Of a stretch of 64,000 nucleotides of DNA, positions 1-64,000 are shown piece after piece. The position numbers and the translations under genes are program-made. Origin of the DNA: Luteibacter aegosomaticola (lineage in GTDB: Bacteria; Pseudomonadota; Gammaproteobacteria; Xanthomonadales; Rhodanobacteraceae); contig NZ_CP095741.1 in NCBI RefSeq assembly GCF_023078475.1, positions 4,434,501-4,498,500 on the forward strand. Reading direction: 5' to 3'. The first letter of the stretch is position 1. Every line of letters begins with the position of its first letter. The notes below the pieces were generated by a model that was given only the letters and a program-made list of their open reading frames with translations, searched no databases and had not been told where the DNA came from.

Positions 1-2409
1 GCCCAGGTTCGCGATATTCCGCGGCTGGTTGAGCAGCTGGTAGATCGTGCGCGTGCCGCTGGCGCTCGAGTACTGCATCTTGCCGTCCATATGGGTGGCG
101 TTGAACATGGCATCGAAGCGCTGGCCCCACACATCCATGTCGCGGCTCACGAAAGAGAACTCCACACCCTGAACCTGCGACTTGTCGACGTTCTCGGGCG
201 TGACGATCGTGACGAGCTGGCCCAGCGCATCGGTCGACTCTTCGCTGACGCTGACGATGTCGGACTGGATGTTCTTCTTGAACCAGGCAAGCGAGGCGTA
301 GGCCTTGCCATCGTTGAAGTAGTGCTCGATCGAGGCGTCCATGTTGAAGGACTTCTCGGGCTTCAACGCCGGGTTGCCGCGCGAGATGGTGCACTCGGCA
401 TCATCACCGCAGGTTTCGACCTCGGCCTGCGCGATGTTCGACGGCACCGGGCGGCCAATGGTCCGGCTCAGGCTGACGCGCACGTTGGTGTCATCGGTGA
501 CATGGGTGGTCACGTTCAGCGACGGCAGTGGGTAGTGGTAGCTGCCATCGCTCTTGGCCCGGCCGGCGACCACGCCGTTGTTGATCTGCGGCGTATCCGC
601 CACATACGTGGTGTCGTCGTAACGCACGCCGAGCACGGCTTCGACGATGGGCGTGGCGTAGTGTAGGGAGAGGTAGGCGTCCTTCACCTTCTCCTTGTAG
701 CCAAAGTCCGAAGCCAGGCTGTTGTACAGCGACGAGGCCTGGTTCACAGGCAAGGTGGACCAACCACCGTTGGCCAGGAACGAAGGCAGGTCGAAGAACG
801 GCAAGGCGTACTGCGCCTTGGGATAGTTCCAGCCCGGGTTGTACACGGTGTTGCTGAGGTTGGTGCCGGTGCCGTAGATCGTCTGCGTGTAGTCCGTCGC
901 GACGTTCATCAGCTTGTATTCGGCGCCCGCAGCCAGGCCGAAGCCCTGTGCGCCCGCCTCGATATTCTTGGCAAAGTCCAGGCGCACATCGCCAAGGCCG
1001 GCCGTGGCCTGGGTCTGCTGCTGGTTGGCGCTGCTCACCTTGTAGACCGAGTTGGTGATGATCGACGGATCGGCCAGCGAGGTCATGTTGAAGATCTCGC
1101 CGCGGCTATCCGAGGCGTAGTTCATCGTCGGGTCGCCGTTCGGCGTAGCCGTCAGTTTCATGTTGGCCTGGTCGACGTTCACCCGGTCACGGGTGTAGCC
1201 GGCCGTGAAACGCAGCACCGAGTCATCCTCGCGCCATTCGACATTGCCAATGAGGCCACGATTGTTACGCGCCCAGTTCTTGTTACCGAAGATCACATTG
1301 AGCGACTGGAGGGGCGTACTGCCGGAGATGGCCGTCTGGTTCGCGACCGACTTGGCCGCATCGAACTCATAGCCATTCTCCGTGCGCTGCTCTTCCATGC
1401 CGTAGCCAAACGCCATGAGCGAAGCCTTCAGCGGGCCGTTGGACGGCCACCACTCGAGCTTCACCGAGCCGCCGTACGTCTTGATCCGGCGGTTATCGGC
1501 GTAATACGCCACGTTGTAGGGCGCGGCAAGGCCGTTCCAGCCGCTGGCCGCGTTGGGTCCTGAGATGTTCGCGCCCGCATCGTTGTAGAAGTACTGGGTG
1601 GTCTGGAACAGCTTGTTCTGGTTCGCGTTGTATTCCTGGTGGCGCGCGGAGACGGTGATGCCGAACTCGTCATTGCTGCCGAAGATGGTGGAGTACTTCG
1701 CGTTCACGCCATCGCCGAACAGGGAACGGGTCTTCGGCTGGGCGTTGTGGCCGTTGTCGTTCTCGAGGTCGTGGTGGTTCACGTTGGCATCGATATGCAG
1801 CGAGTTCTTTGCGAAATCGAACGCGCTATTGCTTACCAGGTTGATCGCGCCGCCAATCCCGTCCGGGTTCTGTTCGGCCGAGAACGTCTTGTAGACGTCG
1901 ATGCGGTCGGCGATATCGCTGGGGATAAGCTGCAGGTTGATCGAGCGGGCACCGCCGCCCTCATCACCCACGGAGGCCATCGTCATGCCATCGAGCGTGG
2001 TGCTGTTGAGGTTCGATTCGATACCGCGCACGGTGATATAGCGCGGCTGGTCTTCATCTCGCGTGACGCTGACGCCCGGCGCCAGCAGCAGGCGCTGGGC
2101 CACCGAATCCTCCTGCGCGTGCACCTGGATGCTGTCGCGGTCGATCGAGTCGACCAGGACACTGGCGTTCTTTTTCTTCGCCAGCTCGTTGTCGTTCACC
2201 ACCGTGGTGGCGGCAACGCTCACGCCATCCAGCGTGGTCGTGTCCTTCGATGGCTTCTTCTTCGATGCGTTAGCGTCAGCCGCCGTATCGGCGTTCGTCG
2301 CGGCATCCGTGTCGCCAGCCCGGGCATGCGGGGTAGCCAGTGCCAGGCCTATCGCCATGGCAAGCAAAGCCTTTCCCGGGGCACGGGACGGCATACGAAC
2401 AAATCGCAT
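1..2409 (-). CDS. TonB-dependent outer-membrane receptor, 3' end beyond window
   Basis: About 803 codons are open from an ATG at 2409 to the left edge with no stop, so the C-terminal end of the barrel is missing. The product begins with a signal peptide (hydrophobic run LLAMAIGLALATPHARA, residues about 14-30), then a Lys/Ser/Thr linker with a TonB-box-like stretch (TTTLDGVSV), then a plug domain with VAQRLLLAPGVSV, ITVRGIESN and GGAINLVSN, then a beta-rich region. Family role: energy-coupled uptake of a ligand across the outer membrane using TonB-ExbBD. No FecI/FecR pair or substrate-specific gene lies beside it, so the ligand cannot be named. The start has a GAGAG-like ribosome site just upstream. 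Confidence 0.93.
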   Translation of the reverse strand, partial: MRFVRMPSRAPGKALLAMAIGLALATPHARAGDTDAATNADTAADANASKKKPSKDTTTLDGVSVAATTVVNDNELAKKKNASVLVDSIDRDSIQVHAQEDSVAQRLLLAPGVSVTRDEDQPRYITVRGIESNLNSTTLDGMTMASVGDEGGGARSINLQLIPSDIADRIDVYKTFSAEQNPDGIGGAINLVSNSAFDFAKNSLHIDANVNHHDLENDNGHNAQPKTRSLFGDGVNAKYSTIFGSNDEFGITVSARHQEYNANQNKLFQTTQYFYNDAGANISGPNAASGWNGLAAPYNVAYYADNRRIKTYGGSVKLEWWPSNGPLKASLMAFGYGMEEQRTENGYEFDAAKSVANQTAISGSTPLQSLNVIFGNKNWARNNRGLIGNVEWREDDSVLRFTAGYTRDRVNVDQANMKLTATPNGDPTMNYASDSRGEIFNMTSLADPSIITNSVYKVSSANQQQTQATAGLGDVRLDFAKNIEAGAQGFGLAAGAEYKLMNVATDYTQTIYGTGTNLSNTVYNPGWNYPKAQYALPFFDLPSFLANGGWSTLPVNQASSLYNSLASDFGYKEKVKDAYLSLHYATPIVEAVLGVRYDDTTYVADTPQINNGVVAGRAKSDGSYHYPLPSLNVTTHVTDDTNVRVSLSRTIGRPVPSNIAQAEVETCGDDAECTISRGNPALKPEKSFNMDASIEHYFNDGKAYASLAWFKKNIQSDIVSVSEESTDALGQLVTIVTPENVDKSQVQGVEFSFVSRDMDVWGQRFDAMFNATHMDGKMQYSSASGTRTIYQLLNQPRNIANLG

Positions 2410-2608
2410 CAGGTCGCTCTCGCATCGGTTTAGATCGATCTAATTTGATGGGAGTCGATGACACGCGGCTTACACGCACGCACATCACATCAGCGAAAAC
2501 TAGGCTGATATGCGAGGGAGTGACGTGGGTAACACTTTCGGCCTTATGGACGTCTACACGTCGACGGCCATGACCTTGGGCACATGCCGCATCGTGCCGC
2601 GGCCGTTA

Positions 2609-3136
2609 TCACGCGACCTCGATGCGGTCCGGATGGCTCGCGAGCAGGCGCTCTACGAGCATGCCGCCTTCGGCGGTCTTGCCGATCACAGTGAAGCCGA
2701 GGCTGGCCAGCAAGCGTTGACCACCGCGTGCTTCGAGCTTCGGGTTCTCGATGCCCGCGAGCAGGCGGTACGGCGCACCGGGTTCATACGCCAGCACTTC
2801 GAAGCCTTCGATCATGCGCTGGCCCATCCGCACACCCAAGCCCGCGTGGCGATGCCGCTTGCCGATAAAGATGCGGGCGAAGCCGAAGCTCCGCTGCGTC
2901 TCGTCGAAACCGATGGCTACCGTGCAGACACCAGCGATCGCTCCCGTGCCTGCTTCTTCCAGCACGCACGCCACCTCCCACGCGCGCCGCCATGCTTCTT
3001 CCGCACACTGGATGGCGTCTTCGCGCACCCAGAACGCGACGATGGCCTGGCGGCGTGCCGCCGAGAGCTGGCCGAAGACCCAGCGCACCGTGTACTGCGC
3101 CTGGGGATGCTGCGGAGAGTGAGTTGTTCGTTGCAT
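2609..3136 (-). CDS. GNAT-family N-acetyltransferase (putative)
   Basis: 175 residues from the ATG at 3136. An in-frame extension to 3205 is possible but gives a low-complexity basic leader, so I preferred the internal ATG. The segment RHRHAGLGVRMGQRMIEGF (about residues 93-111) resembles the acetyl-CoA pyrophosphate-binding loop (R-x-x-G-x-G/A) of GNAT enzymes, and the C-terminal part (LLASLGFTVIGKTAEGGML) looks like the usual last strand pair. The substrate is unknown. It stands alone between the TonB receptor and the AraC gene, on the same strand as both. The family call rests on pattern only. Confidence 0.6.
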   Translation of the reverse strand: MQRTTHSPQHPQAQYTVRWVFGQLSAARRQAIVAFWVREDAIQCAEEAWRRAWEVACVLEEAGTGAIAGVCTVAIGFDETQRSFGFARIFIGKRHRHAGLGVRMGQRMIEGFEVLAYEPGAPYRLLAGIENPKLEARGGQRLLASLGFTVIGKTAEGGMLVERLLASHPDRIEVA

Positions 3137-3346
3137 ATCCGAAGTGCTTCGTGAACCGGCGATTCGTCGTTCCCCTCGAGAGGCGCGACGCCGCCCGTGG
3201 CTCAACCCTGCGTGAGACTGAGCACCCCATTTTGTGACGTGGTTATCACTTTTTCGGGCAAACGCGATGCTACGGGTCCGGTAGGAGCCCGCACATATCT
3301 GGCTGTCCCATTGTTGGGACGCTCGTACCAGAGCGCCCTTCCGCCT

Positions 3347-4345
3347 TTAGGCCAGTTCGCTGAGGGCGCTATCCCACAGCCGGACCATCATCTCGACGGA
3401 AGACGACCGCGCGCCGCTGATGCTGGCGGCCCGGTACGCGCCGGGTGAGATACCGAAGGCCTGCTTGAACAGGCGGCCCGCATGGCTTTCGCTGGAGAAG
3501 CCCACCTGCGGTGCCAGCTCGGCGAGCGGGACGCCATCCAGCCCGCGATCGTCGAGGCGCCGACGCAACTGCTCCACACGGCACATCTGGATGAAACGCG
3601 CGACGCCGCCCTGCGGTTCGAACAGGCGGTACAACGCGGCCCGCGACATGCCGGTGGCGGCGAGGATGTCCTGCACGGAGAGGCTCGCGTCACCCACGTG
3701 CGTATCCACCACACGGCGCACGGTCTCCCGGCGCACGTGTTCCTGCCTGTAGAAGTCCGAACGGGCCGCCGAACCGGCGGGGCGGATCGCGACCGAGATC
3801 AGGTCGACCAGGGTGCGCGTGATCGCGGCATGCGCGGCTGGCGCGAGATACGAGGCCTGGCGAACCAGCTCACGCAGCAACGAGCCAAACAGCGCACCGT
3901 CCTGCGCGGAAATGCGGTGGCCATGCAGGCCGCTCACGTCACCGACCGCCGCGAGCATCGCATCGCGTGCGAGCGACACCGTGATCAGCTCGACGGAGGC
4001 CGCACCGCTTTCCATGGGCTCGCGGGTGTCGAGCACCAGCGTCTCGCCCGGCAACACCGGCATGGGCTCACCGAAGCGACCACCGGAGAGCTTGCCGCTG
4101 ACGACATGGTGCAACACGAAATGATCGAAGCCATCGCTGGTGATTCGCGTACTGCGGTGGTGGCGCACGCCACCGTAGTCGCGGGCGAATAGCAGGTAGC
4201 GATCGAGCCGCCAGCTACGCACACGAGCGAAGAAGGGGGAGCCAAGGCGTTCGACGTCGGAGCCGGACGCATAAAGTTGGCGATACTCAGCGAACGCATC
4301 GTCGGACGTCATGCCGGCGCTATCGAACGCGAACAGGTCGCTCAC
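3347..4345 (-). CDS. AraC-family transcriptional regulator
   Basis: 332 residues. The N-terminal about 190 residues fit the AraC-type beta-barrel ligand-binding domain of the PF14525 kind. The C-terminal about 100 residues carry two helix-turn-helix motifs: LSVQDILAATGMSRAALYRL, then LAELAPQVGFSSESHAGRLF, closing with FGISPGAYR. The chosen start is a GTG at 4345 that overlaps the TGA of the upstream MFS gene (GTGA), which implies translational coupling. This arrangement suggests that the regulator controls its own transporter operon; the inducer is unknown. Confidence 0.88.
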   Translation of the reverse strand: MSDLFAFDSAGMTSDDAFAEYRQLYASGSDVERLGSPFFARVRSWRLDRYLLFARDYGGVRHHRSTRITSDGFDHFVLHHVVSGKLSGGRFGEPMPVLPGETLVLDTREPMESGAASVELITVSLARDAMLAAVGDVSGLHGHRISAQDGALFGSLLRELVRQASYLAPAAHAAITRTLVDLISVAIRPAGSAARSDFYRQEHVRRETVRRVVDTHVGDASLSVQDILAATGMSRAALYRLFEPQGGVARFIQMCRVEQLRRRLDDRGLDGVPLAELAPQVGFSSESHAGRLFKQAFGISPGAYRAASISGARSSSVEMMVRLWDSALSELA

Positions 4346-5592
4346 CCCGTCACCCCGGCAACGGCGCGCCGCCAGCTCCGCGAGGCGACGGCGGCGGCGG
4401 CGATGCCCACGGCACCCGCTGCTGCACAAACATCGAACAAGGCTTCCGACAGGCCACTACCCCCCGCACCCAGCTGGTCGCTGACCACGCCCGCCATGAG
4501 CGGACCGAGCCCGGCGCCCACCACGGTGACGAAAGCCAGGAACAGGCGCAATCCGGCATCGCGCGCCGCGCCGGAGAGCATCTGCGGCAAGCCCGCCAGT
4601 GCGGCGACCGCGGCGGTGCCACCGGCCAGCGAAGCCAATGCCAGCAGTCCGCAGGCGGCGAAGGCCGACGACGCCTCCGGCAGCAGGCGCATCAGCGGCA
4701 CCACGAGCGCGAGGGCGCCGGCGGCGATCGCCAGCGGCGTCAGGCGCGGGCTGCGCCGGTCCACCAGCGTGCCGGCAAGAAAGTGCCCGAGTGGCGACGC
4801 CACCAGCAATGCGGCCCCGAAGGTAAACGCCGCCGTGCCCGGCGACAGGCCGTGCTCGCGCTGCAGGACCGAAGGTGCCCACGCGCCAAGGGTCTGCGTG
4901 ACCAGCACGCTCGCCGCCGCCACGCATAGATAGGCCGCCACCAGCCCGGGGCGCTCGCGCACGGTCGCAAGGATGCCGGCGAAGTGCTTCGGCGGCGCCG
5001 CGGGCGCCCACTGCGGCGGTTCGCGGTAGGTGAGCAGCAGAAGCATGAGCACCAGGTTCGGGCCTGTCATGAGCAGGAACAGCAGGCGCCAGTGGGTATG
5101 CGCCATCGCGGGGGCCCAACGCACCAGCATCGCGAGCAGCGCGCCACCGGCGAGCAGTGCCGCGCCGCGGCCGACCACGGAGGCGGCGGTAAACACGGCC
5201 ATCGTGCGCCCGCGCTGCAGGGGCGCGGCTTGTTCAACGATCAGGCCCAGCGCCAACGGGATATACGCGGCCTGGCCCAAACCCATGAGCGCGCGGCCCG
5301 CCACCAACACACCGATCTCGGTGCCCACGGCGAACAACAGCATCCCGGCCACCCATGAGCCGATGCAGCCAGCCGCCAGGTACAGCCGATGCCGCGAACG
5401 GGCCATCGGCCAGCTGGCGAGCATACCCACCACATATAAGGCGACGAACGCCGGACCATCGAGCAGGCCCAGCTGCGTATCGCTAAGGCCCAGCGAGGCC
5501 TTGAGCAGCGGCGCGGCCACGGCGGGCAAGCTGCGGTCAGCGAAGGCCATACAGTGGCCCAGCGCGAGCAGGCCGAGCAGAAAGCCGGGCAT
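4342..5592 (-). CDS. MFS transporter
   Basis: About 416 residues, almost entirely hydrophobic helices, consistent with a 12-helix major facilitator. The N-terminal part (MAFADRSLPAVAAPLLK, then LSDTQLGLLDGPAF) resembles spinster-like and hexuronate-type MFS proteins, with the loop motif MARSRHRLYL between helices 2 and 3. I took the ATG at 5592. A TTG at 5622, ten codons upstream and preceded by GGGGGA, is an alternative. It is the first gene of a two-gene unit with the AraC regulator and is divergent from cysD. The substrate cannot be told. Confidence 0.85.
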   Translation of the reverse strand: MPGFLLGLLALGHCMAFADRSLPAVAAPLLKASLGLSDTQLGLLDGPAFVALYVVGMLASWPMARSRHRLYLAAGCIGSWVAGMLLFAVGTEIGVLVAGRALMGLGQAAYIPLALGLIVEQAAPLQRGRTMAVFTAASVVGRGAALLAGGALLAMLVRWAPAMAHTHWRLLFLLMTGPNLVLMLLLLTYREPPQWAPAAPPKHFAGILATVRERPGLVAAYLCVAAASVLVTQTLGAWAPSVLQREHGLSPGTAAFTFGAALLVASPLGHFLAGTLVDRRSPRLTPLAIAAGALALVVPLMRLLPEASSAFAACGLLALASLAGGTAAVAALAGLPQMLSGAARDAGLRLFLAFVTVVGAGLGPLMAGVVSDQLGAGGSGLSEALFDVCAAAGAVGIAAAAVASRSWRRAVAGVTG

Positions 5593-5781
5593 TCTCGCCG
5601 GCGTTGGATAAGCGTGCGACAAAAACGGATCCCCCAGGACCCGCCCCGCCCTGCCACGGGCGTCGAAGACGATGTCGCTGTATTTCAGGGGTGATCATAG
5701 CAACGTGAGACGACTACATTGTGTACGTCCGGCGGTGCACCACGCGGGTGCTACCATCGATCGTCCAGGGGCCCTTTCCGC

Positions 5782-6699
5782 ATGCCGAACGCCGCACGTG
5801 CCGAATCCACCCACCTCGATGCCCTCGAGGCGGAGAGCATCCATGTCATCCGGGAGGTGGCCGCCACGTTCCGCCGACCGGTACTGCTCTACTCGATCGG
5901 CAAGGATTCCACGGTGCTCCTGCACCTGATGCGCAAGGCGTTCGCGCCCGCCGCACCGTCCATCCCCCTCCTGCACGTCGACACCACCTGGAAGTTCGCG
6001 GAGATGATCGCGTTCCGCGACCGGGTGGCCGCCGCGGCCGACCTCCGCCTGCTGGTGCACGTGAACCCCGAGGGCCTGCGCCAGGGCGTGTCGCCGTTCA
6101 CCCATGGCGCCACCGTCCATACGGACATCATGAAAACCCAGGCGCTGAAGCAGGCGCTTGAGCTGCACGGATTCGACGCCGCCCTGGGCGGAGCGCGCCG
6201 CGATGAGGACGCCGCCCGGGCGAAAGAGCGCGTGTTCTCGTTTCGCACCGCCCAGCACCGGTGGGATCCGCGCCAGCAGCGGCCGGAGCTATGGAACCTC
6301 TACAACACGCATATCCATCCGGGCGCGAGCGTCCGGGTGTTTCCGCTATCCAACTGGACTGAACTGGATGTGTGGCAGTACATCCGCCGTGAAGCACTCG
6401 AGGTGGTCCCCCTGTATTTCGCGAAGCCTCGCCCCGTCGTGGAGCGCGATGGCGCGCTGATCATGGTGGATGACGAGCGCTTCGTACTGCGCGAGGGTGA
6501 GGTGGTGGCGTCCCGCCACGTGCGCTTCCGCACGCTTGGCTGCTATCCGCTCACCGGTGCGATTGAGTCCATGGCGGCCACGCTCGACGAAATCATCGCG
6601 GAGATGCAGGCCTCGCGGCGCTCAGAGCGCCAGGGGCGTGTCATCGATCGCGATCCGGCCGCTTCCATGGAACGCAAGAAGCAGGAAGGCTACTTCTGA
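5782..6699 (+). CDS. cysD: sulfate adenylyltransferase subunit 2 CysD
   Basis: 305 residues, close to the E. coli length (302). CysD is the catalytic PP-loop ATP pyrophosphatase subunit of ATP sulfurylase, making adenosine 5'-phosphosulfate from ATP and sulfate in assimilation. The PP-loop is seen as [13 protein letters not shown] (residues 37-49), followed by [26 protein letters not shown] and the C-terminal [11 protein letters not shown]. The ATG at 5782 gives the canonical length; an in-frame upstream start at 5719 would add an unusual leader. The TGA overlaps the ATG of cysNC (TGATG), so the two subunits are translationally coupled. Confidence 0.97.
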
Positions 6700-8543
6700 T
6701 GACGAACGGGCCGCTTCGTTTCATCACCTGTGGCAGCGTGGATGATGGCAAGAGCACGCTGCTCGGCCGGCTGCTCTTTGATGCGGGGATGATTCCCGAC
6801 GATCAGCTCGCTACGCTGGCGCACGACAGCCGCGTGCGCGGCACCGCTCAGGACGGCAAGCTCGACTTCTCGCTGCTGACCGACGGGCTGGATGCCGAGC
6901 GGCAGCAAGGCATCACCATCGATGTCGCTTACCGGTACTTCCACACGCCGATCCGCCACTTCATCGTCGCGGATTGCCCCGGGCACGAGCAGTACACGCG
7001 CAACATGGCGACCGGCGCCTCGACGGCGGATCTTGCCGTGGTGCTGGTCGATGCGCGGCACGGCGTGCTGGCGCAAACGCGTCGGCACACGGCGATCTGC
7101 GCCCTGCTGGGCATTCGCCAGGTGATCCTGGCCGTGAACAAGATGGATCGGGTCGATTTTTCGGCCGAGCGTTTTGCCGGGATCGTCGAGGAGTACACCT
7201 CCTTTGCCGAGACTGTCGGCATCAGCCAGGTGGACGCGCTGCCCGTCGTGGCCGTTGATGGCGACAACATAGGCGCGTCGTCGCCCCGCATGCCCTGGTA
7301 CCTCGGCCCTCCCCTGCTTCGCTTGCTCGAGCACGTACCACAACCGACCGCCACGGCCCGGCCGTTCCGCATGCCAGTGCAATGGGTGAACCGGCCGCAT
7401 GATGGGTTTCGCGGGTATGCGGGTACCGTCGCCAGTGGCAGCGTGGCCGTGGGCGATACCTTGCTCGTGGCACCCGGCCGTCGGACGGCTCGCGTGAGCA
7501 GCCTCTTCGTGGCGGGCACTGAGCAACCGGTGGCACAAGCCGGGCAAGCGATCACCCTCACCTTCGACCAGCCGGTCGACATCACCCGCGGCGACGTGCT
7601 CGTTGCCGCTACGTCGCCGTGCGAGGTGTCGTCGCATCTCGCCTGCCACATCGTCTGGATGGCTGACGATGCGTTGTTGCCCCATCGCACCTACCTGCTG
7701 AAACTGGGCACGAAGACGGTCAACGCGCGCATCTCGACCATCAAGCACAAGGTGGACCCGGAGACACAGGCCCACCTTGCCGCCACTCGCGTGGAACTCA
7801 ACGAGATCGCCTACTGCAACGTCGAGACCGATGAGCCGGTGGCCTTTGAACCGTTCTCGGAGAACCGCACGCTCGGCGGCTTCATCCTGATCGATCGCGC
7901 CAGCCACGCCACCGTTGGCTGCGGCATGATCCACTTCGGCCTGCGCCGGTCAGCGAACGTCCATTGGCAGCAGCTCGACGTCGACAAGCAGCGACGCGCC
8001 AGCGCCAAGTCGCAGCGCCCGCTATGCGTGTGGCTCACCGGCCTCTCCGGCTCCGGCAAATCGACCGTCGCCAATCTGGTCGAACGCCGTCTGGCCGACG
8101 AAGGCTTCCACACCTACCTGCTCGACGGCGACAACGTCCGCCACGGCCTCAACAGCGACCTGGGCTTCACCGCCGAAGCCCGCGTGGAAAACATCCGCCG
8201 CCTCGCGGAAGTTGCGCACCTCATGACCGACGCGGGGCTCATCGTGCTGGTCTGCGCCATCTCGCCGTTCCGCAACGAGCGCCAGTTCGCCCGGGAGCGC
8301 TTCGAGGCGGGCGAGTTCATCGAGGTATTTGTCGATGCCTCGCTCAGCGAGTGCGAATTGCGCGACCCGAAGGGCCTCTACCAAAAGGCCCGGGCTGGCG
8401 ACATCAAGAATTTCACTGGCATTGATTCGCCCTACGAGGCGCCGGAGCGTGCTGAGGTGCATCTCGCGACCGATGCTGCGGATCCGGTGGATCTGGCAGA
8501 TGCGCTCTACGAGGCCATAGTTAAGCGCATCCATAGGGAATGA
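6699..8543 (+). CDS. cysN: bifunctional sulfate adenylyltransferase subunit 1 / adenylylsulfate kinase (CysN-CysC fusion)
   Basis: 614 residues in two parts. Residues 1 to about 430 are the EF-Tu-like GTPase CysN: P-loop GSVDDGKST (12-20), [11 protein letters not shown] and NKMDRVDF, followed by beta-barrel domains. Residues about 440-614 are APS kinase CysC: P-loop GLSGSGKST (448-456), [10 protein letters not shown], and [11 protein letters not shown]. The fusion couples APS formation, driven by GTP hydrolysis, to its phosphorylation to PAPS. It follows cysD with a one-base overlap. Fused CysNC is common in proteobacteria. No cysH, cysI or cysJ gene lies in this window. Confidence 0.96.
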
Positions 8544-8618
8544 GGGCGCCGCGGGATACCACAAAGCGAACACGGACCAAATCCGGGGCAGCCTATGTAC
8601 TACCCCGGACAACATCAG

Positions 8619-9785
8619 TTACTCGATATCCGCATTTTCCGCACCTAGCCCCAAGGGCGTGTTCGCGATGAAGTATTCGTAATTCGCGGCGCTTCTCACG
8701 GCCTCGGGACGTGGCAAGGCGTGGGCCGTTTCGCGGCTATACACGCCAGGAAGATCCACAGTAGACGGGCCATAGCCATCAACGATGTGTGACGCCTCGT
8801 GGATCAGCGTGGCCGTCTGCGAACTGATCCCGCCGATGACTGGGTCTCGAAAGTTCGCAGGGCATAGGTGCACGATGCCCTCACCATCGGCCCACCCACG
8901 GGTTTCTGGGTGAGACTTCGGACAAAGGTCACAAACGATCTTGAGGTCACTTCTTAGCCGGAGGAGCGTTGCGTGCACCGTGGCGTCGACCTTGGCGTTA
9001 TCGGTGTCCTCGTGGCCGTCGTCGGGAGGCTGCGGCGCGTCGTCATCCCATTCTCCGAGCCAATAGACATACTTCGCGTCGCGCCTCATATGCTTTCGCG
9101 GCGGCTTGTCCGGCTGATCCGGATCAACGGGATCGTAGTAGTAGGAAAGCTTGTTAAGCCTCTCCCGGGTGCTCGTCATGTTGAGCGCTTTCACATAGGC
9201 CTGCCCCGTACCCTTTTCCTGTTCTCCCGTGCAAGGAATGACACTATCCGCCAGCGGCGTGAATGAGCCAACGTATGCCGTTGAGACGTGGAGCTCCATC
9301 AGGTCCGTCTTTAACCATTGGCGGCCCGAGATATCGCCCTCATCCGTGGGAACGTGGTCGAAAGAGACAACTCCAGTACTCACCAGGTATGTCCCGTCAT
9401 TTGGGAACCTGTAGTCAGGGCTGAGATCCAAACTCGTCGATCGCGATGCACCTGGATCGAGGCGCTCATAGTCTTCCGGATAAAACGCGCGAATGAGCTG
9501 CTGTCGCCCGATGAATACTGGACCAGCGCCACGCCCACCCTCAAACCGGAACCAGTTCCCCGCAGCATGCCCCTCAACCAGGTCAAATGGAGAATGGACT
9601 CGATTGAACCAGGCGGGCGCGTCGCTCACGTTCGTCACGGTAACGGTGACGTAAGGCCTACCAGCCTTCGCGTCATCGAGCGACTGTTCAATGGCAACGC
9701 TGAGGCGATCCTCAGCGAACGTGATGCCAGGCAACGCAAGCGACGCCATCACGGCGAGCCGCGCAAAAACAAACTTTCTGCTCAT
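8619..9785 (-). CDS. secreted M35-type (aspzincin) zinc metallopeptidase
   Basis: 388 residues with a signal peptide (hydrophobic stretch then TFA-ED, cleavage near residue 24). The N-terminal half is beta-rich and probably immunoglobulin-like. The C-terminal half has the lysine-specific/deuterolysin layout: VCDLCPKS and VHLCPANF cysteines, zinc motif HEASH (329-333), a downstream Asp (D344, in STVDLPGVYS) as likely third ligand, and the family tail AANYEYFIAN. These are the features of peptidyl-Lys metalloendopeptidases (PF14521/M35). The start is fixed by an AAGGAG site seven bases upstream of the ATG. It is a single gene and may be an exported protease with a nutritional, antagonistic or virulence role; the role is inference. 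Confidence 0.82.
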   Translation of the reverse strand: MSRKFVFARLAVMASLALPGITFAEDRLSVAIEQSLDDAKAGRPYVTVTVTNVSDAPAWFNRVHSPFDLVEGHAAGNWFRFEGGRGAGPVFIGRQQLIRAFYPEDYERLDPGASRSTSLDLSPDYRFPNDGTYLVSTGVVSFDHVPTDEGDISGRQWLKTDLMELHVSTAYVGSFTPLADSVIPCTGEQEKGTGQAYVKALNMTSTRERLNKLSYYYDPVDPDQPDKPPRKHMRRDAKYVYWLGEWDDDAPQPPDDGHEDTDNAKVDATVHATLLRLRSDLKIVCDLCPKSHPETRGWADGEGIVHLCPANFRDPVIGGISSQTATLIHEASHIVDGYGPSTVDLPGVYSRETAHALPRPEAVRSAANYEYFIANTPLGLGAENADIE

Positions 9786-9980
9786 ACTTCTCCTTCGGTA
9801 AAACCACCCAGGATTTCAGGGATGGCCCGCAAAAGTGTATGAGCGCGTTCCACGACGGTAAGTCAGGGAATTCCCGCGTAATGTAGGTAAATCCCTACAG
9901 TGCATGAGAAGGTTCTCACGCCATCGAATCTAGGTGAGATTAATCATCCTTTCAACGACAGAAGTGTCTCTATTTCTCAT

Positions 9981-10487
9981 TCACAACGCGTGGTGGCCAT
10001 AACTAAAGACCCGCGTAGCCAGCCAGCCGTTCGGTGTCTGATGCCACAGGATCATGAAGTGCGCAGCGCCGAAGCACTTGTCGGTCTTGAGGTCGCAGAA
10101 GTCCTGATCACCTTCTTCGATAGCACCGAAATCCTTGACCGGATAAATCTGCAAACTGCCTTGCACCAGCTTGCGACGGAAATGGCCGCACACGTTCTGA
10201 CCGGTGCGCTCGACGTAGTCCTTCCGCGTCCAGGTCACCCCGCCGTTGTCGTGATAGAACTCAAGGTTCGGGTCGAGCATGGCCGCATGTTTATCCAGCT
10301 GGCCGGGCTGGTCGCAGGTGTTGAAGGTACCAAAGAGTTGGGTGTCCAGCGCGGTGACCGTGCGCACGAGCGCTTCCTGCGCAGCTGCTTCAGGCTTTGG
10401 CGCCTGATCCAAAGGTGCCGCAACGGCACTACCGAGGCCAACGAATGCCGCCAGAGCAGCGATCGACCAGAATGGAGCGCGCGCCAT
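9981..10487 (-). CDS. exported SnoaL/NTF2-like (DUF4440-type) protein
   Basis: 168 residues. A signal peptide (FWSIAALAAFVGLGSAVAA) is followed by a compact alpha+beta domain with the pattern of NTF2-like/DUF4440 proteins: LDTQLFGTFNTCD, HAAMLDPNLEFYHDNGGVTW, GWLATRVFSYGH. Two or three cysteines could pair in the periplasm. A GAGGAAG site six to seven bases before the ATG at 10487 decides the start over an upstream in-frame TTG at 10502. No catalytic role can be assigned. Confidence 0.75.
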   Translation of the reverse strand: MARAPFWSIAALAAFVGLGSAVAAPLDQAPKPEAAAQEALVRTVTALDTQLFGTFNTCDQPGQLDKHAAMLDPNLEFYHDNGGVTWTRKDYVERTGQNVCGHFRRKLVQGSLQIYPVKDFGAIEEGDQDFCDLKTDKCFGAAHFMILWHQTPNGWLATRVFSYGHHAL

Positions 10488-10573
10488 CGGGTTCTTCCTC
10501 AAAGGTAGGTAAGCCGGAGTGTATCGGCCGTAGGACCAGGGTCACATAGGTCTGACGACACACAAGGCCCCCT

Positions 10574-10999
10574 CTATTTCGGAAGCCGCCCTTCCAGTGC
10601 GGTCGCCCGTCTGGCCGTTTCATTCACGGCACAATCGTAAGCGACGAGCTCCTCAGCCTGGCCGCCGGCGGGATCTGGAACGCACTGCGATTCCTTATGT
10701 TTGATCCAATCTCTCTCGTCAGCACGAAGCGCGGTCTTTTCGTCGGCCGTCATGGACGACATCAGGCGCTTGTACGCCGTGTTCAGTCGCTTGTCCTGAT
10801 ATCCAAACTCGGCACTCATGCAGCTCTTCATATCGGGGGTCACGCCGCCCGTAGCATCGAGGCATTTCTGATACGAAGGGCGCAGCTTGATAGCCACCTG
10901 CTGCGATACCAAATCTCGAGAACCGGCTTGCGCGGCTGCTGCGCACGGAGTGCTGAAAGCCAGTATCGCCAGGAGTTTTATTTGAGCGGACTTTGACAT
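10574..10999 (-). CDS. LprI-like lysozyme-inhibitor family exported protein (DUF1311)
   Basis: 141 residues. A signal peptide (LLAILAFSTPCAAAAQA) precedes a domain with the LprI/DUF1311 pattern: SYQKCLDAT, MKSCMSAEFGYQDKRLN, AYKRLM, LRADERDWIKHKESQC and a final Cys. LprI proteins are periplasmic or surface proteins reported to inhibit lysozyme; whether this one does is not shown by the sequence. The ATG at 10999 opens the signal peptide; longer in-frame starts give no export signal. It sits alone between the NTF2-like gene and the PepSY operon. Confidence 0.78.
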   Translation of the reverse strand: MSKSAQIKLLAILAFSTPCAAAAQAGSRDLVSQQVAIKLRPSYQKCLDATGGVTPDMKSCMSAEFGYQDKRLNTAYKRLMSSMTADEKTALRADERDWIKHKESQCVPDPAGGQAEELVAYDCAVNETARRATALEGRLPK

Positions 11000-11187
11000 G
11001 GCGTGATCCCTGCACAGGAGGCGGAGTCTACATTTCGCCAATCCGAATGCAAGTAAGCAGCTATTGAAGACGGCTACTTTGAGGGGCGTACCACGATGGC
11101 ACGCTGACGTGAGATGACGTAGCACATCTTCATTCGCAGGGCGGTCGGTGGACATCGATGTACCGACGCTCCAGATGCTGCAGCCTT

Positions 11188-11379
11188 TCAACTGGGACGC
11201 TTGTGCCTAGGCCGAGCCCGGCTCGCCACGTGATAGACCACAACCCCCACCGGCACGGCCGTGACGGCCGTTGCGAGCGCTTTGGCCAGCCATCCGTTCG
11301 CGAGCAACGCCCAGGCCAGGCCGCACACGATCGCCACGTTCAACACCACCGGTATACGCCAGATCGAAGGGCCGCTCAC
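11188..11379 (-). CDS. small two-helix inner-membrane protein of the siderophore operon
   Basis: 63 residues with two hydrophobic segments (VVLNVAIVCGLAWALLANGW and LATAVTAVPVGVVVYHVA) and a basic tail. It starts with a GTG at 11379 that overlaps the TGA of the PepSY gene (GTGA), so it looks translationally coupled as the last gene of the iron-uptake operon. Similar small membrane proteins (DUF3649/DUF3325 kinds) accompany PepSY genes elsewhere; I cannot assign this one to a family with confidence. Confidence 0.6.
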   Translation of the reverse strand: MSGPSIWRIPVVLNVAIVCGLAWALLANGWLAKALATAVTAVPVGVVVYHVASRARPRHKRPS

Positions 11380-12530
11380 GTCGAAACCTCCTGCGCAGAA
11401 CCAGGTTCGCGACCCGCACGGCGGCGGCCCTTGGCGAGCCACAGATAGAGGCCGCTAACCAGAACGACGATGGTGACGATATCCAGCACCGCCCAAAGCA
11501 CCTTCATGGCGATGCCACCGTAGTCGCCAAAGTGCACCGGCCTGGCGATCTCAAGCGTACGCAGGTACCAGGGCATGCTGAGCATTGCCGCGACGCTGCC
11601 GGTATGCGCATCGATGAGCACCGGCGTGAGGAGATGCGACGTCAGCGGCTCGTTGCCCTGCGTCCATGCGAGGTAGTGATAAGGGCTTCCAAAGGGGTTT
11701 CCCGGAAAAGCGATGCTCAGGATCGCCGCATCGGGCGCGACTCGCTTCGTGCTCTCCAACGCATCCTGAAACGTCGCGATGGCCACGCGGCCTTCGCCCG
11801 GCGGCGGCACATGCGTGGCGAGGAAGGGCATCACATCGTGTTGCTGCCACGACTGGAACAGCGGCGTGGAGAGCTCGTTCATCGCGCCGGTCAAACCCAC
11901 CAGGAACGCCCACGCGAGCGTGCTGATGCCGAGCAGGTTATGCCGATCCAGCCAACGGACACGGCGCGCCTTGTCATGGCGAACTTCCCCGAAGCGAAGC
12001 CGCTTCATGAAAGGGTCGTACACCACCACGCCCGAGATCAGCGCAAGCAGGAAGACCAACCCCATGCCGAGCAGGAACCACTCGCCCGCCGCGCCCTGCA
12101 TAAGCGAGGTATGCAGGGCGAGCATCAGGCCGGTGAACGTTCCCGTCTCACTGGCCCGCGAAGGCATCGCTTCAAGGAACGCACCGGTTCGCGCATCGAA
12201 GCGAATCGCATGCATGACGGTGAAATCCGCCTTCATCGCGGCAAACGACGGCACCATCCAGACCAGCACCTGCGGTTCGTCATCGTCCAGTTGCATGGAG
12301 GCGATAACGTCCCGCGGGTACAGGTGGCGCGCCGCGGCGGCCAGCGTGTCCAGGCTGGCTGGCTTCACGCCATCCGGTACCGGCGCATAGTGGTGTGGCG
12401 ACACCCATGCGTCGATCTCATCATGGAAGATGAGCGGCAGGCCGGTCACACAGAGCAGCAGCAGGAACGCGGTGCACGCGAGACTGCTCCAGCGGTGGAT
12501 GGCCGACCAGCGGCGTACCGAGAGGCTCAT
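11376..12530 (-). CDS. PepSY-associated TM-helix protein (PiuB-like)
   Basis: 384 residues with an N-terminal helix after WSAIHRWSSLACT, a periplasmic PepSY-like region (PRDVIASMQLDDDEPQVLVW), two central helices around EWFLLGMGLVFLLALISG and WLDRHNLLGISTLAWAFLVG, and a C-terminal helix. Conserved membrane histidines could bind haem, as in the FoxB/PiuB family, whose members are linked to siderophore-iron release at the inner membrane. The ATG at 12530 lies four bases after the TonB-receptor stop, so the two are almost certainly cotranscribed. Confidence 0.87.
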   Translation of the reverse strand: MSLSVRRWSAIHRWSSLACTAFLLLLCVTGLPLIFHDEIDAWVSPHHYAPVPDGVKPASLDTLAAAARHLYPRDVIASMQLDDDEPQVLVWMVPSFAAMKADFTVMHAIRFDARTGAFLEAMPSRASETGTFTGLMLALHTSLMQGAAGEWFLLGMGLVFLLALISGVVVYDPFMKRLRFGEVRHDKARRVRWLDRHNLLGISTLAWAFLVGLTGAMNELSTPLFQSWQQHDVMPFLATHVPPPGEGRVAIATFQDALESTKRVAPDAAILSIAFPGNPFGSPYHYLAWTQGNEPLTSHLLTPVLIDAHTGSVAAMLSMPWYLRTLEIARPVHFGDYGGIAMKVLWAVLDIVTIVVLVSGLYLWLAKGRRRAGREPGSAQEVST

Positions 12531-12534
12531 GCGC

Positions 12535-14970
12535 TCACCAGCGGTAGTTCGCGCCCAGGAGCACGCTGCGGCGTGATCCGAAGTTGCACGCACTCTGCGA
12601 GTACAGGCACGAAGCCACGTAGCGACGATCGCTCAGGTTGGACACCGTGAGCGAATAGTCCCAGCCCTGCCGCTCGTAGCGCATGCCTGCATCCAGCACG
12701 GCATAGGACGGGGTGGTGAAGGTATTGGCCGCATCGCCGTAGCTGCCACCCACGTAACGGCCACCGAGGCTCACGCCAAGGCCTTGCAACGCGCCTTCCT
12801 GGAAGTGGTAATCCAGCCACAAGGCGGCGGTGTTGCGCGGAATGCCGATGGACCGCTTGTCCAGCTCGTCCGGCTCACGCGTACGCGTGTTGAGCTGCTG
12901 CAGCCACGTGTAGCTGCCGATGACGGCCAGTGAGTCCGTGATCTGCGCGTGTGCCTCGGCTTCGATGCCACGCGAACGCACTTCGCCCGTCACGTATTGC
13001 AGGAGCGTCAGCGGATCGGTGGTGAGCACGTTCTGCTGCACCAGGTGGTACGCCGCCAGGCTCATGAAGCTCTGCTTGCCCACGGGCTGGTACTTCACGC
13101 CCAGTTCGTACTGCTTGCCCGTCGTGGGTGCGGGGGTACCGCCCCCTTCCAGCGACGCCGTGGCCTGGGGCTGGAACGACGTGGCATAGCTCAGGTACGG
13201 CGCGAGACCGATGTCCGTGACGTAGGTGAGGCCAAGATGGGTGGTGAACTTGTGCTTGGACTGGTCGACCGCGGTGCCGGCGATGCTATCGGTCGTATCG
13301 GCTTTCGCCCAATCCTCGCGCCCGGCCACCAGAGCGCGCCAATGGCCCCAGCGAATCAGATCCTGTGCATAGATGCCGCTCTGCGAAAGGCGCGTGTGCT
13401 GGTCGGCGGTGTTCTCCGGGACATCGATAGCTGCCCCATACGCCGGGGCGAGTACGTCCAGGCCCGGAACGCCAAACCAGTTGTAGCCATAGCCCTGGCG
13501 ATACAGCGTGCGCTGGTAGTCGACGCCGACGAGGACTTCGTGGGTGGCGCTCCCCGTGTCGAAGTGCCCCTGGAGCTGGTTATCCGCCGTGAGCGTGCGC
13601 GTCGCCTCGTGCATCGCAAGCGCGTAGCGGCCGAGCGTGTGGTTATCCAAGCTGCCGTCATTCCACGCCCAGCCGTTGGCAAACACGGATTGCAACGTGT
13701 CGCGGTTATCCATGTAACGCGCGCTCTGGACGAACTTCCAGCTGTCGTTGAACGCATGCTCCAGGCGGTAGCCCAGCCAGTACTGGGTGCGGCGGTGCTC
13801 ATCGAAATCCGGGTCGCCCGGATCCAGATGGCTGGAGATGCGCCCGAAGGGTGCGGGCTTGCCGGTGCCGACATAGGGCAAGGTGTTGTAGTAGCCCGCA
13901 TCCGGATCGTGCTGATAGCCGGCGACCACGGTGAGCACCGTGGCGTCAGTAGCGCGCCAGCGCACGGAGGGGGCGAGCAGGACGCGCTTGTCCTGCACAT
14001 GGTCGACCTGGGTGTTGGAGCTGCGGCCAAGGCCGACGAGCCGGTAATCCACGCTGTCCGACAGGGCGTCGCTCATATCGAATTGCAGCTGCTTGCGTGC
14101 GTAGCTACCCGTCTGGATACCCACCTCATGCAACGGTGTATCCGTGGGCGTCTTGCTGACGAGATTCACCAGGCCACCCGGGCTCGATTGCCCGTACAGA
14201 ACCGAGGCCGGGCCGTGCACCAGTTCCACGCGTTCCAGCGCATAGGGATCGACGGCGGATGCGCCGTACGAAGCGACGGAACGGCTGGGCAGGCGCAGGC
14301 CATCGAGGTATTGATCGACGAGGAAGCCACGCACGTACATCTCTTCCTGGCCACCGCCATCCTGGCTGAAGCCACGCTGGGCGGTGAGGATGCCCGGCGC
14401 GTAACGCAGCGCCTGCGGCACGTTCTGCACGCCCTGGGCATCCATCTGGCTACGCGTGACCACCGAAATGGCCTCGGGTGTTTCGAGCAGGCTGGCGTCG
14501 GTCTTCGTGCCGGCGCGGGACGTGCTGGCCGCGTAGCCCGATTCGTAGCTTCCGTAGACCTGCATGCCCTCGAGCGTGCGCGTCGAGGTGCGCGCCGCGG
14601 GTCCCGGCGCAGGTGCTTTCGGCGGCGCGGCATGACTGGGCACGGCGGCGGCCGGCCCGACCGTCCAGGCCCCATCGGCCGTAGTTTGCAGCGCCAGCCC
14701 GCTCCCAGCGAGCGCGGCTTCGGCGGCCGCTACGCCGGAGTAGTGGCCATGGACGGGCGCCGCCTGACGGTGTTCCAGCACAGCGGGATCGACCGAGAGC
14801 AGATGCCCGCTGGTGCTGGCGATGCGCATCAGGCTCGTGCTGAGCGGTGCGGCCGGCAGGTCAAAGTCATACGCTGGTGCGTCCTGCGCCATCAGGCGGC
14901 AGGAAAGGCACAGGGCAACGCTAAAGGACAGGGCGCGCAGGCGCGCCGGGCGGCGTGGATATCGTGGCAT
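12535..14970 (-). CDS. TonB-dependent siderophore receptor with STN signalling domain
   Basis: 811 residues from the ATG at 14970; an in-frame TTG at 15009 is less likely. Order: signal peptide ending near SCRLMAQ; secretin/TonB N-terminal (STN) domain (YDFDLPAAPLSTSLMRIAST to about residue 92); Pro/Ala linker; plug (LETPEAISVVTRSQMDAQG, VHGPASVLYGQSSPGGLVN); and a 22-strand-type barrel ending in VLLGANYRW with a terminal aromatic. The STN domain marks a transducer receptor of the FecA/FpvA class that signals ligand binding to FecR. FecR and the sigma gene lie directly upstream, giving a complete cell-surface-signalling cassette. The siderophore is unknown. Confidence 0.95.
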   Translation of the reverse strand: MPRYPRRPARLRALSFSVALCLSCRLMAQDAPAYDFDLPAAPLSTSLMRIASTSGHLLSVDPAVLEHRQAAPVHGHYSGVAAAEAALAGSGLALQTTADGAWTVGPAAAVPSHAAPPKAPAPGPAARTSTRTLEGMQVYGSYESGYAASTSRAGTKTDASLLETPEAISVVTRSQMDAQGVQNVPQALRYAPGILTAQRGFSQDGGGQEEMYVRGFLVDQYLDGLRLPSRSVASYGASAVDPYALERVELVHGPASVLYGQSSPGGLVNLVSKTPTDTPLHEVGIQTGSYARKQLQFDMSDALSDSVDYRLVGLGRSSNTQVDHVQDKRVLLAPSVRWRATDATVLTVVAGYQHDPDAGYYNTLPYVGTGKPAPFGRISSHLDPGDPDFDEHRRTQYWLGYRLEHAFNDSWKFVQSARYMDNRDTLQSVFANGWAWNDGSLDNHTLGRYALAMHEATRTLTADNQLQGHFDTGSATHEVLVGVDYQRTLYRQGYGYNWFGVPGLDVLAPAYGAAIDVPENTADQHTRLSQSGIYAQDLIRWGHWRALVAGREDWAKADTTDSIAGTAVDQSKHKFTTHLGLTYVTDIGLAPYLSYATSFQPQATASLEGGGTPAPTTGKQYELGVKYQPVGKQSFMSLAAYHLVQQNVLTTDPLTLLQYVTGEVRSRGIEAEAHAQITDSLAVIGSYTWLQQLNTRTREPDELDKRSIGIPRNTAALWLDYHFQEGALQGLGVSLGGRYVGGSYGDAANTFTTPSYAVLDAGMRYERQGWDYSLTVSNLSDRRYVASCLYSQSACNFGSRRSVLLGANYRW

Positions 14971-15038
14971 GGATGAGCTCGCGGAGAGGAAACAAGAGGT
15001 ACGTCGCAAGCCATGTGTAACGAGCCACGCAAAAGTGT

Positions 15039-16016
15039 TCAGGCCGTGGCGCTCTCGTCGCGCGGTTCCACCAGGGTGAGCCAGCGGCTATAGCGCTCGA
15101 CCCGGATAGGCAACGTCGCCGCCAGCATGTCGAGGGCCCGCTCGGTGTCATCCAGGGGAAAGAGCCCCATCACCCGCAGACGCGCCGCGAGGGGATCCAC
15201 CCGAACGAGACCACTGCGGTACGGGCGGAGCGCATCGATGACCTGCCCGAGCGACTGGTTACCCACTTCAAGCACGCCGCGCTGCCAGGCGGCGAGGGCG
15301 CTCGCATCGTTGTCCGCCGGATCGACACCTCCTTCCCCCAGCCATACGGAGGAGCCCGGCTGCAGGGTGATGGCATGGCCATTGGGCGCCGTGGCCACCA
15401 GGGGCTGCCGGATGGCGGCCACCAGGCTGCGCGCGTCCTCAAGCTGCACCATGAACTGGCCGCCGTGGCTGACGACACGGGTGCCGGCGCTGCGCACCAG
15501 GAAGGGCGCATGCCACGAGGTGGCATCGACCAGGGCGGAACCTCGCTCGAGGTCGAGCGCACGGGAGGTGGCGGTGACATGGGGGACGGCGCGCGAACGG
15601 GCGTTCAACAACACCGAGCTTCCGTCGGGCAAGGCGAAGCGGCGGCGTTCGCCGGTATCCGTAGCGAGTGAGGCGCCCCAGCCGTCCATCCAGCGGTTAG
15701 CCGTCAGCACCAGCCCGCCGCCCACGCCGATGCCCGCGATGGCAAGGCTGCCCCGCAGGAAGCGCCGCCGCGACGGGGCTTTGATCAGGGCCTGCCGTAA
15801 CGCCTGCACGGAGGTCTCGCCGTGTCGGCTGTCAGGGCGTAGCGGCGCCAGCGTGTCGTTCAACGCGCGGCTGACGCGCTCCCACGCCGAAAGGTGGCCC
15901 GGGTCCATCGCCACCCACGCATCGAAGCGCTGCTGGTCGGCGACAGTGGCGTCGCCCGAACCGAACAGCACGACCCAGTCGATCGCCTGACGAGTCGTGG
16001 CGTCATGCGACTTCAC
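15039..16016 (-). CDS. FecR-family anti-sigma regulator
   Basis: About 325 residues. N-terminal cytoplasmic sigma-binding region of the DUF4880 kind (AIDWVVLFGSGDATVADQQR, WERVSRALNDTL); one membrane segment after a twin-arginine-like RRRFLRGSLAIAGIGVGGG; the periplasmic FecR domain (GERRRFALPDGSSVLLNARS); and a C-terminal STN-like region (RVDPLAARLRVMGLFPLDDT). I chose the GTG at 16016 because it forms a GTGA overlap with the sigma gene, a pattern common in this window; an ATG at 16037 is an alternative. It should relay the receptor signal to the sigma factor. Confidence 0.9.
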   Translation of the reverse strand: MKSHDATTRQAIDWVVLFGSGDATVADQQRFDAWVAMDPGHLSAWERVSRALNDTLAPLRPDSRHGETSVQALRQALIKAPSRRRFLRGSLAIAGIGVGGGLVLTANRWMDGWGASLATDTGERRRFALPDGSSVLLNARSRAVPHVTATSRALDLERGSALVDATSWHAPFLVRSAGTRVVSHGGQFMVQLEDARSLVAAIRQPLVATAPNGHAITLQPGSSVWLGEGGVDPADNDASALAAWQRGVLEVGNQSLGQVIDALRPYRSGLVRVDPLAARLRVMGLFPLDDTERALDMLAATLPIRVERYSRWLTLVEPRDESATA

Positions 16017-16540
16017 GGGTTGGCCGCGCAACAACATGCGATGCCGCGCGCGACATAGCGGCGCACCGTCATCACGGAAATATTCAACCGGGCGGCGATC
16101 TGCGCATAGGTCAGGCCATCCAGCTGGCTCAGCAAGAACGCCTTGCGGCCGGTGGCTGAAAGGCCGTCGAGCGCGCGGTCGATCTGCACGAGAGCCTCGG
16201 TGAGCATGGCCTGCTCATCCGCCGCGATGGCGTGCGTGTCGGCGATCTGCCGGACGGCCTGGAGATAGGCCTGCTCCAGGTCGCGACGGCGCCAGAAGTG
16301 GAAAAGCAGGCGCCGCGCGAGCGTGGTCAGGAACGCCCGTGGCTCCCGGATGCTGCCGAGATCGGGCTGCGCCAGCAGCTGGACGAAGGTTTCCGCCGTG
16401 AGGTCCTCGGCATCCTGCCGGTGTTGCAGGCGGGCATGCAGCCGCTGCAACAGCCAGGGATGGTGCTCGCCATAGATACGCCGCGCCGCGACGTGGCTGG
16501 GAGCCGGAGAGGGATAAGGCCGGGCGGACATGCCGGCCAT
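16013..16540 (-). CDS. ECF (FecI-type) RNA polymerase sigma factor
   Basis: 175 residues. Region 2 is seen in RLHARLQHRQDAEDLTAETF and region 4 in LDGLTYAQIAARLNISVMTV with RRYVARGI, matching FecI-type ECF factors. It should direct transcription of the receptor operon when released by the FecR-receptor relay. It is the first gene of the sigma-fecR-receptor-PepSY-small-membrane-protein run, all on the minus strand. A perfect 6-3-6 palindrome lies 7-21 bases upstream of its ATG and may be a Fur operator, which would make the cascade iron-repressed. Confidence 0.92.
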   Translation of the reverse strand: MAGMSARPYPSPAPSHVAARRIYGEHHPWLLQRLHARLQHRQDAEDLTAETFVQLLAQPDLGSIREPRAFLTTLARRLLFHFWRRRDLEQAYLQAVRQIADTHAIAADEQAMLTEALVQIDRALDGLSATGRKAFLLSQLDGLTYAQIAARLNISVMTVRRYVARGIACCCAANP

Positions 16541-16546
16541 TGTAAA

Positions 16547-16561
16547 TGCGAATGGTTCGCA
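16547..16561. promoter_or_regulatory. candidate Fur operator upstream of the ECF sigma gene
   Basis: TGCGAA-TGG-TTCGCA is a perfect inverted repeat (arms 16547-16552 and 16556-16561) just upstream of the sigma ATG. Fur sites for iron-starvation sigma genes in gamma-proteobacteria have GA/AT-rich symmetric arms of similar spacing. The position and gene context support Fur, but the match to the classical 19-base Fur box is only partial, so another repressor is possible. Confidence 0.45.
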
Positions 16562-16612
16562 GTTGAAGAGAGGATCCAGCGCGGCGATCGCGGCATCACG
16601 ATGACGCCTTAC

Positions 16613-16653
16613 GCGATGTTCTGCACCTGCTCACGCATCTGCTCGATCAGCAC
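16613..16653 (-). repeat. orphan second copy of the yicC 3' end
   Basis: This 41-base segment matches the last codons of yicC at 17821-17861 in 38 of 41 positions, in the same orientation. Read on the minus strand it still encodes VLIEQMREQVQNIA followed by a TAA at 16611-16613. Two of the three differences are silent and the third changes the last residue (E to A). Together with the true yicC end it brackets the acyltransferase gene as a direct repeat. Confidence 0.85.
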
Positions 16654-16668
16654 AACCCTGCTAATCCG

Positions 16669-17808
16669 CTAAGCCGCCGCTTCTACGGATTGACGCGGAG
16701 CCATCCGCCTCGCCTCTCTCAACTTCAAGAACGGCTTTTCGACGGCATAGTGCAAGAGCGCCCCAGCCAGCACCGCCACGACCGCGCTACAAAGAAACGT
16801 CAGCAGCCCCCGATGCAAGAGGCTCTCGGGCAGGTGGGTGTAAACGAGTTTGAACATCGCCTTGTGAATCAGGTACAGGCTGTACGAGATCGCGGCGACC
16901 CAGCGGGCGCCGGGGATGTGCGCCCTGGCAAGCAGGGAGCGAGGGCTTGTCGCGCTGGCGACGATGCAGGCCAGGCCGATCGCCAGCAGCGGGAAGGCAG
17001 GAACGCTCGCGACGAAGGTGAAGATGTCCGCGACCATCACGACGCTGATGCCGACAAGGGCCACGCCGATCAGGCCGACCGCGTGCGGGCGATCCTGGAT
17101 GCGCTGCCACAGCGCCGGGCGGTATACGTGGATGGCTGCGAGCAGCACACCGCAGAGCAGGCCATCGAGCCTGGCGTAGCTGGGGTAGTAGACCCACTGC
17201 ATGTAGCGCGCCGGGTCCATGTGCCAGACCGGTTCGCGAGGCGTCGGCGGTAGCGCCCATGCATGCCACGCATAGGCACGCCACGCGCAACCGGCGAGCA
17301 TGACGACGATGGCCAGGCCCAGGACGCGCCGCCCGGTGGCGATCGGTGCCAGTGCGATCGCCAGCAACGGGAATACGACGTAGAAGTGCTCTTCGACACA
17401 GAGCGACCACACCGATGAGAAGGCGTGCTGCACGCCGGGCTCGATCAGCAGGTTCACGGTGAAGGTAAGGAACTGCCACGGCGGCTGGATCGCAGGGGCT
17501 TCGCGAAAGCCCGGGATCAGGAAGTACAAAAGGAGCACGACGATGTACGCCGGCAGGATGCGATACGCACGCTGCCGATAGAAATCGCGGAGGCTGGGGC
17601 GATCACCGCGGGCCAGCGCGGCCAGGAAGGGCCGACCGATCAGGTAGCCGCTCAGGACGAAGAACAGGTCCACGCCCATCCAGCCGTAGCTATCGAGCCA
17701 ATCGAAGCCGGGCCCCATGCCACCGGCGACCCAGGCATGGGTGCCGAGCACGGCGAGGATCGCCGCGGCCCGCAACACATCCAGGCCCGGCAGGCGCGAC
17801 GTCGCCAT
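16669..17808 (-). CDS. acyltransferase 3 family membrane O-acyltransferase
   Basis: 379 residues with about ten hydrophobic segments. The N-terminal signature of the OafA/NodX/acyltransferase_3 family is clear: LPGLDVLRAAAILAVLGTHA (the His is the likely catalytic residue), YGWMGVDLFFVLSGYLIGRP and FYRQRAYRILPAYIVVLLL, with SVWSLCVEEHFYVVFPLL later. Such enzymes acetylate or acylate polysaccharide, LPS or lipid sugars at the inner membrane. No polysaccharide gene is nearby. The gene is bracketed by direct repeats of the yicC 3' end, which suggests it was inserted behind yicC. Confidence 0.9.
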   Translation of the reverse strand: MATSRLPGLDVLRAAAILAVLGTHAWVAGGMGPGFDWLDSYGWMGVDLFFVLSGYLIGRPFLAALARGDRPSLRDFYRQRAYRILPAYIVVLLLYFLIPGFREAPAIQPPWQFLTFTVNLLIEPGVQHAFSSVWSLCVEEHFYVVFPLLAIALAPIATGRRVLGLAIVVMLAGCAWRAYAWHAWALPPTPREPVWHMDPARYMQWVYYPSYARLDGLLCGVLLAAIHVYRPALWQRIQDRPHAVGLIGVALVGISVVMVADIFTFVASVPAFPLLAIGLACIVASATSPRSLLARAHIPGARWVAAISYSLYLIHKAMFKLVYTHLPESLLHRGLLTFLCSAVVAVLAGALLHYAVEKPFLKLREARRMAPRQSVEAAA

Positions 17809-17816
17809 GATCGTCC

Positions 17817-18680
17817 TTACTCGATGTTCTGCACCTGCTCTCGCATCTGCTCAATCAGCACCTTGAGCTCCACGGCCGCATTGGTCGTACGCGAATCCAC
17901 CGACTTCGAGCCCAGCGTGTTCGCTTCGCGGTTGAATTCCTGCATGAGGAAGTCGAGGCGGCGGCCGACGGGTTCCTTCAGCGCCAGCACGCGGCGGGCT
18001 TCGCTGATGTGGGTCGCAAGGCGGTCGAGTTCCTCATCCACGTCGATACGGGTGATCTGCAGCACCAGTTCCTGCTCGAGGCGGCCGGGTTCGGCGGGCT
18101 GGCGGACGTCGGAAAGGCGGGTTTCGAGGCGGGCGCGCAGCGCCGTGCGGATCTCGGGGAGCCAGCCGCGGACGTCGGTGACGATCTTCTCGATGCCATC
18201 GAGGCGGTCGCGCAGGATCTCGCCGAGCTTGCTGCCTTCACGGCCGCGGGTGTCCGAAAGAGCTTCCAGGGCGCGGTCGAGCACGTCGAGCAGCGCGGCC
18301 TGCAGGGCATCGGCGTCGGCCTCGGGTTGCTGGAGCACGCCCGGGAAGCGCAGCAGTTCGGTGAACTCGATGTTCATCCGCGGGAAGCGCTGCTCCAGGT
18401 CGAGCGCCAGCTCGGAAAGGCGCGAGAGCATGGCGCCGTTGATCCGCAGGCCATCGGCGCTGCCCTGCTCGCTGCGCAGGCGCACCGTGAGGTCCACTTT
18501 GCCGCGCGAGAGGCGGGCGGCGATGCGCTCGCGCAGGGCGCTTTCGAAGCTGCGCAGGTCCTCGGGCAGGCGGGGGCTGATCTCGAGGTAGCGGTGGTTG
18601 ACGGTGCGCAGCTCGCAGGTGAGCGTGCCGGACGGGCCTGCGCTCTCGGCGGAGGCATAGGCGGTCATGCTGCGGATCAT
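17817..18680 (-). CDS. yicC: YicC-family endoribonuclease
   Basis: 287 residues, the same length as E. coli YicC. The N-terminal YicC domain opens MIRSMTAYAS with CELRTVNHRYLEISPRLPE, and the C-terminal DUF1732 region has TRIDVDEELDRLATHISEAR, GRRLDFLMQEFNREANTLGS and VELKVLIEQMREQVQNIE. YicC proteins are linked to RNA turnover and stationary-phase stress. The ATG at 18680 matches the family start. It is divergent from rph, as in many gamma-proteobacteria. Its last codons are duplicated beyond the acyltransferase gene. Confidence 0.95.
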   Translation of the reverse strand: MIRSMTAYASAESAGPSGTLTCELRTVNHRYLEISPRLPEDLRSFESALRERIAARLSRGKVDLTVRLRSEQGSADGLRINGAMLSRLSELALDLEQRFPRMNIEFTELLRFPGVLQQPEADADALQAALLDVLDRALEALSDTRGREGSKLGEILRDRLDGIEKIVTDVRGWLPEIRTALRARLETRLSDVRQPAEPGRLEQELVLQITRIDVDEELDRLATHISEARRVLALKEPVGRRLDFLMQEFNREANTLGSKSVDSRTTNAAVELKVLIEQMREQVQNIE

Positions 18681-18754
18681 GGGGGCTCGCTCGCGCGTGA
18701 AGAAAGGAGGCAATGGTAAACTGACCCACCGCCCGCGCCCAACCCAGGCCCCCC

Positions 18755-19482
<728 letters not shown>

Positions 19483-19486
<4 letters not shown>

Positions 19487-19995
19487 CCGAGGTCCGCGCC
19501 GCCACCGCCAGCGACCTCGACGCCATCGTCGCCGTACACCACGCCGCCTTCGGCCGGCCGAACGAGGGCGACCTCGTGCGCCGCCTCGTCGATGCCGGCC
19601 ACGCCACCATCTCGCTGGTGGCCGTCGATGACGACGAGGCTGTGATCGGCCACGTGCTGTTCTCGCCGCTCACCATCGAAACCGGTGATGACGGCAAGTC
19701 GCTCGGCCTGGCGCCGATCGCCGTCCACCCGGATCACCAGCGCCAGGGCGTGGGCCATGCCCTGATCGAGGAAGGCATTGGTGCCTGCTTCGTCGCCGAT
19801 GCCCGCGCGGTGTTCGTGCTGGGCTCCCCGGCGTACTACGCGCAGTTCGGCTTTTCCAAAGCCTCGGCGCACGACCTGCACGATGCCTTCGAAGGCGGTA
19901 ACGCCTTCCAGGTGCTGCCGCTCACGGTTACCGGGCTCGAAGGCTATAAGGGCCGGGTGAACTACGCGCCGGCCTTCTCGGAAGGCGGCCTCTGA
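19483..19995 (+). CDS. GNAT-family N-acetyltransferase (YhbS-like)
   Basis: 170 residues from an ATG that overlaps the rph stop (ATGA). The GNAT core is visible: [33 protein letters not shown] (acetyl-CoA loop Q-R-Q-G-V-G), then [20 protein letters not shown]. This matches the YhbS/predicted N-acetyltransferase group. The substrate is unknown. The overlaps on both sides put it in the rph-rdgB-hemW operon. Confidence 0.88.
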
Positions 19996-20588
19996 TGCGC
20001 ATCGTCCTGGCCTCCGGTAACGCCGGCAAAGTGGTGGAGCTGGAGCAGCTGCTCGCCGGCACCGGCGTTGAGCTGGTGCCGCAGACGGCGCTGGGTGTCT
20101 CCGATGCCGACGAAACCGGCCTCACCTTCGTCGAGAACGCACTGATCAAGGCGCGCCACGCCGCGCGCGCGACTGGCCTGCCGGCGCTGGCCGATGATTC
20201 CGGCATCTGCGTCGATGCGCTGGATGGCGCACCGGGTCTTTATGCCGCGCGCTATTCGGGCGTGCATGGCGACAGCGCTGCCAACAACGCGAAGCTGCTG
20301 CGCGAGCTCGCTGGCGTGCCGATGGACAAGCGCGGTGCGTACTTCATCGCCGTGCTCGTGCTGCTGCGCCACGCGGAAGATCCCGCACCGCTCATTGCGG
20401 AAGCCCGCTGGCACGGCACGATCCTGGAAGCTCCGCGTGGTGAAGGTGGCTTCGGGTACGACCCGCTGTTCCTGCCGCACGGCTCCGACCTGGGCGCGGC
20501 CGAGATCGAGCCGGCGCTGAAGAACCGCCTGAGCCACCGCGGCCAGGCGCTGGAGATCCTGAAGGCGCGCTTCGCCGAACTCGCATGA
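19995..20588 (+). CDS. rdgB: non-canonical purine NTP pyrophosphatase RdgB/HAM1
   Basis: 197 residues. RdgB hydrolyses dITP, ITP and XTP to monophosphates, keeping deaminated purines out of DNA. Family motifs are ASGNAGKVVELEQLL at the start, GLTFVENALIKARHAA, ALADDSGICVDALDGAPGLY, GAYFIAVLVLL, GGFGYDPLF and KNRLSHRGQAL. The start overlaps the preceding stop by one base (TGATG) and the end overlaps hemW (ATGA). The rdgB-hemW pairing is conserved in gamma-proteobacteria. Confidence 0.97.
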   Translation: MRIVLASGNAGKVVELEQLLAGTGVELVPQTALGVSDADETGLTFVENALIKARHAARATGLPALADDSGICVDALDGAPGLYAARYSGVHGDSAANNAKLLRELAGVPMDKRGAYFIAVLVLLRHAEDPAPLIAEARWHGTILEAPRGEGGFGYDPLFLPHGSDLGAAEIEPALKNRLSHRGQALEILKARFAELA

Positions 20589-21742
20589 GCATGCTGTCGC
20601 CGCCGCTGTCCCTGTACGTGCACATGCCCTGGTGCGTGCGCAAATGCCCGTACTGCGATTTCAACTCGCATGGCGTGCGCGGCACGCCCGAATACGCGGC
20701 GTACGTGGACACGTTGCTGGCGGACATGGATGCGGAGCTGCGCGACTTTGGCGCCGCCATCGCCGGCCGCCGGATCGAAACGGTGTTCTTCGGCGGCGGC
20801 ACGCCCAGCCTGTTCACGCCCGAACTGATCGGCCGTTTCCTGGAAGGCGCACGCGAACGCCTGCCCTTCGTGGACGGTGCGGAGATCACGCTCGAGACCA
20901 ATCCCGGCACGGTGGAGCACGGCCGGTTCGATGGTTACCTGGCCGCGGGCGTGAATCGCATTTCGTTCGGCGTGCAGAGTTTCGACAACGACAAGCTGCA
21001 CCGGCTCGGCCGCATCCATTCGGCGCATGAAGCCGCCGATGCGGTGAAGCAGGCGCAGGATGCCGGCATCGACAACATCAACATCGACCTGATGTACGCC
21101 CTGCCCCAGCAAGACCTGGCGGGCGCATTGGATGATGTCGATAAGGCCATGGCCCTGCGCCCGACCCACATCTCGCATTACCAGCTCACCCTGGAACCCA
21201 ATACGGCGTTCGCGGCCAACCCGCCACCGTTGCCCGATGACGACGCGGCATGGGCTATCCAGGAGGCCTGCCAGGACCGGCTGGCCGCGGGTGGCTACGG
21301 CCAGTACGAGGTCTCGGCCTATGCCCTGCCCGATCGGCGCTGCGCGCATAACCTGAACTACTGGCGCTTCGGCGATTACCTCGGAATCGGCGCGGGCGCC
21401 CACGGCAAGGTGAGCGGCCCGGAAGGGGTGCGCCGGCGCTGGAAGACCCGCCTGCCCGCTGCCTATCTTTCGGCAGCCGGCGGCCCGGTGCGGATCGGCG
21501 GCGACAACCTCGTGGCGGCGGACGACCTGCCCTTCGAGTACATGCTGAATGCCCTGCGCATCATCGATGGCGTGCCCATGACGGACTTCACCGAGCGCAC
21601 CGGCCTGCCGGCCGAGGCCATCGCCGCCGGATTGGCCGAGTGCCGCCGCAAGGGCTGGATCGACAACGACCCGACCGCCCTGCGCACCACCGCCCTGGGC
21701 CAGCGCTTCCTCAACGACGTCATCGAAGCCTTCATGGCCTGA
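20585..21742 (+). CDS. hemW: radical SAM haem chaperone HemW
   Basis: 385 residues. The radical SAM cysteines sit in MPWCVRKCPYCDFNSH (C17, C21, C24), followed by FFGGGTPSLFTPELI, GVQSFDNDKLHRLGR, NINIDLMYALPQQ and the C-terminal HemW domain. The Cys-x3-Cys-x2-Cys with following Phe is the HemW rather than HemN pattern, so the role is haem binding and delivery rather than coproporphyrinogen oxidation. It is the last gene of the rph operon and is followed by a short hairpin. Confidence 0.95.
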   Translation: MSMLSPPLSLYVHMPWCVRKCPYCDFNSHGVRGTPEYAAYVDTLLADMDAELRDFGAAIAGRRIETVFFGGGTPSLFTPELIGRFLEGARERLPFVDGAEITLETNPGTVEHGRFDGYLAAGVNRISFGVQSFDNDKLHRLGRIHSAHEAADAVKQAQDAGIDNINIDLMYALPQQDLAGALDDVDKAMALRPTHISHYQLTLEPNTAFAANPPPLPDDDAAWAIQEACQDRLAAGGYGQYEVSAYALPDRRCAHNLNYWRFGDYLGIGAGAHGKVSGPEGVRRRWKTRLPAAYLSAAGGPVRIGGDNLVAADDLPFEYMLNALRIIDGVPMTDFTERTGLPAEAIAAGLAECRRKGWIDNDPTALRTTALGQRFLNDVIEAFMA

Positions 21743-21762
21743 GCCGGTCTCGGCTGTGACAG

Positions 21763-21787
21763 AGACCTAGACCATTCGCCTAGGTCT
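21763..21787 (+). terminator. hairpin after hemW, possible terminator
   Basis: AGACCTAG (21763-21770) and CTAGGTCT (21780-21787) are perfect 8-base arms around a 9-base loop, 20 bases after the hemW stop. There is no T tract beyond TTAT, so intrinsic termination would be weak; it may serve another role. Confidence 0.35.
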
Positions 21788-21867
21788 TATGCCCTTCACG
21801 TTCCTGCTGGCGCAGTGCCCGGACGGCCGTCTAAACTTGCGGCCAAGGCCGGGGAGGGGCCGCATCC

Positions 21868-24099
21868 ATGAATCCAGGCACGCCGCCGCTCGGTCGGACG
21901 GGACCGCATCCTGTCGCCCTATCGCCGCGTGCCGAACGCGAGGCGCAGCAGGGTCTGTCCCTGTGCCTCACCTGGCTGGACATGCCCCTGCGCGAAGCCC
22001 TTCGCGATTTCGACCAGCGCATGTTCGCGGTCGCCGAAAGCAGCCGGAACCACCTCGAGCAGCAGGATTGCTTCGAAAGCCGCGGCATCGTCCAACGCGA
22101 GGGCCCGGCGTTCCGTGACCGCTTCGCCAAGCACCTGTCGGAGCGTTTCCGCCACCTCGGCGAGCTCGATGAACACCGCGCCTCGGCCAGTGAGTACGGT
22201 GGCCTCAACCTGAGCCTGGTCGATCCGGAAGAGCAGGAGCAGAGCGACGCCTTGTCGAGCATGGCCGCGCGCGCGGAAGCCCGCAGCGCCAGCAGCCTGT
22301 TCGAACTGGGTTACCGCCTGGCCGTGCTCGCCGGCACGCCGCCCCTGGAGGGCGAAGCATTGCCCGCCGGCCCGCGTGCCCTGACGGCGGCCCTGCAGGC
22401 GGCCATGGGCAACATGCCGCTGGTGCCGGCCCACCGCCTGATCCTGTTCCAGGCAGTGGATAGCCGGGTGCTGGGCCACAGCGAAGCCTTCTACGGCGCG
22501 CTCAACGAGCATTACCGCACCCGCGGCATCCTGCCCGGGTTCCGCGTGTACCCAAACGTGCGCGTCAGCAGTGCCCCGACCGGTGACCGCCGTGCCCGCG
22601 CGGGCGAGCCGGGCGCCAGTGAAGCGGGCAACGCGACGGGCGGCGGCGGTACGGGTACCGGCGCCGGTGGCGCGGCGCCCGAGGGCAATATCGGTGTGCT
22701 GGAAAGCCTGCGCCAGTTGCTGTCGCAGCGCGCGCAGACCGGCCGTGGCGCGGGCTTCGCACCGGGCCGCCTGGCTTCGGATGACGAATTGCAGACGGCG
22801 CTGCTGGCCCTTCAGGGCCACGTGAGCGACGTGACCGACGCCGCGCAGCGCGAGATCCGCAGCGCCGGCGCGCTGCGGGATGAATTGCTTACCCAGCTCA
22901 ACCGTGGACGCCCCTCGGGCTCGCCGCAGGCCGAGCTCACCCTCGAGCAGGGCGATACGGTCGAACTCACCGCCATGCTGTTCCAGAACCTGGGCCAGCA
23001 GATGGGTGCGGCCAGTGCCGGCCGGCGCGTGCTCGGCGGCCTGCAGTGGCCGATGCTGCGCGCCGCGGTCAACGACCGTGGCTTCTTCGACCAGCCGGAA
23101 CACCCGGCTCGGCAGCTGCTGAATACGGTGAGCGAAGCCGCGCACCATTGGCTCGATCCCGCCGAAGGCGAACCGGATAATGCGCTGCTCGATCGGCTGG
23201 AACGGCTGGTGGTCGATGCGAGCGCGGCGCAGGTGATCGACCCGGCCTGGCGTGCCGATATCGAAACGCAGATCGCGCAGCTTTCGCGCAAGGCGCATGT
23301 GGCCGAGCGTCGCCAGATCGAAGCGATGGAAGGCCGCGACCGGCTGGAGCGCGCTCGCCAGCGTGCGGCCGAGGTGATGGGTGAACGCATGGGCGCCGGC
23401 AGCGCGCCGCGCGGCGTGCTGCGGATCCTGCTGGAACGCACCTGGGCCGATGTGCTCGCGCTGCATATCCTGCGTGGCGGCGAGACCGGCGAGGCGTACC
23501 TGCATTGCCTCGGCGTCACCGACCAGTTGCTGGGCCGCCGTCCGGTGGCCGATAAGCTGAAGCTGCGCCAGGAAGTGGAGCGCGGTCTGGAACACCTGGG
23601 CATGCATCCCTCGGAGGCCGCGCAGGTTGCCGCAGGCCTGTTCGAACCCGCGCAGGAACGGCAGAACGACGAAACGCCCACCGCGACCGACGTGGCGATG
23701 CGCCTGAAGCAACGGCCGCGGCTGGGCGAAGGCACCGCGCACGGCGAGCCGGTCGCCCCGGTGGAACCGACGCCGCTGGATGCCGCCGCCCGCGCGATCT
23801 ACGACGGTTTCGCGAGCCTGCGCTTTGGCACATGGTTCGAGTTCGTCCAGCCCGATGGCGAGGTCGTGCGACGCAAGCTCGCGTGGTTCTCGCCAGGCAC
23901 GGGACGCTGCCTCTTCGTGAACCAGCGCGGCACGCGCAGCGACGACATGGACCTGACCCGCCTGGCAAGGCTGGTTTCGACGGGCGAAGTGCGCGAATGG
24001 CGCGAAGAACGCGTCCCGCTGATCGACCGCGCTTGGCAGGCCGTCGCACGCGCGTTGCGCCGCGAGCGCTTGAGTGAACGCATGGCAGGCCACGCATGA
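21868..24099 (+). CDS. DUF1631 family protein
   Basis: 743 residues, soluble and helix-rich, recognised from the DUF1631 pattern (QLLNTVSEAAHHWLDP, QRAAEVMGERM, RILLERTWADVLALHILRGG). A Gly/Thr-rich linker lies near residue 255. The last about 110 residues (LRFGTWFEFVQPDGEVVRRK, LAWFSPGTGRCLFVNQRG) look like a small beta-barrel domain. The biochemical role is not established. Some databases call such proteins thymidine phosphorylase, for which I see no support. The start has a strong GGGGAGGGG site. The stop overlaps the PilZ gene (ATGA), which hints at a c-di-GMP-linked function. Confidence 0.85.
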   Translation: MNPGTPPLGRTGPHPVALSPRAEREAQQGLSLCLTWLDMPLREALRDFDQRMFAVAESSRNHLEQQDCFESRGIVQREGPAFRDRFAKHLSERFRHLGELDEHRASASEYGGLNLSLVDPEEQEQSDALSSMAARAEARSASSLFELGYRLAVLAGTPPLEGEALPAGPRALTAALQAAMGNMPLVPAHRLILFQAVDSRVLGHSEAFYGALNEHYRTRGILPGFRVYPNVRVSSAPTGDRRARAGEPGASEAGNATGGGGTGTGAGGAAPEGNIGVLESLRQLLSQRAQTGRGAGFAPGRLASDDELQTALLALQGHVSDVTDAAQREIRSAGALRDELLTQLNRGRPSGSPQAELTLEQGDTVELTAMLFQNLGQQMGAASAGRRVLGGLQWPMLRAAVNDRGFFDQPEHPARQLLNTVSEAAHHWLDPAEGEPDNALLDRLERLVVDASAAQVIDPAWRADIETQIAQLSRKAHVAERRQIEAMEGRDRLERARQRAAEVMGERMGAGSAPRGVLRILLERTWADVLALHILRGGETGEAYLHCLGVTDQLLGRRPVADKLKLRQEVERGLEHLGMHPSEAAQVAAGLFEPAQERQNDETPTATDVAMRLKQRPRLGEGTAHGEPVAPVEPTPLDAAARAIYDGFASLRFGTWFEFVQPDGEVVRRKLAWFSPGTGRCLFVNQRGTRSDDMDLTRLARLVSTGEVREWREERVPLIDRAWQAVARALRRERLSERMAGHA

Positions 24100-24443
24100 A
24101 GAACGAATTCGAACAACGCCGCGCGCCACGCAAGCGCGCCGCCTCGCCCATGCCGGTGGTCGATGTCATGAACGACGTCGTGATGGGCCAGCTGGGCAAC
24201 CTTTCCGCGACCGGCATGATGTTGCTCGGCACGCGCGCGCCGCGCACCGGGGCCGTGCATCAGGTGACCTTCCAGCTGCCCGACGCGCAACACCGCGAGC
24301 ACCCGGTGGTCATCGGCATCCAGGAGCAATGGCACGAACCGGCCGCCTCCGCGGGCCAGTTCTGGTCCGGCTACCGGATCATTTCCGCTAGCGAGGATGA
24401 CGTGCGCGCCATCGATGAATGGATCGGGCCACCCGCCGACTGA
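24096..24443 (+). CDS. PilZ-domain c-di-GMP receptor
   Basis: 115 residues, a stand-alone PilZ domain. The c-di-GMP-binding elements are present: the arginine cluster EQRRAPRKRA (residues 5-14, RxxxR) and the GNLSATG loop ([D/N]-x-S-x-x-G). The rest fits a beta-barrel ending in GYRIISASEDDVRAIDEW. It probably senses c-di-GMP and acts by protein contact, perhaps with the DUF1631 protein whose gene overlaps it by four bases. Confidence 0.9.
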   Translation: MKNEFEQRRAPRKRAASPMPVVDVMNDVVMGQLGNLSATGMMLLGTRAPRTGAVHQVTFQLPDAQHREHPVVIGIQEQWHEPAASAGQFWSGYRIISASEDDVRAIDEWIGPPAD

Positions 24444-24500
24444 ACGGCGGCCATCGCGGACGCTTTACCCCAGGGGCCGCGAAGGGCCACCATCGCCACG

Positions 24501-25109
24501 ATGAGCACGCCCACCACCCTCCTTGTCGATACCGAACTCGAGCGCGACGATGCCGCCGCTGCCGCGACCGCGCTGTACCTGAAGCTGGCCGGCGACGGCA
24601 CGATCTCACCGTTGCCGAGCGCCGGCCTCGAGCCTGTGTTTGACGTGCTCGACCCACGCCTGATCGAAGAAACCGGCATCACCGCCATCGGCTTGCATGC
24701 CAGTGGCCACCGCTGGCGTCTCGAAGGCCAGGCGGCGGAGATGATCGACGGCGGCCGGGAGAACGGCATCTTCTGCCGCTACGACGGCAGCTTCACCATC
24801 CGCTGCCCGGAGTGCCTTGCCCCACTTTCACCCGGCGACGAGGGCAGCGATGCGCTCGAGGAAGCCCTGTCGTTGTGGGCCGATGCCTCGGATTCCGCGT
24901 TCGTCGCCTGCCCGAACTGCGCCGCCTGGACGCCGCTCACCACCTGGCGCTCCCCCGAGCACGACTTCGCCGTGGGGCACTTCGCCATCAGCCTGCACGG
25001 CGTGCACCTGCGCGCCTTCACCGACCCCGGCAACCACGCCGCGATGGCCCTCCGCCAGCGCCTCGGTGACCTGGCCAGCGACTTCACGGTGGTCTACTCC
25101 TCCACCTGA
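24501..25109 (+). CDS. conserved hypothetical protein with two CxxC pairs
   Basis: 202 residues, acidic and soluble. Two cysteine pairs, RCPECLAPL (about residue 101) and ACPNCAAWT (about residue 137), about 35 residues apart, could form one zinc ribbon. The C-terminal part (FAISLHGVHLRAFTDPGNHA) is not a motif I recognise. There is no membrane segment. It follows the PilZ gene by 57 bases on the same strand, and a REPIN separates it from pepQ. The function is unknown. Confidence 0.75.
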   Translation: MSTPTTLLVDTELERDDAAAAATALYLKLAGDGTISPLPSAGLEPVFDVLDPRLIEETGITAIGLHASGHRWRLEGQAAEMIDGGRENGIFCRYDGSFTIRCPECLAPLSPGDEGSDALEEALSLWADASDSAFVACPNCAAWTPLTTWRSPEHDFAVGHFAISLHGVHLRAFTDPGNHAAMALRQRLGDLASDFTVVYSST

Positions 25110-25142
25110 CCGGCTGTCGATTCCCGCCCCGCCGCCTAAACC

Positions 25143-25237
25143 GTAGGAGCCCACCCTGTGGGCGACGCCTTTCGTACAGCCGCCACAGGGTCTGCAGCTC
25201 TTCCGCGAAAGATGTCGCCCACAGGGTGGGCTCCTAC
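25143..25237. repeat. REPIN, family A (95-base palindrome)
   Basis: Imperfect palindrome with terminal arms GTAGGAGCCCACCCTGTGGG and its complement, around a core with TCTGCAGCTCTTCCGCG. It sits between the zinc-ribbon gene and pepQ. Two decayed right-hand half copies follow at about 25246-25291. Confidence 0.95.
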
Positions 25238-25349
25238 GGCATAGCTGTCGCGCACAGGGTGAGCAAGGATGTCGCCCGCAGGGTTGGCTCAGGCGGCCTG
25301 GAGGCGCACCATTAGGGATTGCCCCACCCCTCGTCCCCGGAGATCCCTG

Positions 25350-26675
25350 ATGAACGACGCGCTGGCTGCGCTTTATCCGCAGCACCTCGCCACCTTGCGT
25401 GAACGCACCGATGTCGCCCTGGCGCGCGGCGGCTTCGACCATCTGGTGGTCCCGGCCGGCCGCCCCATCACCAAGTTCATGGACGACCTGGACTACCCGT
25501 TCACGGTGAACCCGCATTTCAAGCACTGGCTGCCGCTGGTCGATGCCCCGGGCAGCTGGCTGGTTTACACCCCCGGCAACAAGCCGAAGCTGGTCTTCCT
25601 GCAGCCGCACGATTACTGGCACGTGGTGCCCGAGGCCCCCACCGGTTACTGGGTGGACCACTTCGATATCGTCACCGTGCGCAAGCCCGCCGATGCGCTG
25701 GCCGAGCTGCCGGCCATGCTCTCGCGCTGCGCCGTCATCGGTGACCAGTATTGCGGCGTGAACGATGTGCAGCCGAACAATCCGTCGGCCGTGCTCGATT
25801 ACCTGCACTACCACCGCGCGTACAAGACGCCGTACGAACTGGAACTGATGCGTGAAGCCAGCCGCCGCGGCGTGCGCGGCCACCGCGCCGCCGAGAAGGC
25901 CTTCCGCGAAGGCGCCAGCGAACTGGGTATCCACCAGGCCTACCTTGCCGCCGTCGGCCAGACCGATGCGGAACTGCCGTACGCGAGCATCGTGTGCCTC
26001 AACGAGCACGCGGCGATCCTGCATTACACGCACTTCGGCCGCGTACCGCCGGCGGAAAGCCGTTCGTTCCTGATCGATGCCGGCGCCAGCGCATCGGGCT
26101 ACGCCAGCGATATCACCCGTACCTACGCGGGCAAGAACGCCGGTGAATTCCAGGCGCTCATCGATTCGATGGATGCCGCGGAGCGTTCGTTCGTAGCAAA
26201 GGTGCGTGCCGGCCAGAACTATCCGGAACTGCACGTGCACGCCCACCACGCGATCGCCGCTGTGTTGCGCGAACACGATTTCATCCGCATGAGCCCGGAA
26301 AGCGCTGTGGAATCCGGCGTGTCGTCGGCGTTCTTCCCGCACGGCCTCGGCCATGGCATCGGCATGCAGGTGCACGACGTGGCCGGTTTCCACGCCTCGG
26401 ATGCCGGCGGCACCATCGCCAAGCCGGAAGGCCACCCGTACCTGCGCCTGACCCGCAACCTCGAAGCGGGCATGGTCGTCACGATCGAGCCGGGCCTGTA
26501 CTTCATCGACATGCTGCTGGCCGAGCTGAAGGACAAGCCGGTCGCGAGCGACATCAACTGGGCCAAGGTGGACGCGTTCCGCAAGTACGGCGGCATCCGC
26601 ATCGAAGACGACGTGGTCTGCACCACCGGCGAGCCGGAGAACATGACGCGCGACGCGTTCGCGGCATTGTCGTAA
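25350..26675 (+). CDS. pepQ: Xaa-Pro dipeptidase PepQ
   Basis: 441 residues (E. coli 443). An M24B metallopeptidase of the pita-bread fold that cleaves X-Pro dipeptides. Metal ligands are in LIDAGASASGYASDITRTY (two Asp, near residues 243 and 254), HGLGHGIGMQVHD (His), EPGLYF (Glu) and GGIRIEDD (Glu). The start ATG at 25350 has a GGAG site; an in-frame extension upstream reads through the REP remnants and is unlikely. Flanked by REPINs on both sides. The pathway is recycling of proline-containing peptides in the cytoplasm. Confidence 0.95.
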   Translation: MNDALAALYPQHLATLRERTDVALARGGFDHLVVPAGRPITKFMDDLDYPFTVNPHFKHWLPLVDAPGSWLVYTPGNKPKLVFLQPHDYWHVVPEAPTGYWVDHFDIVTVRKPADALAELPAMLSRCAVIGDQYCGVNDVQPNNPSAVLDYLHYHRAYKTPYELELMREASRRGVRGHRAAEKAFREGASELGIHQAYLAAVGQTDAELPYASIVCLNEHAAILHYTHFGRVPPAESRSFLIDAGASASGYASDITRTYAGKNAGEFQALIDSMDAAERSFVAKVRAGQNYPELHVHAHHAIAAVLREHDFIRMSPESAVESGVSSAFFPHGLGHGIGMQVHDVAGFHASDAGGTIAKPEGHPYLRLTRNLEAGMVVTIEPGLYFIDMLLAELKDKPVASDINWAKVDAFRKYGGIRIEDDVVCTTGEPENMTRDAFAALS

Positions 26676-26688
26676 CCGCACCCCCCGT

Positions 26689-26783
26689 GTAGGAGCCCAC
26701 CCTGTGGGCGACGCCTTTCGTACAGCCGCCACAGGGTCTGTGGCGTTTTCGCGAAAGATGTCGCCCACAGGGTGGGCTCCTAC
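26689..26783. repeat. REPIN, family A
   Basis: 95-base copy starting 13 bases after the pepQ stop. Its core reads TCTGTGGCGTTTTCGCG, the second core subtype, shared with the copy at 41909. Confidence 0.95.
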
Positions 26784-27050
26784 GTTTCAGGCATAAGCGG
26801 CGATCGCGCCTAGCGGCGTATCGCCGCATGCCGCAAAGGCACCTGCCACCGCCACCACCGTTCCACGCAAGACGCCGACCCGGTCCTGGCGCACTTTACC
26901 CATGGAAAACCTGGCGTATGCTCGGGGCCAGGGGAAGAAGTCGAAGGGTACGCGGTCGAGGCGCTGCGACAATCGGCCATCGATCGCACACGAACGCGCG
27001 GGCATAAGCTTCCCGCAGATGTTCCAAAGGCCATCGCTGGAGTCGCACCC
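26784..27050. other. upstream region of the cyd operon
   Basis: 267 bases without a convincing gene. It holds an inverted repeat GCGGCGAT (26797-26804) / ATCGCCGC (26820-26827) just after the REPIN. I saw no clear FNR/ANR box (TTGAT-N4-ATCAA). The promoter of cydPABX should lie here. Confidence 0.4.
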
Positions 27051-27269
27051 ATGGATGTCGACGTTCCCAAAAGGCGCCCACGCTGGCGCGATAAGCCACT
27101 ACCGAGGCTTGCCCTCGAACTGGCCTTCATCGTCGTCGCCAAGCTCGCCGTGCTGATGCTCATCTGGTATGTCGCCATCCGCCCCCTCCCGCGCGCGGAT
27201 GTCTCGCCCGCCGGTGTGAGCCGGGCGCTCGCCCCCGCTTCCGCATCCACCCAGGAAACCAAGCCATGA
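27051..27269 (+). CDS. cydP: cytochrome bd oxidase small subunit CydP
   Basis: 72 residues with one membrane helix (LALELAFIVVAKLAVLMLIWY) preceded by a basic stretch (PKRRPRWRDKPLPR), the layout of the putative small oxidase subunit CydP found upstream of cydA in xanthomonads and relatives. The ATG at 27051 has a GGAG site. The stop overlaps the cydA ATG (ATGA), so synthesis is coupled to subunit I. Confidence 0.82.
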   Translation: MDVDVPKRRPRWRDKPLPRLALELAFIVVAKLAVLMLIWYVAIRPLPRADVSPAGVSRALAPASASTQETKP

Positions 27270-28837
27270 TCGTCGACCCCGAAGTCGTCGGCCTGTCGCG
27301 CATGCAATTCGCCCTGACGGCGCTGTATCACTTCCTGTTTGTACCGCTCACGCTAGGCCTCGCCTTCATGCTCGCCATCATGGAGAGCGTGTACGTGATG
27401 ACCCGGCGTGAAATCTGGAAACGCATGACCCAGTTCTGGGGCGTGCTGTTCGGGATCAACTTCGCCATGGGCGTCGCCACTGGCGTCACCATGGAATTCC
27501 AGTTCGGCACGAACTGGGCCTACTACTCGCACTACGTGGGCGATATCTTCGGCGCCCCGCTCGCGATCGAAGGCATGATGGCCTTCTTCCTGGAATCCAC
27601 GCTTGTCGGCGTGTTCTTCTTCGGCTGGGAGCGCACCTCGCCACTGAAGCACCTGATCGCCACATGGTTCATGGCTTTCGCCACCTCGCTCTCGGCGCTA
27701 TGGATCCTGATCGCGAATGCCTGGATGCAGAATCCGGTCGGCGCCGCGTTCAACGCAGAGACGATGCGCATGGAGGTGACGAAGTTCAGTGATGTCATCT
27801 TCAACCCCGTGGCCCAGGCGAAATTCGTGCACACGGTAAGCGCCGGCTACACGATGGGCTCGATGTTCGTGCTTTCCATCAGCGCGTGGTACCTGCTGCG
27901 CGGCCGCAACGTGGATTTCGCGAAACGCTCCATGACGGTGGCCGCGAGCTTCGGCCTCGCCGCGTCACTGTCCGTCGTCGTGCTCGGTGATGAATCGGGC
28001 TACACCATCTCCGAGAACCAGAAGATGAAGATGGCCGCGATCGAGGCCATGTGGGAAACCGAACCGGCACCAGCGTCGTTCACGCTGTTCGGCTTCCCGG
28101 ACGTGGCGAAACGCGAAACCCATGCCGCTATCCGCGTGCCGTGGGTCATGGGCCTGATCGGCACGCGCTCCATCGATGAGCCGATCCAGGGCATCGACTC
28201 GCTGCTGGACGATGCGCGCGTGCGCATCGCCGATGGCATCAAGGCCTACGACGCGATGCTGGTGCTCCGCGAGAACAAGAACGATGCGCAAGCCCGGACG
28301 ATCCTGGCGGCGCACGATAAGGATATGGGATACGCGCTGCTGCTGAAACGCTTCATGGATGATCCACGCAAGGCCACGCCTGCGGATATCGAGCGCGCGG
28401 CCGAGAGCACGATTCCCAACGTGCCCGTGCTGTTCTGGTCGTTCCGCCTGATGGTGGCGTGTGGCTTCTGGTTCATCGGCCTGTTCGCTTATGCGTTCTG
28501 GCGCGCCAGCAAGCGCCGGCTTGAAGGCAAGCGGTTCCTTCGCGTGGCGCTGTGGAGCATGCCGCTGCCGTGGGTGGCCGCGGAACTGGGCTGGATCGTG
28601 GCCGAGTACGGCCGCCAGCCATGGGCGATCGAAGGTGTCTTGCCCACGGCACTGGGCGCTTCGTCGCTCACACCCAGCCAGGTCTGGATCTCACTCGGCG
28701 GCTTCGTGCTGTTCTACACCACGCTGGCCGTGATCGATGGCTACCTGATGGTGAAGTTCGCCCGGAAGGGTCCGGATGGCCTGGGCATGTGGCCGCCCTC
28801 GCCCGAGCCCTTGCCCACTACCGCCCAGACGGCCTGA
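27266..28837 (+). CDS. cydA: cytochrome bd ubiquinol oxidase subunit I
   Basis: 523 residues. The haem-bearing subunit of the quinol oxidase that reduces O2 to water with high affinity. Seen: the N-terminal ALYHFLFVPLTLG with the haem b595 His (H22), KFVHTVSAGY (haem b558 His), FWSFRLMVACGFW (haem b558 Met) and GWIVAEYGRQPW. The quinol loop between GYTISENQKMKMAAIEAMW and PVLFWSF is long, as in the E. coli-type (long Q-loop) enzymes. Between cydP (four-base overlap) and cydB. Confidence 0.97.
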   Translation: MIVDPEVVGLSRMQFALTALYHFLFVPLTLGLAFMLAIMESVYVMTRREIWKRMTQFWGVLFGINFAMGVATGVTMEFQFGTNWAYYSHYVGDIFGAPLAIEGMMAFFLESTLVGVFFFGWERTSPLKHLIATWFMAFATSLSALWILIANAWMQNPVGAAFNAETMRMEVTKFSDVIFNPVAQAKFVHTVSAGYTMGSMFVLSISAWYLLRGRNVDFAKRSMTVAASFGLAASLSVVVLGDESGYTISENQKMKMAAIEAMWETEPAPASFTLFGFPDVAKRETHAAIRVPWVMGLIGTRSIDEPIQGIDSLLDDARVRIADGIKAYDAMLVLRENKNDAQARTILAAHDKDMGYALLLKRFMDDPRKATPADIERAAESTIPNVPVLFWSFRLMVACGFWFIGLFAYAFWRASKRRLEGKRFLRVALWSMPLPWVAAELGWIVAEYGRQPWAIEGVLPTALGASSLTPSQVWISLGGFVLFYTTLAVIDGYLMVKFARKGPDGLGMWPPSPEPLPTTAQTA

Positions 28838-28850
28838 AGGAGCACGCGCC

Positions 28851-29981
28851 ATGTTTGATTACGAAACACTCCGCGTCATCTGGTGGGCCCTGATCGGCGT
28901 GTTGCTCGCCGCGTTCGCGATCATGGATGGCTTCGACTTCGGCGTGGCCGCGCTGCTGCGCGTGCTTGGTCGTGATGAACACGAACGCCACGTGCTGCTG
29001 GAAACCATCGAGCCCACGTGGGAAGGCAACCAGGTGTGGTTCATCCTGGGCGGCGGCGCGGTGTTCGCCGCATGGCCGCTGCTCTACGCCGCTTCGTTTT
29101 CCGGCCTGTATCTGGCGATGTTCGTGTTGCTCGCCGCGTTCATCATCCGGCCGGTGGGTTTCAACTTCCGCGAGAAGATCGACGACCCGCGCTGGACGCG
29201 CGTATGGGATTACGGACTGGTGGCGTCCGGCGTCATCGTGATGACAGTCTGCGGCGTCGCCTTCGGTAATCTGTTCCTCGGCCTGCCCTTCCATTACGAC
29301 GCCGACCTACGTATGACCTGGGATGGCAGCTTCTTCCAGCTATTCCGCCCGTTTGCGCTGCTCTGTGGGCTGGTGAGCCTGTGCATGTTGCTTGCCCACG
29401 GGGCGTCGTGGGCGGCGATGAAGGCCGACGAAACCATCGCCGTGCGTGCGGCACGGATCGCTCGCATCACCTCGCTCGCTTACCTCGTGCTGTTCGTGCT
29501 CGCAGGTATCTGGCTGGCCTATGGCATCCCGGGTTTCGCCGTCGCGGGGCCGGTGGTGACCGATAGCGTGTCCAATCCGCTGGCGAAACAGGTGGCGGTG
29601 GGAGCCTCGTGGTTCTCGGGTTACCTCACCCATCCGTTCTTCTGGGTGGCGCCTATCGTGGCTTTCATCGGCGCCATGGGCGTGCAGCTGTTTGTCGCAC
29701 GACAAGGTTTCCTCGGCTTCTTCAGCAGTTGCCTCTCGGTCGCGGGCACCATCGCCTCGGCGGGCTTCGCGCTGTTCCCGTTCCTGATGCCCTCGTCGGT
29801 GGATCCGCGCTCGAGCCTCACGGTGTGGGATGCCTCATCCAGCCAGGGCACGCTGTTCCTGATGATGTGCCTGGTGGCGGTGTTCCTGCCGATCATCATC
29901 CTTTACACGACGTGGGTGTTCCGCGTGATGCGCGGCCGCGTCAGCCTCGAACAGGTGCGTAAATCGCACCATATGTACTGA
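28851..29981 (+). CDS. cydB: cytochrome bd ubiquinol oxidase subunit II
   Basis: 376 residues (E. coli 379), strongly hydrophobic. Family stretches: LRVIWWALIGVLLAAFAIMD and GFDFGVAALL near the start, ETIEPTWEGNQVWFILGGGA, FNFREKIDDPRW and the tail YTTWVFRVMRGRVSLEQVR. An AAGGAG site 13 bases after the cydA stop sets the ATG at 28851. CydB stabilises the complex with CydA in the inner membrane. Confidence 0.97.
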   Translation: MFDYETLRVIWWALIGVLLAAFAIMDGFDFGVAALLRVLGRDEHERHVLLETIEPTWEGNQVWFILGGGAVFAAWPLLYAASFSGLYLAMFVLLAAFIIRPVGFNFREKIDDPRWTRVWDYGLVASGVIVMTVCGVAFGNLFLGLPFHYDADLRMTWDGSFFQLFRPFALLCGLVSLCMLLAHGASWAAMKADETIAVRAARIARITSLAYLVLFVLAGIWLAYGIPGFAVAGPVVTDSVSNPLAKQVAVGASWFSGYLTHPFFWVAPIVAFIGAMGVQLFVARQGFLGFFSSCLSVAGTIASAGFALFPFLMPSSVDPRSSLTVWDASSSQGTLFLMMCLVAVFLPIIILYTTWVFRVMRGRVSLEQVRKSHHMY

Positions 29982-29994
29982 AGGGGAGCGAACG

Positions 29995-30123
29995 ATGTGG
30001 TATTTCGCCTGGATTCTCGGCTTAGGCCTCGCATGCGCCTTCGCCATCCTCAACGCGATGTGGTTTGAAGTGCACGCGGATGATGAAGCGCACCAGAAAA
30101 AGGACGGCCACCCGCTATTGTAG
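29995..30123 (+). CDS. cydX: cytochrome bd oxidase small subunit CydX
   Basis: 42 residues: MWYFAWILGLGLACAFAILN followed by AMWFEVHADD and a charged tail. The N-terminal W-Y-F-x-W-x-L-G pattern, single helix and E-V/H motif are those of CydX/YbgT, needed for stable active cytochrome bd. A GGGGAG site precedes the ATG. The stop TAG (30121-30123) lies inside the first bases of a REP element, so the REP supplies the end of this gene. With CydP, the operon encodes two small subunits. Confidence 0.92.
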   Translation: MWYFAWILGLGLACAFAILNAMWFEVHADDEAHQKKDGHPLL

Positions 30124-30247
30124 GAGCCCACCCTGTGGGCGACATCCTTTCGGTAGGAGCCCACCCTGTGGGCGACGCCTTTCGTACAGCCGCCACAGGG
30201 TCTGCAGCTCTTCTGCGAAAGATGTCGCCCACAGGGTGGGCTCCTAC
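30120..30247. repeat. REP half copy plus full REPIN, family A
   Basis: A left half unit (30120-30152) is followed directly by a complete 95-base unit (30153-30247), 1.3 units in all. The array fills the gap between cydX and the convergent pepP. Its first bases contain the cydX stop codon. Confidence 0.95.
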
Positions 30248-30261
30248 AACAACCCGGGGTA

Positions 30262-31548
30262 TCAGAAGGACGTGGGGTCTTTCGGCACCATGGCGGTCAT
30301 GACTTCGGGGGCGCCTTTCGTGACGGCGATGTCGTCTTCGATACGGATGCCGATGCCGCGCCAGCGTTCGGCGACGCTTTTGTCGTTGGGCGGGATGTAG
30401 ATACCCGGCTCCACCGTCAGCACCATGCCCTCTTCGAGCACGCGCGGCTCGCCGTCGATGCGGTAATCGCCCACGTCGTGCACATCGAGCCCCAGCCAGT
30501 GGCCGGTCTTGCTCGGGAAATACGGTTTGTAGGCACCCTCGGCGATCACCCGATCCACGCTGCCCTTCACCAGGCCCAGCGCGCACAACCCGCTCGCGAT
30601 CACGCGGACGGCTGCGTCATGCGAATCGGCGAAGGCACGGCCGGGCCGTACCGCATCGATCGCGGCCAGCTGCGCTTCGTGGACGATGTCGTAAAGCGCG
30701 CGCTGTTCGGTGCTGAAGCGGCCATCGACTGGGTAGGTCCGGGTGATGTCCGAGGCGTAACAGTCCACCTCGGCACCGGCATCCACGAGCAGCAGGTCAC
30801 CGGCCTTCAGCGTGGCGCGATTGGCCTGGTAATGCATGATGCAGGCATTGGCGCCTGCGGCGATCGTGGGCGGGAAAGCCGGCACGGCGCCGCGGCCACG
30901 GATGGTGCGAAGGATCTCGCCTTCGATCTCGTACTCGGCCACGCCCGGCGCTGCCAGCGCCATCGCGGCGAGGTGCGCCGCGCCGGCCACCTCGGCCGAT
31001 CGGCGCATGAGAGCCAGCTCGTCCTTTGATTTGAACAAGCGCAGGTCGTGCAGGAGGTGGCTGAGCGCCACCAGGTCTTTCGGGACCACCCCGCCCCCCC
31101 TCGCCGTGCGCAGGCGGCGCATCCAGGCGAGCAGGCGGGCATCGAAATCGGGTTCCTGGCCGAAATGGCAATAAACGCGGGCCCGGCCCTCGATCATGCC
31201 GGGCAGGATGTCGTCGATGTCATCGATCGGAAACGCGTCATCCAGCTTCAGCTCGCGCGCCGCGCGGTCCGTGCCCATGCGCTCGCCATCCCAGCGTTCA
31301 CGCTCGGCGTCGCGTTCGCGGCAAAAGAGCACCGTCTCGCCGTGCGCGCGACCGGGCAGCAGCGCGAGGACGGCTTCGGGTTCGTCGAAACCCGTGAGGT
31401 AGTGGAAATCGGAATCCTGGCGGTACGGCCACGGCGCATCGGCATTGCGCATGCGCTCGGGCGCGGCGGCGAGGATCAGTACCGCATCCTCGCCAGCCAT
31501 GCGCATCAACTCCCGGCGGCGCCGGGCGTATTCAGCCGCCGTGATCAA
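30262..31548 (-). CDS. pepP: Xaa-Pro aminopeptidase PepP
   Basis: 428 residues. An M24B manganese aminopeptidase that removes an N-terminal residue before proline. Seen: the N-terminal creatinase-like domain (EYARRRRELMRMAGEDAVLI, PYRQDSDFHYLTGFDEPEAV) and the metal site in LLVDAGAEVDCYASDITRTY, GHWLGLDVHDVG, VEPGIYIPP and GIGIRIEDD. The start is a TTG at 31548 forming a TTGA overlap with the ygfB stop; no ATG is available that keeps the conserved N-terminus. The ygfB-pepP order matches other gamma-proteobacteria. Confidence 0.93.
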   Translation of the reverse strand: MITAAEYARRRRELMRMAGEDAVLILAAAPERMRNADAPWPYRQDSDFHYLTGFDEPEAVLALLPGRAHGETVLFCRERDAERERWDGERMGTDRAARELKLDDAFPIDDIDDILPGMIEGRARVYCHFGQEPDFDARLLAWMRRLRTARGGGVVPKDLVALSHLLHDLRLFKSKDELALMRRSAEVAGAAHLAAMALAAPGVAEYEIEGEILRTIRGRGAVPAFPPTIAAGANACIMHYQANRATLKAGDLLLVDAGAEVDCYASDITRTYPVDGRFSTEQRALYDIVHEAQLAAIDAVRPGRAFADSHDAAVRVIASGLCALGLVKGSVDRVIAEGAYKPYFPSKTGHWLGLDVHDVGDYRIDGEPRVLEEGMVLTVEPGIYIPPNDKSVAERWRGIGIRIEDDIAVTKGAPEVMTAMVPKDPTSF

Positions 31549-32111
31549 TGCAGGGTATCGCTGGCCGCTGCCTGGCGCGGGGCCATTTCCGCATGCAAGG
31601 TGAGCGCGCCCACGCGCACGTATTCTTCGAGCTCGGTCAGCGAATCCTCGTCACCTTCCACGTCTTCATCGAGCGTGACTTCGGTGGAGGCGATGGTGGC
31701 CATATCGCGGAGGATCTCGCGGGCATCTTCGCTCAGCTTCTTCGCCGCCTCGGGCGAACCGCCCAGGCCGAAGCCGCCCAGGAAGCCGCGGGTCCAGTCG
31801 GCCAGCCCCTCGACGCGTTCATGCAGCGGCGATTCGTCATCCGGCACCCACGGCATGAAGCTCAGGTCGGTATCGGCCAGCCACTCTTCGGTCTGGTGGC
31901 GAAGACGCACCAGCATGGCGCTTTCGTCGGCGTTGGGCGCCGGATCGGGTTCCAGCTTCAACGCATCCAATACGTTATCGGCCGGAAACGTGCCGCCGGC
32001 ACTGATGTAACCCACGAGCGAGCCATGGAATTCACTCACCGAGGTACTGAGCTTGCAGCGCCCGATCAGTTCGGCGATATCTTCGGGGTCAACGGTCTGG
32101 TTGGCCGACAT
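31545..32111 (-). CDS. ygfB: UPF0149 family protein YgfB
   Basis: 188 residues, acidic and helical, with the family stretches STSVSEFHGSLVGYISAGG, LADWTRGFLGGFGL and ALTLHAEM. It lies before pepP and divergent from the zapA cluster as in other gamma-proteobacteria. Members affect stress responses in Pseudomonas, but the biochemical role here is not evident. Confidence 0.92.
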   Translation of the reverse strand: MSANQTVDPEDIAELIGRCKLSTSVSEFHGSLVGYISAGGTFPADNVLDALKLEPDPAPNADESAMLVRLRHQTEEWLADTDLSFMPWVPDDESPLHERVEGLADWTRGFLGGFGLGGSPEAAKKLSEDAREILRDMATIASTEVTLDEDVEGDEDSLTELEEYVRVGALTLHAEMAPRQAAASDTLH

Positions 32112-32226
32112 GGCGGGTACTCCTCAAGGATCGCCTTTAAGTCTAATCCACCCGGCCACCTGTCACGTGGACGAATTACCCTTCACGGCCTGCTGACAAG
32201 CCACGAACCCCTGTTATAGTCCGCGC

Positions 32227-32451
32227 ATGACGAACCCGGATGCCTTCAAGACTGAATTGGAAGCCCTGAGCGCTACGCTCGACCGGCTCGTCGATACCGT
32301 CCGTCGCCTGACGGAGGAGAACCGCAGCCTGCGCCACAGCCAGGAACAACTGGCGAATGAGCGTGCGAGCCTGATGGCGCGCAACGAGCAGGCCCGCAGC
32401 CGCGTCGAAGCCATGATCCAGCGCCTGAAAGCGCTGGAGAACACGGGTTGA
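32227..32451 (+). CDS. small coiled-coil protein, TIGR02449 type, next to zapA
   Basis: 74 residues forming one continuous coiled coil with regular Leu/Ile heptads (LSATLDRLVDTVRRLTEENR, QLANERASLMARNEQARSRV, AMIQRLKALE). This matches the short TIGR02449 proteins encoded immediately before zapA. By position it may belong to the Z-ring accessory set, but no function is shown. It overlaps the region of the zapA start. Confidence 0.82.
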   Translation: MTNPDAFKTELEALSATLDRLVDTVRRLTEENRSLRHSQEQLANERASLMARNEQARSRVEAMIQRLKALENTG

Positions 32452-32459
32452 ATCCAAGC

Positions 32460-32768
32460 ATGAATGCCTCCGCCTCCGAACCCGTCTCCCTGCGGCTCCT
32501 CGACCGTGAATTTCACATCGCCTGCGCGCCGGAAGAGCGGGCGGGCCTGGTAGCGGCCGCGCGCTTCCTGGATGACAAGATGCGTGAACTCAAATCCAGC
32601 GCGAAAGTGCCGGGTTTCGACCGCATCGCCGTCCTGGCGGCCGTGAGCATCGCCCACGAGCTGCTTACTTTGCGCGGGCAGCACAATACGCAGGAACAGT
32701 CCCTGACCGACGGCCTGGCCGCATTGCGTAAAAAACTTGATGGTCTGCTCGACGCATCGGTAAAATAG
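32460..32768 (+). CDS. zapA: cell-division protein ZapA
   Basis: 102 residues from the ATG at 32460 (an in-frame TTG at 32448 is possible). ZapA bundles FtsZ filaments at midcell. The N-terminal globular part (SLRLLDREFHIACAPEERAG, LVAAARFLDDKMRE) and C-terminal coiled coil (AAVSIAHELLTLRGQHNTQE) fit the family. The stop codon overlaps the -10 box of the 6S RNA promoter. Confidence 0.93.
   Translation: MNASASEPVSLRLLDREFHIACAPEERAGLVAAARFLDDKMRELKSSAKVPGFDRIAVLAAVSIAHELLTLRGQHNTQEQSLTDGLAALRKKLDGLLDASVK
32737..32766 (+). promoter_or_regulatory. sigma-70-type promoter of 6S RNA
   Basis: TTGATG (32737-32742) and TAAAAT (32761-32766) are separated by 18 bases and point to a start at about 32773-32775, the predicted 5' end of 6S RNA. 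The promoter lies inside the end of zapA, with the -10 box touching the zapA stop codon. Confidence 0.7.
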
Positions 32769-32774
32769 CGGCCG

Positions 32775-32961
32775 GGCGTTCCCTGCGGTGCTCGCCAGCG
32801 CACTTTACATTTGCCTTGTTCCTACATACGACCCCGGGTCGGCCTTACACGGTTGTTGCGCATGTCCGCCTTCGTACGGAAAGCCTTGAGACCGTGTGGC
32901 TCTCCCACCTGATCCTTTGGATCAAGGTCGTTTGGTGCGCAGCGGCATCGCGGAGAACGCC
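32775..32961 (+). ncRNA. ssrS: 6S RNA
   Basis: The zapA-ygfA gap is the usual site of ssrS. The ends can pair as the closing stem: GGCGTTCCCTGCGGTGC (32775-32791) against GCATCGCGGAGAACGCC (32945-32961), 16 of 17 positions with G-U pairs. The 3' half resembles E. coli 6S in order: CCTTGAGACCGTGTGG, CACCTGATCC, TGGATCAAGGTC, then GCAGCGGCATCGCGGAG. 6S RNA mimics an open promoter and binds sigma-70 holoenzyme in stationary phase. A perfect stem CCGGCCCC-GCCT-GGGGCCGG (32977-32996) follows, and the RNA may be processed from a transcript running into ygfA. Confidence 0.9.
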
Positions 32962-33069
32962 TCTTTCTTTTGCCGGCCGGCCCCGCCTGGGGCCGGTCAG
33001 CGCCTTGCCCGCGGCACCGGGCGTGGCGGCTCACGGGCGCCCAGGACCGTGCCGTTCGGCTGAACGACC

Positions 33070-33681
33070 ATGTCAAAGCTCCCCGAGAGACGTGAACTGC
33101 GGGCCGATCTTGTCCAGCGCCGCCGCGAGCTGAAGCCCGCCGAGCGCGTTGCCGCGGCCGCAGGCCTGCGCCGTTCGCTGGAACAGCTCCCCGAATACCT
33201 TACCGACAAGCACGTGGCCGGCTACTGGGCCACGGGCGGCGAACTGCCGCTCAACGTGGCGATCGGGCCGCTGGCCGAGCGTGGCCAGACCTTCTATCTG
33301 CCCATCGTCACCAAGACGGCCGGCAAGAAGCGCCTGACCTTCGCCCCGTGGACCACGGGCGAGGATGTAGACACCAACGAACTGGGTATCCCCGAGCCCA
33401 AGGCCTCGGAGCACATCATCGAGGCCGACAAGCTCGACCTGGTGCTGGTGCCGTTGCTGGGTTTCGACCGCAAGGGCAACCGCCTGGGTTTCGGCGGCGG
33501 CTACTACGATCGCAGCTTCGAGTTCCTGCGCGACCAGAAGCGCCCGGCACAACCGCTGCTGGTCGGCGTGGGCTATGCGTTCCAGGAGCTGGACGACATC
33601 CAGACCGCGGAATGGGATATCAAGCTCGATTACATCGCGACAGATAAAGAACTGATCGATTGCACGGGTGGCGCTGAATGA
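33070..33681 (+). CDS. ygfA: 5-formyltetrahydrofolate cyclo-ligase
   Basis: 203 residues. Converts 5-formyl-THF to 5,10-methenyl-THF with ATP. Motifs: LRADLVQRRRELKPAERVAA at the start, VAGYWATGGEL, and the conserved C-terminal PLLGFDRKGNRLGFGGGYYD followed by GVGYAFQ. In E. coli the homologue lies downstream of 6S RNA, as here. Its stop overlaps the EVE-domain gene by four bases (ATGA). Confidence 0.94.
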   Translation: MSKLPERRELRADLVQRRRELKPAERVAAAAGLRRSLEQLPEYLTDKHVAGYWATGGELPLNVAIGPLAERGQTFYLPIVTKTAGKKRLTFAPWTTGEDVDTNELGIPEPKASEHIIEADKLDLVLVPLLGFDRKGNRLGFGGGYYDRSFEFLRDQKRPAQPLLVGVGYAFQELDDIQTAEWDIKLDYIATDKELIDCTGGAE

Positions 33682-34136
33682 AATACTGGCTCATGAAGTC
33701 CGAGCCGGACGCTTTTTCCATCGATGACCTGGAACGCAAGGGCGTCGAACCGTGGGATGGCGTACGTAATTACCAGGCGCGGAACTTCATGCGCGATGGC
33801 ATGAAGGTCGGTGACAAGATCTTCTTCTACCACTCGAACACCGATGTCCCCGGCATCGTCGGCATCGCCACCGTGGCCTCGCCGGCCTACCCGGACGAGA
33901 GCCAGTTCAACCCGAAATCGAAGTACTACGACGAGAAAGCGAAGCGCGAAGAACCGCGCTGGATGCTCGTCGATGTGAAGTTCGAACGTAAGCTCAAGCG
34001 CACCATCTCGCTCGATGAAATGAAGAACCTTGATGACCTGGCGGATATGCCGCTGGTGCGCAAGGGTAACCGTCTTTCCGTGATGCCGGTCGCCAAGCAC
34101 GACTGGGATGTGATCCTCAAGCTGGAAAAAGCATGA
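33678..34136 (+). CDS. EVE-domain protein (thymocyte nuclear protein 1-like)
   Basis: 152 residues making up a single EVE domain: [72 protein letters not shown] and LVDVKFE. The aromatic [11 protein letters not shown] segment lines the pocket that in related domains accommodates a modified base. A role in recognising modified nucleic acid is family knowledge and not tested here. Overlaps ygfA and rpiA by four bases each. Confidence 0.93.
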
Positions 34137-34786
34137 GCCAGGATAACGAGAAGCGCCTCGCCGCCGAGACTGCCGCGTTCAAGTACGTCGGCAATGGCCC
34201 GAAGGGCCGCATCATCGGCGTCGGTACCGGCTCGACGGTGAATTTCTTCATCGATGAGCTGCCGCAGTACCGCGACTACATCAAAGCCTGCGTTTCCAGT
34301 TCCGAAGCCTCCAGCGACCGCCTGCGCAAGCTCGGCTTCGATGTGATGGACCTCAACGCCGCCGGCCGTCTCGATCTGTACGTCGATGGCGCCGACGAGT
34401 GTGACGGCAACAAGTGCCTGATCAAGGGTGGCGGTGCCGCGCTTACCCGCGAAAAGATCGTCGCTTCGGCCTCCGACAAGTTCGTGTGCATCATCGATGC
34501 TACCAAGCAGGTCGAGGTACTGGGCAAGTTCCCGCTGCCGATCGAAGTGATCCCGATGGCGCGCAGCCTCGTGGCCCGCGAAATCACCGCCATGGGCGGC
34601 ACGCCGGTGTGGCGCGATGGCGTCACCACCGATAACGGCAACTGGATCATCGACGTACACAACTGGCGCATCAGCGACCCGGTGTCCCTCGAAGCCCAGC
34701 TCAACCAGATCACCGGCATCGTGTGCGTCGGCCTGTTCGCCAAACGCCCCGCCGACGTCGTCATCATCGGCAATCGCGAAATCTGA
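34133..34786 (+). CDS. rpiA: ribose-5-phosphate isomerase A
   Basis: 217 residues. Interconverts ribose 5-phosphate and ribulose 5-phosphate in the pentose phosphate pathway. Active-site stretches are [40 protein letters not shown] and CIIDATKQV. The start overlaps the EVE-gene stop (ATGA). It is the last gene of the ygfA-EVE-rpiA run, and a REPIN follows 38 bases after the stop. Confidence 0.97.
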
Positions 34787-34823
34787 GACACCCCAGCGGC
34801 ACGCTCCCCGCGCCGCCGCCTTC

Positions 34824-34918
34824 GTAGGAGCCCACCCTGTGGGCGACGCCGTTCGCGACAGAGCCGCAGGGCCTGTAGCGCCTTGGCGAAAGATGTCGCC
34901 CACAGGGTGGGCTCCTAC
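34824..34918. repeat. REPIN, family A, diverged core
   Basis: The terminal arms match the other family A units, but the core (GTTCGCGACAGAGCCGCAGG and onward) differs from both common subtypes. It lies between rpiA and rmuC, ending 15 bases before the rmuC ATG. Confidence 0.93.
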
Positions 34919-34933
34919 GGTTAAGCTCGCCGC

Positions 34934-36388
34934 ATGAATCTGGAAACCCTCCTTCTTATCGCGCTGCTGCTCGTCGGCCTCGCTTGCCTTGGTCTGCTTT
35001 TCGCGTTGCTCTCGCGTGGCAAACGCGACGCCGGCAGTGCAACGAAACTCGACGCCTTGCGCGATGACACCCGCCGCCTTGAAGGCGTCCTGCGCGACGA
35101 ACAGCGTGCGGGCCGCAGCGAGTTGGGCGAAAGCTTTGGCCAGTTCCGCAGCCATGTGCAGGAACAGCTCCAGGCCGCTGCCACCCATCAGCACGAGCGC
35201 ATCGACGGTTTTGGCCGCCGCCTGGACCAGCTCACCGAGCGCACCGATCTGGGCCTGCAGACGCTGCGCCAGGGCATGCAGGATGACGCCCGCAAGACCC
35301 GCGAGGAATCCGCGCTCACCCTGAAGCACTTCGGCGAACTGCTCGACCAGCGCTTCACTGCTCTCACCGCCGATAGCGAGAAGCGCATGGCCGACATGCG
35401 CGGCACGCTGGAAACGCGCCTCGCCGCGATCCAGCAGGACAACGCCGCCAAGCTCGAGCAGATGCGCGCCACGGTGGATGAAAAGCTCCAGTCCACCCTG
35501 GAAACCCGCCTGGGCCAGTCGTTCCAACTCGTCTCCGAGCGCCTGGAGGCCGTGCAGCGCGGCCTCGGCGAGATGCAGGCGCTGGCCGCCGGCGTGGGCG
35601 ACCTCAAGCGCGTACTCACCAATGTGAAGACCCGCGGCACCTTTGGCGAAGTGCAGCTCGGCGCCCTGCTCGAGCAGATCCTGGTGGCCGAGCAGTACGA
35701 CGCCAACGTCGCCACCGTGCCCGGTTCCGCCGAGCGCGTGGAATTCGCCATCCGCCTGCCCGGCGCCGAGGACGGCACCCCCGTGTGGCTGCCGATCGAC
35801 GCCAAATACCCAATCGAGGACTACCAGCGCCTGCTCGATGCCCAGGACGCCGCCGATGCCGAGGGCGTGCTCAGCGCCGGCAAGGCGCTGGAACTGCGCG
35901 TGCGCGAGGAGGCCAAGCGGATCCGGACCAAGTACGTCGCCCCGCCGCATACCACCGATTTCGCGATCCTGTTCCTGCCGACCGAGGGCCTGTACGCCGA
36001 GGTCATCCGCCGGCCGGGCCTCTCCGACCAGCTCCAGCGCGACCACCGGGTGACCGTGGCCGGGCCCACGACCCTCACCGCCCTGCTGAACAGCCTGCAG
36101 ATGGGCTTCCGCACGCTGGCGATCGAAAAGCGCTCGTCGGAGGTCTGGCAGGTGCTGGGCGCGGTGAAAAACGAGTTCGGCAAGTTCGGCGCGGTGCTGG
36201 AGAAGACCCGCAAGCAGCTGGATACCGTGCGCAACAGCATTGATAACGCCGGGGTCCGTACCCGGGCCATCGAGCGCAAACTGCGCGGGGTCGAGACCCT
36301 GGGCGGCGAGGAGACGCAGCAGTTGCTGGACCTGGTGCCGGGGACTGACGAGGCAGAGGCAGAGCCTGAGGGCGAGGGTGAGGATTGA
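34934..36388 (+). CDS. rmuC: DNA recombination protein RmuC
   Basis: 484 residues. One N-terminal membrane helix (LLLIALLLVGLACLGLLFAL) is followed by a long coiled coil (residues about 40-210) and the RmuC nuclease-fold domain: LKRVLTNVKTRGTFGEVQLG, LPIDAKYPIEDYQ (PD-(D/E)xK-like Asp and Lys), FLPTEGLYAEVIRRP and GPTTLTALLNSLQMGF. A Glu-rich tail closes the protein. RmuC limits recombination at short inverted repeats in E. coli. The location near an SMC-type operon may be meaningful. Confidence 0.95.
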   Translation: MNLETLLLIALLLVGLACLGLLFALLSRGKRDAGSATKLDALRDDTRRLEGVLRDEQRAGRSELGESFGQFRSHVQEQLQAAATHQHERIDGFGRRLDQLTERTDLGLQTLRQGMQDDARKTREESALTLKHFGELLDQRFTALTADSEKRMADMRGTLETRLAAIQQDNAAKLEQMRATVDEKLQSTLETRLGQSFQLVSERLEAVQRGLGEMQALAAGVGDLKRVLTNVKTRGTFGEVQLGALLEQILVAEQYDANVATVPGSAERVEFAIRLPGAEDGTPVWLPIDAKYPIEDYQRLLDAQDAADAEGVLSAGKALELRVREEAKRIRTKYVAPPHTTDFAILFLPTEGLYAEVIRRPGLSDQLQRDHRVTVAGPTTLTALLNSLQMGFRTLAIEKRSSEVWQVLGAVKNEFGKFGAVLEKTRKQLDTVRNSIDNAGVRTRAIERKLRGVETLGGEETQQLLDLVPGTDEAEAEPEGEGED

Positions 36389-36398
36389 GGCGACCCGG

Positions 36399-36422
36399 GA
36401 TCGCGCGCAAGCGCGCTCCTAC
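36399..36422. repeat. REP half unit, family B
   Basis: GATCGCGCGCAAGCGCGCTCCTAC-type single arm 10 bases after the rmuC stop; no partner arm is present before folE. Confidence 0.8.
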
Positions 36423-36490
36423 AAGGGGCCTCGACAGCCCCCGCCCCGCGCTACAATGGCCGATTGCACCTTGCCTGAGGAATCCACCTG

Positions 36491-37087
36491 ATGAGCGACG
36501 ACGCGAAGTCCCGTCCGGTTACCCGCGAGCAGGCCGAAGAGGCCGTTCGTACCCTTCTGCTGTGGTCCGGTGAAGACCCGACCCGCGAGGGCCTGCTCGA
36601 CACGCCCAAGCGCGTGGTCAAGGCCTACTCGGATTGGTTCAAGGGCTATGACGAGGATCCGGCCGAGTACCTGCGCCGCACCTTCAGGGAAGTGGAAGGC
36701 TACGACGAGATGATCGTCCTGCGCGATATCGAGTTCGAGAGCCACTGCGAACACCACATGGCCCCGATCATCGGCCGCGCCCACGTGGGTTACGTGCCCA
36801 CCGACCGCGTCGTCGGCATCAGCAAGCTCGCCCGCGTGGTCGATGGCTTTGCCCGCCGCTTCCAGGTGCAGGAAAAGCTCACCGCGCAGATCGCGCATTG
36901 CATCGAAGACACCTTGCGCCCGCGTGGCGTCGGCGTGGTGATCGATGCCAGCCACGAATGCATGACCACCCGCGGCGTGCACAAGCGCGGCGTGTCGATG
37001 GTCACCAGCCAGATGCTCGGCAGCTTCCGCGAGGATCCGCGCACACGCGGCGAATTCCTCCGCTTCGTTGGCGTCGACCGTCGCTGA
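36491..37087 (+). CDS. folE: GTP cyclohydrolase I FolE
   Basis: 198 residues. Makes 7,8-dihydroneopterin triphosphate from GTP, the first step of folate synthesis. Zinc ligands are in [12 protein letters not shown] (Cys86, His89) and [10 protein letters not shown] (Cys). Other family stretches: [36 protein letters not shown] and ERLT-equivalent QEKLTAQIA. The ATG at 36491 has a TGAGGA site. The stop is two bases before the TTG of the condensin-like operon, so folE may be cotranscribed with it. Confidence 0.97.
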
Positions 37088-37089
37088 CC

Positions 37090-38400
37090 TTGAACGGGCC
37101 AGCTGACACCACCGTCCACGACGAACGCCTGCAGGATCTCTTCCGCGACGGCGTCGTCGCCGAGGACCTTCCCGCTGTTTTCCCGCTGTTGCGCGGGCGC
37201 AGCCTGCTGCGCACGTTCTCCGCGCTGTTCCACGGCAGCGAGGCGCAGGTACTCCTGCGCCTGCTCGTACTGCGCACGCTCGGTGCGCGCACGCACGCCA
37301 CCGAGTGGACCCCGCAGGAAATCCGCGACCATCTCGCATTCGTCGATCCGGTCAAACTCGAGACCGTCGTCCAGCGCCTGAAGGACCACGACCTCCTGGT
37401 CTACGACACGGAAACGCTGCGTTATCGCGTGGGCCCACTGGGCCGCAAGGCGCTCGGCGCGCTGGCCACGATGCTCGAGTTCGAGAACGACGATGACGAT
37501 GGCCTCGGCTATCTCACGGCGCAGCTCGCCGCGGGCCAGGCCGTCGGTCGCGTTTCCGCGGACGAACTGGGCCACCTGCTCTCGCGTTTGACGGAGCTGA
37601 AGGAAGACTTCGATCGCGCCGTGCTCTCGGGTTCGGAACACCGGATCCGCCGTGCCGCGCATCGCCTGGATTCGGTGTGGACCTGGGTCGAGAAGGGCAC
37701 CGAGATCGTCGCCGCGATCACCGAGGCCGAAGAACTCGAACCCGCGGCGCACCGCCTCGCCCAGGCCGTGGGCCGCGCGCAAAGCGGCCTGCTCCGCCAG
37801 GCTGGCGTGTTCCAGCGCGAGCTCAACAAGATCGACCAGCACCGCGTGCACCTGGGCCGTACCGGCCTGTCCTCGTCGGACCTGGTCGGCTGGCTGCGCG
37901 CGCAGGATATCGAGACGCTCGCCGCCTTCGAGGAAGGCCAGCTCACCCTGCCGCTGCCCGCGCCTTTCCTGCACGACCAGATCGCGCTGGACGTCGCGGA
38001 GTACGAGCTGCTCGAACGCGAACGCATGGCCGCGGAAATCACCGCCCTGCCCGGCGCCGAAGAACCACCGGATACCGCCGACCTGCCGATGGGCGACGAA
38101 GACCTGCGCTTCCTCGAGGATTGGCATGCGGAGCTCGCGGCCATCGCCGCGCCGCGCGAACTCGCCGAGACGTTGATCGGGCACGACTACGCGCTATCCG
38201 CCTACCGTCTTTCCCTGCTCGGCCTGCTGGGCGATCCGGAATCCGCGGCGCTGGAGGGCGGCACCGCCGACCTCGCCCGCCTTCCGCTTGCCCTCGAAAT
38301 CGAGCCCGTGTTGATCGACCCCGAACTGCCCCAGATCGCGCTTGTGAGCGCCGGCCGCCTGCGCCCGCGCACCGCCGCGAAGGACACCCCCGATGCATGA
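37090..38400 (+). CDS. condensin-like complex subunit A (MukF/JetA-like, winged-helix kleisin)
   Basis: 436 residues, start inferred as a TTG at 37090, two bases after folE; no ATG fits upstream without overlapping folE heavily. The N-terminus looks like a winged helix (WTPQEIRDHLAFVDPVKLET, VVQRLKDHDLLVYDTET, LRYRVGPLGRKALG). A long helical and coiled-coil middle follows, then an acidic segment and a C-terminal part with a strand-like end. Gene order, size and adjacency to a KITE-like and an SMC-like gene suggest the kleisin of a MukBEF/MksBEF/Wadjet-like complex. I could not match it to DUF3375 (JetA) by eye, so it may be a divergent branch. Confidence 0.68.
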   Translation: MNGPADTTVHDERLQDLFRDGVVAEDLPAVFPLLRGRSLLRTFSALFHGSEAQVLLRLLVLRTLGARTHATEWTPQEIRDHLAFVDPVKLETVVQRLKDHDLLVYDTETLRYRVGPLGRKALGALATMLEFENDDDDGLGYLTAQLAAGQAVGRVSADELGHLLSRLTELKEDFDRAVLSGSEHRIRRAAHRLDSVWTWVEKGTEIVAAITEAEELEPAAHRLAQAVGRAQSGLLRQAGVFQRELNKIDQHRVHLGRTGLSSSDLVGWLRAQDIETLAAFEEGQLTLPLPAPFLHDQIALDVAEYELLERERMAAEITALPGAEEPPDTADLPMGDEDLRFLEDWHAELAAIAAPRELAETLIGHDYALSAYRLSLLGLLGDPESAALEGGTADLARLPLALEIEPVLIDPELPQIALVSAGRLRPRTAAKDTPDA

Positions 38401-39124
38401 CGAAACCGCCAGCCTGGTGACCCGCCTGCTCGCGCAACGCTGGCTGCCGCGCGATGACGCGCAGGCTCGCAAGGCGCTGCTCGACGAGGCCTTCCGCGAA
38501 GACCTGGACCGCCGCCTCGAAGCAGTCGGCCTGGAGCTGCGTGAACACCCGTACGCCGCGTATATCGGCCTGGCCGTGGCCCGCAAGAGCGAGCGCGCGG
38601 TGTTCGGTGGCAGCGATAGCTGGATCAGCAACACCATGCAGATCGACCGCGACGGCGTCGCACTGCTCGTGGTGATCTGGGCGCTTATCGTGCTGCCGAA
38701 GCGCCAGCGCCAGATCGAACGGCAGGACGTGGACGCCGCCGCCTCGCAGGCGCAGATGTTCGCCGAAGAAAAGCCCATCCCGCGCGACCCGACGGTATCG
38801 CCGGTGATCGCCGAACGCACCCTGCTGGCGGACTTCGCCGACAAGCTCGGCGGCAAGACGCGCGTGAACTTCAACCTGGGCACGCTCAACCGCCTCGGCT
38901 TCATCATCCGCCGCAAGGGTGAAGTGGCCGAAGGGCCGCTGCTCGATCTCGCGTTCGACTACGAGCGCACCGCACGGCGCATCCTCGATGGCGCGCTGGG
39001 CGATCTGCTCGCCGATGCCTCGTCGCGCGCCACGCGCGCTGCAGCGGACGCGAGCGACGACGAGCCGCTCGACGATACCGACACCGATACCGAGAACGAA
39101 GCCGGGGCCACCGACGATGTTTGA
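38393..39124 (+). CDS. condensin-like complex subunit B (MukE/MksE/JetB-like)
   Basis: 243 residues. It starts with an ATG overlapping subunit A by eight bases (ATGCATGA). The body has two helix-turn-helix-like parts, LALLVVI-like core (GVALLVVIWALIVLPKRQRQ) and FADKLGGKTRVNFNLGTLNR with LGFIIRRKGEV, as in KITE/MukE-type tandem winged helices. The C-terminus is a very acidic tail (SDDEPLDDTDTDTENEAGAT). It probably bridges the kleisin and the SMC. The family assignment is from context plus pattern. Confidence 0.68.
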   Translation: MHDETASLVTRLLAQRWLPRDDAQARKALLDEAFREDLDRRLEAVGLELREHPYAAYIGLAVARKSERAVFGGSDSWISNTMQIDRDGVALLVVIWALIVLPKRQRQIERQDVDAAASQAQMFAEEKPIPRDPTVSPVIAERTLLADFADKLGGKTRVNFNLGTLNRLGFIIRRKGEVAEGPLLDLAFDYERTARRILDGALGDLLADASSRATRAAADASDDEPLDDTDTDTENEAGATDDV

Positions 39125-41909
39125 TTTCCGTAGCCTCGAAGTCGTCCACTGGGATTACTGGCAGCGTTTCAGCCTGCCGCTCGATACCAACATCGTCACG
39201 GTGGTGGGCCCGAACGGCTCGGGCAAGACCACGCTGCTCGACGCCTTGCGCACCCTGCTCACGATCGATTGCGCGGGCAACCGCGATTACAAGAGCTACC
39301 TGCGCCACAACGGCAAGCCGTTCGCGTGGCTGCGCGCTCGCGTGGGCAACATCCCGGGGCCGAACGGCGAGCGTCCGTTCTTTCCGCTGATGGACCGCGA
39401 AGTCACGCTCGCCTGCCGTATCCAGAAGAAGGGCGGCGAGTGGACGCGCCAGTACGCTGTCGTCGGCGGCGATGTGAGCATCGAAGACATCGAAGCGCGC
39501 AATGATTTCCTTGGCCTGCGCGAGTATCGCGTGCGCCTGGAAGGCGCCGGCCTCTCGCAGGCCATCCGCCGCGTGCTCACGCTCGAACAGGGCGCCACGG
39601 ACAAGCTCTGCCAGCTGCCGCCGAAGGCACTGCTCGATCTCGTCTTCGACGTATTCGGCGACAAGGCCGTGCTCGACGATTACCAGCGTGCCCGCAATGA
39701 ACAAGCCGAGGCCGATCGCGAACAGCACGGCCTGGAACACCAGCTCTCGCTCATCGGCGTGAGCCTGCAGGAAGCCGAAGCGCGTGCCCGCTCCTACCAG
39801 GAGTGGAATGCGCTGAAGGACGAACGCGTGTCGCTCGTGGCGGAAGTGCTGCCGCGCACCGAATACGCCGATCTCGCCGCCAGCGTGCGTGGTGCGCGCC
39901 CCGCCTTGAACGGTGTGAAGCGCAAGGTGAGCGAACTCGAACAGCGTGATGCCGAGCTCACCCGCCAGCTCGCCGAACTGGACGCCAACGGCGAACAGCT
40001 ACGCGGCGAGCAGAACGAAGCCGACATCGTCCGCCAGTCGACGCAGAAGAGCCTCGACGCCGCCCGCGCGGCCCTTGCACAGAACGACCTCGTCATCCGC
40101 CAGGAAAACCGCCTGCGCGAGATGGTGGCCGCACAGAGCGGCGCGGATCACGAGCGCCTTGCGGATATCGCCCGCGATGCACGCGCCCGCCTGCATGCAC
40201 TGCAGAACGAAGAGGCCGGCCTGCGTCAGGAACTGTCGACACTGACCACCAAGCTCACCGCCTGGCGCAGCGGCCGCCGTTATACGCCGGAATTCGAAGC
40301 CGGCTTCCGCCGTGCGCTTGACGAAGCCGGCATCCGCCACAGCATGCTGAGCGAGATCGTCGAGATCACCCAGCCGCGCTGGCAGCCAGCTGTCGAAGCC
40401 GTCCTGGCCGGTTACCGCCACGTGGTGCTGCTCGATGATCCGCGCGATCGCGAGAAGGCGTGGAAGCTCGGCGAATCGATGCGCTACAAGCACTTCGTGG
40501 TCGCCGACCGCGCGCCGGCCGAGAAGCCCGTCGCCGGCTCGCTGCACGAAGTCGTCGAGTTCTCCGCCGCCGCGCCGGACTGGCTGCTGCGCAACCTCGA
40601 CCGCATCCAGCGCGTGGAAGACGTGCCGGAAGGCTCGAAGCTCGGCCGCGACCAGGACTGGATCACGCCGCAGGGTTACTTCCGCGAACGCCGCGGCGGC
40701 CGCCATCTGGGCGTGGACGATATGTACTTCGGCGCCTCCGCCCGCGAGCGCCAGCTGCGCGATGGTGAGGCGAAGCTGCGCGAGGTCGAAGGCCGCCTGC
40801 GTGCGATCGCCGATGAGCGCAAGACCGCTTCGGCCCAGGCCGGCGACGCCGAAAGCATCCTCCGCGGTGCGAATGCCAGCAGCCAGCTCGCCGATCGTGC
40901 GGAAGAATTCAACGAGGCGCGCGAACAGCAGCCGCGCTTGCAGGAAGATGTGCAGCGCACCGCCGACAGCCACGCCGCAGCCGAGCAGTATTACGAGAGT
41001 GTGCGCGAGAAGCGCCTGAAGACCTCGAACGGCCGCGACAACGGCGCGCGCGAACAGCGCAGCGTGCAGAACCAGCTGGCCGACACCGTGCGCCAGTACC
41101 ACCAGTCGCGCGGTGAACAGGTGGATCGCCTCAAGGCATTCCGCGCCAAGCGCAAGCATGTCTCCCTGGCCCATCGCACGCGTGCCGCCATTGCGGCGCT
41201 ACGCGAGCGCTTTGAATCACCGGCCGCCGTGCGTCGTGAGATGGACCGTGTGGAACGGCGCCTCGAGGAAGGCCACTGGGAACAGGACGCCACCGTGCTC
41301 GCCCTGCGCGAGAAGCTGGGCGCCGACCATGATGGCCTGAAGCAGGATCTGGAGAAGCGCCGGCTGCATCTGGAACGTGCGGGCCGGATTACCCACGAAG
41401 CGCGTGGCGCGTATATCCATGTGTTGCGCAATACGGTGCGCCGCTACGCCAGGAACCTGAAGATGCTGGCCGAACTGGCCGGCATCGGCGTGGACGTCGA
41501 CCTCCCCGAGCTCGCCAACGACGATCTTTCCCTCGCCTCGGCCGCACTCCAGGTGCGCTTCGAGTTCGACAAAAAGGGCTGGATCGGCATGGACGACGGC
41601 GAAGCCTCCGGCGGCCAGCAGGTGATGAAGTCGCTGCTGCTCCTGGTCGCCCTGATGCGCGACGAAGACCGCCCCGGCGGCTTCGTGTTCATCGACGAGC
41701 CGTTCGCCCACCTCGATATCTTCAACATCGACAAGGTCGGCGCGTTCCTCAAGAGCACCCGCGCGCAGTACATCCTGACCACGCCGGCCACGCACAACGT
41801 CAACGTGTTCCAGCCATCCGAGCTCACGCTGGTGACGAGCAAGCGCCGGCCGGGCGCGGTGTGGGCACAGCCGCTGGCGGTACTACGCCGCCGAGCCGAA
41901 GTCGCCTAG
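39117..41909 (+). CDS. SMC-like ATPase of a MukBEF/Wadjet-type complex
   Basis: 930 residues. Walker A GPNGSGKTT is at 31-39, ABC signature ASGGQQ at about 830-835, and Walker B FVFIDEPFAHLD at about 856. Two coiled-coil arms (about 220-400 and 560-790) flank a hinge-like domain (ITQPRWQPAVEAVLAGYRHV at about 425). The length is well under MukB (about 1480) and suits MksB/JetC. The start overlaps subunit B by eight bases (ATGTTTGA); the stop TAG is followed at once by another TAG in the REPIN. Predicted role: ATP-driven loop extrusion or DNA compaction with A and B. No JetD/MksG-type nuclease follows. Confidence 0.86.
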   Translation: MFDFRSLEVVHWDYWQRFSLPLDTNIVTVVGPNGSGKTTLLDALRTLLTIDCAGNRDYKSYLRHNGKPFAWLRARVGNIPGPNGERPFFPLMDREVTLACRIQKKGGEWTRQYAVVGGDVSIEDIEARNDFLGLREYRVRLEGAGLSQAIRRVLTLEQGATDKLCQLPPKALLDLVFDVFGDKAVLDDYQRARNEQAEADREQHGLEHQLSLIGVSLQEAEARARSYQEWNALKDERVSLVAEVLPRTEYADLAASVRGARPALNGVKRKVSELEQRDAELTRQLAELDANGEQLRGEQNEADIVRQSTQKSLDAARAALAQNDLVIRQENRLREMVAAQSGADHERLADIARDARARLHALQNEEAGLRQELSTLTTKLTAWRSGRRYTPEFEAGFRRALDEAGIRHSMLSEIVEITQPRWQPAVEAVLAGYRHVVLLDDPRDREKAWKLGESMRYKHFVVADRAPAEKPVAGSLHEVVEFSAAAPDWLLRNLDRIQRVEDVPEGSKLGRDQDWITPQGYFRERRGGRHLGVDDMYFGASARERQLRDGEAKLREVEGRLRAIADERKTASAQAGDAESILRGANASSQLADRAEEFNEAREQQPRLQEDVQRTADSHAAAEQYYESVREKRLKTSNGRDNGAREQRSVQNQLADTVRQYHQSRGEQVDRLKAFRAKRKHVSLAHRTRAAIAALRERFESPAAVRREMDRVERRLEEGHWEQDATVLALREKLGADHDGLKQDLEKRRLHLERAGRITHEARGAYIHVLRNTVRRYARNLKMLAELAGIGVDVDLPELANDDLSLASAALQVRFEFDKKGWIGMDDGEASGGQQVMKSLLLLVALMRDEDRPGGFVFIDEPFAHLDIFNIDKVGAFLKSTRAQYILTTPATHNVNVFQPSELTLVTSKRRPGAVWAQPLAVLRRRAEVA

Positions 41910-42003
41910 TAGGAGCCCACCCTGTGGGCGACGCCTTTCGTACCACCGCCACAGGGCCTGTGGCGTTTTCGCGAAAGATGTCGCCCACAGGGTGGGCTCC
42001 TAC
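41909..42003. repeat. REPIN, family A
   Basis: 95-base copy that begins at the last base of the SMC gene and fills most of the gap to the convergent hendecad-repeat gene. Core subtype with TGTGGCGTTTTCGCG, as at 26689. Confidence 0.95.
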
Positions 42004-42012
42004 AATCGTGCG

Positions 42013-42687
42013 TCAGTAGAAACGGCTTTCGCCCGGCACCGGGTTGTCCTCGCCCGAACCATCCAGCGCGTCACCGGCATCGTTGCTAGCGCGGTAGCGC
42101 GTCGGGTCGTGTTCGTCGTGGGCTAGCTGCGCCTGCTGCTTCTGCTTGCTGCGGCGGAGCAGCCACGCGGCGGCGAGGGCGGCGACACCGATGCCCGCGC
42201 CTACGGCTAGCGAGGTACGCGGATGGCTCTTCACCTGCTTGCTGGCGCGCGATGCGGCTTTACTGGCCTTGCGCGCCGCGCTCGCGGCGGCCTTTGAAAC
42301 GCGCTGACCCGCATCCGAGGCAACGTCGCTGCCCTGATGCCCGACGCGCGCGGCAACGGCGCTGGCGTGATGCCCGATGTGCGCGGCAAGATCGCTGGCC
42401 TGATGTCCCGTCAGCGCGGCGAGCTTGCTGGCGCGTTTTTCGGTCCGGGACGCGAGCTTGCTGGCTCGCTTGCCGGTGGCCGCTGCCAGTTCCGCCGCCC
42501 GCTTTTCCGCCCGGGCCACGAGTTCGCGCACGTCATCCCCGAGGTCCACCACCGCCAGCCCGGCATGGCCCACGTACTGGCGGGCGGCGCCCTTCAGCTC
42601 GAGGGCACGGTCGTGTGTGATCGTGCCGGCGAGACGCTGGGCGCGACCGCCGAGTTCAGCGGTGAGGCTCTTGCGGAACAGGGACAT
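42013..42687 (-). CDS. membrane-anchored protein with eight 11-residue repeats
   Basis: 224 residues. After about 60 residues the chain holds eight consecutive 11-residue repeats (residues 61-148): EKRAAELAAAT, GKRASKLASRT, EKRASKLAALT, GHQASDLAAHI, GHHASAVAARV, GHQGSDVASDA, GQRVSKAAASA, ARKASKAASRA. Next come a basic stretch, one membrane helix (TSLAVGAGIGVAALAAAWLL, about 157-176) followed by RRS, and an acidic tail. The C-terminal half resembles ElaB/YqjD/DUF883 tail-anchored proteins. The repeats should form an amphipathic helix like LEA or synuclein hendecads. A strong AGGAG site precedes the ATG. Function unknown. Confidence 0.85.
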   Translation of the reverse strand: MSLFRKSLTAELGGRAQRLAGTITHDRALELKGAARQYVGHAGLAVVDLGDDVRELVARAEKRAAELAAATGKRASKLASRTEKRASKLAALTGHQASDLAAHIGHHASAVAARVGHQGSDVASDAGQRVSKAAASAARKASKAASRASKQVKSHPRTSLAVGAGIGVAALAAAWLLRRSKQKQQAQLAHDEHDPTRYRASNDAGDALDGSGEDNPVPGESRFY

Positions 42688-42795
42688 GGGAGGGCTCCTT
42701 GGGCGTTCTGAGGCTCCCAAGGTGCCGCCGCGGGTGTGATGATCGTGCGTTGATGATGTTCGCTTCGCGTCACCGGTTCAGGATTTCCGGGCCCT

Positions 42796-42861
42796 GTAGC
42801 AGCACGCTCGCGCGCGACGGGTGCTCGTGGCGAACCCGATCGCGCGCAAGCGTGCTCCTAC
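42796..42861. repeat. REPIN, family B, imperfect
   Basis: Arms GTAGCAGCACGCTCGCGCGC and GCGCGCAAGCGTGCTCCTAC around a short core. With flanking unassigned sequence it makes up the 273-base gap between the hendecad-repeat gene and cysK. I see nothing else in the gap. Confidence 0.85.
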
Positions 42862-42960
42862 AACCGCCATTTCCATCGGCCCGACAACCGCCGGTTCGGG
42901 CGGGACGACGGCCGCCGTTGCAGGCGAGTCCGGCCGTCGTTTCGGGCCGAATCCCCCGGG

Positions 42961-43914
42961 TTACAGCGTGGCCAGCCAGTCTTCGTCGGTGCCTTCGTTG
43001 ACGCCTTCGAAGAGGAAGGTGGAGAGGTAGCGTTCGCCGGTGTCGGGGAGCATGGCCAGGATGACGCTGCCTTCCGCGGCGCTCTTCGCATATTCGAGGG
43101 CGGCGGCCACCGTGGCACCGGCCGAGACGCCGACGAACAGGCCTTCTTCAGCGGCGAGGCGGCGGGCGGTGTCGCGGGCGAGCACCTCATCGACGGTGAG
43201 ATCCTGGTCGAACACCTTGCGGTTCAGGACATCGGGCACGAAATCCGGGGTCCAGCCCTGGATCTTGTGCGGCGACCACGGCTTGTCCTGTAGCAGCGGG
43301 GCCGCAGCCGGCTCGCAGGCGATGATCTTCACCTCGGGGCGGGCCACCTTCAGTACCTCACCCACGCCGGTGAGCGTGCCACCCGTGCCCCAGCCGGTGA
43401 CGAAGGCATCGAGGCGCTTGCCAGCGAAATCCTGGAGGATCTCGGCCGCCGTAGTGCTGCGGTGGTAGGCCGGGTTGGCGGGATTCTGGAACTGGCGCGG
43501 CAGGAACCAGCCGTGCTTCGCCGCGAGCTCTTCCGCCCTGCGGACCATGCCGGTGCCGCGCTCAGCCGCCGGGGTGAGGATCACCTTGGCGCCATACGCA
43601 CGCATCAGCTTGCGCCGCTCGATCGAGAACGAATCGGCCATCGTGGCCACGAACTTGTAGCCCTTGGCCGCACAGACCATGGCCAGCGCGACGCCGGTAT
43701 TGCCGGAGGTCGCCTCGACGACGGTGTCGCCGGGCTTGAGCAGGCCTTTCTGCTCGGCATCGAGGATCACGGCGATCGCCAGGCGATCCTTGACCGACCC
43801 GCCGGGATTGAAGGATTCGACCTTCGCGTACAGACTGACGTGCGCAGGTGCGATGCGGGGCAGGCGCACGATCGGCGTGCGGCCGATCGTATCGAGGATG
43901 CTCTCGTAGATCAT
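42961..43914 (-). CDS. cysK: cysteine synthase A
   Basis: 317 residues. A PLP enzyme making cysteine from O-acetylserine and sulfide. PLP lysine is in FNPGGSVKDRLA; the phosphate and substrate loops are in EATSGNTGVALAMVCAAKGY, GTGGTLTGVGEVL and VGVSAGATVAAALEYA. The ATG at 43914 begins MIYESILDTIGRTPIVRL, the normal start of the family; an in-frame extension upstream is spurious. This is the final step of the pathway that cysD and cysNC, 36 kb away, begin. Confidence 0.95.
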   Translation of the reverse strand: MIYESILDTIGRTPIVRLPRIAPAHVSLYAKVESFNPGGSVKDRLAIAVILDAEQKGLLKPGDTVVEATSGNTGVALAMVCAAKGYKFVATMADSFSIERRKLMRAYGAKVILTPAAERGTGMVRRAEELAAKHGWFLPRQFQNPANPAYHRSTTAAEILQDFAGKRLDAFVTGWGTGGTLTGVGEVLKVARPEVKIIACEPAAAPLLQDKPWSPHKIQGWTPDFVPDVLNRKVFDQDLTVDEVLARDTARRLAAEEGLFVGVSAGATVAAALEYAKSAAEGSVILAMLPDTGERYLSTFLFEGVNEGTDEDWLATL

Positions 43915-43992
43915 GGATGGTTTCCAGGCTGGACGCAGTTCTCCGAGAGTACGCCGCCAAGGCGCCACCGACAAACCCCGAAACAGGCCACC

Positions 43993-44340
43993 ATGACCCT
44001 CCGTTCCCGATGCCTCCTGGCCGCCCTCGCCCTCCTCGCGGCCACGGCCTCCGCCCAGGATTTCCCGCGTACGCCGAAGGAATACCTGCAGCGGATGGAT
44101 ACCAATGGCGATGGCAAGGTGGACGAGGCGGAGTACGTCCACTACATGAGCCAGGGCTTCCTGCGCATGGACGTCAACGGTGATGGCGTCATCGACGCGA
44201 ACGACGGTCCGATGCGTCCCGGCGCGCGGCCGATCCACCTGGATGAGTTCCAGCGCAACCTGATCCACCAGTTCCACAAGCTGGATACGAACCACGACGG
44301 CTACCTCAACGCGCGCGAGCTAGCCCAGCCACCACAATAG
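43993..44340 (+). CDS. exported EF-hand protein with three calcium-binding loops
   Basis: 115 residues. A signal peptide (CLLAALALLAATASAQ) precedes three EF-hand loops: DTNGDGKVDEAE, DVNGDGVIDAND and DTNHDGYLNARE, each with acidic residues at the ligand positions 1, 3, 5 and 12 or close equivalents. It is a probable periplasmic calcium-binding protein of unknown partner. It is divergent from cysK. Confidence 0.88.
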   Translation: MTLRSRCLLAALALLAATASAQDFPRTPKEYLQRMDTNGDGKVDEAEYVHYMSQGFLRMDVNGDGVIDANDGPMRPGARPIHLDEFQRNLIHQFHKLDTNHDGYLNARELAQPPQ

Positions 44341-44373
44341 CGGCTACCCTCTCCCGACTTAGGGGAGGGCTTA

Positions 44374-45561
44374 ATGAGTACAACGGAACTGTTCCTGATC
44401 GCCATGGTGATCATCCTTGGCGTGCCTTATCTGATCTGGCGGATCTTCCGCACCGACTACTGGGCACCGCTTGTCGTGGTGCAGATCCTTACCGGCATCC
44501 TGCTGGGCCCGGGGGTACTGGGCAAGGCGTTTCCCGATTATTACGCCACGGTGTTCGCACCGCCGGTCATCGGCGCGCTGAACGGCATCGCGTGGTGGGC
44601 TGTCATGTTGTTCGTCATGATCGCCGGCATCGAGCTGGATCTGCGCGAGGTGTGGCGCCAGCGCAAGGAATGCGGCACCACCGCCGCGCTCGCGCTCGGC
44701 GTACCGCTCGCGGCGGGCTGTCTGGCGGCGCTCGGCCTGCTGGCATGGCGCACGGGCTGGATCGGCGAAGGCACCCAGACCTGGCAGTTCGTGCTCGGCA
44801 TCGGCATGTCCTGCGCGGTCACCGCGTTGCCCATCCTCATCCTGCTGATGGAGAAGCTCGACATCCTGCGTGCGCCGCTGGGCCAGCGCGTGCTGCGCTA
44901 CGCGAGCCTGGACGACATCGCCATCTGGGCCGTGCTCGCCATCCTGCTGCTCGACTGGAAGCGCGTCGGCCACCAGGCCGCGTTCCTCGCGATCTTCGCG
45001 GTGGCGTCGTGGGGGTTCCGCGCGCTGATGGAGCGTTTGAAGGAAACCGACCGCTACTACGTCAGCCTGATCTGGCTGGCGGCCGTGGCGTACGGCGCCG
45101 ACTGGTGCGGCCTGCACTTCATGGTCGGCGCGTTCCTCGCCGGCGCCATCATGGAGCGCGACTGGTTCAACCTCGAACGGCTCGACGGCCTGCGCCACAA
45201 CGTGCTGCTGACGATCATGCCGATCTATTTCCTCTCGACCGGCCTGCGTACCAACTGGAACATCGGTGGTACGGCCGTGTTCGTGGCCGCGGCGGTGCTG
45301 CTGGTGGCGTCGGTGATCGGCAAGCTGGCCGGCGTGGGCGTGGCGGGCAAGCTGCTCGGCTGGAAGAAGGGCGATGCCTGGCTCATCGGCTGGCTGCTGC
45401 AGACCAAGGCGCTGATCATGATCATCTTCGTCAACGTGCTGCTGGATAAGCACATGATCACCAGCGAGACGTTCACCGCGCTCCTGCTGATGGCGGTCGC
45501 CAGCACCATGCTGACCGTGCCGATCGTGGCACCGCGCCTCAAGGCCCTCGGGTATGTCTGA
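44374..45561 (+). CDS. CPA2-family cation/proton antiporter (Kef/NhaP-like membrane domain)
   Basis: 395 residues, about 12 membrane helices, no cytoplasmic TrkA domains. Seen: LTGILLGPGVLGKAFP near the N-terminus, FVMIAGIELDLREVW, the SLDDIAIWAVLAILL segment with paired Asp in the transport core, and IYFLSTGLRTNW. Likely exchanges Na+ or K+ for H+. A strong AGGGGAGG site precedes the ATG. The stop overlaps the following MFS gene by eight bases (ATGTCTGA). Confidence 0.88.
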   Translation: MSTTELFLIAMVIILGVPYLIWRIFRTDYWAPLVVVQILTGILLGPGVLGKAFPDYYATVFAPPVIGALNGIAWWAVMLFVMIAGIELDLREVWRQRKECGTTAALALGVPLAAGCLAALGLLAWRTGWIGEGTQTWQFVLGIGMSCAVTALPILILLMEKLDILRAPLGQRVLRYASLDDIAIWAVLAILLLDWKRVGHQAAFLAIFAVASWGFRALMERLKETDRYYVSLIWLAAVAYGADWCGLHFMVGAFLAGAIMERDWFNLERLDGLRHNVLLTIMPIYFLSTGLRTNWNIGGTAVFVAAAVLLVASVIGKLAGVGVAGKLLGWKKGDAWLIGWLLQTKALIMIIFVNVLLDKHMITSETFTALLLMAVASTMLTVPIVAPRLKALGYV

Positions 45562-46813
45562 GCCAACGCACACGCCGCTCGCCACGCCCGTGCGTCGCGC
45601 GGCGGTCGTGTTCGTTTTCATCACCGTCCTGATCGACATCCTCGCGTTCGGCATCATCATCCCGGTGCTGCCGCACCTGATCGAAACGATGACCGGCGGC
45701 GGCGTGAGCAACGCCGCGTGGTGGGTGGGCGTGTTCGGCACCGTGTTCGCGGCGGTGCAGTTCTTCTCTTCGCCGGTGCAGGGCGCGCTGTCCGATCGCT
45801 TCGGCCGCCGCCCCGTCATCCTGCTGTCGAACCTGGGACTCGGCCTCGATTTCGTCTTGATGGCCCTGGCGCCGTCGCTATGGCTGCTGTTCGTTGGCCG
45901 GATCATCTCCGGCATGACGGCGGCCAGCTTCACCACCGCCAATGCCTACATCGCCGACGTGACCCCGCCGGAGAAGCGCGCGGGGGCGTTCGGCGTGCTC
46001 GGCGGCGCGTTCGGCATCGGCTTCATCATCGGCCCGGCGCTGGGCGGCTTCCTGGGCGGCATCGACCTGCGCCTGCCGTTCTGGGTCGCGGCCGGGCTGG
46101 CCCTCGCCAACTTCATGTACGGCTTCTTCATCCTGCCCGAATCGCTGCCACCGGAACGGCGCACGGCGAAGTTCGAGCCGCATACGGCCCACCCGCTGGG
46201 CGCCCTGCGCCTGCTCCGCTGCAGCCCTACGGTGTTCGGGCTGGCGATCGTGACCTTCCTGTTCTACCTGGCGCACTACGTGCTCCAGACCACGTTCGTG
46301 CTCTACGCCGACTACCGCTACCACTGGGGTGCCCAGGCGGTGGGCTTCGTGCTGGCCCTGGTCGGCGCCTGCGACGGCTCGGTCCAGGCCTTCCTGACCG
46401 GGCGGCTCACCCAGCGCTTCGGTGAGCGGAAGATCCTGGTCATCGGGCTGATGTTCGGCACCCTGGCCTTTGCCGTGATGGGCCTGGCCGGCGCCGGCTG
46501 GGTCTTCCTGCTCGGGATACCCCTAATGTCGCTGTGGGGCCTGTCCGGGCCGCCCATGCAATCGATCATGACCCGCTGTGTTTCGGCCGACCAGCAGGGC
46601 CGGCTGCAGGGGGCGATCACGAGCCTGGGCAGCTTTGCGGGCATTTTCGGCCCGTACCTCTTTGCCCAGATCTTCGCCTTCTCCATCGCCCCCGAGCGAA
46701 CGGTGCACGTGCCCGGCATCGCCTTCCTGCTGGCGGCCGTGCTGATCGGCGTTGGGGCGGTGGTGGCGGCCCGCGCTACCCGATGGATGCCGCCGCCGCA
46801 TACTCCGCCATAA
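45554..46813 (+). CDS. MFS transporter, TetA/TCR-like
   Basis: 419 residues, 12 helices. The MFS signature between helices 2 and 3 ([16 protein letters not shown]) and TetA-like stretches ([54 protein letters not shown]) are clear. It probably exports a drug or metabolite with proton antiport. Tetracycline resistance cannot be assumed, because the family is broad. It is coupled to the CPA2 antiporter gene. Confidence 0.88.
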
Positions 46814-46886
46814 GGCAGATCGAAATTCCTAGCTTTCATCGTATGATGCGCGACGTACTTGAACCACTTCACGCGACGGTTGGGGC

Positions 46887-48254
46887 GTGCGTTTGGACAG
46901 CCAGCTCTGGGAAAGCAAATACCGCGAGGCCGTAGAACGGCTTACACGCGAGGAAGCCCAGTGGCGGGGCGTCGAGTCCGTGCTTCGCCAATTGGTCGCA
47001 AGCCTGACCCGCGCCGCCCACGGCTCACATGAACAGGTCGATCCCCATATCGAACGCCTGAGCGCCGCCCTTGCGGCCGGCTCGGCCGACGCCATGGTGC
47101 TCGAGACCCTGTCGAACAGCCTGCGCGATGCGCTGGAAGGCCTGGCCACCCGCCCGCTGCGGACGCCGGAAGAGCGCGCCATCCCGATCACCCGGCCGCA
47201 GCGCACCGAATACGGCTCGTCCGTACAGGCCGCCCTGCACCGCCTGGTGGACCGGATCGTCGTCCAGCCGAAGCTGACCGAGCGGGCGAACGACCTGCGC
47301 CGCGACGTGACCGACGCGGGCGACCTGGTGGCCCTGGCCGCCTGTAGCGACCGCATGGCCGACCTGATCAACGAGCAGCGGATCGGCATGCAGCGCGAGA
47401 TCGATGCGCTGCAGGCGGTGCTGCGCCACGTGGCCGGCCGCCTGGACGAGATGACCCAGTACATGGCCCGCGAACTCGCGGACCAGTCCACCGGCGAATC
47501 GAACGGTCAGGCGCTGGATGCCTCCGTGGCCCATGAGATGCGCTTGCTCAGCGAGGCGATCCTCGAAGCGGAAGACGCGCACGAACTGCGTGAGCGGGTG
47601 AACGAGAGCCTGGAAACGATCGCGGCGTGCTTCCGTGATTTCCGCGGCCGCGAGGGTGCACGCCTTACCGCCTACCGCGAGCGCGCCGAGAAGATGCGCC
47701 AGCGCGTGGAGCAGCTGGAGACCGAGCGCAACGCCTTGCAGCGTTCGCTCGAGCGCGAACATGAGCTCGCGCAGACCGACACCATGATCGGCATGCCGAA
47801 CCGCCTGGCGTACGAGAAGCGGATCGAAGCCGCGTACGAAAGCTGGCTCACCACATCGCGTCCGCTTTCGATCGCCGCGATCGATATCGATCACTTCAAG
47901 AGCATCAACGATACCTACGGCCACACCGCGGGCGACGCGGTGCTGCGCGTGATCGGCCAGGCGCTGCTGAAGCACGTGCGGCCGGTGGATTTCGTGGCGC
48001 GCTATGGCGGCGAGGAATTCATCGTGATCTTCGATGGCGCCGACGAAGCCGAATCGCTGCAGGTGTGCGAACGCCTGCGCGGCAAGATCCAGCACCTCGC
48101 CTTCCACGCCAGCCGCCAGCCGGTGCGCGTGACGGCATCGATCGGTGTAGCCCAGTTCCGCGCCGGCGAGACACCGCAGGCCGTGTTCGAACGCGCCGAC
48201 CTGGCGCTGTACACGGCAAAGAATGGCGGGCGAAATCGCTGCGTAGCCGGGTAA
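46887..48254 (+). CDS. diguanylate cyclase (GGDEF domain)
   Basis: 455 residues from a GTG at 46887. The N-terminal about 280 residues are helical and coiled-coil with no membrane helix. The C-terminal GGDEF domain has DTMIGMPNRLAYEKRI, DIDHFKSINDTYGHTAGDAV and the active site RYGGEEFIVIF (about 374-378), with an RPVD inhibitory site five residues before it, so a product-inhibited active cyclase is expected. It makes c-di-GMP, which the PilZ protein at 24.1 kb could sense. The signal input is unknown. Confidence 0.92.
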   Translation: MRLDSQLWESKYREAVERLTREEAQWRGVESVLRQLVASLTRAAHGSHEQVDPHIERLSAALAAGSADAMVLETLSNSLRDALEGLATRPLRTPEERAIPITRPQRTEYGSSVQAALHRLVDRIVVQPKLTERANDLRRDVTDAGDLVALAACSDRMADLINEQRIGMQREIDALQAVLRHVAGRLDEMTQYMARELADQSTGESNGQALDASVAHEMRLLSEAILEAEDAHELRERVNESLETIAACFRDFRGREGARLTAYRERAEKMRQRVEQLETERNALQRSLEREHELAQTDTMIGMPNRLAYEKRIEAAYESWLTTSRPLSIAAIDIDHFKSINDTYGHTAGDAVLRVIGQALLKHVRPVDFVARYGGEEFIVIFDGADEAESLQVCERLRGKIQHLAFHASRQPVRVTASIGVAQFRAGETPQAVFERADLALYTAKNGGRNRCVAG

Positions 48255-48275
48255 AGCGATTCGGCGCGCAGGCGG

Positions 48276-48402
48276 CTATCCACCTCCGGCACGGCCCCCG
48301 CGCGACCACCTATTCGCCTTCGGCACGCCCCCCGCGCGGTCGCCTATCCACCTCCGGCACGGCCCCTCGCGCGACCGTCTATCCAGCTCCGGCACGGCCC
48401 CC
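48276..48402. repeat. 34-35-base tandem repeat, 3.7 copies
   Basis: Units start at 48276, 48310, 48344 and 48379 with the consensus CTATCCACCTCCGGCACGGC followed by CCCCGCGCGACC. It lies between the diguanylate cyclase stop and a REPIN, and no reading frame fits it well. Confidence 0.85.
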
Positions 48403-48533
48403 GTAGGAGCCCACCCTGTGGGCGACGCCTTTCGTACAGCCGCCACAGGGTCTGCAGCTCTTCCGCGAAAGATGTCGCCCACAGGGTGGGCTCCTACATG
48501 GCGAAAGATGTCGCCCACAGGGTGGGCTCCTAC
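48403..48533. repeat. REPIN plus extra half unit, family A
   Basis: Full unit 48403-48497, then a right half unit at about 48498-48533. The last bases (48530-48532) give the TAG stop of the convergent VIT gene. Confidence 0.95.
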
Positions 48534-49225
48534 GTCGCGATGCCGAACAAGCGGCCGACTACCGCCGTCAGGGCCATTGCCGCGGCGCCCCAGAACAGGA
48601 TGCGCGACACCCCACGCCAGATTGGCGCGCCAGCCAGCCGGGCCGAGGTCGCCCCCAACACCGCGAGTGCCACCAGCGATACCGCCACGGTCACTGTCGC
48701 CATGTGCGGCTGCGGCGCCACGGCCGTCGCCAGGATCGGCACGATCGCACCCACCGCGAAGCTAACCGCCGACGCGGCGGCCGCCTGCAACGGCCGCGCC
48801 GCCGTGGCCGAAGACAACCCCAGCTCATCGCGCGCATGTGCTTCCAGCGCGTTATGCGCCATGAGCTGATCGGCCACCTGATGAGCCAGCTCGCGGTCGA
48901 GGCCACGGTGCACGTAGATCTCGGTGAGCTCCTTGTGCTCCCCGTGCGGGTCTTCGCGTAGCTCGCGCTGCTCCACGGCCAGCTCGGCACGTTCGCTGTC
49001 GGCCTGCGAGCTCACGGAGACGTATTCACCAGCCCCCATCGACATGGCGCCCGCGACCAGGCCGGCCACGCCAGCGATCATCACGTTCCCCGTGCCCGCC
49101 TCGGCCGAAGCCACGCCCACCAGCAGGCTCGCGGTCGAAAGAATGCCGTCGTTCGCGCCGAGCACGGCCGCACGCAGCCAGCCCAACCGGTCGAGCCGGT
49201 GGTGTTCGGAATGTTTGCGGATCAC
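48530..49225 (-). CDS. VIT/CCC1-family membrane protein
   Basis: 231 residues with about five helices. The N-terminal WLRAAVLGANDGILSTASLL followed by VGVASAEAG and the acidic loop (ELREDPHGEHKELTEIYVHR) are typical of VIT1/CCC1 iron and manganese transporters; DHE residues of the loop are potential metal ligands. It starts with a GTG at 49225 overlapping the stop of the FUSC gene (GTGA). Its TAG stop comes from a REP half unit. Direction and metal are not known. Confidence 0.88.
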   Translation of the reverse strand: MIRKHSEHHRLDRLGWLRAAVLGANDGILSTASLLVGVASAEAGTGNVMIAGVAGLVAGAMSMGAGEYVSVSSQADSERAELAVEQRELREDPHGEHKELTEIYVHRGLDRELAHQVADQLMAHNALEAHARDELGLSSATAARPLQAAAASAVSFAVGAIVPILATAVAPQPHMATVTVAVSLVALAVLGATSARLAGAPIWRGVSRILFWGAAAMALTAVVGRLFGIAT

Positions 49226-49824
49226 GCCTGTTCCCCTTCAACCCTGGCTTCGATGCGGTGTTCCAGCCGCGAGACCAGCCAGCCTACCAAGAGCGCGCAC
49301 GCGGTACCGCATAGCACTTCGCCGAGCCGCCACGCGGCCACTTCCCAACGCGGCCCCACCGCCGGCACGAGCACCACGATAGCGGTGGTGATGCCACCGA
49401 TCTTCGCCGCCGCACCCGCGTTCGCCGACCAGCAGGCGATGGTGACCAGGGAGAGCGCCAGCGCGAACGACAGCACATCGCCCGAGCCACCGACCCATAG
49501 CCCCAACAGGCCCGCCGCGCCGCCGAAGACGGTGCCGAGCACCCTGTCCCGCCCCGCCCCACGCGTATCGCCATAGTGGAGTTGGGTGATGGCGACCGCG
49601 CTGATGGCGGCCCAAAACGCTTCGTCCGGGTGCACCAGGTAGCCCACGCCGTAGGCGCAGAGCGAGGCGGCCACCGCCTTGAACGCCATGAAGGTACCCA
49701 TGCGCAGGCGCGAGCCCAGCGGCAGGCCCTTGAACAAGCGGTCGAGCAGCTGCTCGGCCCGGCGCACCCGGAGGATCTCCAGGGGGCGGCGTGGCTTTGG
49801 CCGGGGCGCATCGGGTTCGGTCAT
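49222..49824 (-). CDS. FUSC-family inner-membrane protein
   Basis: 200 residues, with helices KAVAASLCAYGVGYLVHPDE, FWAAISAVAITQLHYGDTRG, DRVLGTVFGGAAGLLGLWVG and further pairs. The segment ISAV-x-Q-...-G-(S/D)TR-x-x-x-DR-x-x-G-T is the FUSC/YccS/aromatic-acid-exporter signature; only the membrane half is present, without a long cytoplasmic domain. It is upstream of, and coupled to, the VIT gene. A substrate cannot be inferred. Confidence 0.78.
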   Translation of the reverse strand: MTEPDAPRPKPRRPLEILRVRRAEQLLDRLFKGLPLGSRLRMGTFMAFKAVAASLCAYGVGYLVHPDEAFWAAISAVAITQLHYGDTRGAGRDRVLGTVFGGAAGLLGLWVGGSGDVLSFALALSLVTIACWSANAGAAAKIGGITTAIVVLVPAVGPRWEVAAWRLGEVLCGTACALLVGWLVSRLEHRIEARVEGEQA

Positions 49825-49926
49825 GCCGCCATCGTAGCTTCTCGCCCCGTCGACGGCCCGCCAACGCACGCGCACAATACGCGCCGCCCCGGCCGCCCGG
49901 CCGACCTACCCACCAAGAGCCTGTCC

Positions 49927-50436
49927 ATGTCCATCACGATGTACCAGACCACCGTCCCCGTCCTCGTCCGCGCCCTGACGAACCTCGCAGGCGTGCTGAA
50001 GAAGGGTGCCGAACACGCGAAGGAACGCAACATCGCCGAAGAGGTGCTGCTGAACACCCGCATCACCCCGGATATGTTTCCGCTGATCCGCCAGGTGCAG
50101 ATCGCGACCGACATGGCCAAGGGCGCCGCCTTCCGCCTGGCCGGCGAAGAAGCGCCGAAGATGGAAGACAACGAAACCAGCTTCGAGCAGCTGCAGGCAC
50201 GCATCGCCAACGTGATCGGCATGCTCAACGGCTTCAAGCCGGAGCAGATCGACGGCAGCGAGAACCGCGACATCGTGCTGAAGATGCGCTCGGGCGAAAT
50301 GCAGTTCAAGGGCCAGCCCTACCTGCTGCAGTTCGTGCTGCCCAACGTGTACTTCCACTGCACCACTGCCTACGCGATCCTGCGCGGCGTGGGTGTAGTG
50401 CTCGGCAAGTCCGATTTCATCGGCAAGCACGAGTAA
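49927..50436 (+). CDS. DUF1993 family protein (first paralogue)
   Basis: 169 residues, helical, with the DUF1993 pattern: VPVLVRALTNLAGVLKKGAE, PDMFPLIRQVQIATDMAKGA, NETSFEQLQARI and the end YFHCTTAYAILRGVGVVLGK. The fold is expected to be a DinB-like four-helix bundle. No function is established. A second paralogue lies at 52387. A REPIN follows within ten bases. Confidence 0.88.
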   Translation: MSITMYQTTVPVLVRALTNLAGVLKKGAEHAKERNIAEEVLLNTRITPDMFPLIRQVQIATDMAKGAAFRLAGEEAPKMEDNETSFEQLQARIANVIGMLNGFKPEQIDGSENRDIVLKMRSGEMQFKGQPYLLQFVLPNVYFHCTTAYAILRGVGVVLGKSDFIGKHE

Positions 50437-50444
50437 GAACGCTC

Positions 50445-50539
50445 GTAGGAGCCCACCCTGTGGGCGACATCTTTCGCGGAAGAGCTGCAGACCCTGTGGC
50501 GGCTGTACGAAAGGCGTCGCCCACAGGGTGGGCTCCTAC
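50445..50539. repeat. REPIN, family A, reversed core
   Basis: The arms are as in other copies, but the core runs in the opposite sense (GAAAGGCGTC near the right end instead of the left). It lies between the DUF1993 gene and the ABC permease. Confidence 0.95.
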
Positions 50540-50557
50540 AGGTAAGCGGAGGCGGTG

Positions 50558-51315
<758 letters not shown>

Positions 51316-51319
<4 letters not shown>

Positions 51320-52266
51320 AGGCCACCTCCACGGACAAGGCTCACGAAGATATCTTCCAGCGAGCTCTCGCTGGAATGCAGGTCCTTGAAGTCGATGCCC
51401 AGGGCACCGAGCTTCTTCAGCAGTTCGGCGATGCCGGTGTCATCCGATTGCGTATCGAAGGTGTAGGTGAGGCACAGGCCATCCTTCGACAGTTCCAGCG
51501 GCCAGTGTTCCAGCCCGGACGGCACGGCCTCGAGCGGCGCCTGCAGCGACAGCGTCAGCTGCTTCTTGCCCAGCTTCTGCATCAGCGTGCGCTTGTCTTC
51601 CACCAGAATCAGTTCGCCGTGGTTGATGACACCGATGCGATCGGCCATTTCCTCGGCTTCTTCGATGTAATGCGTGGTGAGGATGATGGTGACGCCCGAT
51701 TCGCGCAGGCGGCGCACCATCTGCCACATGTCATGGCGCAGTTCGACATCGACGCCCGCGGTGGGCTCATCGAGAAACAGTACGCGCGGCTCGTGCGCGA
51801 GCGCCTTGGCGATAAGCACACGGCGTTTCATGCCGCCCGACAACGCCATGATCTTCGAATCCTTCTTCTCCCACAGCGAAAGCTCGCGCAGGATCCGCTC
51901 GAGGTACACGGGATTCGGCGCCTTGCCGAACAGGCCGCGGCTGAAGGTCACCGTGGCCCACACCGTTTCGAATGCGTCCGTCGACAATTCCTGCGGCACC
52001 AGGCCGATGAGACCGCGCGCCGCGCGATAGTCGCGGACGATATCGTGGCCATCGACGCTGACGCTGCCGTCGGTACCGGTGACGATGCCGCAGATGATGC
52101 TGATGAGGGTGGTCTTGCCGGCGCCATTGGGGCCGAGCAACGCGAAGATTTCGCCGCGGCGGATTTCCAGATCGACGCGCTTCAACGCCTGGAAGCCCGT
52201 CTTGTAGGCCTTGGACAGGCCGCGCACCGCGACGATCGCGTCGGATGCCGGTTCAATGGGGGACAT
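51316..52266 (-). CDS. ABC transporter ATP-binding protein (YadG-like)
   Basis: 316 residues. Walker [13 protein letters not shown] signature LSGGMKRR, Walker B VLFLDEP followed by TAGVDVE, and the switch His in [15 protein letters not shown]-terminal extension ends in [14 protein letters not shown], usual for the drug/DRA and YadG-type exporters. The ATG at 52266 gives the family length (about 310). Encodes the cytoplasmic motor for the permease in the same operon. Confidence 0.93.
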
Positions 52267-52386
52267 GGGGGACCGTTCGTAGCGGGGTTGGCCGGTGATG
52301 GTAGTCCCTTGGATTGCGTCGCGCACGGGCCTTGAAGGGGCGCCCTGCCCGCCCCACCATCGATGGATTACCCAGGGAGCCACCCC

Positions 52387-52878
52387 ATGAGCATCTCGCT
52401 GCACGAAGCCTCCGCTGCCGCCTACGTCCGCGGTTTCCATGTCCTTGCCGACCTGCTGCGGAAAGCCAAAGCCCACGGCGGCGATGCGCTGGTGGAACAG
52501 CGGCTGGCCCCCGATATGCTGAACCTCGCCGGCCAGGTGCAGCGCGCCAGCGATACCGCCAAGTTTGGCGTGGCCCGCGTGGCCGATGTGCAGCCGCCCG
52601 CGTTCGAAGACAACGAAACCACCATCGACCAGTTGCTCGCTCGCATCGATGGCACCGTGCAGTGGATCGAATCGGTACCGGCCGACACCATCAACGCAGG
52701 CGCCTCGCGCAGCATCACGCGCAAGTTCGGCCCGAACGAGCGCACGTTCAGCGCGAACGAATACCTCATGCTGTTCGCCCTGCCGAACTTCTATTTCCAC
52801 ATCACCACCGCGTACGACATCCTCCGCCACAACGGCGTCGGCGTCGGCAAGCTGGATTACCTCGGCTTCGCCGGGTGA
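52387..52878 (+). CDS. DUF1993 family protein (second paralogue)
   Basis: 163 residues, sharing with the gene at 49927 the size, the [14 protein letters not shown] segment and the end [26 protein letters not shown] site precedes the ATG at 52387. It is divergent from the ABC transporter operon and its stop overlaps the tag GTG (GTGA). Function unknown. Confidence 0.88.
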
Positions 52879-53459
52879 GTGATGGCCTGACGCGCTGCGC
52901 CTGGGGCGAATCCGATGACCTCATGCGCGGTTATCACGACCGCGAATGGGGCGTGCCCGAGCGCGACGGCCGCAAGCTGTGGGAAAAGCTGATCCTCGAC
53001 GGCTTCCAGGCCGGGCTCTCGTGGCGGACCATCCTGGCCCGCCGCGACGGGTTCCGCCATGCCTTCGAAGGCTTCGACCCGGACGTCGTCGCGGCCTACG
53101 GGCCGCGCGACGTGGAACGGCTGCTGGCCGACCCCGGCATCATCCGATCCCGGAGCAAGATCGGCGCGGCGATCAACAACGCGAAGGCCTACCTGGCCAT
53201 GCGCGAGGCGGGCGAGGACTTCGCCACCTTCTGCTGGGATTTCGTCGGCGGCCAGCCGCTGGCCTGGGACGGCCCGGTACCCCCGAACAGCCCGCTCTCC
53301 GAACAGGTGTCCAAGGCCCTGAAGAAGCGGGGCTTTACCTTCGTGGGGCCGACCATCGTGTTCGCCTGGATGGAGGCCACCGGCCTGCTCAATACCCATG
53401 CACCGAGCTGCTTCCGGCGGGCCGAACTGCTCCGTAAACCCTTACGGAACAAGGCTTAA
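52875..53459 (+). CDS. tag: DNA-3-methyladenine glycosylase I
   Basis: 194 residues from a GTG overlapping the DUF1993 stop. Removes 3-methyladenine from alkylated DNA in base-excision repair. The zinc ligands appear in TRCAWGE (Cys), RGYHDREWG (His) and NTHAPSCF (His and Cys), with the substrate pocket in [20 protein letters not shown] (Trp, catalytic neighbourhood) and [18 protein letters not shown]. Confidence 0.95.
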
Positions 53460-53532
53460 TGGATTTTTAGCCGGGGAGGCGTAGGATCAAAATCGTCCGT
53501 TAGCCGTACCCACCGACACACGCGAGGGTCCC

Positions 53533-53811
53533 ATGGCATCGAGTTCCGCCCAGTTGTTCATTCCGCACTGCGAAACGACACAGGGACCGTGGATCGTCCG
53601 CCGCGGCGCGGCCGACATACTCGCCCGCTACCCCACGCAAGCCGAGGCCATCCACGCCGCGGAAGCCCTGGCACCCGGCCTCTCCGACAGCCTCGGCCGC
53701 CCGGTAGCCATTCACGTCCAGCACGCCGATAAGACCTGGGAAGAACACACCTGGGTAGTCGCCGGGATGATCGCGGGCGCACCGCTGAGTCCCGCGGTTC
53801 ACGCACGCTGA
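53533..53811 (+). CDS. small hypothetical protein, DUF2188-like
   Basis: 92 residues. GPWIVRRGAADILARYPTQA followed by EAIHAAEALA and VAIHVQHADKTWEEHTW resembles the small alpha+beta DUF2188 proteins, in which a helix carrying repeated Ala lies between short strands. There is a GAGGG site upstream of the ATG. The role is unknown. It is followed by dinG on the same strand. Confidence 0.68.
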   Translation: MASSSAQLFIPHCETTQGPWIVRRGAADILARYPTQAEAIHAAEALAPGLSDSLGRPVAIHVQHADKTWEEHTWVVAGMIAGAPLSPAVHAR

Positions 53812-53851
53812 GGCACGGGGTGAGACCCCGATAGGGTAACCTTGGTGGGCT

Positions 53852-55948
53852 ATGCTCACCGAAGATACCAAAGCCGCGATCCGCGCCGCCTATGCGCGCC
53901 TGAAGGACGGCCTTGCGGGGTTCCGCGGGCGTCCCTCGCAGCTGAAGATGATCGCCGAGGTCGCCAAGGCGCTGGCCGAGCCGGCGGGCGCGGCCGTGAT
54001 CGAAGCACCCACCGGTACCGGTAAGTCCATGGCCTACCTGATTGGTGGCCTCGAAGTGGCCCGTTCCCAGAAGAAGAAGCTGGTGATCGCGACGGCCACG
54101 GTGGCGCTGCAGGAGCAGCTCGTCCAGCGCGATATCCCCCAGTACATGAAGCTCTGCGGCGTCGAGGCGAAGGTGGCGCTGGCCAAGGGCCGTGCGCGCT
54201 ACCTGTGCCCACGCAACCTGCGCATGGCCGGGTCTGAACCGAGTGCCCAGGGCGGCTTCGATTTCGATGCGGACGTGGCCCTGTGGTCACGGCCACCGGC
54301 GGAACGCGACACCAAGGCCATCGAGAAGCTCGGCAAGGCGTTCGAAGCGCGTGAGTGGAACGGCGATATCGATACGAGCCCGGAACCGCTCTCGGATCTC
54401 GTCCGCGGCATGATCACCACGAGCGCGGGTGGCTGCACCGGCCGCAAGTGCAACGCCTTCGCCGTATGCCCGTTCTTCCTCGCGCGCCGCGCCATTGGCG
54501 AGGCCGATATCGTGGTGGCGAACCAGGATCTGGTCCTGGCCGACCTGACCATGCCGCGAGATGAAGACACCTTCGGCGGCGTGATCCTGCCGAAGCCGGA
54601 AGAGACCCTGTACATCTTCGACGAGGCGCACCACGTGCCCTCGAAGGCCATTGATCGTGGTGCGGCCGACGTGCACCTTGCGAGCGCCGTGCGCCGCATC
54701 GGCCGCCTGCAGAACCAGGTGCATGCCGCGTATTCGCTCACCGATAAGGAAAGCATCGGCAATCTCTCGCTGGAAACCGGCGACGAGAAGATGCTGGAAA
54801 TGTCGAACGCGCTGGAAGAGATCGAGCGCGAGATTCGTCTTTCGTGGACACCGTCGTCCAGCGAGCTGGAACCCGTGTTCCGCGCGTCGCTCGGGCAGTT
54901 GCCTGAGAACTGGGTGATCCATGCATCGCACCTGCACACGGTAACGCGCGACGTACAGCGTTGGTTGCGCACCGTGCGCCGCACCGTCGTGGAGATGGAA
55001 GCGGGCGGCCCCACGCAGGAAGCGCTTTCGCGCGAACTGGGCATGGCGCTGGAACGGCTCGACCGGCAGGTGCGCACCTGGTACGCGTGGTCCACCGAGG
55101 ATCGCGAGAACGGACCGCCGCTTGCCCGCTGGGTAAGCATGGGTTCGGATCAGCAGCTGATCTGCCATGCGTCGGCGGTTTCCGCGGGCGGCCTGCTGCG
55201 CAACGTGCTTTGGGATAACGCCTCCGCCGTGGTGATGACCTCCGCGACGTTGTCTGCGGGCGGCAACTTCCGCGGCTTCGCGGATTCCGTCGGCCTGCCG
55301 AATGAAGCGGTGACGATCAGCCTGCCCTCCCCGTTCGACCTGGAGCGTCAGGCAAAGCTCGAGGTGCCTGCGTTCAACACCTTGCCGGATGATCGCGAAG
55401 GCCACGCGCGCGAAGTCGCGAGCTGGCTGGCGAAAAACCTGGACTGGGATGCGGGCAACCTCGTGTTGTTCACGTCGCGTGCGAAGCTGGATCGCGTACT
55501 GCAGGTGTTGCCTATCGATCACGTGCGCCGCGTTCGCGCGCAGGGTTCGCTGGCGAAAGCGCAACTGATTGCCGAGCACTGTGCGGATATCGAAGCCGGC
55601 AAGGGCAGCACGATCTTCGGCCTGGCGTCGTTCGGCGAAGGCCTCGACCTGCCGGGTAAGCTTTGCGAAACAGTGGTCGTCACGCAGTTGCCGTTTGCGG
55701 TACCCACCGATCCCGTCGGCGCGACCTACGCCGAGTGGCTGGAATCGCGGGGCCGCAATCCGTTTATCGAAGTGAGCGTGCCGGATGCCACGCGCATTCT
55801 CACCCAGTACTGCGGTCGTTTGATCCGTACCGAAACCGACACCGGCCGCATCGTGCTGCTTGATCGCCGCGTCATCACCAAGCGCTACGGCACCGGCATG
55901 CTGCGCGCGCTCCCGCCCTTTGCCCGTGAGATCGAGCGCGTCGCATGA
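53852..55948 (+). CDS. dinG: ATP-dependent DNA helicase DinG
   Basis: 698 residues. A superfamily 2 XPD-like 5'-3' helicase that unwinds R-loops and D-loops. Walker A EAPTGTGKSMAYLI (near residue 50), iron-sulfur cysteines in RYLCPRNLR and GGCTGRKCNAFAVCPFF, DEAH box IFDEAHHVPSKA, and the C-terminal helicase motifs MTSATLSAGGNFRGF, GLASFGEGLDLPGKL and QYCGRLIRTETDTGRIVLLD. The stop overlaps the HutD-family gene (ATGA). Confidence 0.95.
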   Translation: MLTEDTKAAIRAAYARLKDGLAGFRGRPSQLKMIAEVAKALAEPAGAAVIEAPTGTGKSMAYLIGGLEVARSQKKKLVIATATVALQEQLVQRDIPQYMKLCGVEAKVALAKGRARYLCPRNLRMAGSEPSAQGGFDFDADVALWSRPPAERDTKAIEKLGKAFEAREWNGDIDTSPEPLSDLVRGMITTSAGGCTGRKCNAFAVCPFFLARRAIGEADIVVANQDLVLADLTMPRDEDTFGGVILPKPEETLYIFDEAHHVPSKAIDRGAADVHLASAVRRIGRLQNQVHAAYSLTDKESIGNLSLETGDEKMLEMSNALEEIEREIRLSWTPSSSELEPVFRASLGQLPENWVIHASHLHTVTRDVQRWLRTVRRTVVEMEAGGPTQEALSRELGMALERLDRQVRTWYAWSTEDRENGPPLARWVSMGSDQQLICHASAVSAGGLLRNVLWDNASAVVMTSATLSAGGNFRGFADSVGLPNEAVTISLPSPFDLERQAKLEVPAFNTLPDDREGHAREVASWLAKNLDWDAGNLVLFTSRAKLDRVLQVLPIDHVRRVRAQGSLAKAQLIAEHCADIEAGKGSTIFGLASFGEGLDLPGKLCETVVVTQLPFAVPTDPVGATYAEWLESRGRNPFIEVSVPDATRILTQYCGRLIRTETDTGRIVLLDRRVITKRYGTGMLRALPPFAREIERVA

Positions 55949-56472
55949 AGATCGTCCGTTTCGATGAACTGAAGGCCGTGCCGTGGAAGAACGGCCTTGG
56001 CATCACGCGAGAGCTGGCAGTGGAGCCGCCGGGTGCATCGATGGAGACGTTCGCGTGGCGCGTGAGCATCGCTGATGTCGATACCGCATCGCCGTTCTCG
56101 GTATTTCCCGATATCGACCGGACCATCGTGCTGCTCGAAGGCGCCGGGTTCACCATGCGGCTCGATGGTGAGCGCGAGCACGGCCTGACGACGCCGCTGG
56201 CGCCGTTCGCGTTTCCGGGGGAGGCGAAGGTCGATGTGCGCCTCGCCGGTGGCGCCACGCGCGATTTCAACCTGATGGTGCGGCGGGGTGTTTCCCGGGC
56301 ACGCCTTGAAGTGCTGCAGGGCCCCGGCGTCTTCGACGGCGTGAAGGTCGCCTACGTCGCCGAGGGAAGCGGCTCGGCCGATGGCCAGCCCATCGCCGCT
56401 GGCGATTCCGTCTTCGATGCCACGACCATCACCCTCGCCCCAAACAGCCAAGCCATAGCCGTGCTCCTGTAG
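55945..56472 (+). CDS. HutD/Ves family cupin protein
   Basis: 175 residues. The pattern FDELKAVPWKNGLGITRELA, FAWRVSIADVDTASPFSVFP, DIDRTIVLLEG and RDFNLMVRRG identifies the HutD/Ves family (PF05962), a bicupin fold tied to histidine use or cold stress. No hut gene is near. It is coupled to dinG. The stop TAG (56470-56472) lies inside the left end of a REP palindrome. Confidence 0.9.
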   Translation: MKIVRFDELKAVPWKNGLGITRELAVEPPGASMETFAWRVSIADVDTASPFSVFPDIDRTIVLLEGAGFTMRLDGEREHGLTTPLAPFAFPGEAKVDVRLAGGATRDFNLMVRRGVSRARLEVLQGPGVFDGVKVAYVAEGSGSADGQPIAAGDSVFDATTITLAPNSQAIAVLL

Positions 56473-56531
56473 GAGCGTGCTCGCACGCGATCCGCCGGCA
56501 GGCGGCAAGGGTGAGGCAAGCGCGCTCCTAC
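56469..56531. repeat. REPIN, family B, between convergent genes
   Basis: 63-base palindrome with arms GTAGGAGCGTGCTCGCACGC and GCAAGCGCGCTCCTAC. Its left end supplies the stop of the HutD-family gene and its right end, on the minus strand, supplies the stop of the next gene. Confidence 0.92.
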
Positions 56532-56974
56532 AGAGGTTCGGGCGGCTCGGGGGCTTCGGCAGCCCCGGGGTCTTCAGCCACGGGCTCTTCAGGCACCTCA
56601 CGGCGCCACAGGTCCACCGAGGTCAGCTGGAACTTCACCGACGGCACGGCCGATTCCCAGCCTTCAATGCCCGGGAAGACCTCACGCAGGTCACGGATCA
56701 GCTCGCCAAAGCCCTTGTCCTCTTCGGACAGCACCAGGATCTCCTCGCCATCGACGTGGAAGCTTAGGTACACCGTGTCCCACGTATCCGTGTCGCGGTT
56801 GCCCGCCTCGACCCGGCTCACCCGGGCCAGCGGCACCTCGCGCATCCGGAAAACGCCCGGCGTGGCCACGATCATGCCGGCCTCCAGGTCCACATGGGCG
56901 GCTCCCGGCGACACCAATCGCTCGCGCAGCCGCGTGAAGAGCGGGCGTTTGGCTGGGGTGTCGTCTGGGTCCAT
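56528..56974 (-). CDS. hypothetical protein
   Basis: 148 residues from the ATG at 56974; an in-frame TTG at 56995 is less likely. No membrane segment. The core (SPGAAHVDLEAGMIVATPGV, FRMREVPLARVSRVEAGNRD and LSFHVDGEEILVLSEEDKG) looks like an alternating beta structure, followed by a Pro/Glu/Ala-rich tail ending at the REP-borne TAG. I do not recognise a family. It is convergent with the HutD-family gene and divergent from the lipocalin gene. Confidence 0.7.
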   Translation of the reverse strand: MDPDDTPAKRPLFTRLRERLVSPGAAHVDLEAGMIVATPGVFRMREVPLARVSRVEAGNRDTDTWDTVYLSFHVDGEEILVLSEEDKGFGELIRDLREVFPGIEGWESAVPSVKFQLTSVDLWRREVPEEPVAEDPGAAEAPEPPEPL

Positions 56975-57055
56975 GGAGCGGTTCCGGTGGCGCAATTTAC
57001 TGAGGATTCACCCGTCATCGGCATCGTAGTGCGTTCGCTTTAACGGAATCCCGCC

Positions 57056-57586
57056 ATGCGCGACCTTCTAGGGGCCCTGAATTGGGCCATGGCCAGCCCG
57101 GGCATCGCCCTCACCCCCGTCACCGCCGTGGCCGATCTCGACCTGGAGCGCTATGCCGGCACGTGGCATGAGATCGCCCGCCTGCCCATGTACTTCCAGC
57201 GCAAGTGCACGGGGAACGTCACCGCCCACTACGCGCCCCAGATCGACGGCACGGTAACCGTGGAGAACCGCTGCGGCACCGACGGCGGCGAGATCGCCAG
57301 CCAGGGCGTCGCCCGGCGGCCTGAGGCCTTCGCCCGGGGCAAGCTCGAAGTCACCTTCGTCCCGCCCTGGCTCCGCTGGCTGCCGCCCGTCTGGGCTGAT
57401 TACTGGGTGATCGCCCTCGACGACGACTACCAGTGGTCCATGGTCGGCCAGCCGGGGCGGAAGTACCTGTGGATCCTTTCCCGCACACCGCAGCTCGACC
57501 AGGCGACGTTCGAGCGGCTGAAGGCCACGGCCATCACGATGGGCTATGACCTTTCGGCGCTGATCGTGTCGGGTCAGGTCGCCTGA
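57056..57586 (+). CDS. lipocalin (Blc-like)
   Basis: 176 residues. The lipocalin signature DLERYAGTWHEIARLPMYFQ (G-x-W) is followed by VTAHYAPQIDGTVTVENRCG, WADYWVIALDDDYQWSMVGQ and YLWILSRTPQLD, the Blc layout. Bacterial Blc is usually an outer-membrane lipoprotein binding lysophospholipid, but the first 25 residues show no lipobox and no clear signal peptide, so this copy may be cytoplasmic or its start may lie elsewhere. Confidence 0.88.
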   Translation: MRDLLGALNWAMASPGIALTPVTAVADLDLERYAGTWHEIARLPMYFQRKCTGNVTAHYAPQIDGTVTVENRCGTDGGEIASQGVARRPEAFARGKLEVTFVPPWLRWLPPVWADYWVIALDDDYQWSMVGQPGRKYLWILSRTPQLDQATFERLKATAITMGYDLSALIVSGQVA

Positions 57587-57652
57587 CGCGCGGCGGCATT
57601 CGGCCAACGACCCGTTAGGATGGGCGCCTTCCGATTTCCAGAGGACACGGCC

Positions 57653-58045
57653 ATGGCCACTCCCGATACGGCCTGCCCTTGCGGCACCGGCAAGCCTTAC
57701 GCCGCGTGCTGCGGCCGCTGGCATGCGGGCGAACCGGCACCCACGGCTGAGGCGCTGATGCGTTCGCGGTATAGCGCGTACGTGATGGGGCTTGAGGACT
57801 ACCTGCTGGCCTCGTGGCATCCGTCGATGCGGCCGCCGTCACTCGACCTGGCGAACCAGTCGCCGGCACCTACGTGGCTAGGGCTTACCGTGAAGCGCCA
57901 CGAGAACCCCACGCCTGACACGGCCGTGGTCGAATTCATCGCCCGCCTGCGCTATGGCGGCGGCAGCGCGAAGAAGATGCATGAGGTGAGCCGCTTCGTG
58001 CGCGAAGACGGCCGCTGGTACTACGTCGACGGCGATGTCGACTGA
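57653..58045 (+). CDS. YchJ family protein (UPF0225) with SEC-C motif
   Basis: 130 residues from the ATG at 57653 (AGAGGA site). The N-terminal cysteine cluster TACPCGTGKPYAACCGRWHA is a SEC-C-like zinc-binding motif, followed by the YchJ NTF2-like domain (ALMRSRYSAYVMGLEDYLLA, WYYVDGDVD). A YchJ role in the cell is not settled. Followed by a REPIN. Confidence 0.92.
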   Translation: MATPDTACPCGTGKPYAACCGRWHAGEPAPTAEALMRSRYSAYVMGLEDYLLASWHPSMRPPSLDLANQSPAPTWLGLTVKRHENPTPDTAVVEFIARLRYGGGSAKKMHEVSRFVREDGRWYYVDGDVD

Positions 58046-58051
58046 AAATCT

Positions 58052-58118
58052 GTAGGAGCGCGCTTGCGCGCGATGGGGCTTGCGGCAAGCATCCGATCGC
58101 GCGCAAGCGCGCTCCTAC
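58052..58118. repeat. REPIN, family B
   Basis: 67-base palindrome with arms GTAGGAGCGCGCTTGCGCGC and GCGCGCAAGCGCGCTCCTAC, in the gap between the convergent YchJ and SDR genes. Confidence 0.95.
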
Positions 58119-58131
58119 AAGGGCTGCGCTG

Positions 58132-58926
58132 TTAGACGACCTGGCGGGCGACGCCGCCGTCGACGCGTACCGCTGCGCCGGTGGTGCCGCTGGCCTGTTC
58201 GGAGGCGAGGTACACCGACATGTTGGCGACTTCTTCGACCGTGAGCAGACGCTCGATCAGCGAGGTCGGGCGGTGGGTGCTGATGAAGTCCTTCTCGACT
58301 TCAGCCAGCGACTTGCCCTGGTCCTTGGCGATCTTGCCGAAGAACTCACCCACGCCTTCCGACAGGGTCGGGCCGGGGAGCACGGAGTTCACGGTGACGC
58401 CGGTGCCGGTAAGGGTCTCGGCCAGGCCGCGCGAGACGGCGAGCTGGGCGGTCTTGGTCATGCCGTAGTGGACCATCTCGGCCGGGATCTGCAGGGCCGA
58501 TTCGCTGGAGATGAACTGCACGCGGCCCCAGCCGCGGTCAGCCATGCCCTTGGCGTAATGGCGCGACAGGCGCACGCCCGAGTTCACGTTCACTTCGAAG
58601 AAGCGGCTCCATTCCTCGTCGGTGATGTCAAAGAAGCCCTTCGGCTCGAAGATGCCTAGGTTGTTCACGAGGATGTCCGTGCTCGGCACGGCCTTGATCA
58701 GGGCGGCGGCGCCTTCGGCCGTGCCGAGGTCGGCGGCCACGCCGGAGAGCTTCGCGTTCGGTACGGCCTTCTTGATCTCGGCGATGGCGGCGTCGACACG
58801 GGCCTGGGTACGGCCGGTAACGACCACGCTGGCGCCCGCGCCGGCCAGGCCCTGGGCGATGGCAAGGCCGATGCCGGCGGTGGAACCCGTGACGATGGCG
58901 CTGCGCTTGGAAAGGTCGATGTTCAT
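58132..58926 (-). CDS. short-chain dehydrogenase/reductase
   Basis: 264 residues, classical SDR. NAD(P) site TGSTAGIGLA, NNLGIFEP, catalytic Ser in ISSES and the YGMTK pair (Tyr-x3-Lys), and the C-terminal ANMSVYLASEQASGTTGAAV with VDGG. The substrate is unknown. It stands alone, divergent from nothing recognisable, with a REPIN beyond its stop. Confidence 0.93.
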   Translation of the reverse strand: MNIDLSKRSAIVTGSTAGIGLAIAQGLAGAGASVVVTGRTQARVDAAIAEIKKAVPNAKLSGVAADLGTAEGAAALIKAVPSTDILVNNLGIFEPKGFFDITDEEWSRFFEVNVNSGVRLSRHYAKGMADRGWGRVQFISSESALQIPAEMVHYGMTKTAQLAVSRGLAETLTGTGVTVNSVLPGPTLSEGVGEFFGKIAKDQGKSLAEVEKDFISTHRPTSLIERLLTVEEVANMSVYLASEQASGTTGAAVRVDGGVARQVV

Positions 58927-59031
58927 GGGTGACTCCCGGTGGGAAAGTGGATTCCACCATCGTCGGGGTACGGGCGGCTTGGATCAACCGCTGCCCGGGT
59001 GAAAGACTTTTGCCGCCACGCTAAGGATCGG

Positions 59032-59793
59032 TCAGGGGGCCAGGTCGAGGCGGGTTTCGCCTTCGGGGACGCCGTTGGGGCCGAAGCGACGTTCGATGAT
59101 GGTGGTGGCGTCGTCGTGGCCGATGAGGATCACCGTGCTGGCGCGGGTGCCGTAGTTCTCGCCGACGATGAAGGCGCTGGAGAGGAAGCGCTCGCGCTCG
59201 ATGCCGATGCCCGTGTCAGGCAGGAGGTCGTCGGGCCAGCGGCCCTGGTCAGAGAGCATGCGGAACAGGGATTCCGTATCGTCACGCCCTTCTTCTACCC
59301 ATGCCTCGAGCCGATGGACGAGCGCGCGGGTCTTCGGCCACGGCGCATTGAAGTCGGCATTCGATAAACCGTGCACGCCATCGCTCACGGGCTGGTAGCG
59401 CGCATCGGGATGGTTACCGAGGTAGTACGCGCTCTCGTGGTCGAACGTCAGTAAATTGAACGGACGATAGTCCTTCGCCGTGGCGATAAGTTCTTGCGCA
59501 TGCACCGGCGCAGGAAGATTGGAGCCGAGGTAATCAGCGACCAGCAAGCCACGCGACATGCCGCCGTGGTCTGCCTTCAGGTCACGCACGTTGGTGATGA
59601 TGCTGCTGCGCCCATGCGGCGCGACGCCCGCCCAGGTACCACCGGCTTCGAGGTCGCGGCCTGCCGCGATTTGCGGCGCTTCGTCCCAGTGCGCTAGCGG
59701 CGCCGTGGGGCGGGTATGGAATTCATCGCGGTTGCCGAGCAGGACAAGGCGCCAGCGCGGATGGGCGCGCCATGCGAAAGCGATCAGGCACAT
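59032..59793 (-). CDS. NRDE/TANGO2 family protein
   Basis: 253 residues from the ATG at 59793, which gives the conserved N-terminal MCLIAFAW with Cys2. LGNRDEFHTRPTAPLAHW is the NRDE motif; GRDLEAGGTWAGV and LIGHDDATTIIERRF follow. The family is conserved from bacteria to human TANGO2, which is linked to lipid or haem handling; the reaction is unknown. Confidence 0.92.
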   Translation of the reverse strand: MCLIAFAWRAHPRWRLVLLGNRDEFHTRPTAPLAHWDEAPQIAAGRDLEAGGTWAGVAPHGRSSIITNVRDLKADHGGMSRGLLVADYLGSNLPAPVHAQELIATAKDYRPFNLLTFDHESAYYLGNHPDARYQPVSDGVHGLSNADFNAPWPKTRALVHRLEAWVEEGRDDTESLFRMLSDQGRWPDDLLPDTGIGIERERFLSSAFIVGENYGTRASTVILIGHDDATTIIERRFGPNGVPEGETRLDLAP

Positions 59794-60092
59794 AGGGGAT
59801 AAACCGCCGTGGAGGGCATGCACCTATTGTGCGCCTTTTCCTCCAGGCGGGTGTGCAGGCCTTTGTATGGCGAACGCGCAGCCTTGTACGACGGGTGCGC
59901 AGGCTTTTGTAGGAGCGCGCTTGCGCGCGACATCTTTCGCCTCACCGCCGCAGGCCCTGTGGTTCTTTCGCGAAAGATGTCGCGCACAAGTGCGCTCCTA
60001 CAAACGGCATCTTTCGCCTCACCGCCGCAGGGCCTGTGGCTCTTTCGCGAAAGATGTCGCGCACAAGTGCGCTCCTACAAGGGCGGTGTCGG
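59794..60092. other. intergenic region between NRDE gene and gltD, mostly REP
   Basis: About 299 bases. It contains near-repeats around 59850-59905 and the hybrid REP array at 59909-60078. I see no gene here. Confidence 0.6.
59909..60078. repeat. hybrid REP array (families A and B)
   Basis: The left arm GTAGGAGCGCGCTTGCGCGC is family B, whereas the core (CATCTTTCGC, CGCGAAAGATGTCGCGCACA) is family A. The core and right arm occur twice (right ends at 59954-60001 and 60031-60078), so it is a 1.5-unit array. Confidence 0.9.

Positions 60093-64000
<3,908 letters not shown>

Follow-up and report, generated by a model that had tools for sequence, protein, structure and literature searches.

A Wadjet- and MksBEF-like SMC gene set in which the nuclease gene appears dispensable

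What does an SMC complex do once the nuclease gene expected behind it is missing? The question is raised by three genes of Luteibacter aegosomaticola in the window analysed here, a stretch of 64,000 nucleotides (contig NZ_CP095741.1, positions 4,434,501 to 4,498,500), which a preliminary description had read as a kleisin, KITE and SMC set without its nuclease. The three genes lie on the forward strand: A (37090–38400, TTG start, 436 amino acids) encodes the kleisin-like subunit, B (38393–39124, 243 amino acids) the KITE-like subunit and C (39117–41909, 930 amino acids) the SMC-type ATPase. A and B overlap by the 8 bases ATGCATGA (38393–38400) and B and C by the 8 bases ATGTTTGA (39117–39124), both on the forward strand, and we confirmed the genes and both overlaps in coordinates and sequence. 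Upstream, on the same strand, lies a GTP cyclohydrolase I-like gene (36491–37087), which we take to be FolE; because only 2 nucleotides separate its stop from the start of A, the two may be co-transcribed. Counting the window, 22 loci have a homologue of this FolE-like gene; the remaining 21 are named Luteibacter or Dyella.

C is recognizable by sequence. It matches Pfam SMC_N (E 5.5e-15), and the ATPase motifs reported earlier are all in place: Walker A (GPNGSGKTT, residues 31–39, 39207–39233), the SGGQQ signature (residues 831–835, 41607–41621) and Walker B (FVFIDEP, residues 856–862, 41682–41702), each on the forward strand. These motifs are invariant in an alignment of 42 rows and, save for the nearly invariant F856, in a wider alignment of 29 rows. 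The Pfam SMC_hinge model by itself stayed under its cut-off (E 0.069). Against a JetC profile, hhalign gave 95.8% probability (E 7.7e-9) over columns 2–588, starting in the N-terminal head and reaching the middle of C, and the PADLOC JetC1 model matched over the coiled coil (79.9 bits, E 3.4e-23), in a tie with mad3 (3.9e-23). Both searches thus relate C to the JetC of Wadjet.

The identities of A and B come from predicted folds, not from sequence, and in these terms the kleisin and KITE assignments of the preliminary description hold. A is predicted to have an N-terminal winged helix, a helical middle and a strand-containing C-terminal part. Its eight best Foldseek matches are all MukF or MukBEF/MukEF entries, but no match of A reaches E 0.001 and full-length TM-scores are about 0.16; generic winged-helix proteins score close in VIA. 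Because these matches are weak and winged-helix proteins so near, the kleisin call leans on a fold predicted with moderate confidence and on the position of A next to KITE and SMC genes. For B, the three best matches are JetABC entries (top E 1.2e-5), and chains from such entries tie with winged-helix proteins in VIA; we read B as a KITE-like subunit whose predicted fold comes closest to JetB. For both subunits, the matched chains were assigned through their lengths. No Pfam, NCBIfam or PADLOC model recognizes A or B of the window, and PADLOC equally has none for A and B of loci L204 and L192, both of which carry the nuclease gene. No sequence or profile match links A to JetA or MukF, or B to JetB or MukE. 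DUF4194 is matched by 16 of 39 members of the B alignment (E up to 10, strongest 8.3e-5), the B of the window not being among them. DUF3375, the Pfam family of JetA, was not found in the genome of the window. PADLOC models no Wadjet type into which A and B would fall.

Directly behind C, where a JetD TOPRIM nuclease gene would be expected, the window has a 103-bp interval (41910–42012) with a REPIN, whose perfect inverted arms lie at 41909 and 41980 and whose arm recurs in 16 exact copies across the window. An unrelated, convergent gene on the reverse strand (42013–42720) bounds this interval, so the earlier account of the region behind the C stop stands. Alignment with blastn places D, the nuclease gene of relatives, in this very interval: in L051 the match to window positions 42013–42119 comes behind C and D (at 13004–13110), and in L241 the match to position 42012 comes behind C, D and a further cassette (at 6694). 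Other relatives also have empty sites. As for a nuclease encoded elsewhere, searches of the complete genome with a D profile and PF09983 returned no D homologue; a non-homologous nuclease may still be present.

In the wider family, the gene is present in part. Among 142 distinct C rows, 21 have D, a fourth gene of about 400 amino acids directly behind C, 116 lack it and 5 are undecided. 'Without its nuclease' is therefore accurate for this locus and, by homology, for the genome, but not as a trait of the family: D stands behind C in 21 of the 137 scoreable rows, and an adjacent nuclease gene is found in L051 and L031/L241, all of the same genus, and is lost here. PADLOC JetD1 was the top match for all six D proteins tested (best E 2.3e-22, 3.4e-15, 7e-12, 1.2e-11, 1.3e-11 and 2.4e-11); hhalign against a five-sequence JetD profile gave no match. 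Three acidic positions fit a TOPRIM site: across 16 D proteins E271 and D320 do not vary, and D322 hardly does. Judged by sequence, D is a putative JetD-like TOPRIM nuclease gene. Within the genus of the window, D stands behind C in two of nine genomes. The nearest relatives include one with an intact D (L031), one with a relic of the D start of about 16 codons (L036) and one with none. The window, L031 and L036 cluster together (starred at 96 in the quick tree), and with L044 they form a group at 97 in the FastTree tree.

The three genes are associated beyond coincidence. All 154 loci surveyed were picked for holding C; B is present at 153 and A at 149, and at each of the five loci without A (one of which also lacks B) C lies near a contig end. 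The order A-B-C is kept down to about 43% C identity, and in some Rhodocyclales other genes are interposed. Within the order of the window, A-B-C was found in 15 of 200 genomes, a patchy presence unlike that of an indispensable condensin. Besides Xanthomonadales, the SMC family extends to the order to which a Thauera genome belongs, Burkholderiales in GTDB, with 63 of 399 genomes carrying it. In pairs of loci that both lack D, dN/dS is 0.013–0.085 for C (13 chosen pairs), 0.011–0.133 for A (12 pairs) and 0–0.198 for B (13 pairs). A-B-C thus persists under purifying selection without D, and because selection keeps it, it does something without the nuclease. Smc and ScpA, the two components searched for, were both found in 42 of 42 genomes, including that of the window.

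The best reading is that A-B-C represents a Wadjet/MksBEF-like lineage so far left unclassified, for which the nuclease is dispensable. We consider it probable that it is a divergent MukBEF/JetABC-type complex that lost D repeatedly and that what remains is a second condensin beside Smc-ScpAB. A C dimer would form an ATP-driven ring, closed by A as the kleisin and accompanied by B as its KITE partner. The ancestral family would have had D directly behind C and lost it several times, recently too in the lineage of the window; at deep nodes the absence of D likely reflects loss rather than repeated gain. The remaining A-B-C would most likely extrude DNA loops and help to organize the chromosome beside Smc-ScpAB in this strain, much as MksBEF of Pseudomonas aeruginosa does.

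The reverse history, in which A-B-C is an ancestral condensin that captured D repeatedly and the D-bearing loci are new defences on a housekeeping motor, strikes us as doubtful. Loci with D are a dispersed minority, with at least 13 changes on the C tree, a count blind to the direction of change. Eight of 15 branches, deep ones among them, disagree between the D and C trees, so at some nodes D may have been exchanged or gained, and a Diaphorobacter plasmid carries a 234-amino-acid D fragment in a record without A, B or C. Against capture, however, D occupies the same place behind C and tracks it within clades: the histories agree in part, with seven of 15 branches shared (at most three in 1,000 label permutations), correlated distances (Mantel r 0.476, 0 of 999) and a Xanthomonadales clade compatible with the D data (p-AU 0.188); in the D tree, L031 and L051 form a sister pair (100/99). 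In 117 genomes searched (57 plus 60), strong D matches occurred in 14, always beside C, and none of the 20 genomes without C in the second set of 60 had one. A relic of D also lies inside the clade of the window.

We regard it as unlikely that A-B-C, once D is gone, still keeps plasmids or phages in check, whether through compaction or with the help of a non-homologous nuclease. In a review, JetABC is described as the part of Wadjet that acts as sensor (PMC10586767), and D scores with JetD defence models. The genome of the window nonetheless lacks a JetD homologue, and ten proteins encoded behind C at nine D-less loci differ and include no common replacement: RlmL-like, YjbR, fructosamine kinase (twice), EF-hand, M48 peptidase, kinase-PUA, DUF1456 and a DUF433/PIN-like pair (further downstream genes were compared by clustering only). 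Least probable is that A-B-C is a decaying defence remnant, functionless without D and being lost. The L036 relic, the empty sites, the many genomes of the order without A-B-C and a metagenome-assembled copy of C broken by a stop (L045) would suit decay; purifying selection, the conserved ATPase motifs and the prevalence of D-less rows, including a Dyella clade of 13 (12 without D, one undecidable), argue against it.

The family was previously unclassified and is a relative of Wadjet whose likely DNA-cutting part has been lost in the window and kept by some sisters; the PADLOC models of 2023 miss the A and B subunits tested. Close relatives offer a natural series at one chromosomal site, in which D is intact, reduced to a relic or cleanly missing while selection still acts on the motor; this could show a defence system turning into a chromosome organizer. 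We see an even chance that this is a fourth Wadjet lineage with an optional nuclease, the same motor serving plasmid-cutting defence with D and chromosome organization without it; if so, a route from defence to condensin becomes testable on sister species.

Among known systems, type I Wadjet JetABCD (MksBEFG) shares the kleisin–KITE–SMC(–TOPRIM nuclease) order, the JetC-like profile of C, the JetD1 affinity of D and a B fold nearest to JetB-length chains of JetABC entries. It differs in the length of JetC (1,123–1,148 amino acids in the open reading frames fetched, against 930 for C), in A and B subunits that PADLOC can recognize and in DUF3375, and D is facultative in the present family and missing from the window. 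MukBEF has the same gene order and supplies the top fold matches of A, but MukB has 1,486 amino acids, and C stands beside Smc and ScpA; the KicB/MukF family PF03882 was found in none of 114 genomes, including that of the window, with a positive E. coli control. Smc-ScpAB belongs to the same SMC ATPase superfamily as C and is represented by separate Smc and ScpA genes elsewhere in the genome. MksBEF of P. aeruginosa is likewise an SMC complex that coexists with Smc; its kleisin MksF is a DUF3375 protein, to which A has no detectable similarity. A short coiled coil is noted for MksB (PMC4255302). The review suggests a possible origin of both MukBEF and MksBEF in Wadjet defence, for MksBEF through nuclease loss, and calls the evolutionary relationships unresolved (PMC10586767). 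Unlike in MksBEF, the intact, relic and absent states of D are here visible within one genus.

The operon comprises three overlapping forward-strand genes, A (kleisin-like, 37090-38400), B (KITE-like, 38393-39124) and C (39117-41909, encoding a 930-aa SMC-type ATPase), and both 8-base overlaps claimed in the preliminary description were found. The Walker A, signature and Walker B motifs that it had read in C are intact and are conserved in alignments of 42 close and 29 wider rows. Two nucleotides separate the stop of the upstream gene from the start of A; homologues of this gene occur at 22 loci, the window among them and the remainder named Luteibacter or Dyella. Some Rhodocyclales have extra genes within A-B-C (L107:7120-8293; L108:7901-9001, HigB-like; L106:2231-3378, trmA), so the tight coupling is not kept there. 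In a Luteibacter MAG (L045:8887-11793), C is broken, through sequencing error or decay, into one ORF of 650 aa and another of 302 aa.

Relatives were drawn from a pattern scan of genome contigs (best 80 of 173 kept). Of 200 genomes from the window's order, 15 carry C by profile search, as do 63 of 399 from the order that includes a Thauera genome (Burkholderiales in GTDB) and 6 of 398 from the phylum, all six within the window's class. Two of 72,556 plasmid records carry C (type I JetC control, 15 plasmid records), and a search of phage records found none. Smc and ScpA were present in all 42 genomes checked (33 with A-B-C and 9 without), and A-B-C is thus an additional complex.

Some relatives encode a JetD-like putative TOPRIM nuclease, D, 3' of C. 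Two Variovorax plasmids carry a C relative that is interrupted by IS1071 and followed by D; in the better annotated copy, D (393 aa) has a 4-bp overlap with the C stop and matches PADLOC JetD1 (3.4e-15). Variovorax plasmid loci with IS1071-cut C are L149:5940-11561, L152:8001-12516 and L150:6940-12561; in Variovorax WDL1, about 28 kb separates the C halves, the genes in between including some catabolic ones, and D lies behind the C-terminal half. D also follows C at ten Burkholderiales loci, and a profile built from these revealed it behind C at nine more, including Luteibacter jiangsuensis (L051); later scans added L002, L031, L041 and an L210 copy cut by a contig end. Spacing reaches about 520 bp in L116, and elsewhere D overlaps C or follows closely. 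All six D proteins tested matched JetD1 models, and hhalign of D against a five-sequence JetD profile gave no match. Across aligned D proteins, two acidic positions are invariant and a third nearly so; these three are putative TOPRIM metal ligands.

In L051, the start of D and the stop of C share the bases ATGA, and the sequence directly 3' of D matches the window from 42013. The window's empty site (41910-42012) holds a REPIN and nothing else. Such REPIN-like elements (24-nt arms, mostly 71 nt apart) span 25143-50539, with 16 exact arm copies in 64 kb, and one arm pair sits precisely at this site. Among the closest relatives, L031/L241 reads C, D, a cassette and the common neighbour; L036/L242 reads C, about 16 codons resembling the D start, and a cassette; and in L044 a DUF433/PIN-like pair follows C. 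Against the L051 D start the relic has a local score of 21 (maximum of 19 among 500 random windows), and against the L031 D start it scores 14, a value that 6 of 500 attain. The L044 cassette shares 71% identity with that of L242 (1404 bp) and 70% with that of L241 (620 bp). The toxin-antitoxin-like DUF433/MerR-like and PIN-like pair lies at L044:11807-12909, after C in L242 and after D in L241. A quick tree unites the window, L031 and L036 in a starred trio, and a FastTree tree groups all three with L044. The sister D genes that L031 and L051 have at one and the same site, together with the relic in L036, make it very likely that a recent ancestor of the window's lineage possessed D and that the gene was then lost.

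The preliminary description of an operon without a nuclease holds for this locus and, judged by homology, for this genome (a single 5.09-Mb contig), in which neither PF09983, which detected JetD in 8 of the 42 genomes searched, nor the D profile found a homologue. It does not hold as a family trait: D stands behind C in relatives, and L051 and L031/L241 supply the adjacent putative nuclease gene, very likely lost here, that the description had named as counting against it.

Of 142 distinct C rows, 21 have D and 116 lack it, with 5 undecidable, implying at least 13 changes on the C tree. Where D is absent, A-B-C is under purifying selection: in hand-picked pairs lacking D (NG86), dN/dS is 0.013-0.085 for C (13 pairs), up to 0.133 for A (12) and up to 0.198 for B (13). 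No shared replacement for D was seen among clustered downstream genes and ten scanned. D and C trees of 18 D-bearing rows share 7 of 15 branches (at most 3 in 1,000 permutations); the other 8 disagree, mostly at depth, where trees of the fast-evolving D are weak. A Xanthomonadales clade is compatible with the D data (p-AU 0.188).

Repeated gain of D by an ancestral A-B-C would also produce a patchy distribution, and a 234-aa D fragment, the TOPRIM half, on a mobilizable Diaphorobacter plasmid (NZ_CP049912.1; L243:1030-1734) whose record has no A, B or C favours it. However, in author-chosen sets of 57 and 60 genomes, strong D matches (14 genomes) always lay beside C, across two contigs in G854; none of the 20 genomes without C in the second set gave such a match, and one of 9 in the first (G444) gave a weak partial one (7.6e-14). 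We consider such gains unlikely and regard A-B-C as probably a lineage of its own, Wadjet/MksBEF-like, in which the nuclease is facultative; the plasmid fragment and the softer fold evidence make the gains slightly likelier and this reading slightly less so. The A and B folds are predictions, of moderate confidence in one case and low in the other.

The predicted kleisin A belongs to none of the modelled JetA, MksF or MukF families, and by this defining test A-B-C falls outside each named family. The complex may operate like JetABC/MukBEF, and its likeliest present role would be DNA loop extrusion organizing the chromosome, by analogy with Pseudomonas aeruginosa MksBEF (compare PMC10123090, PMC10512200, PMC4255302 and PMC12287153).
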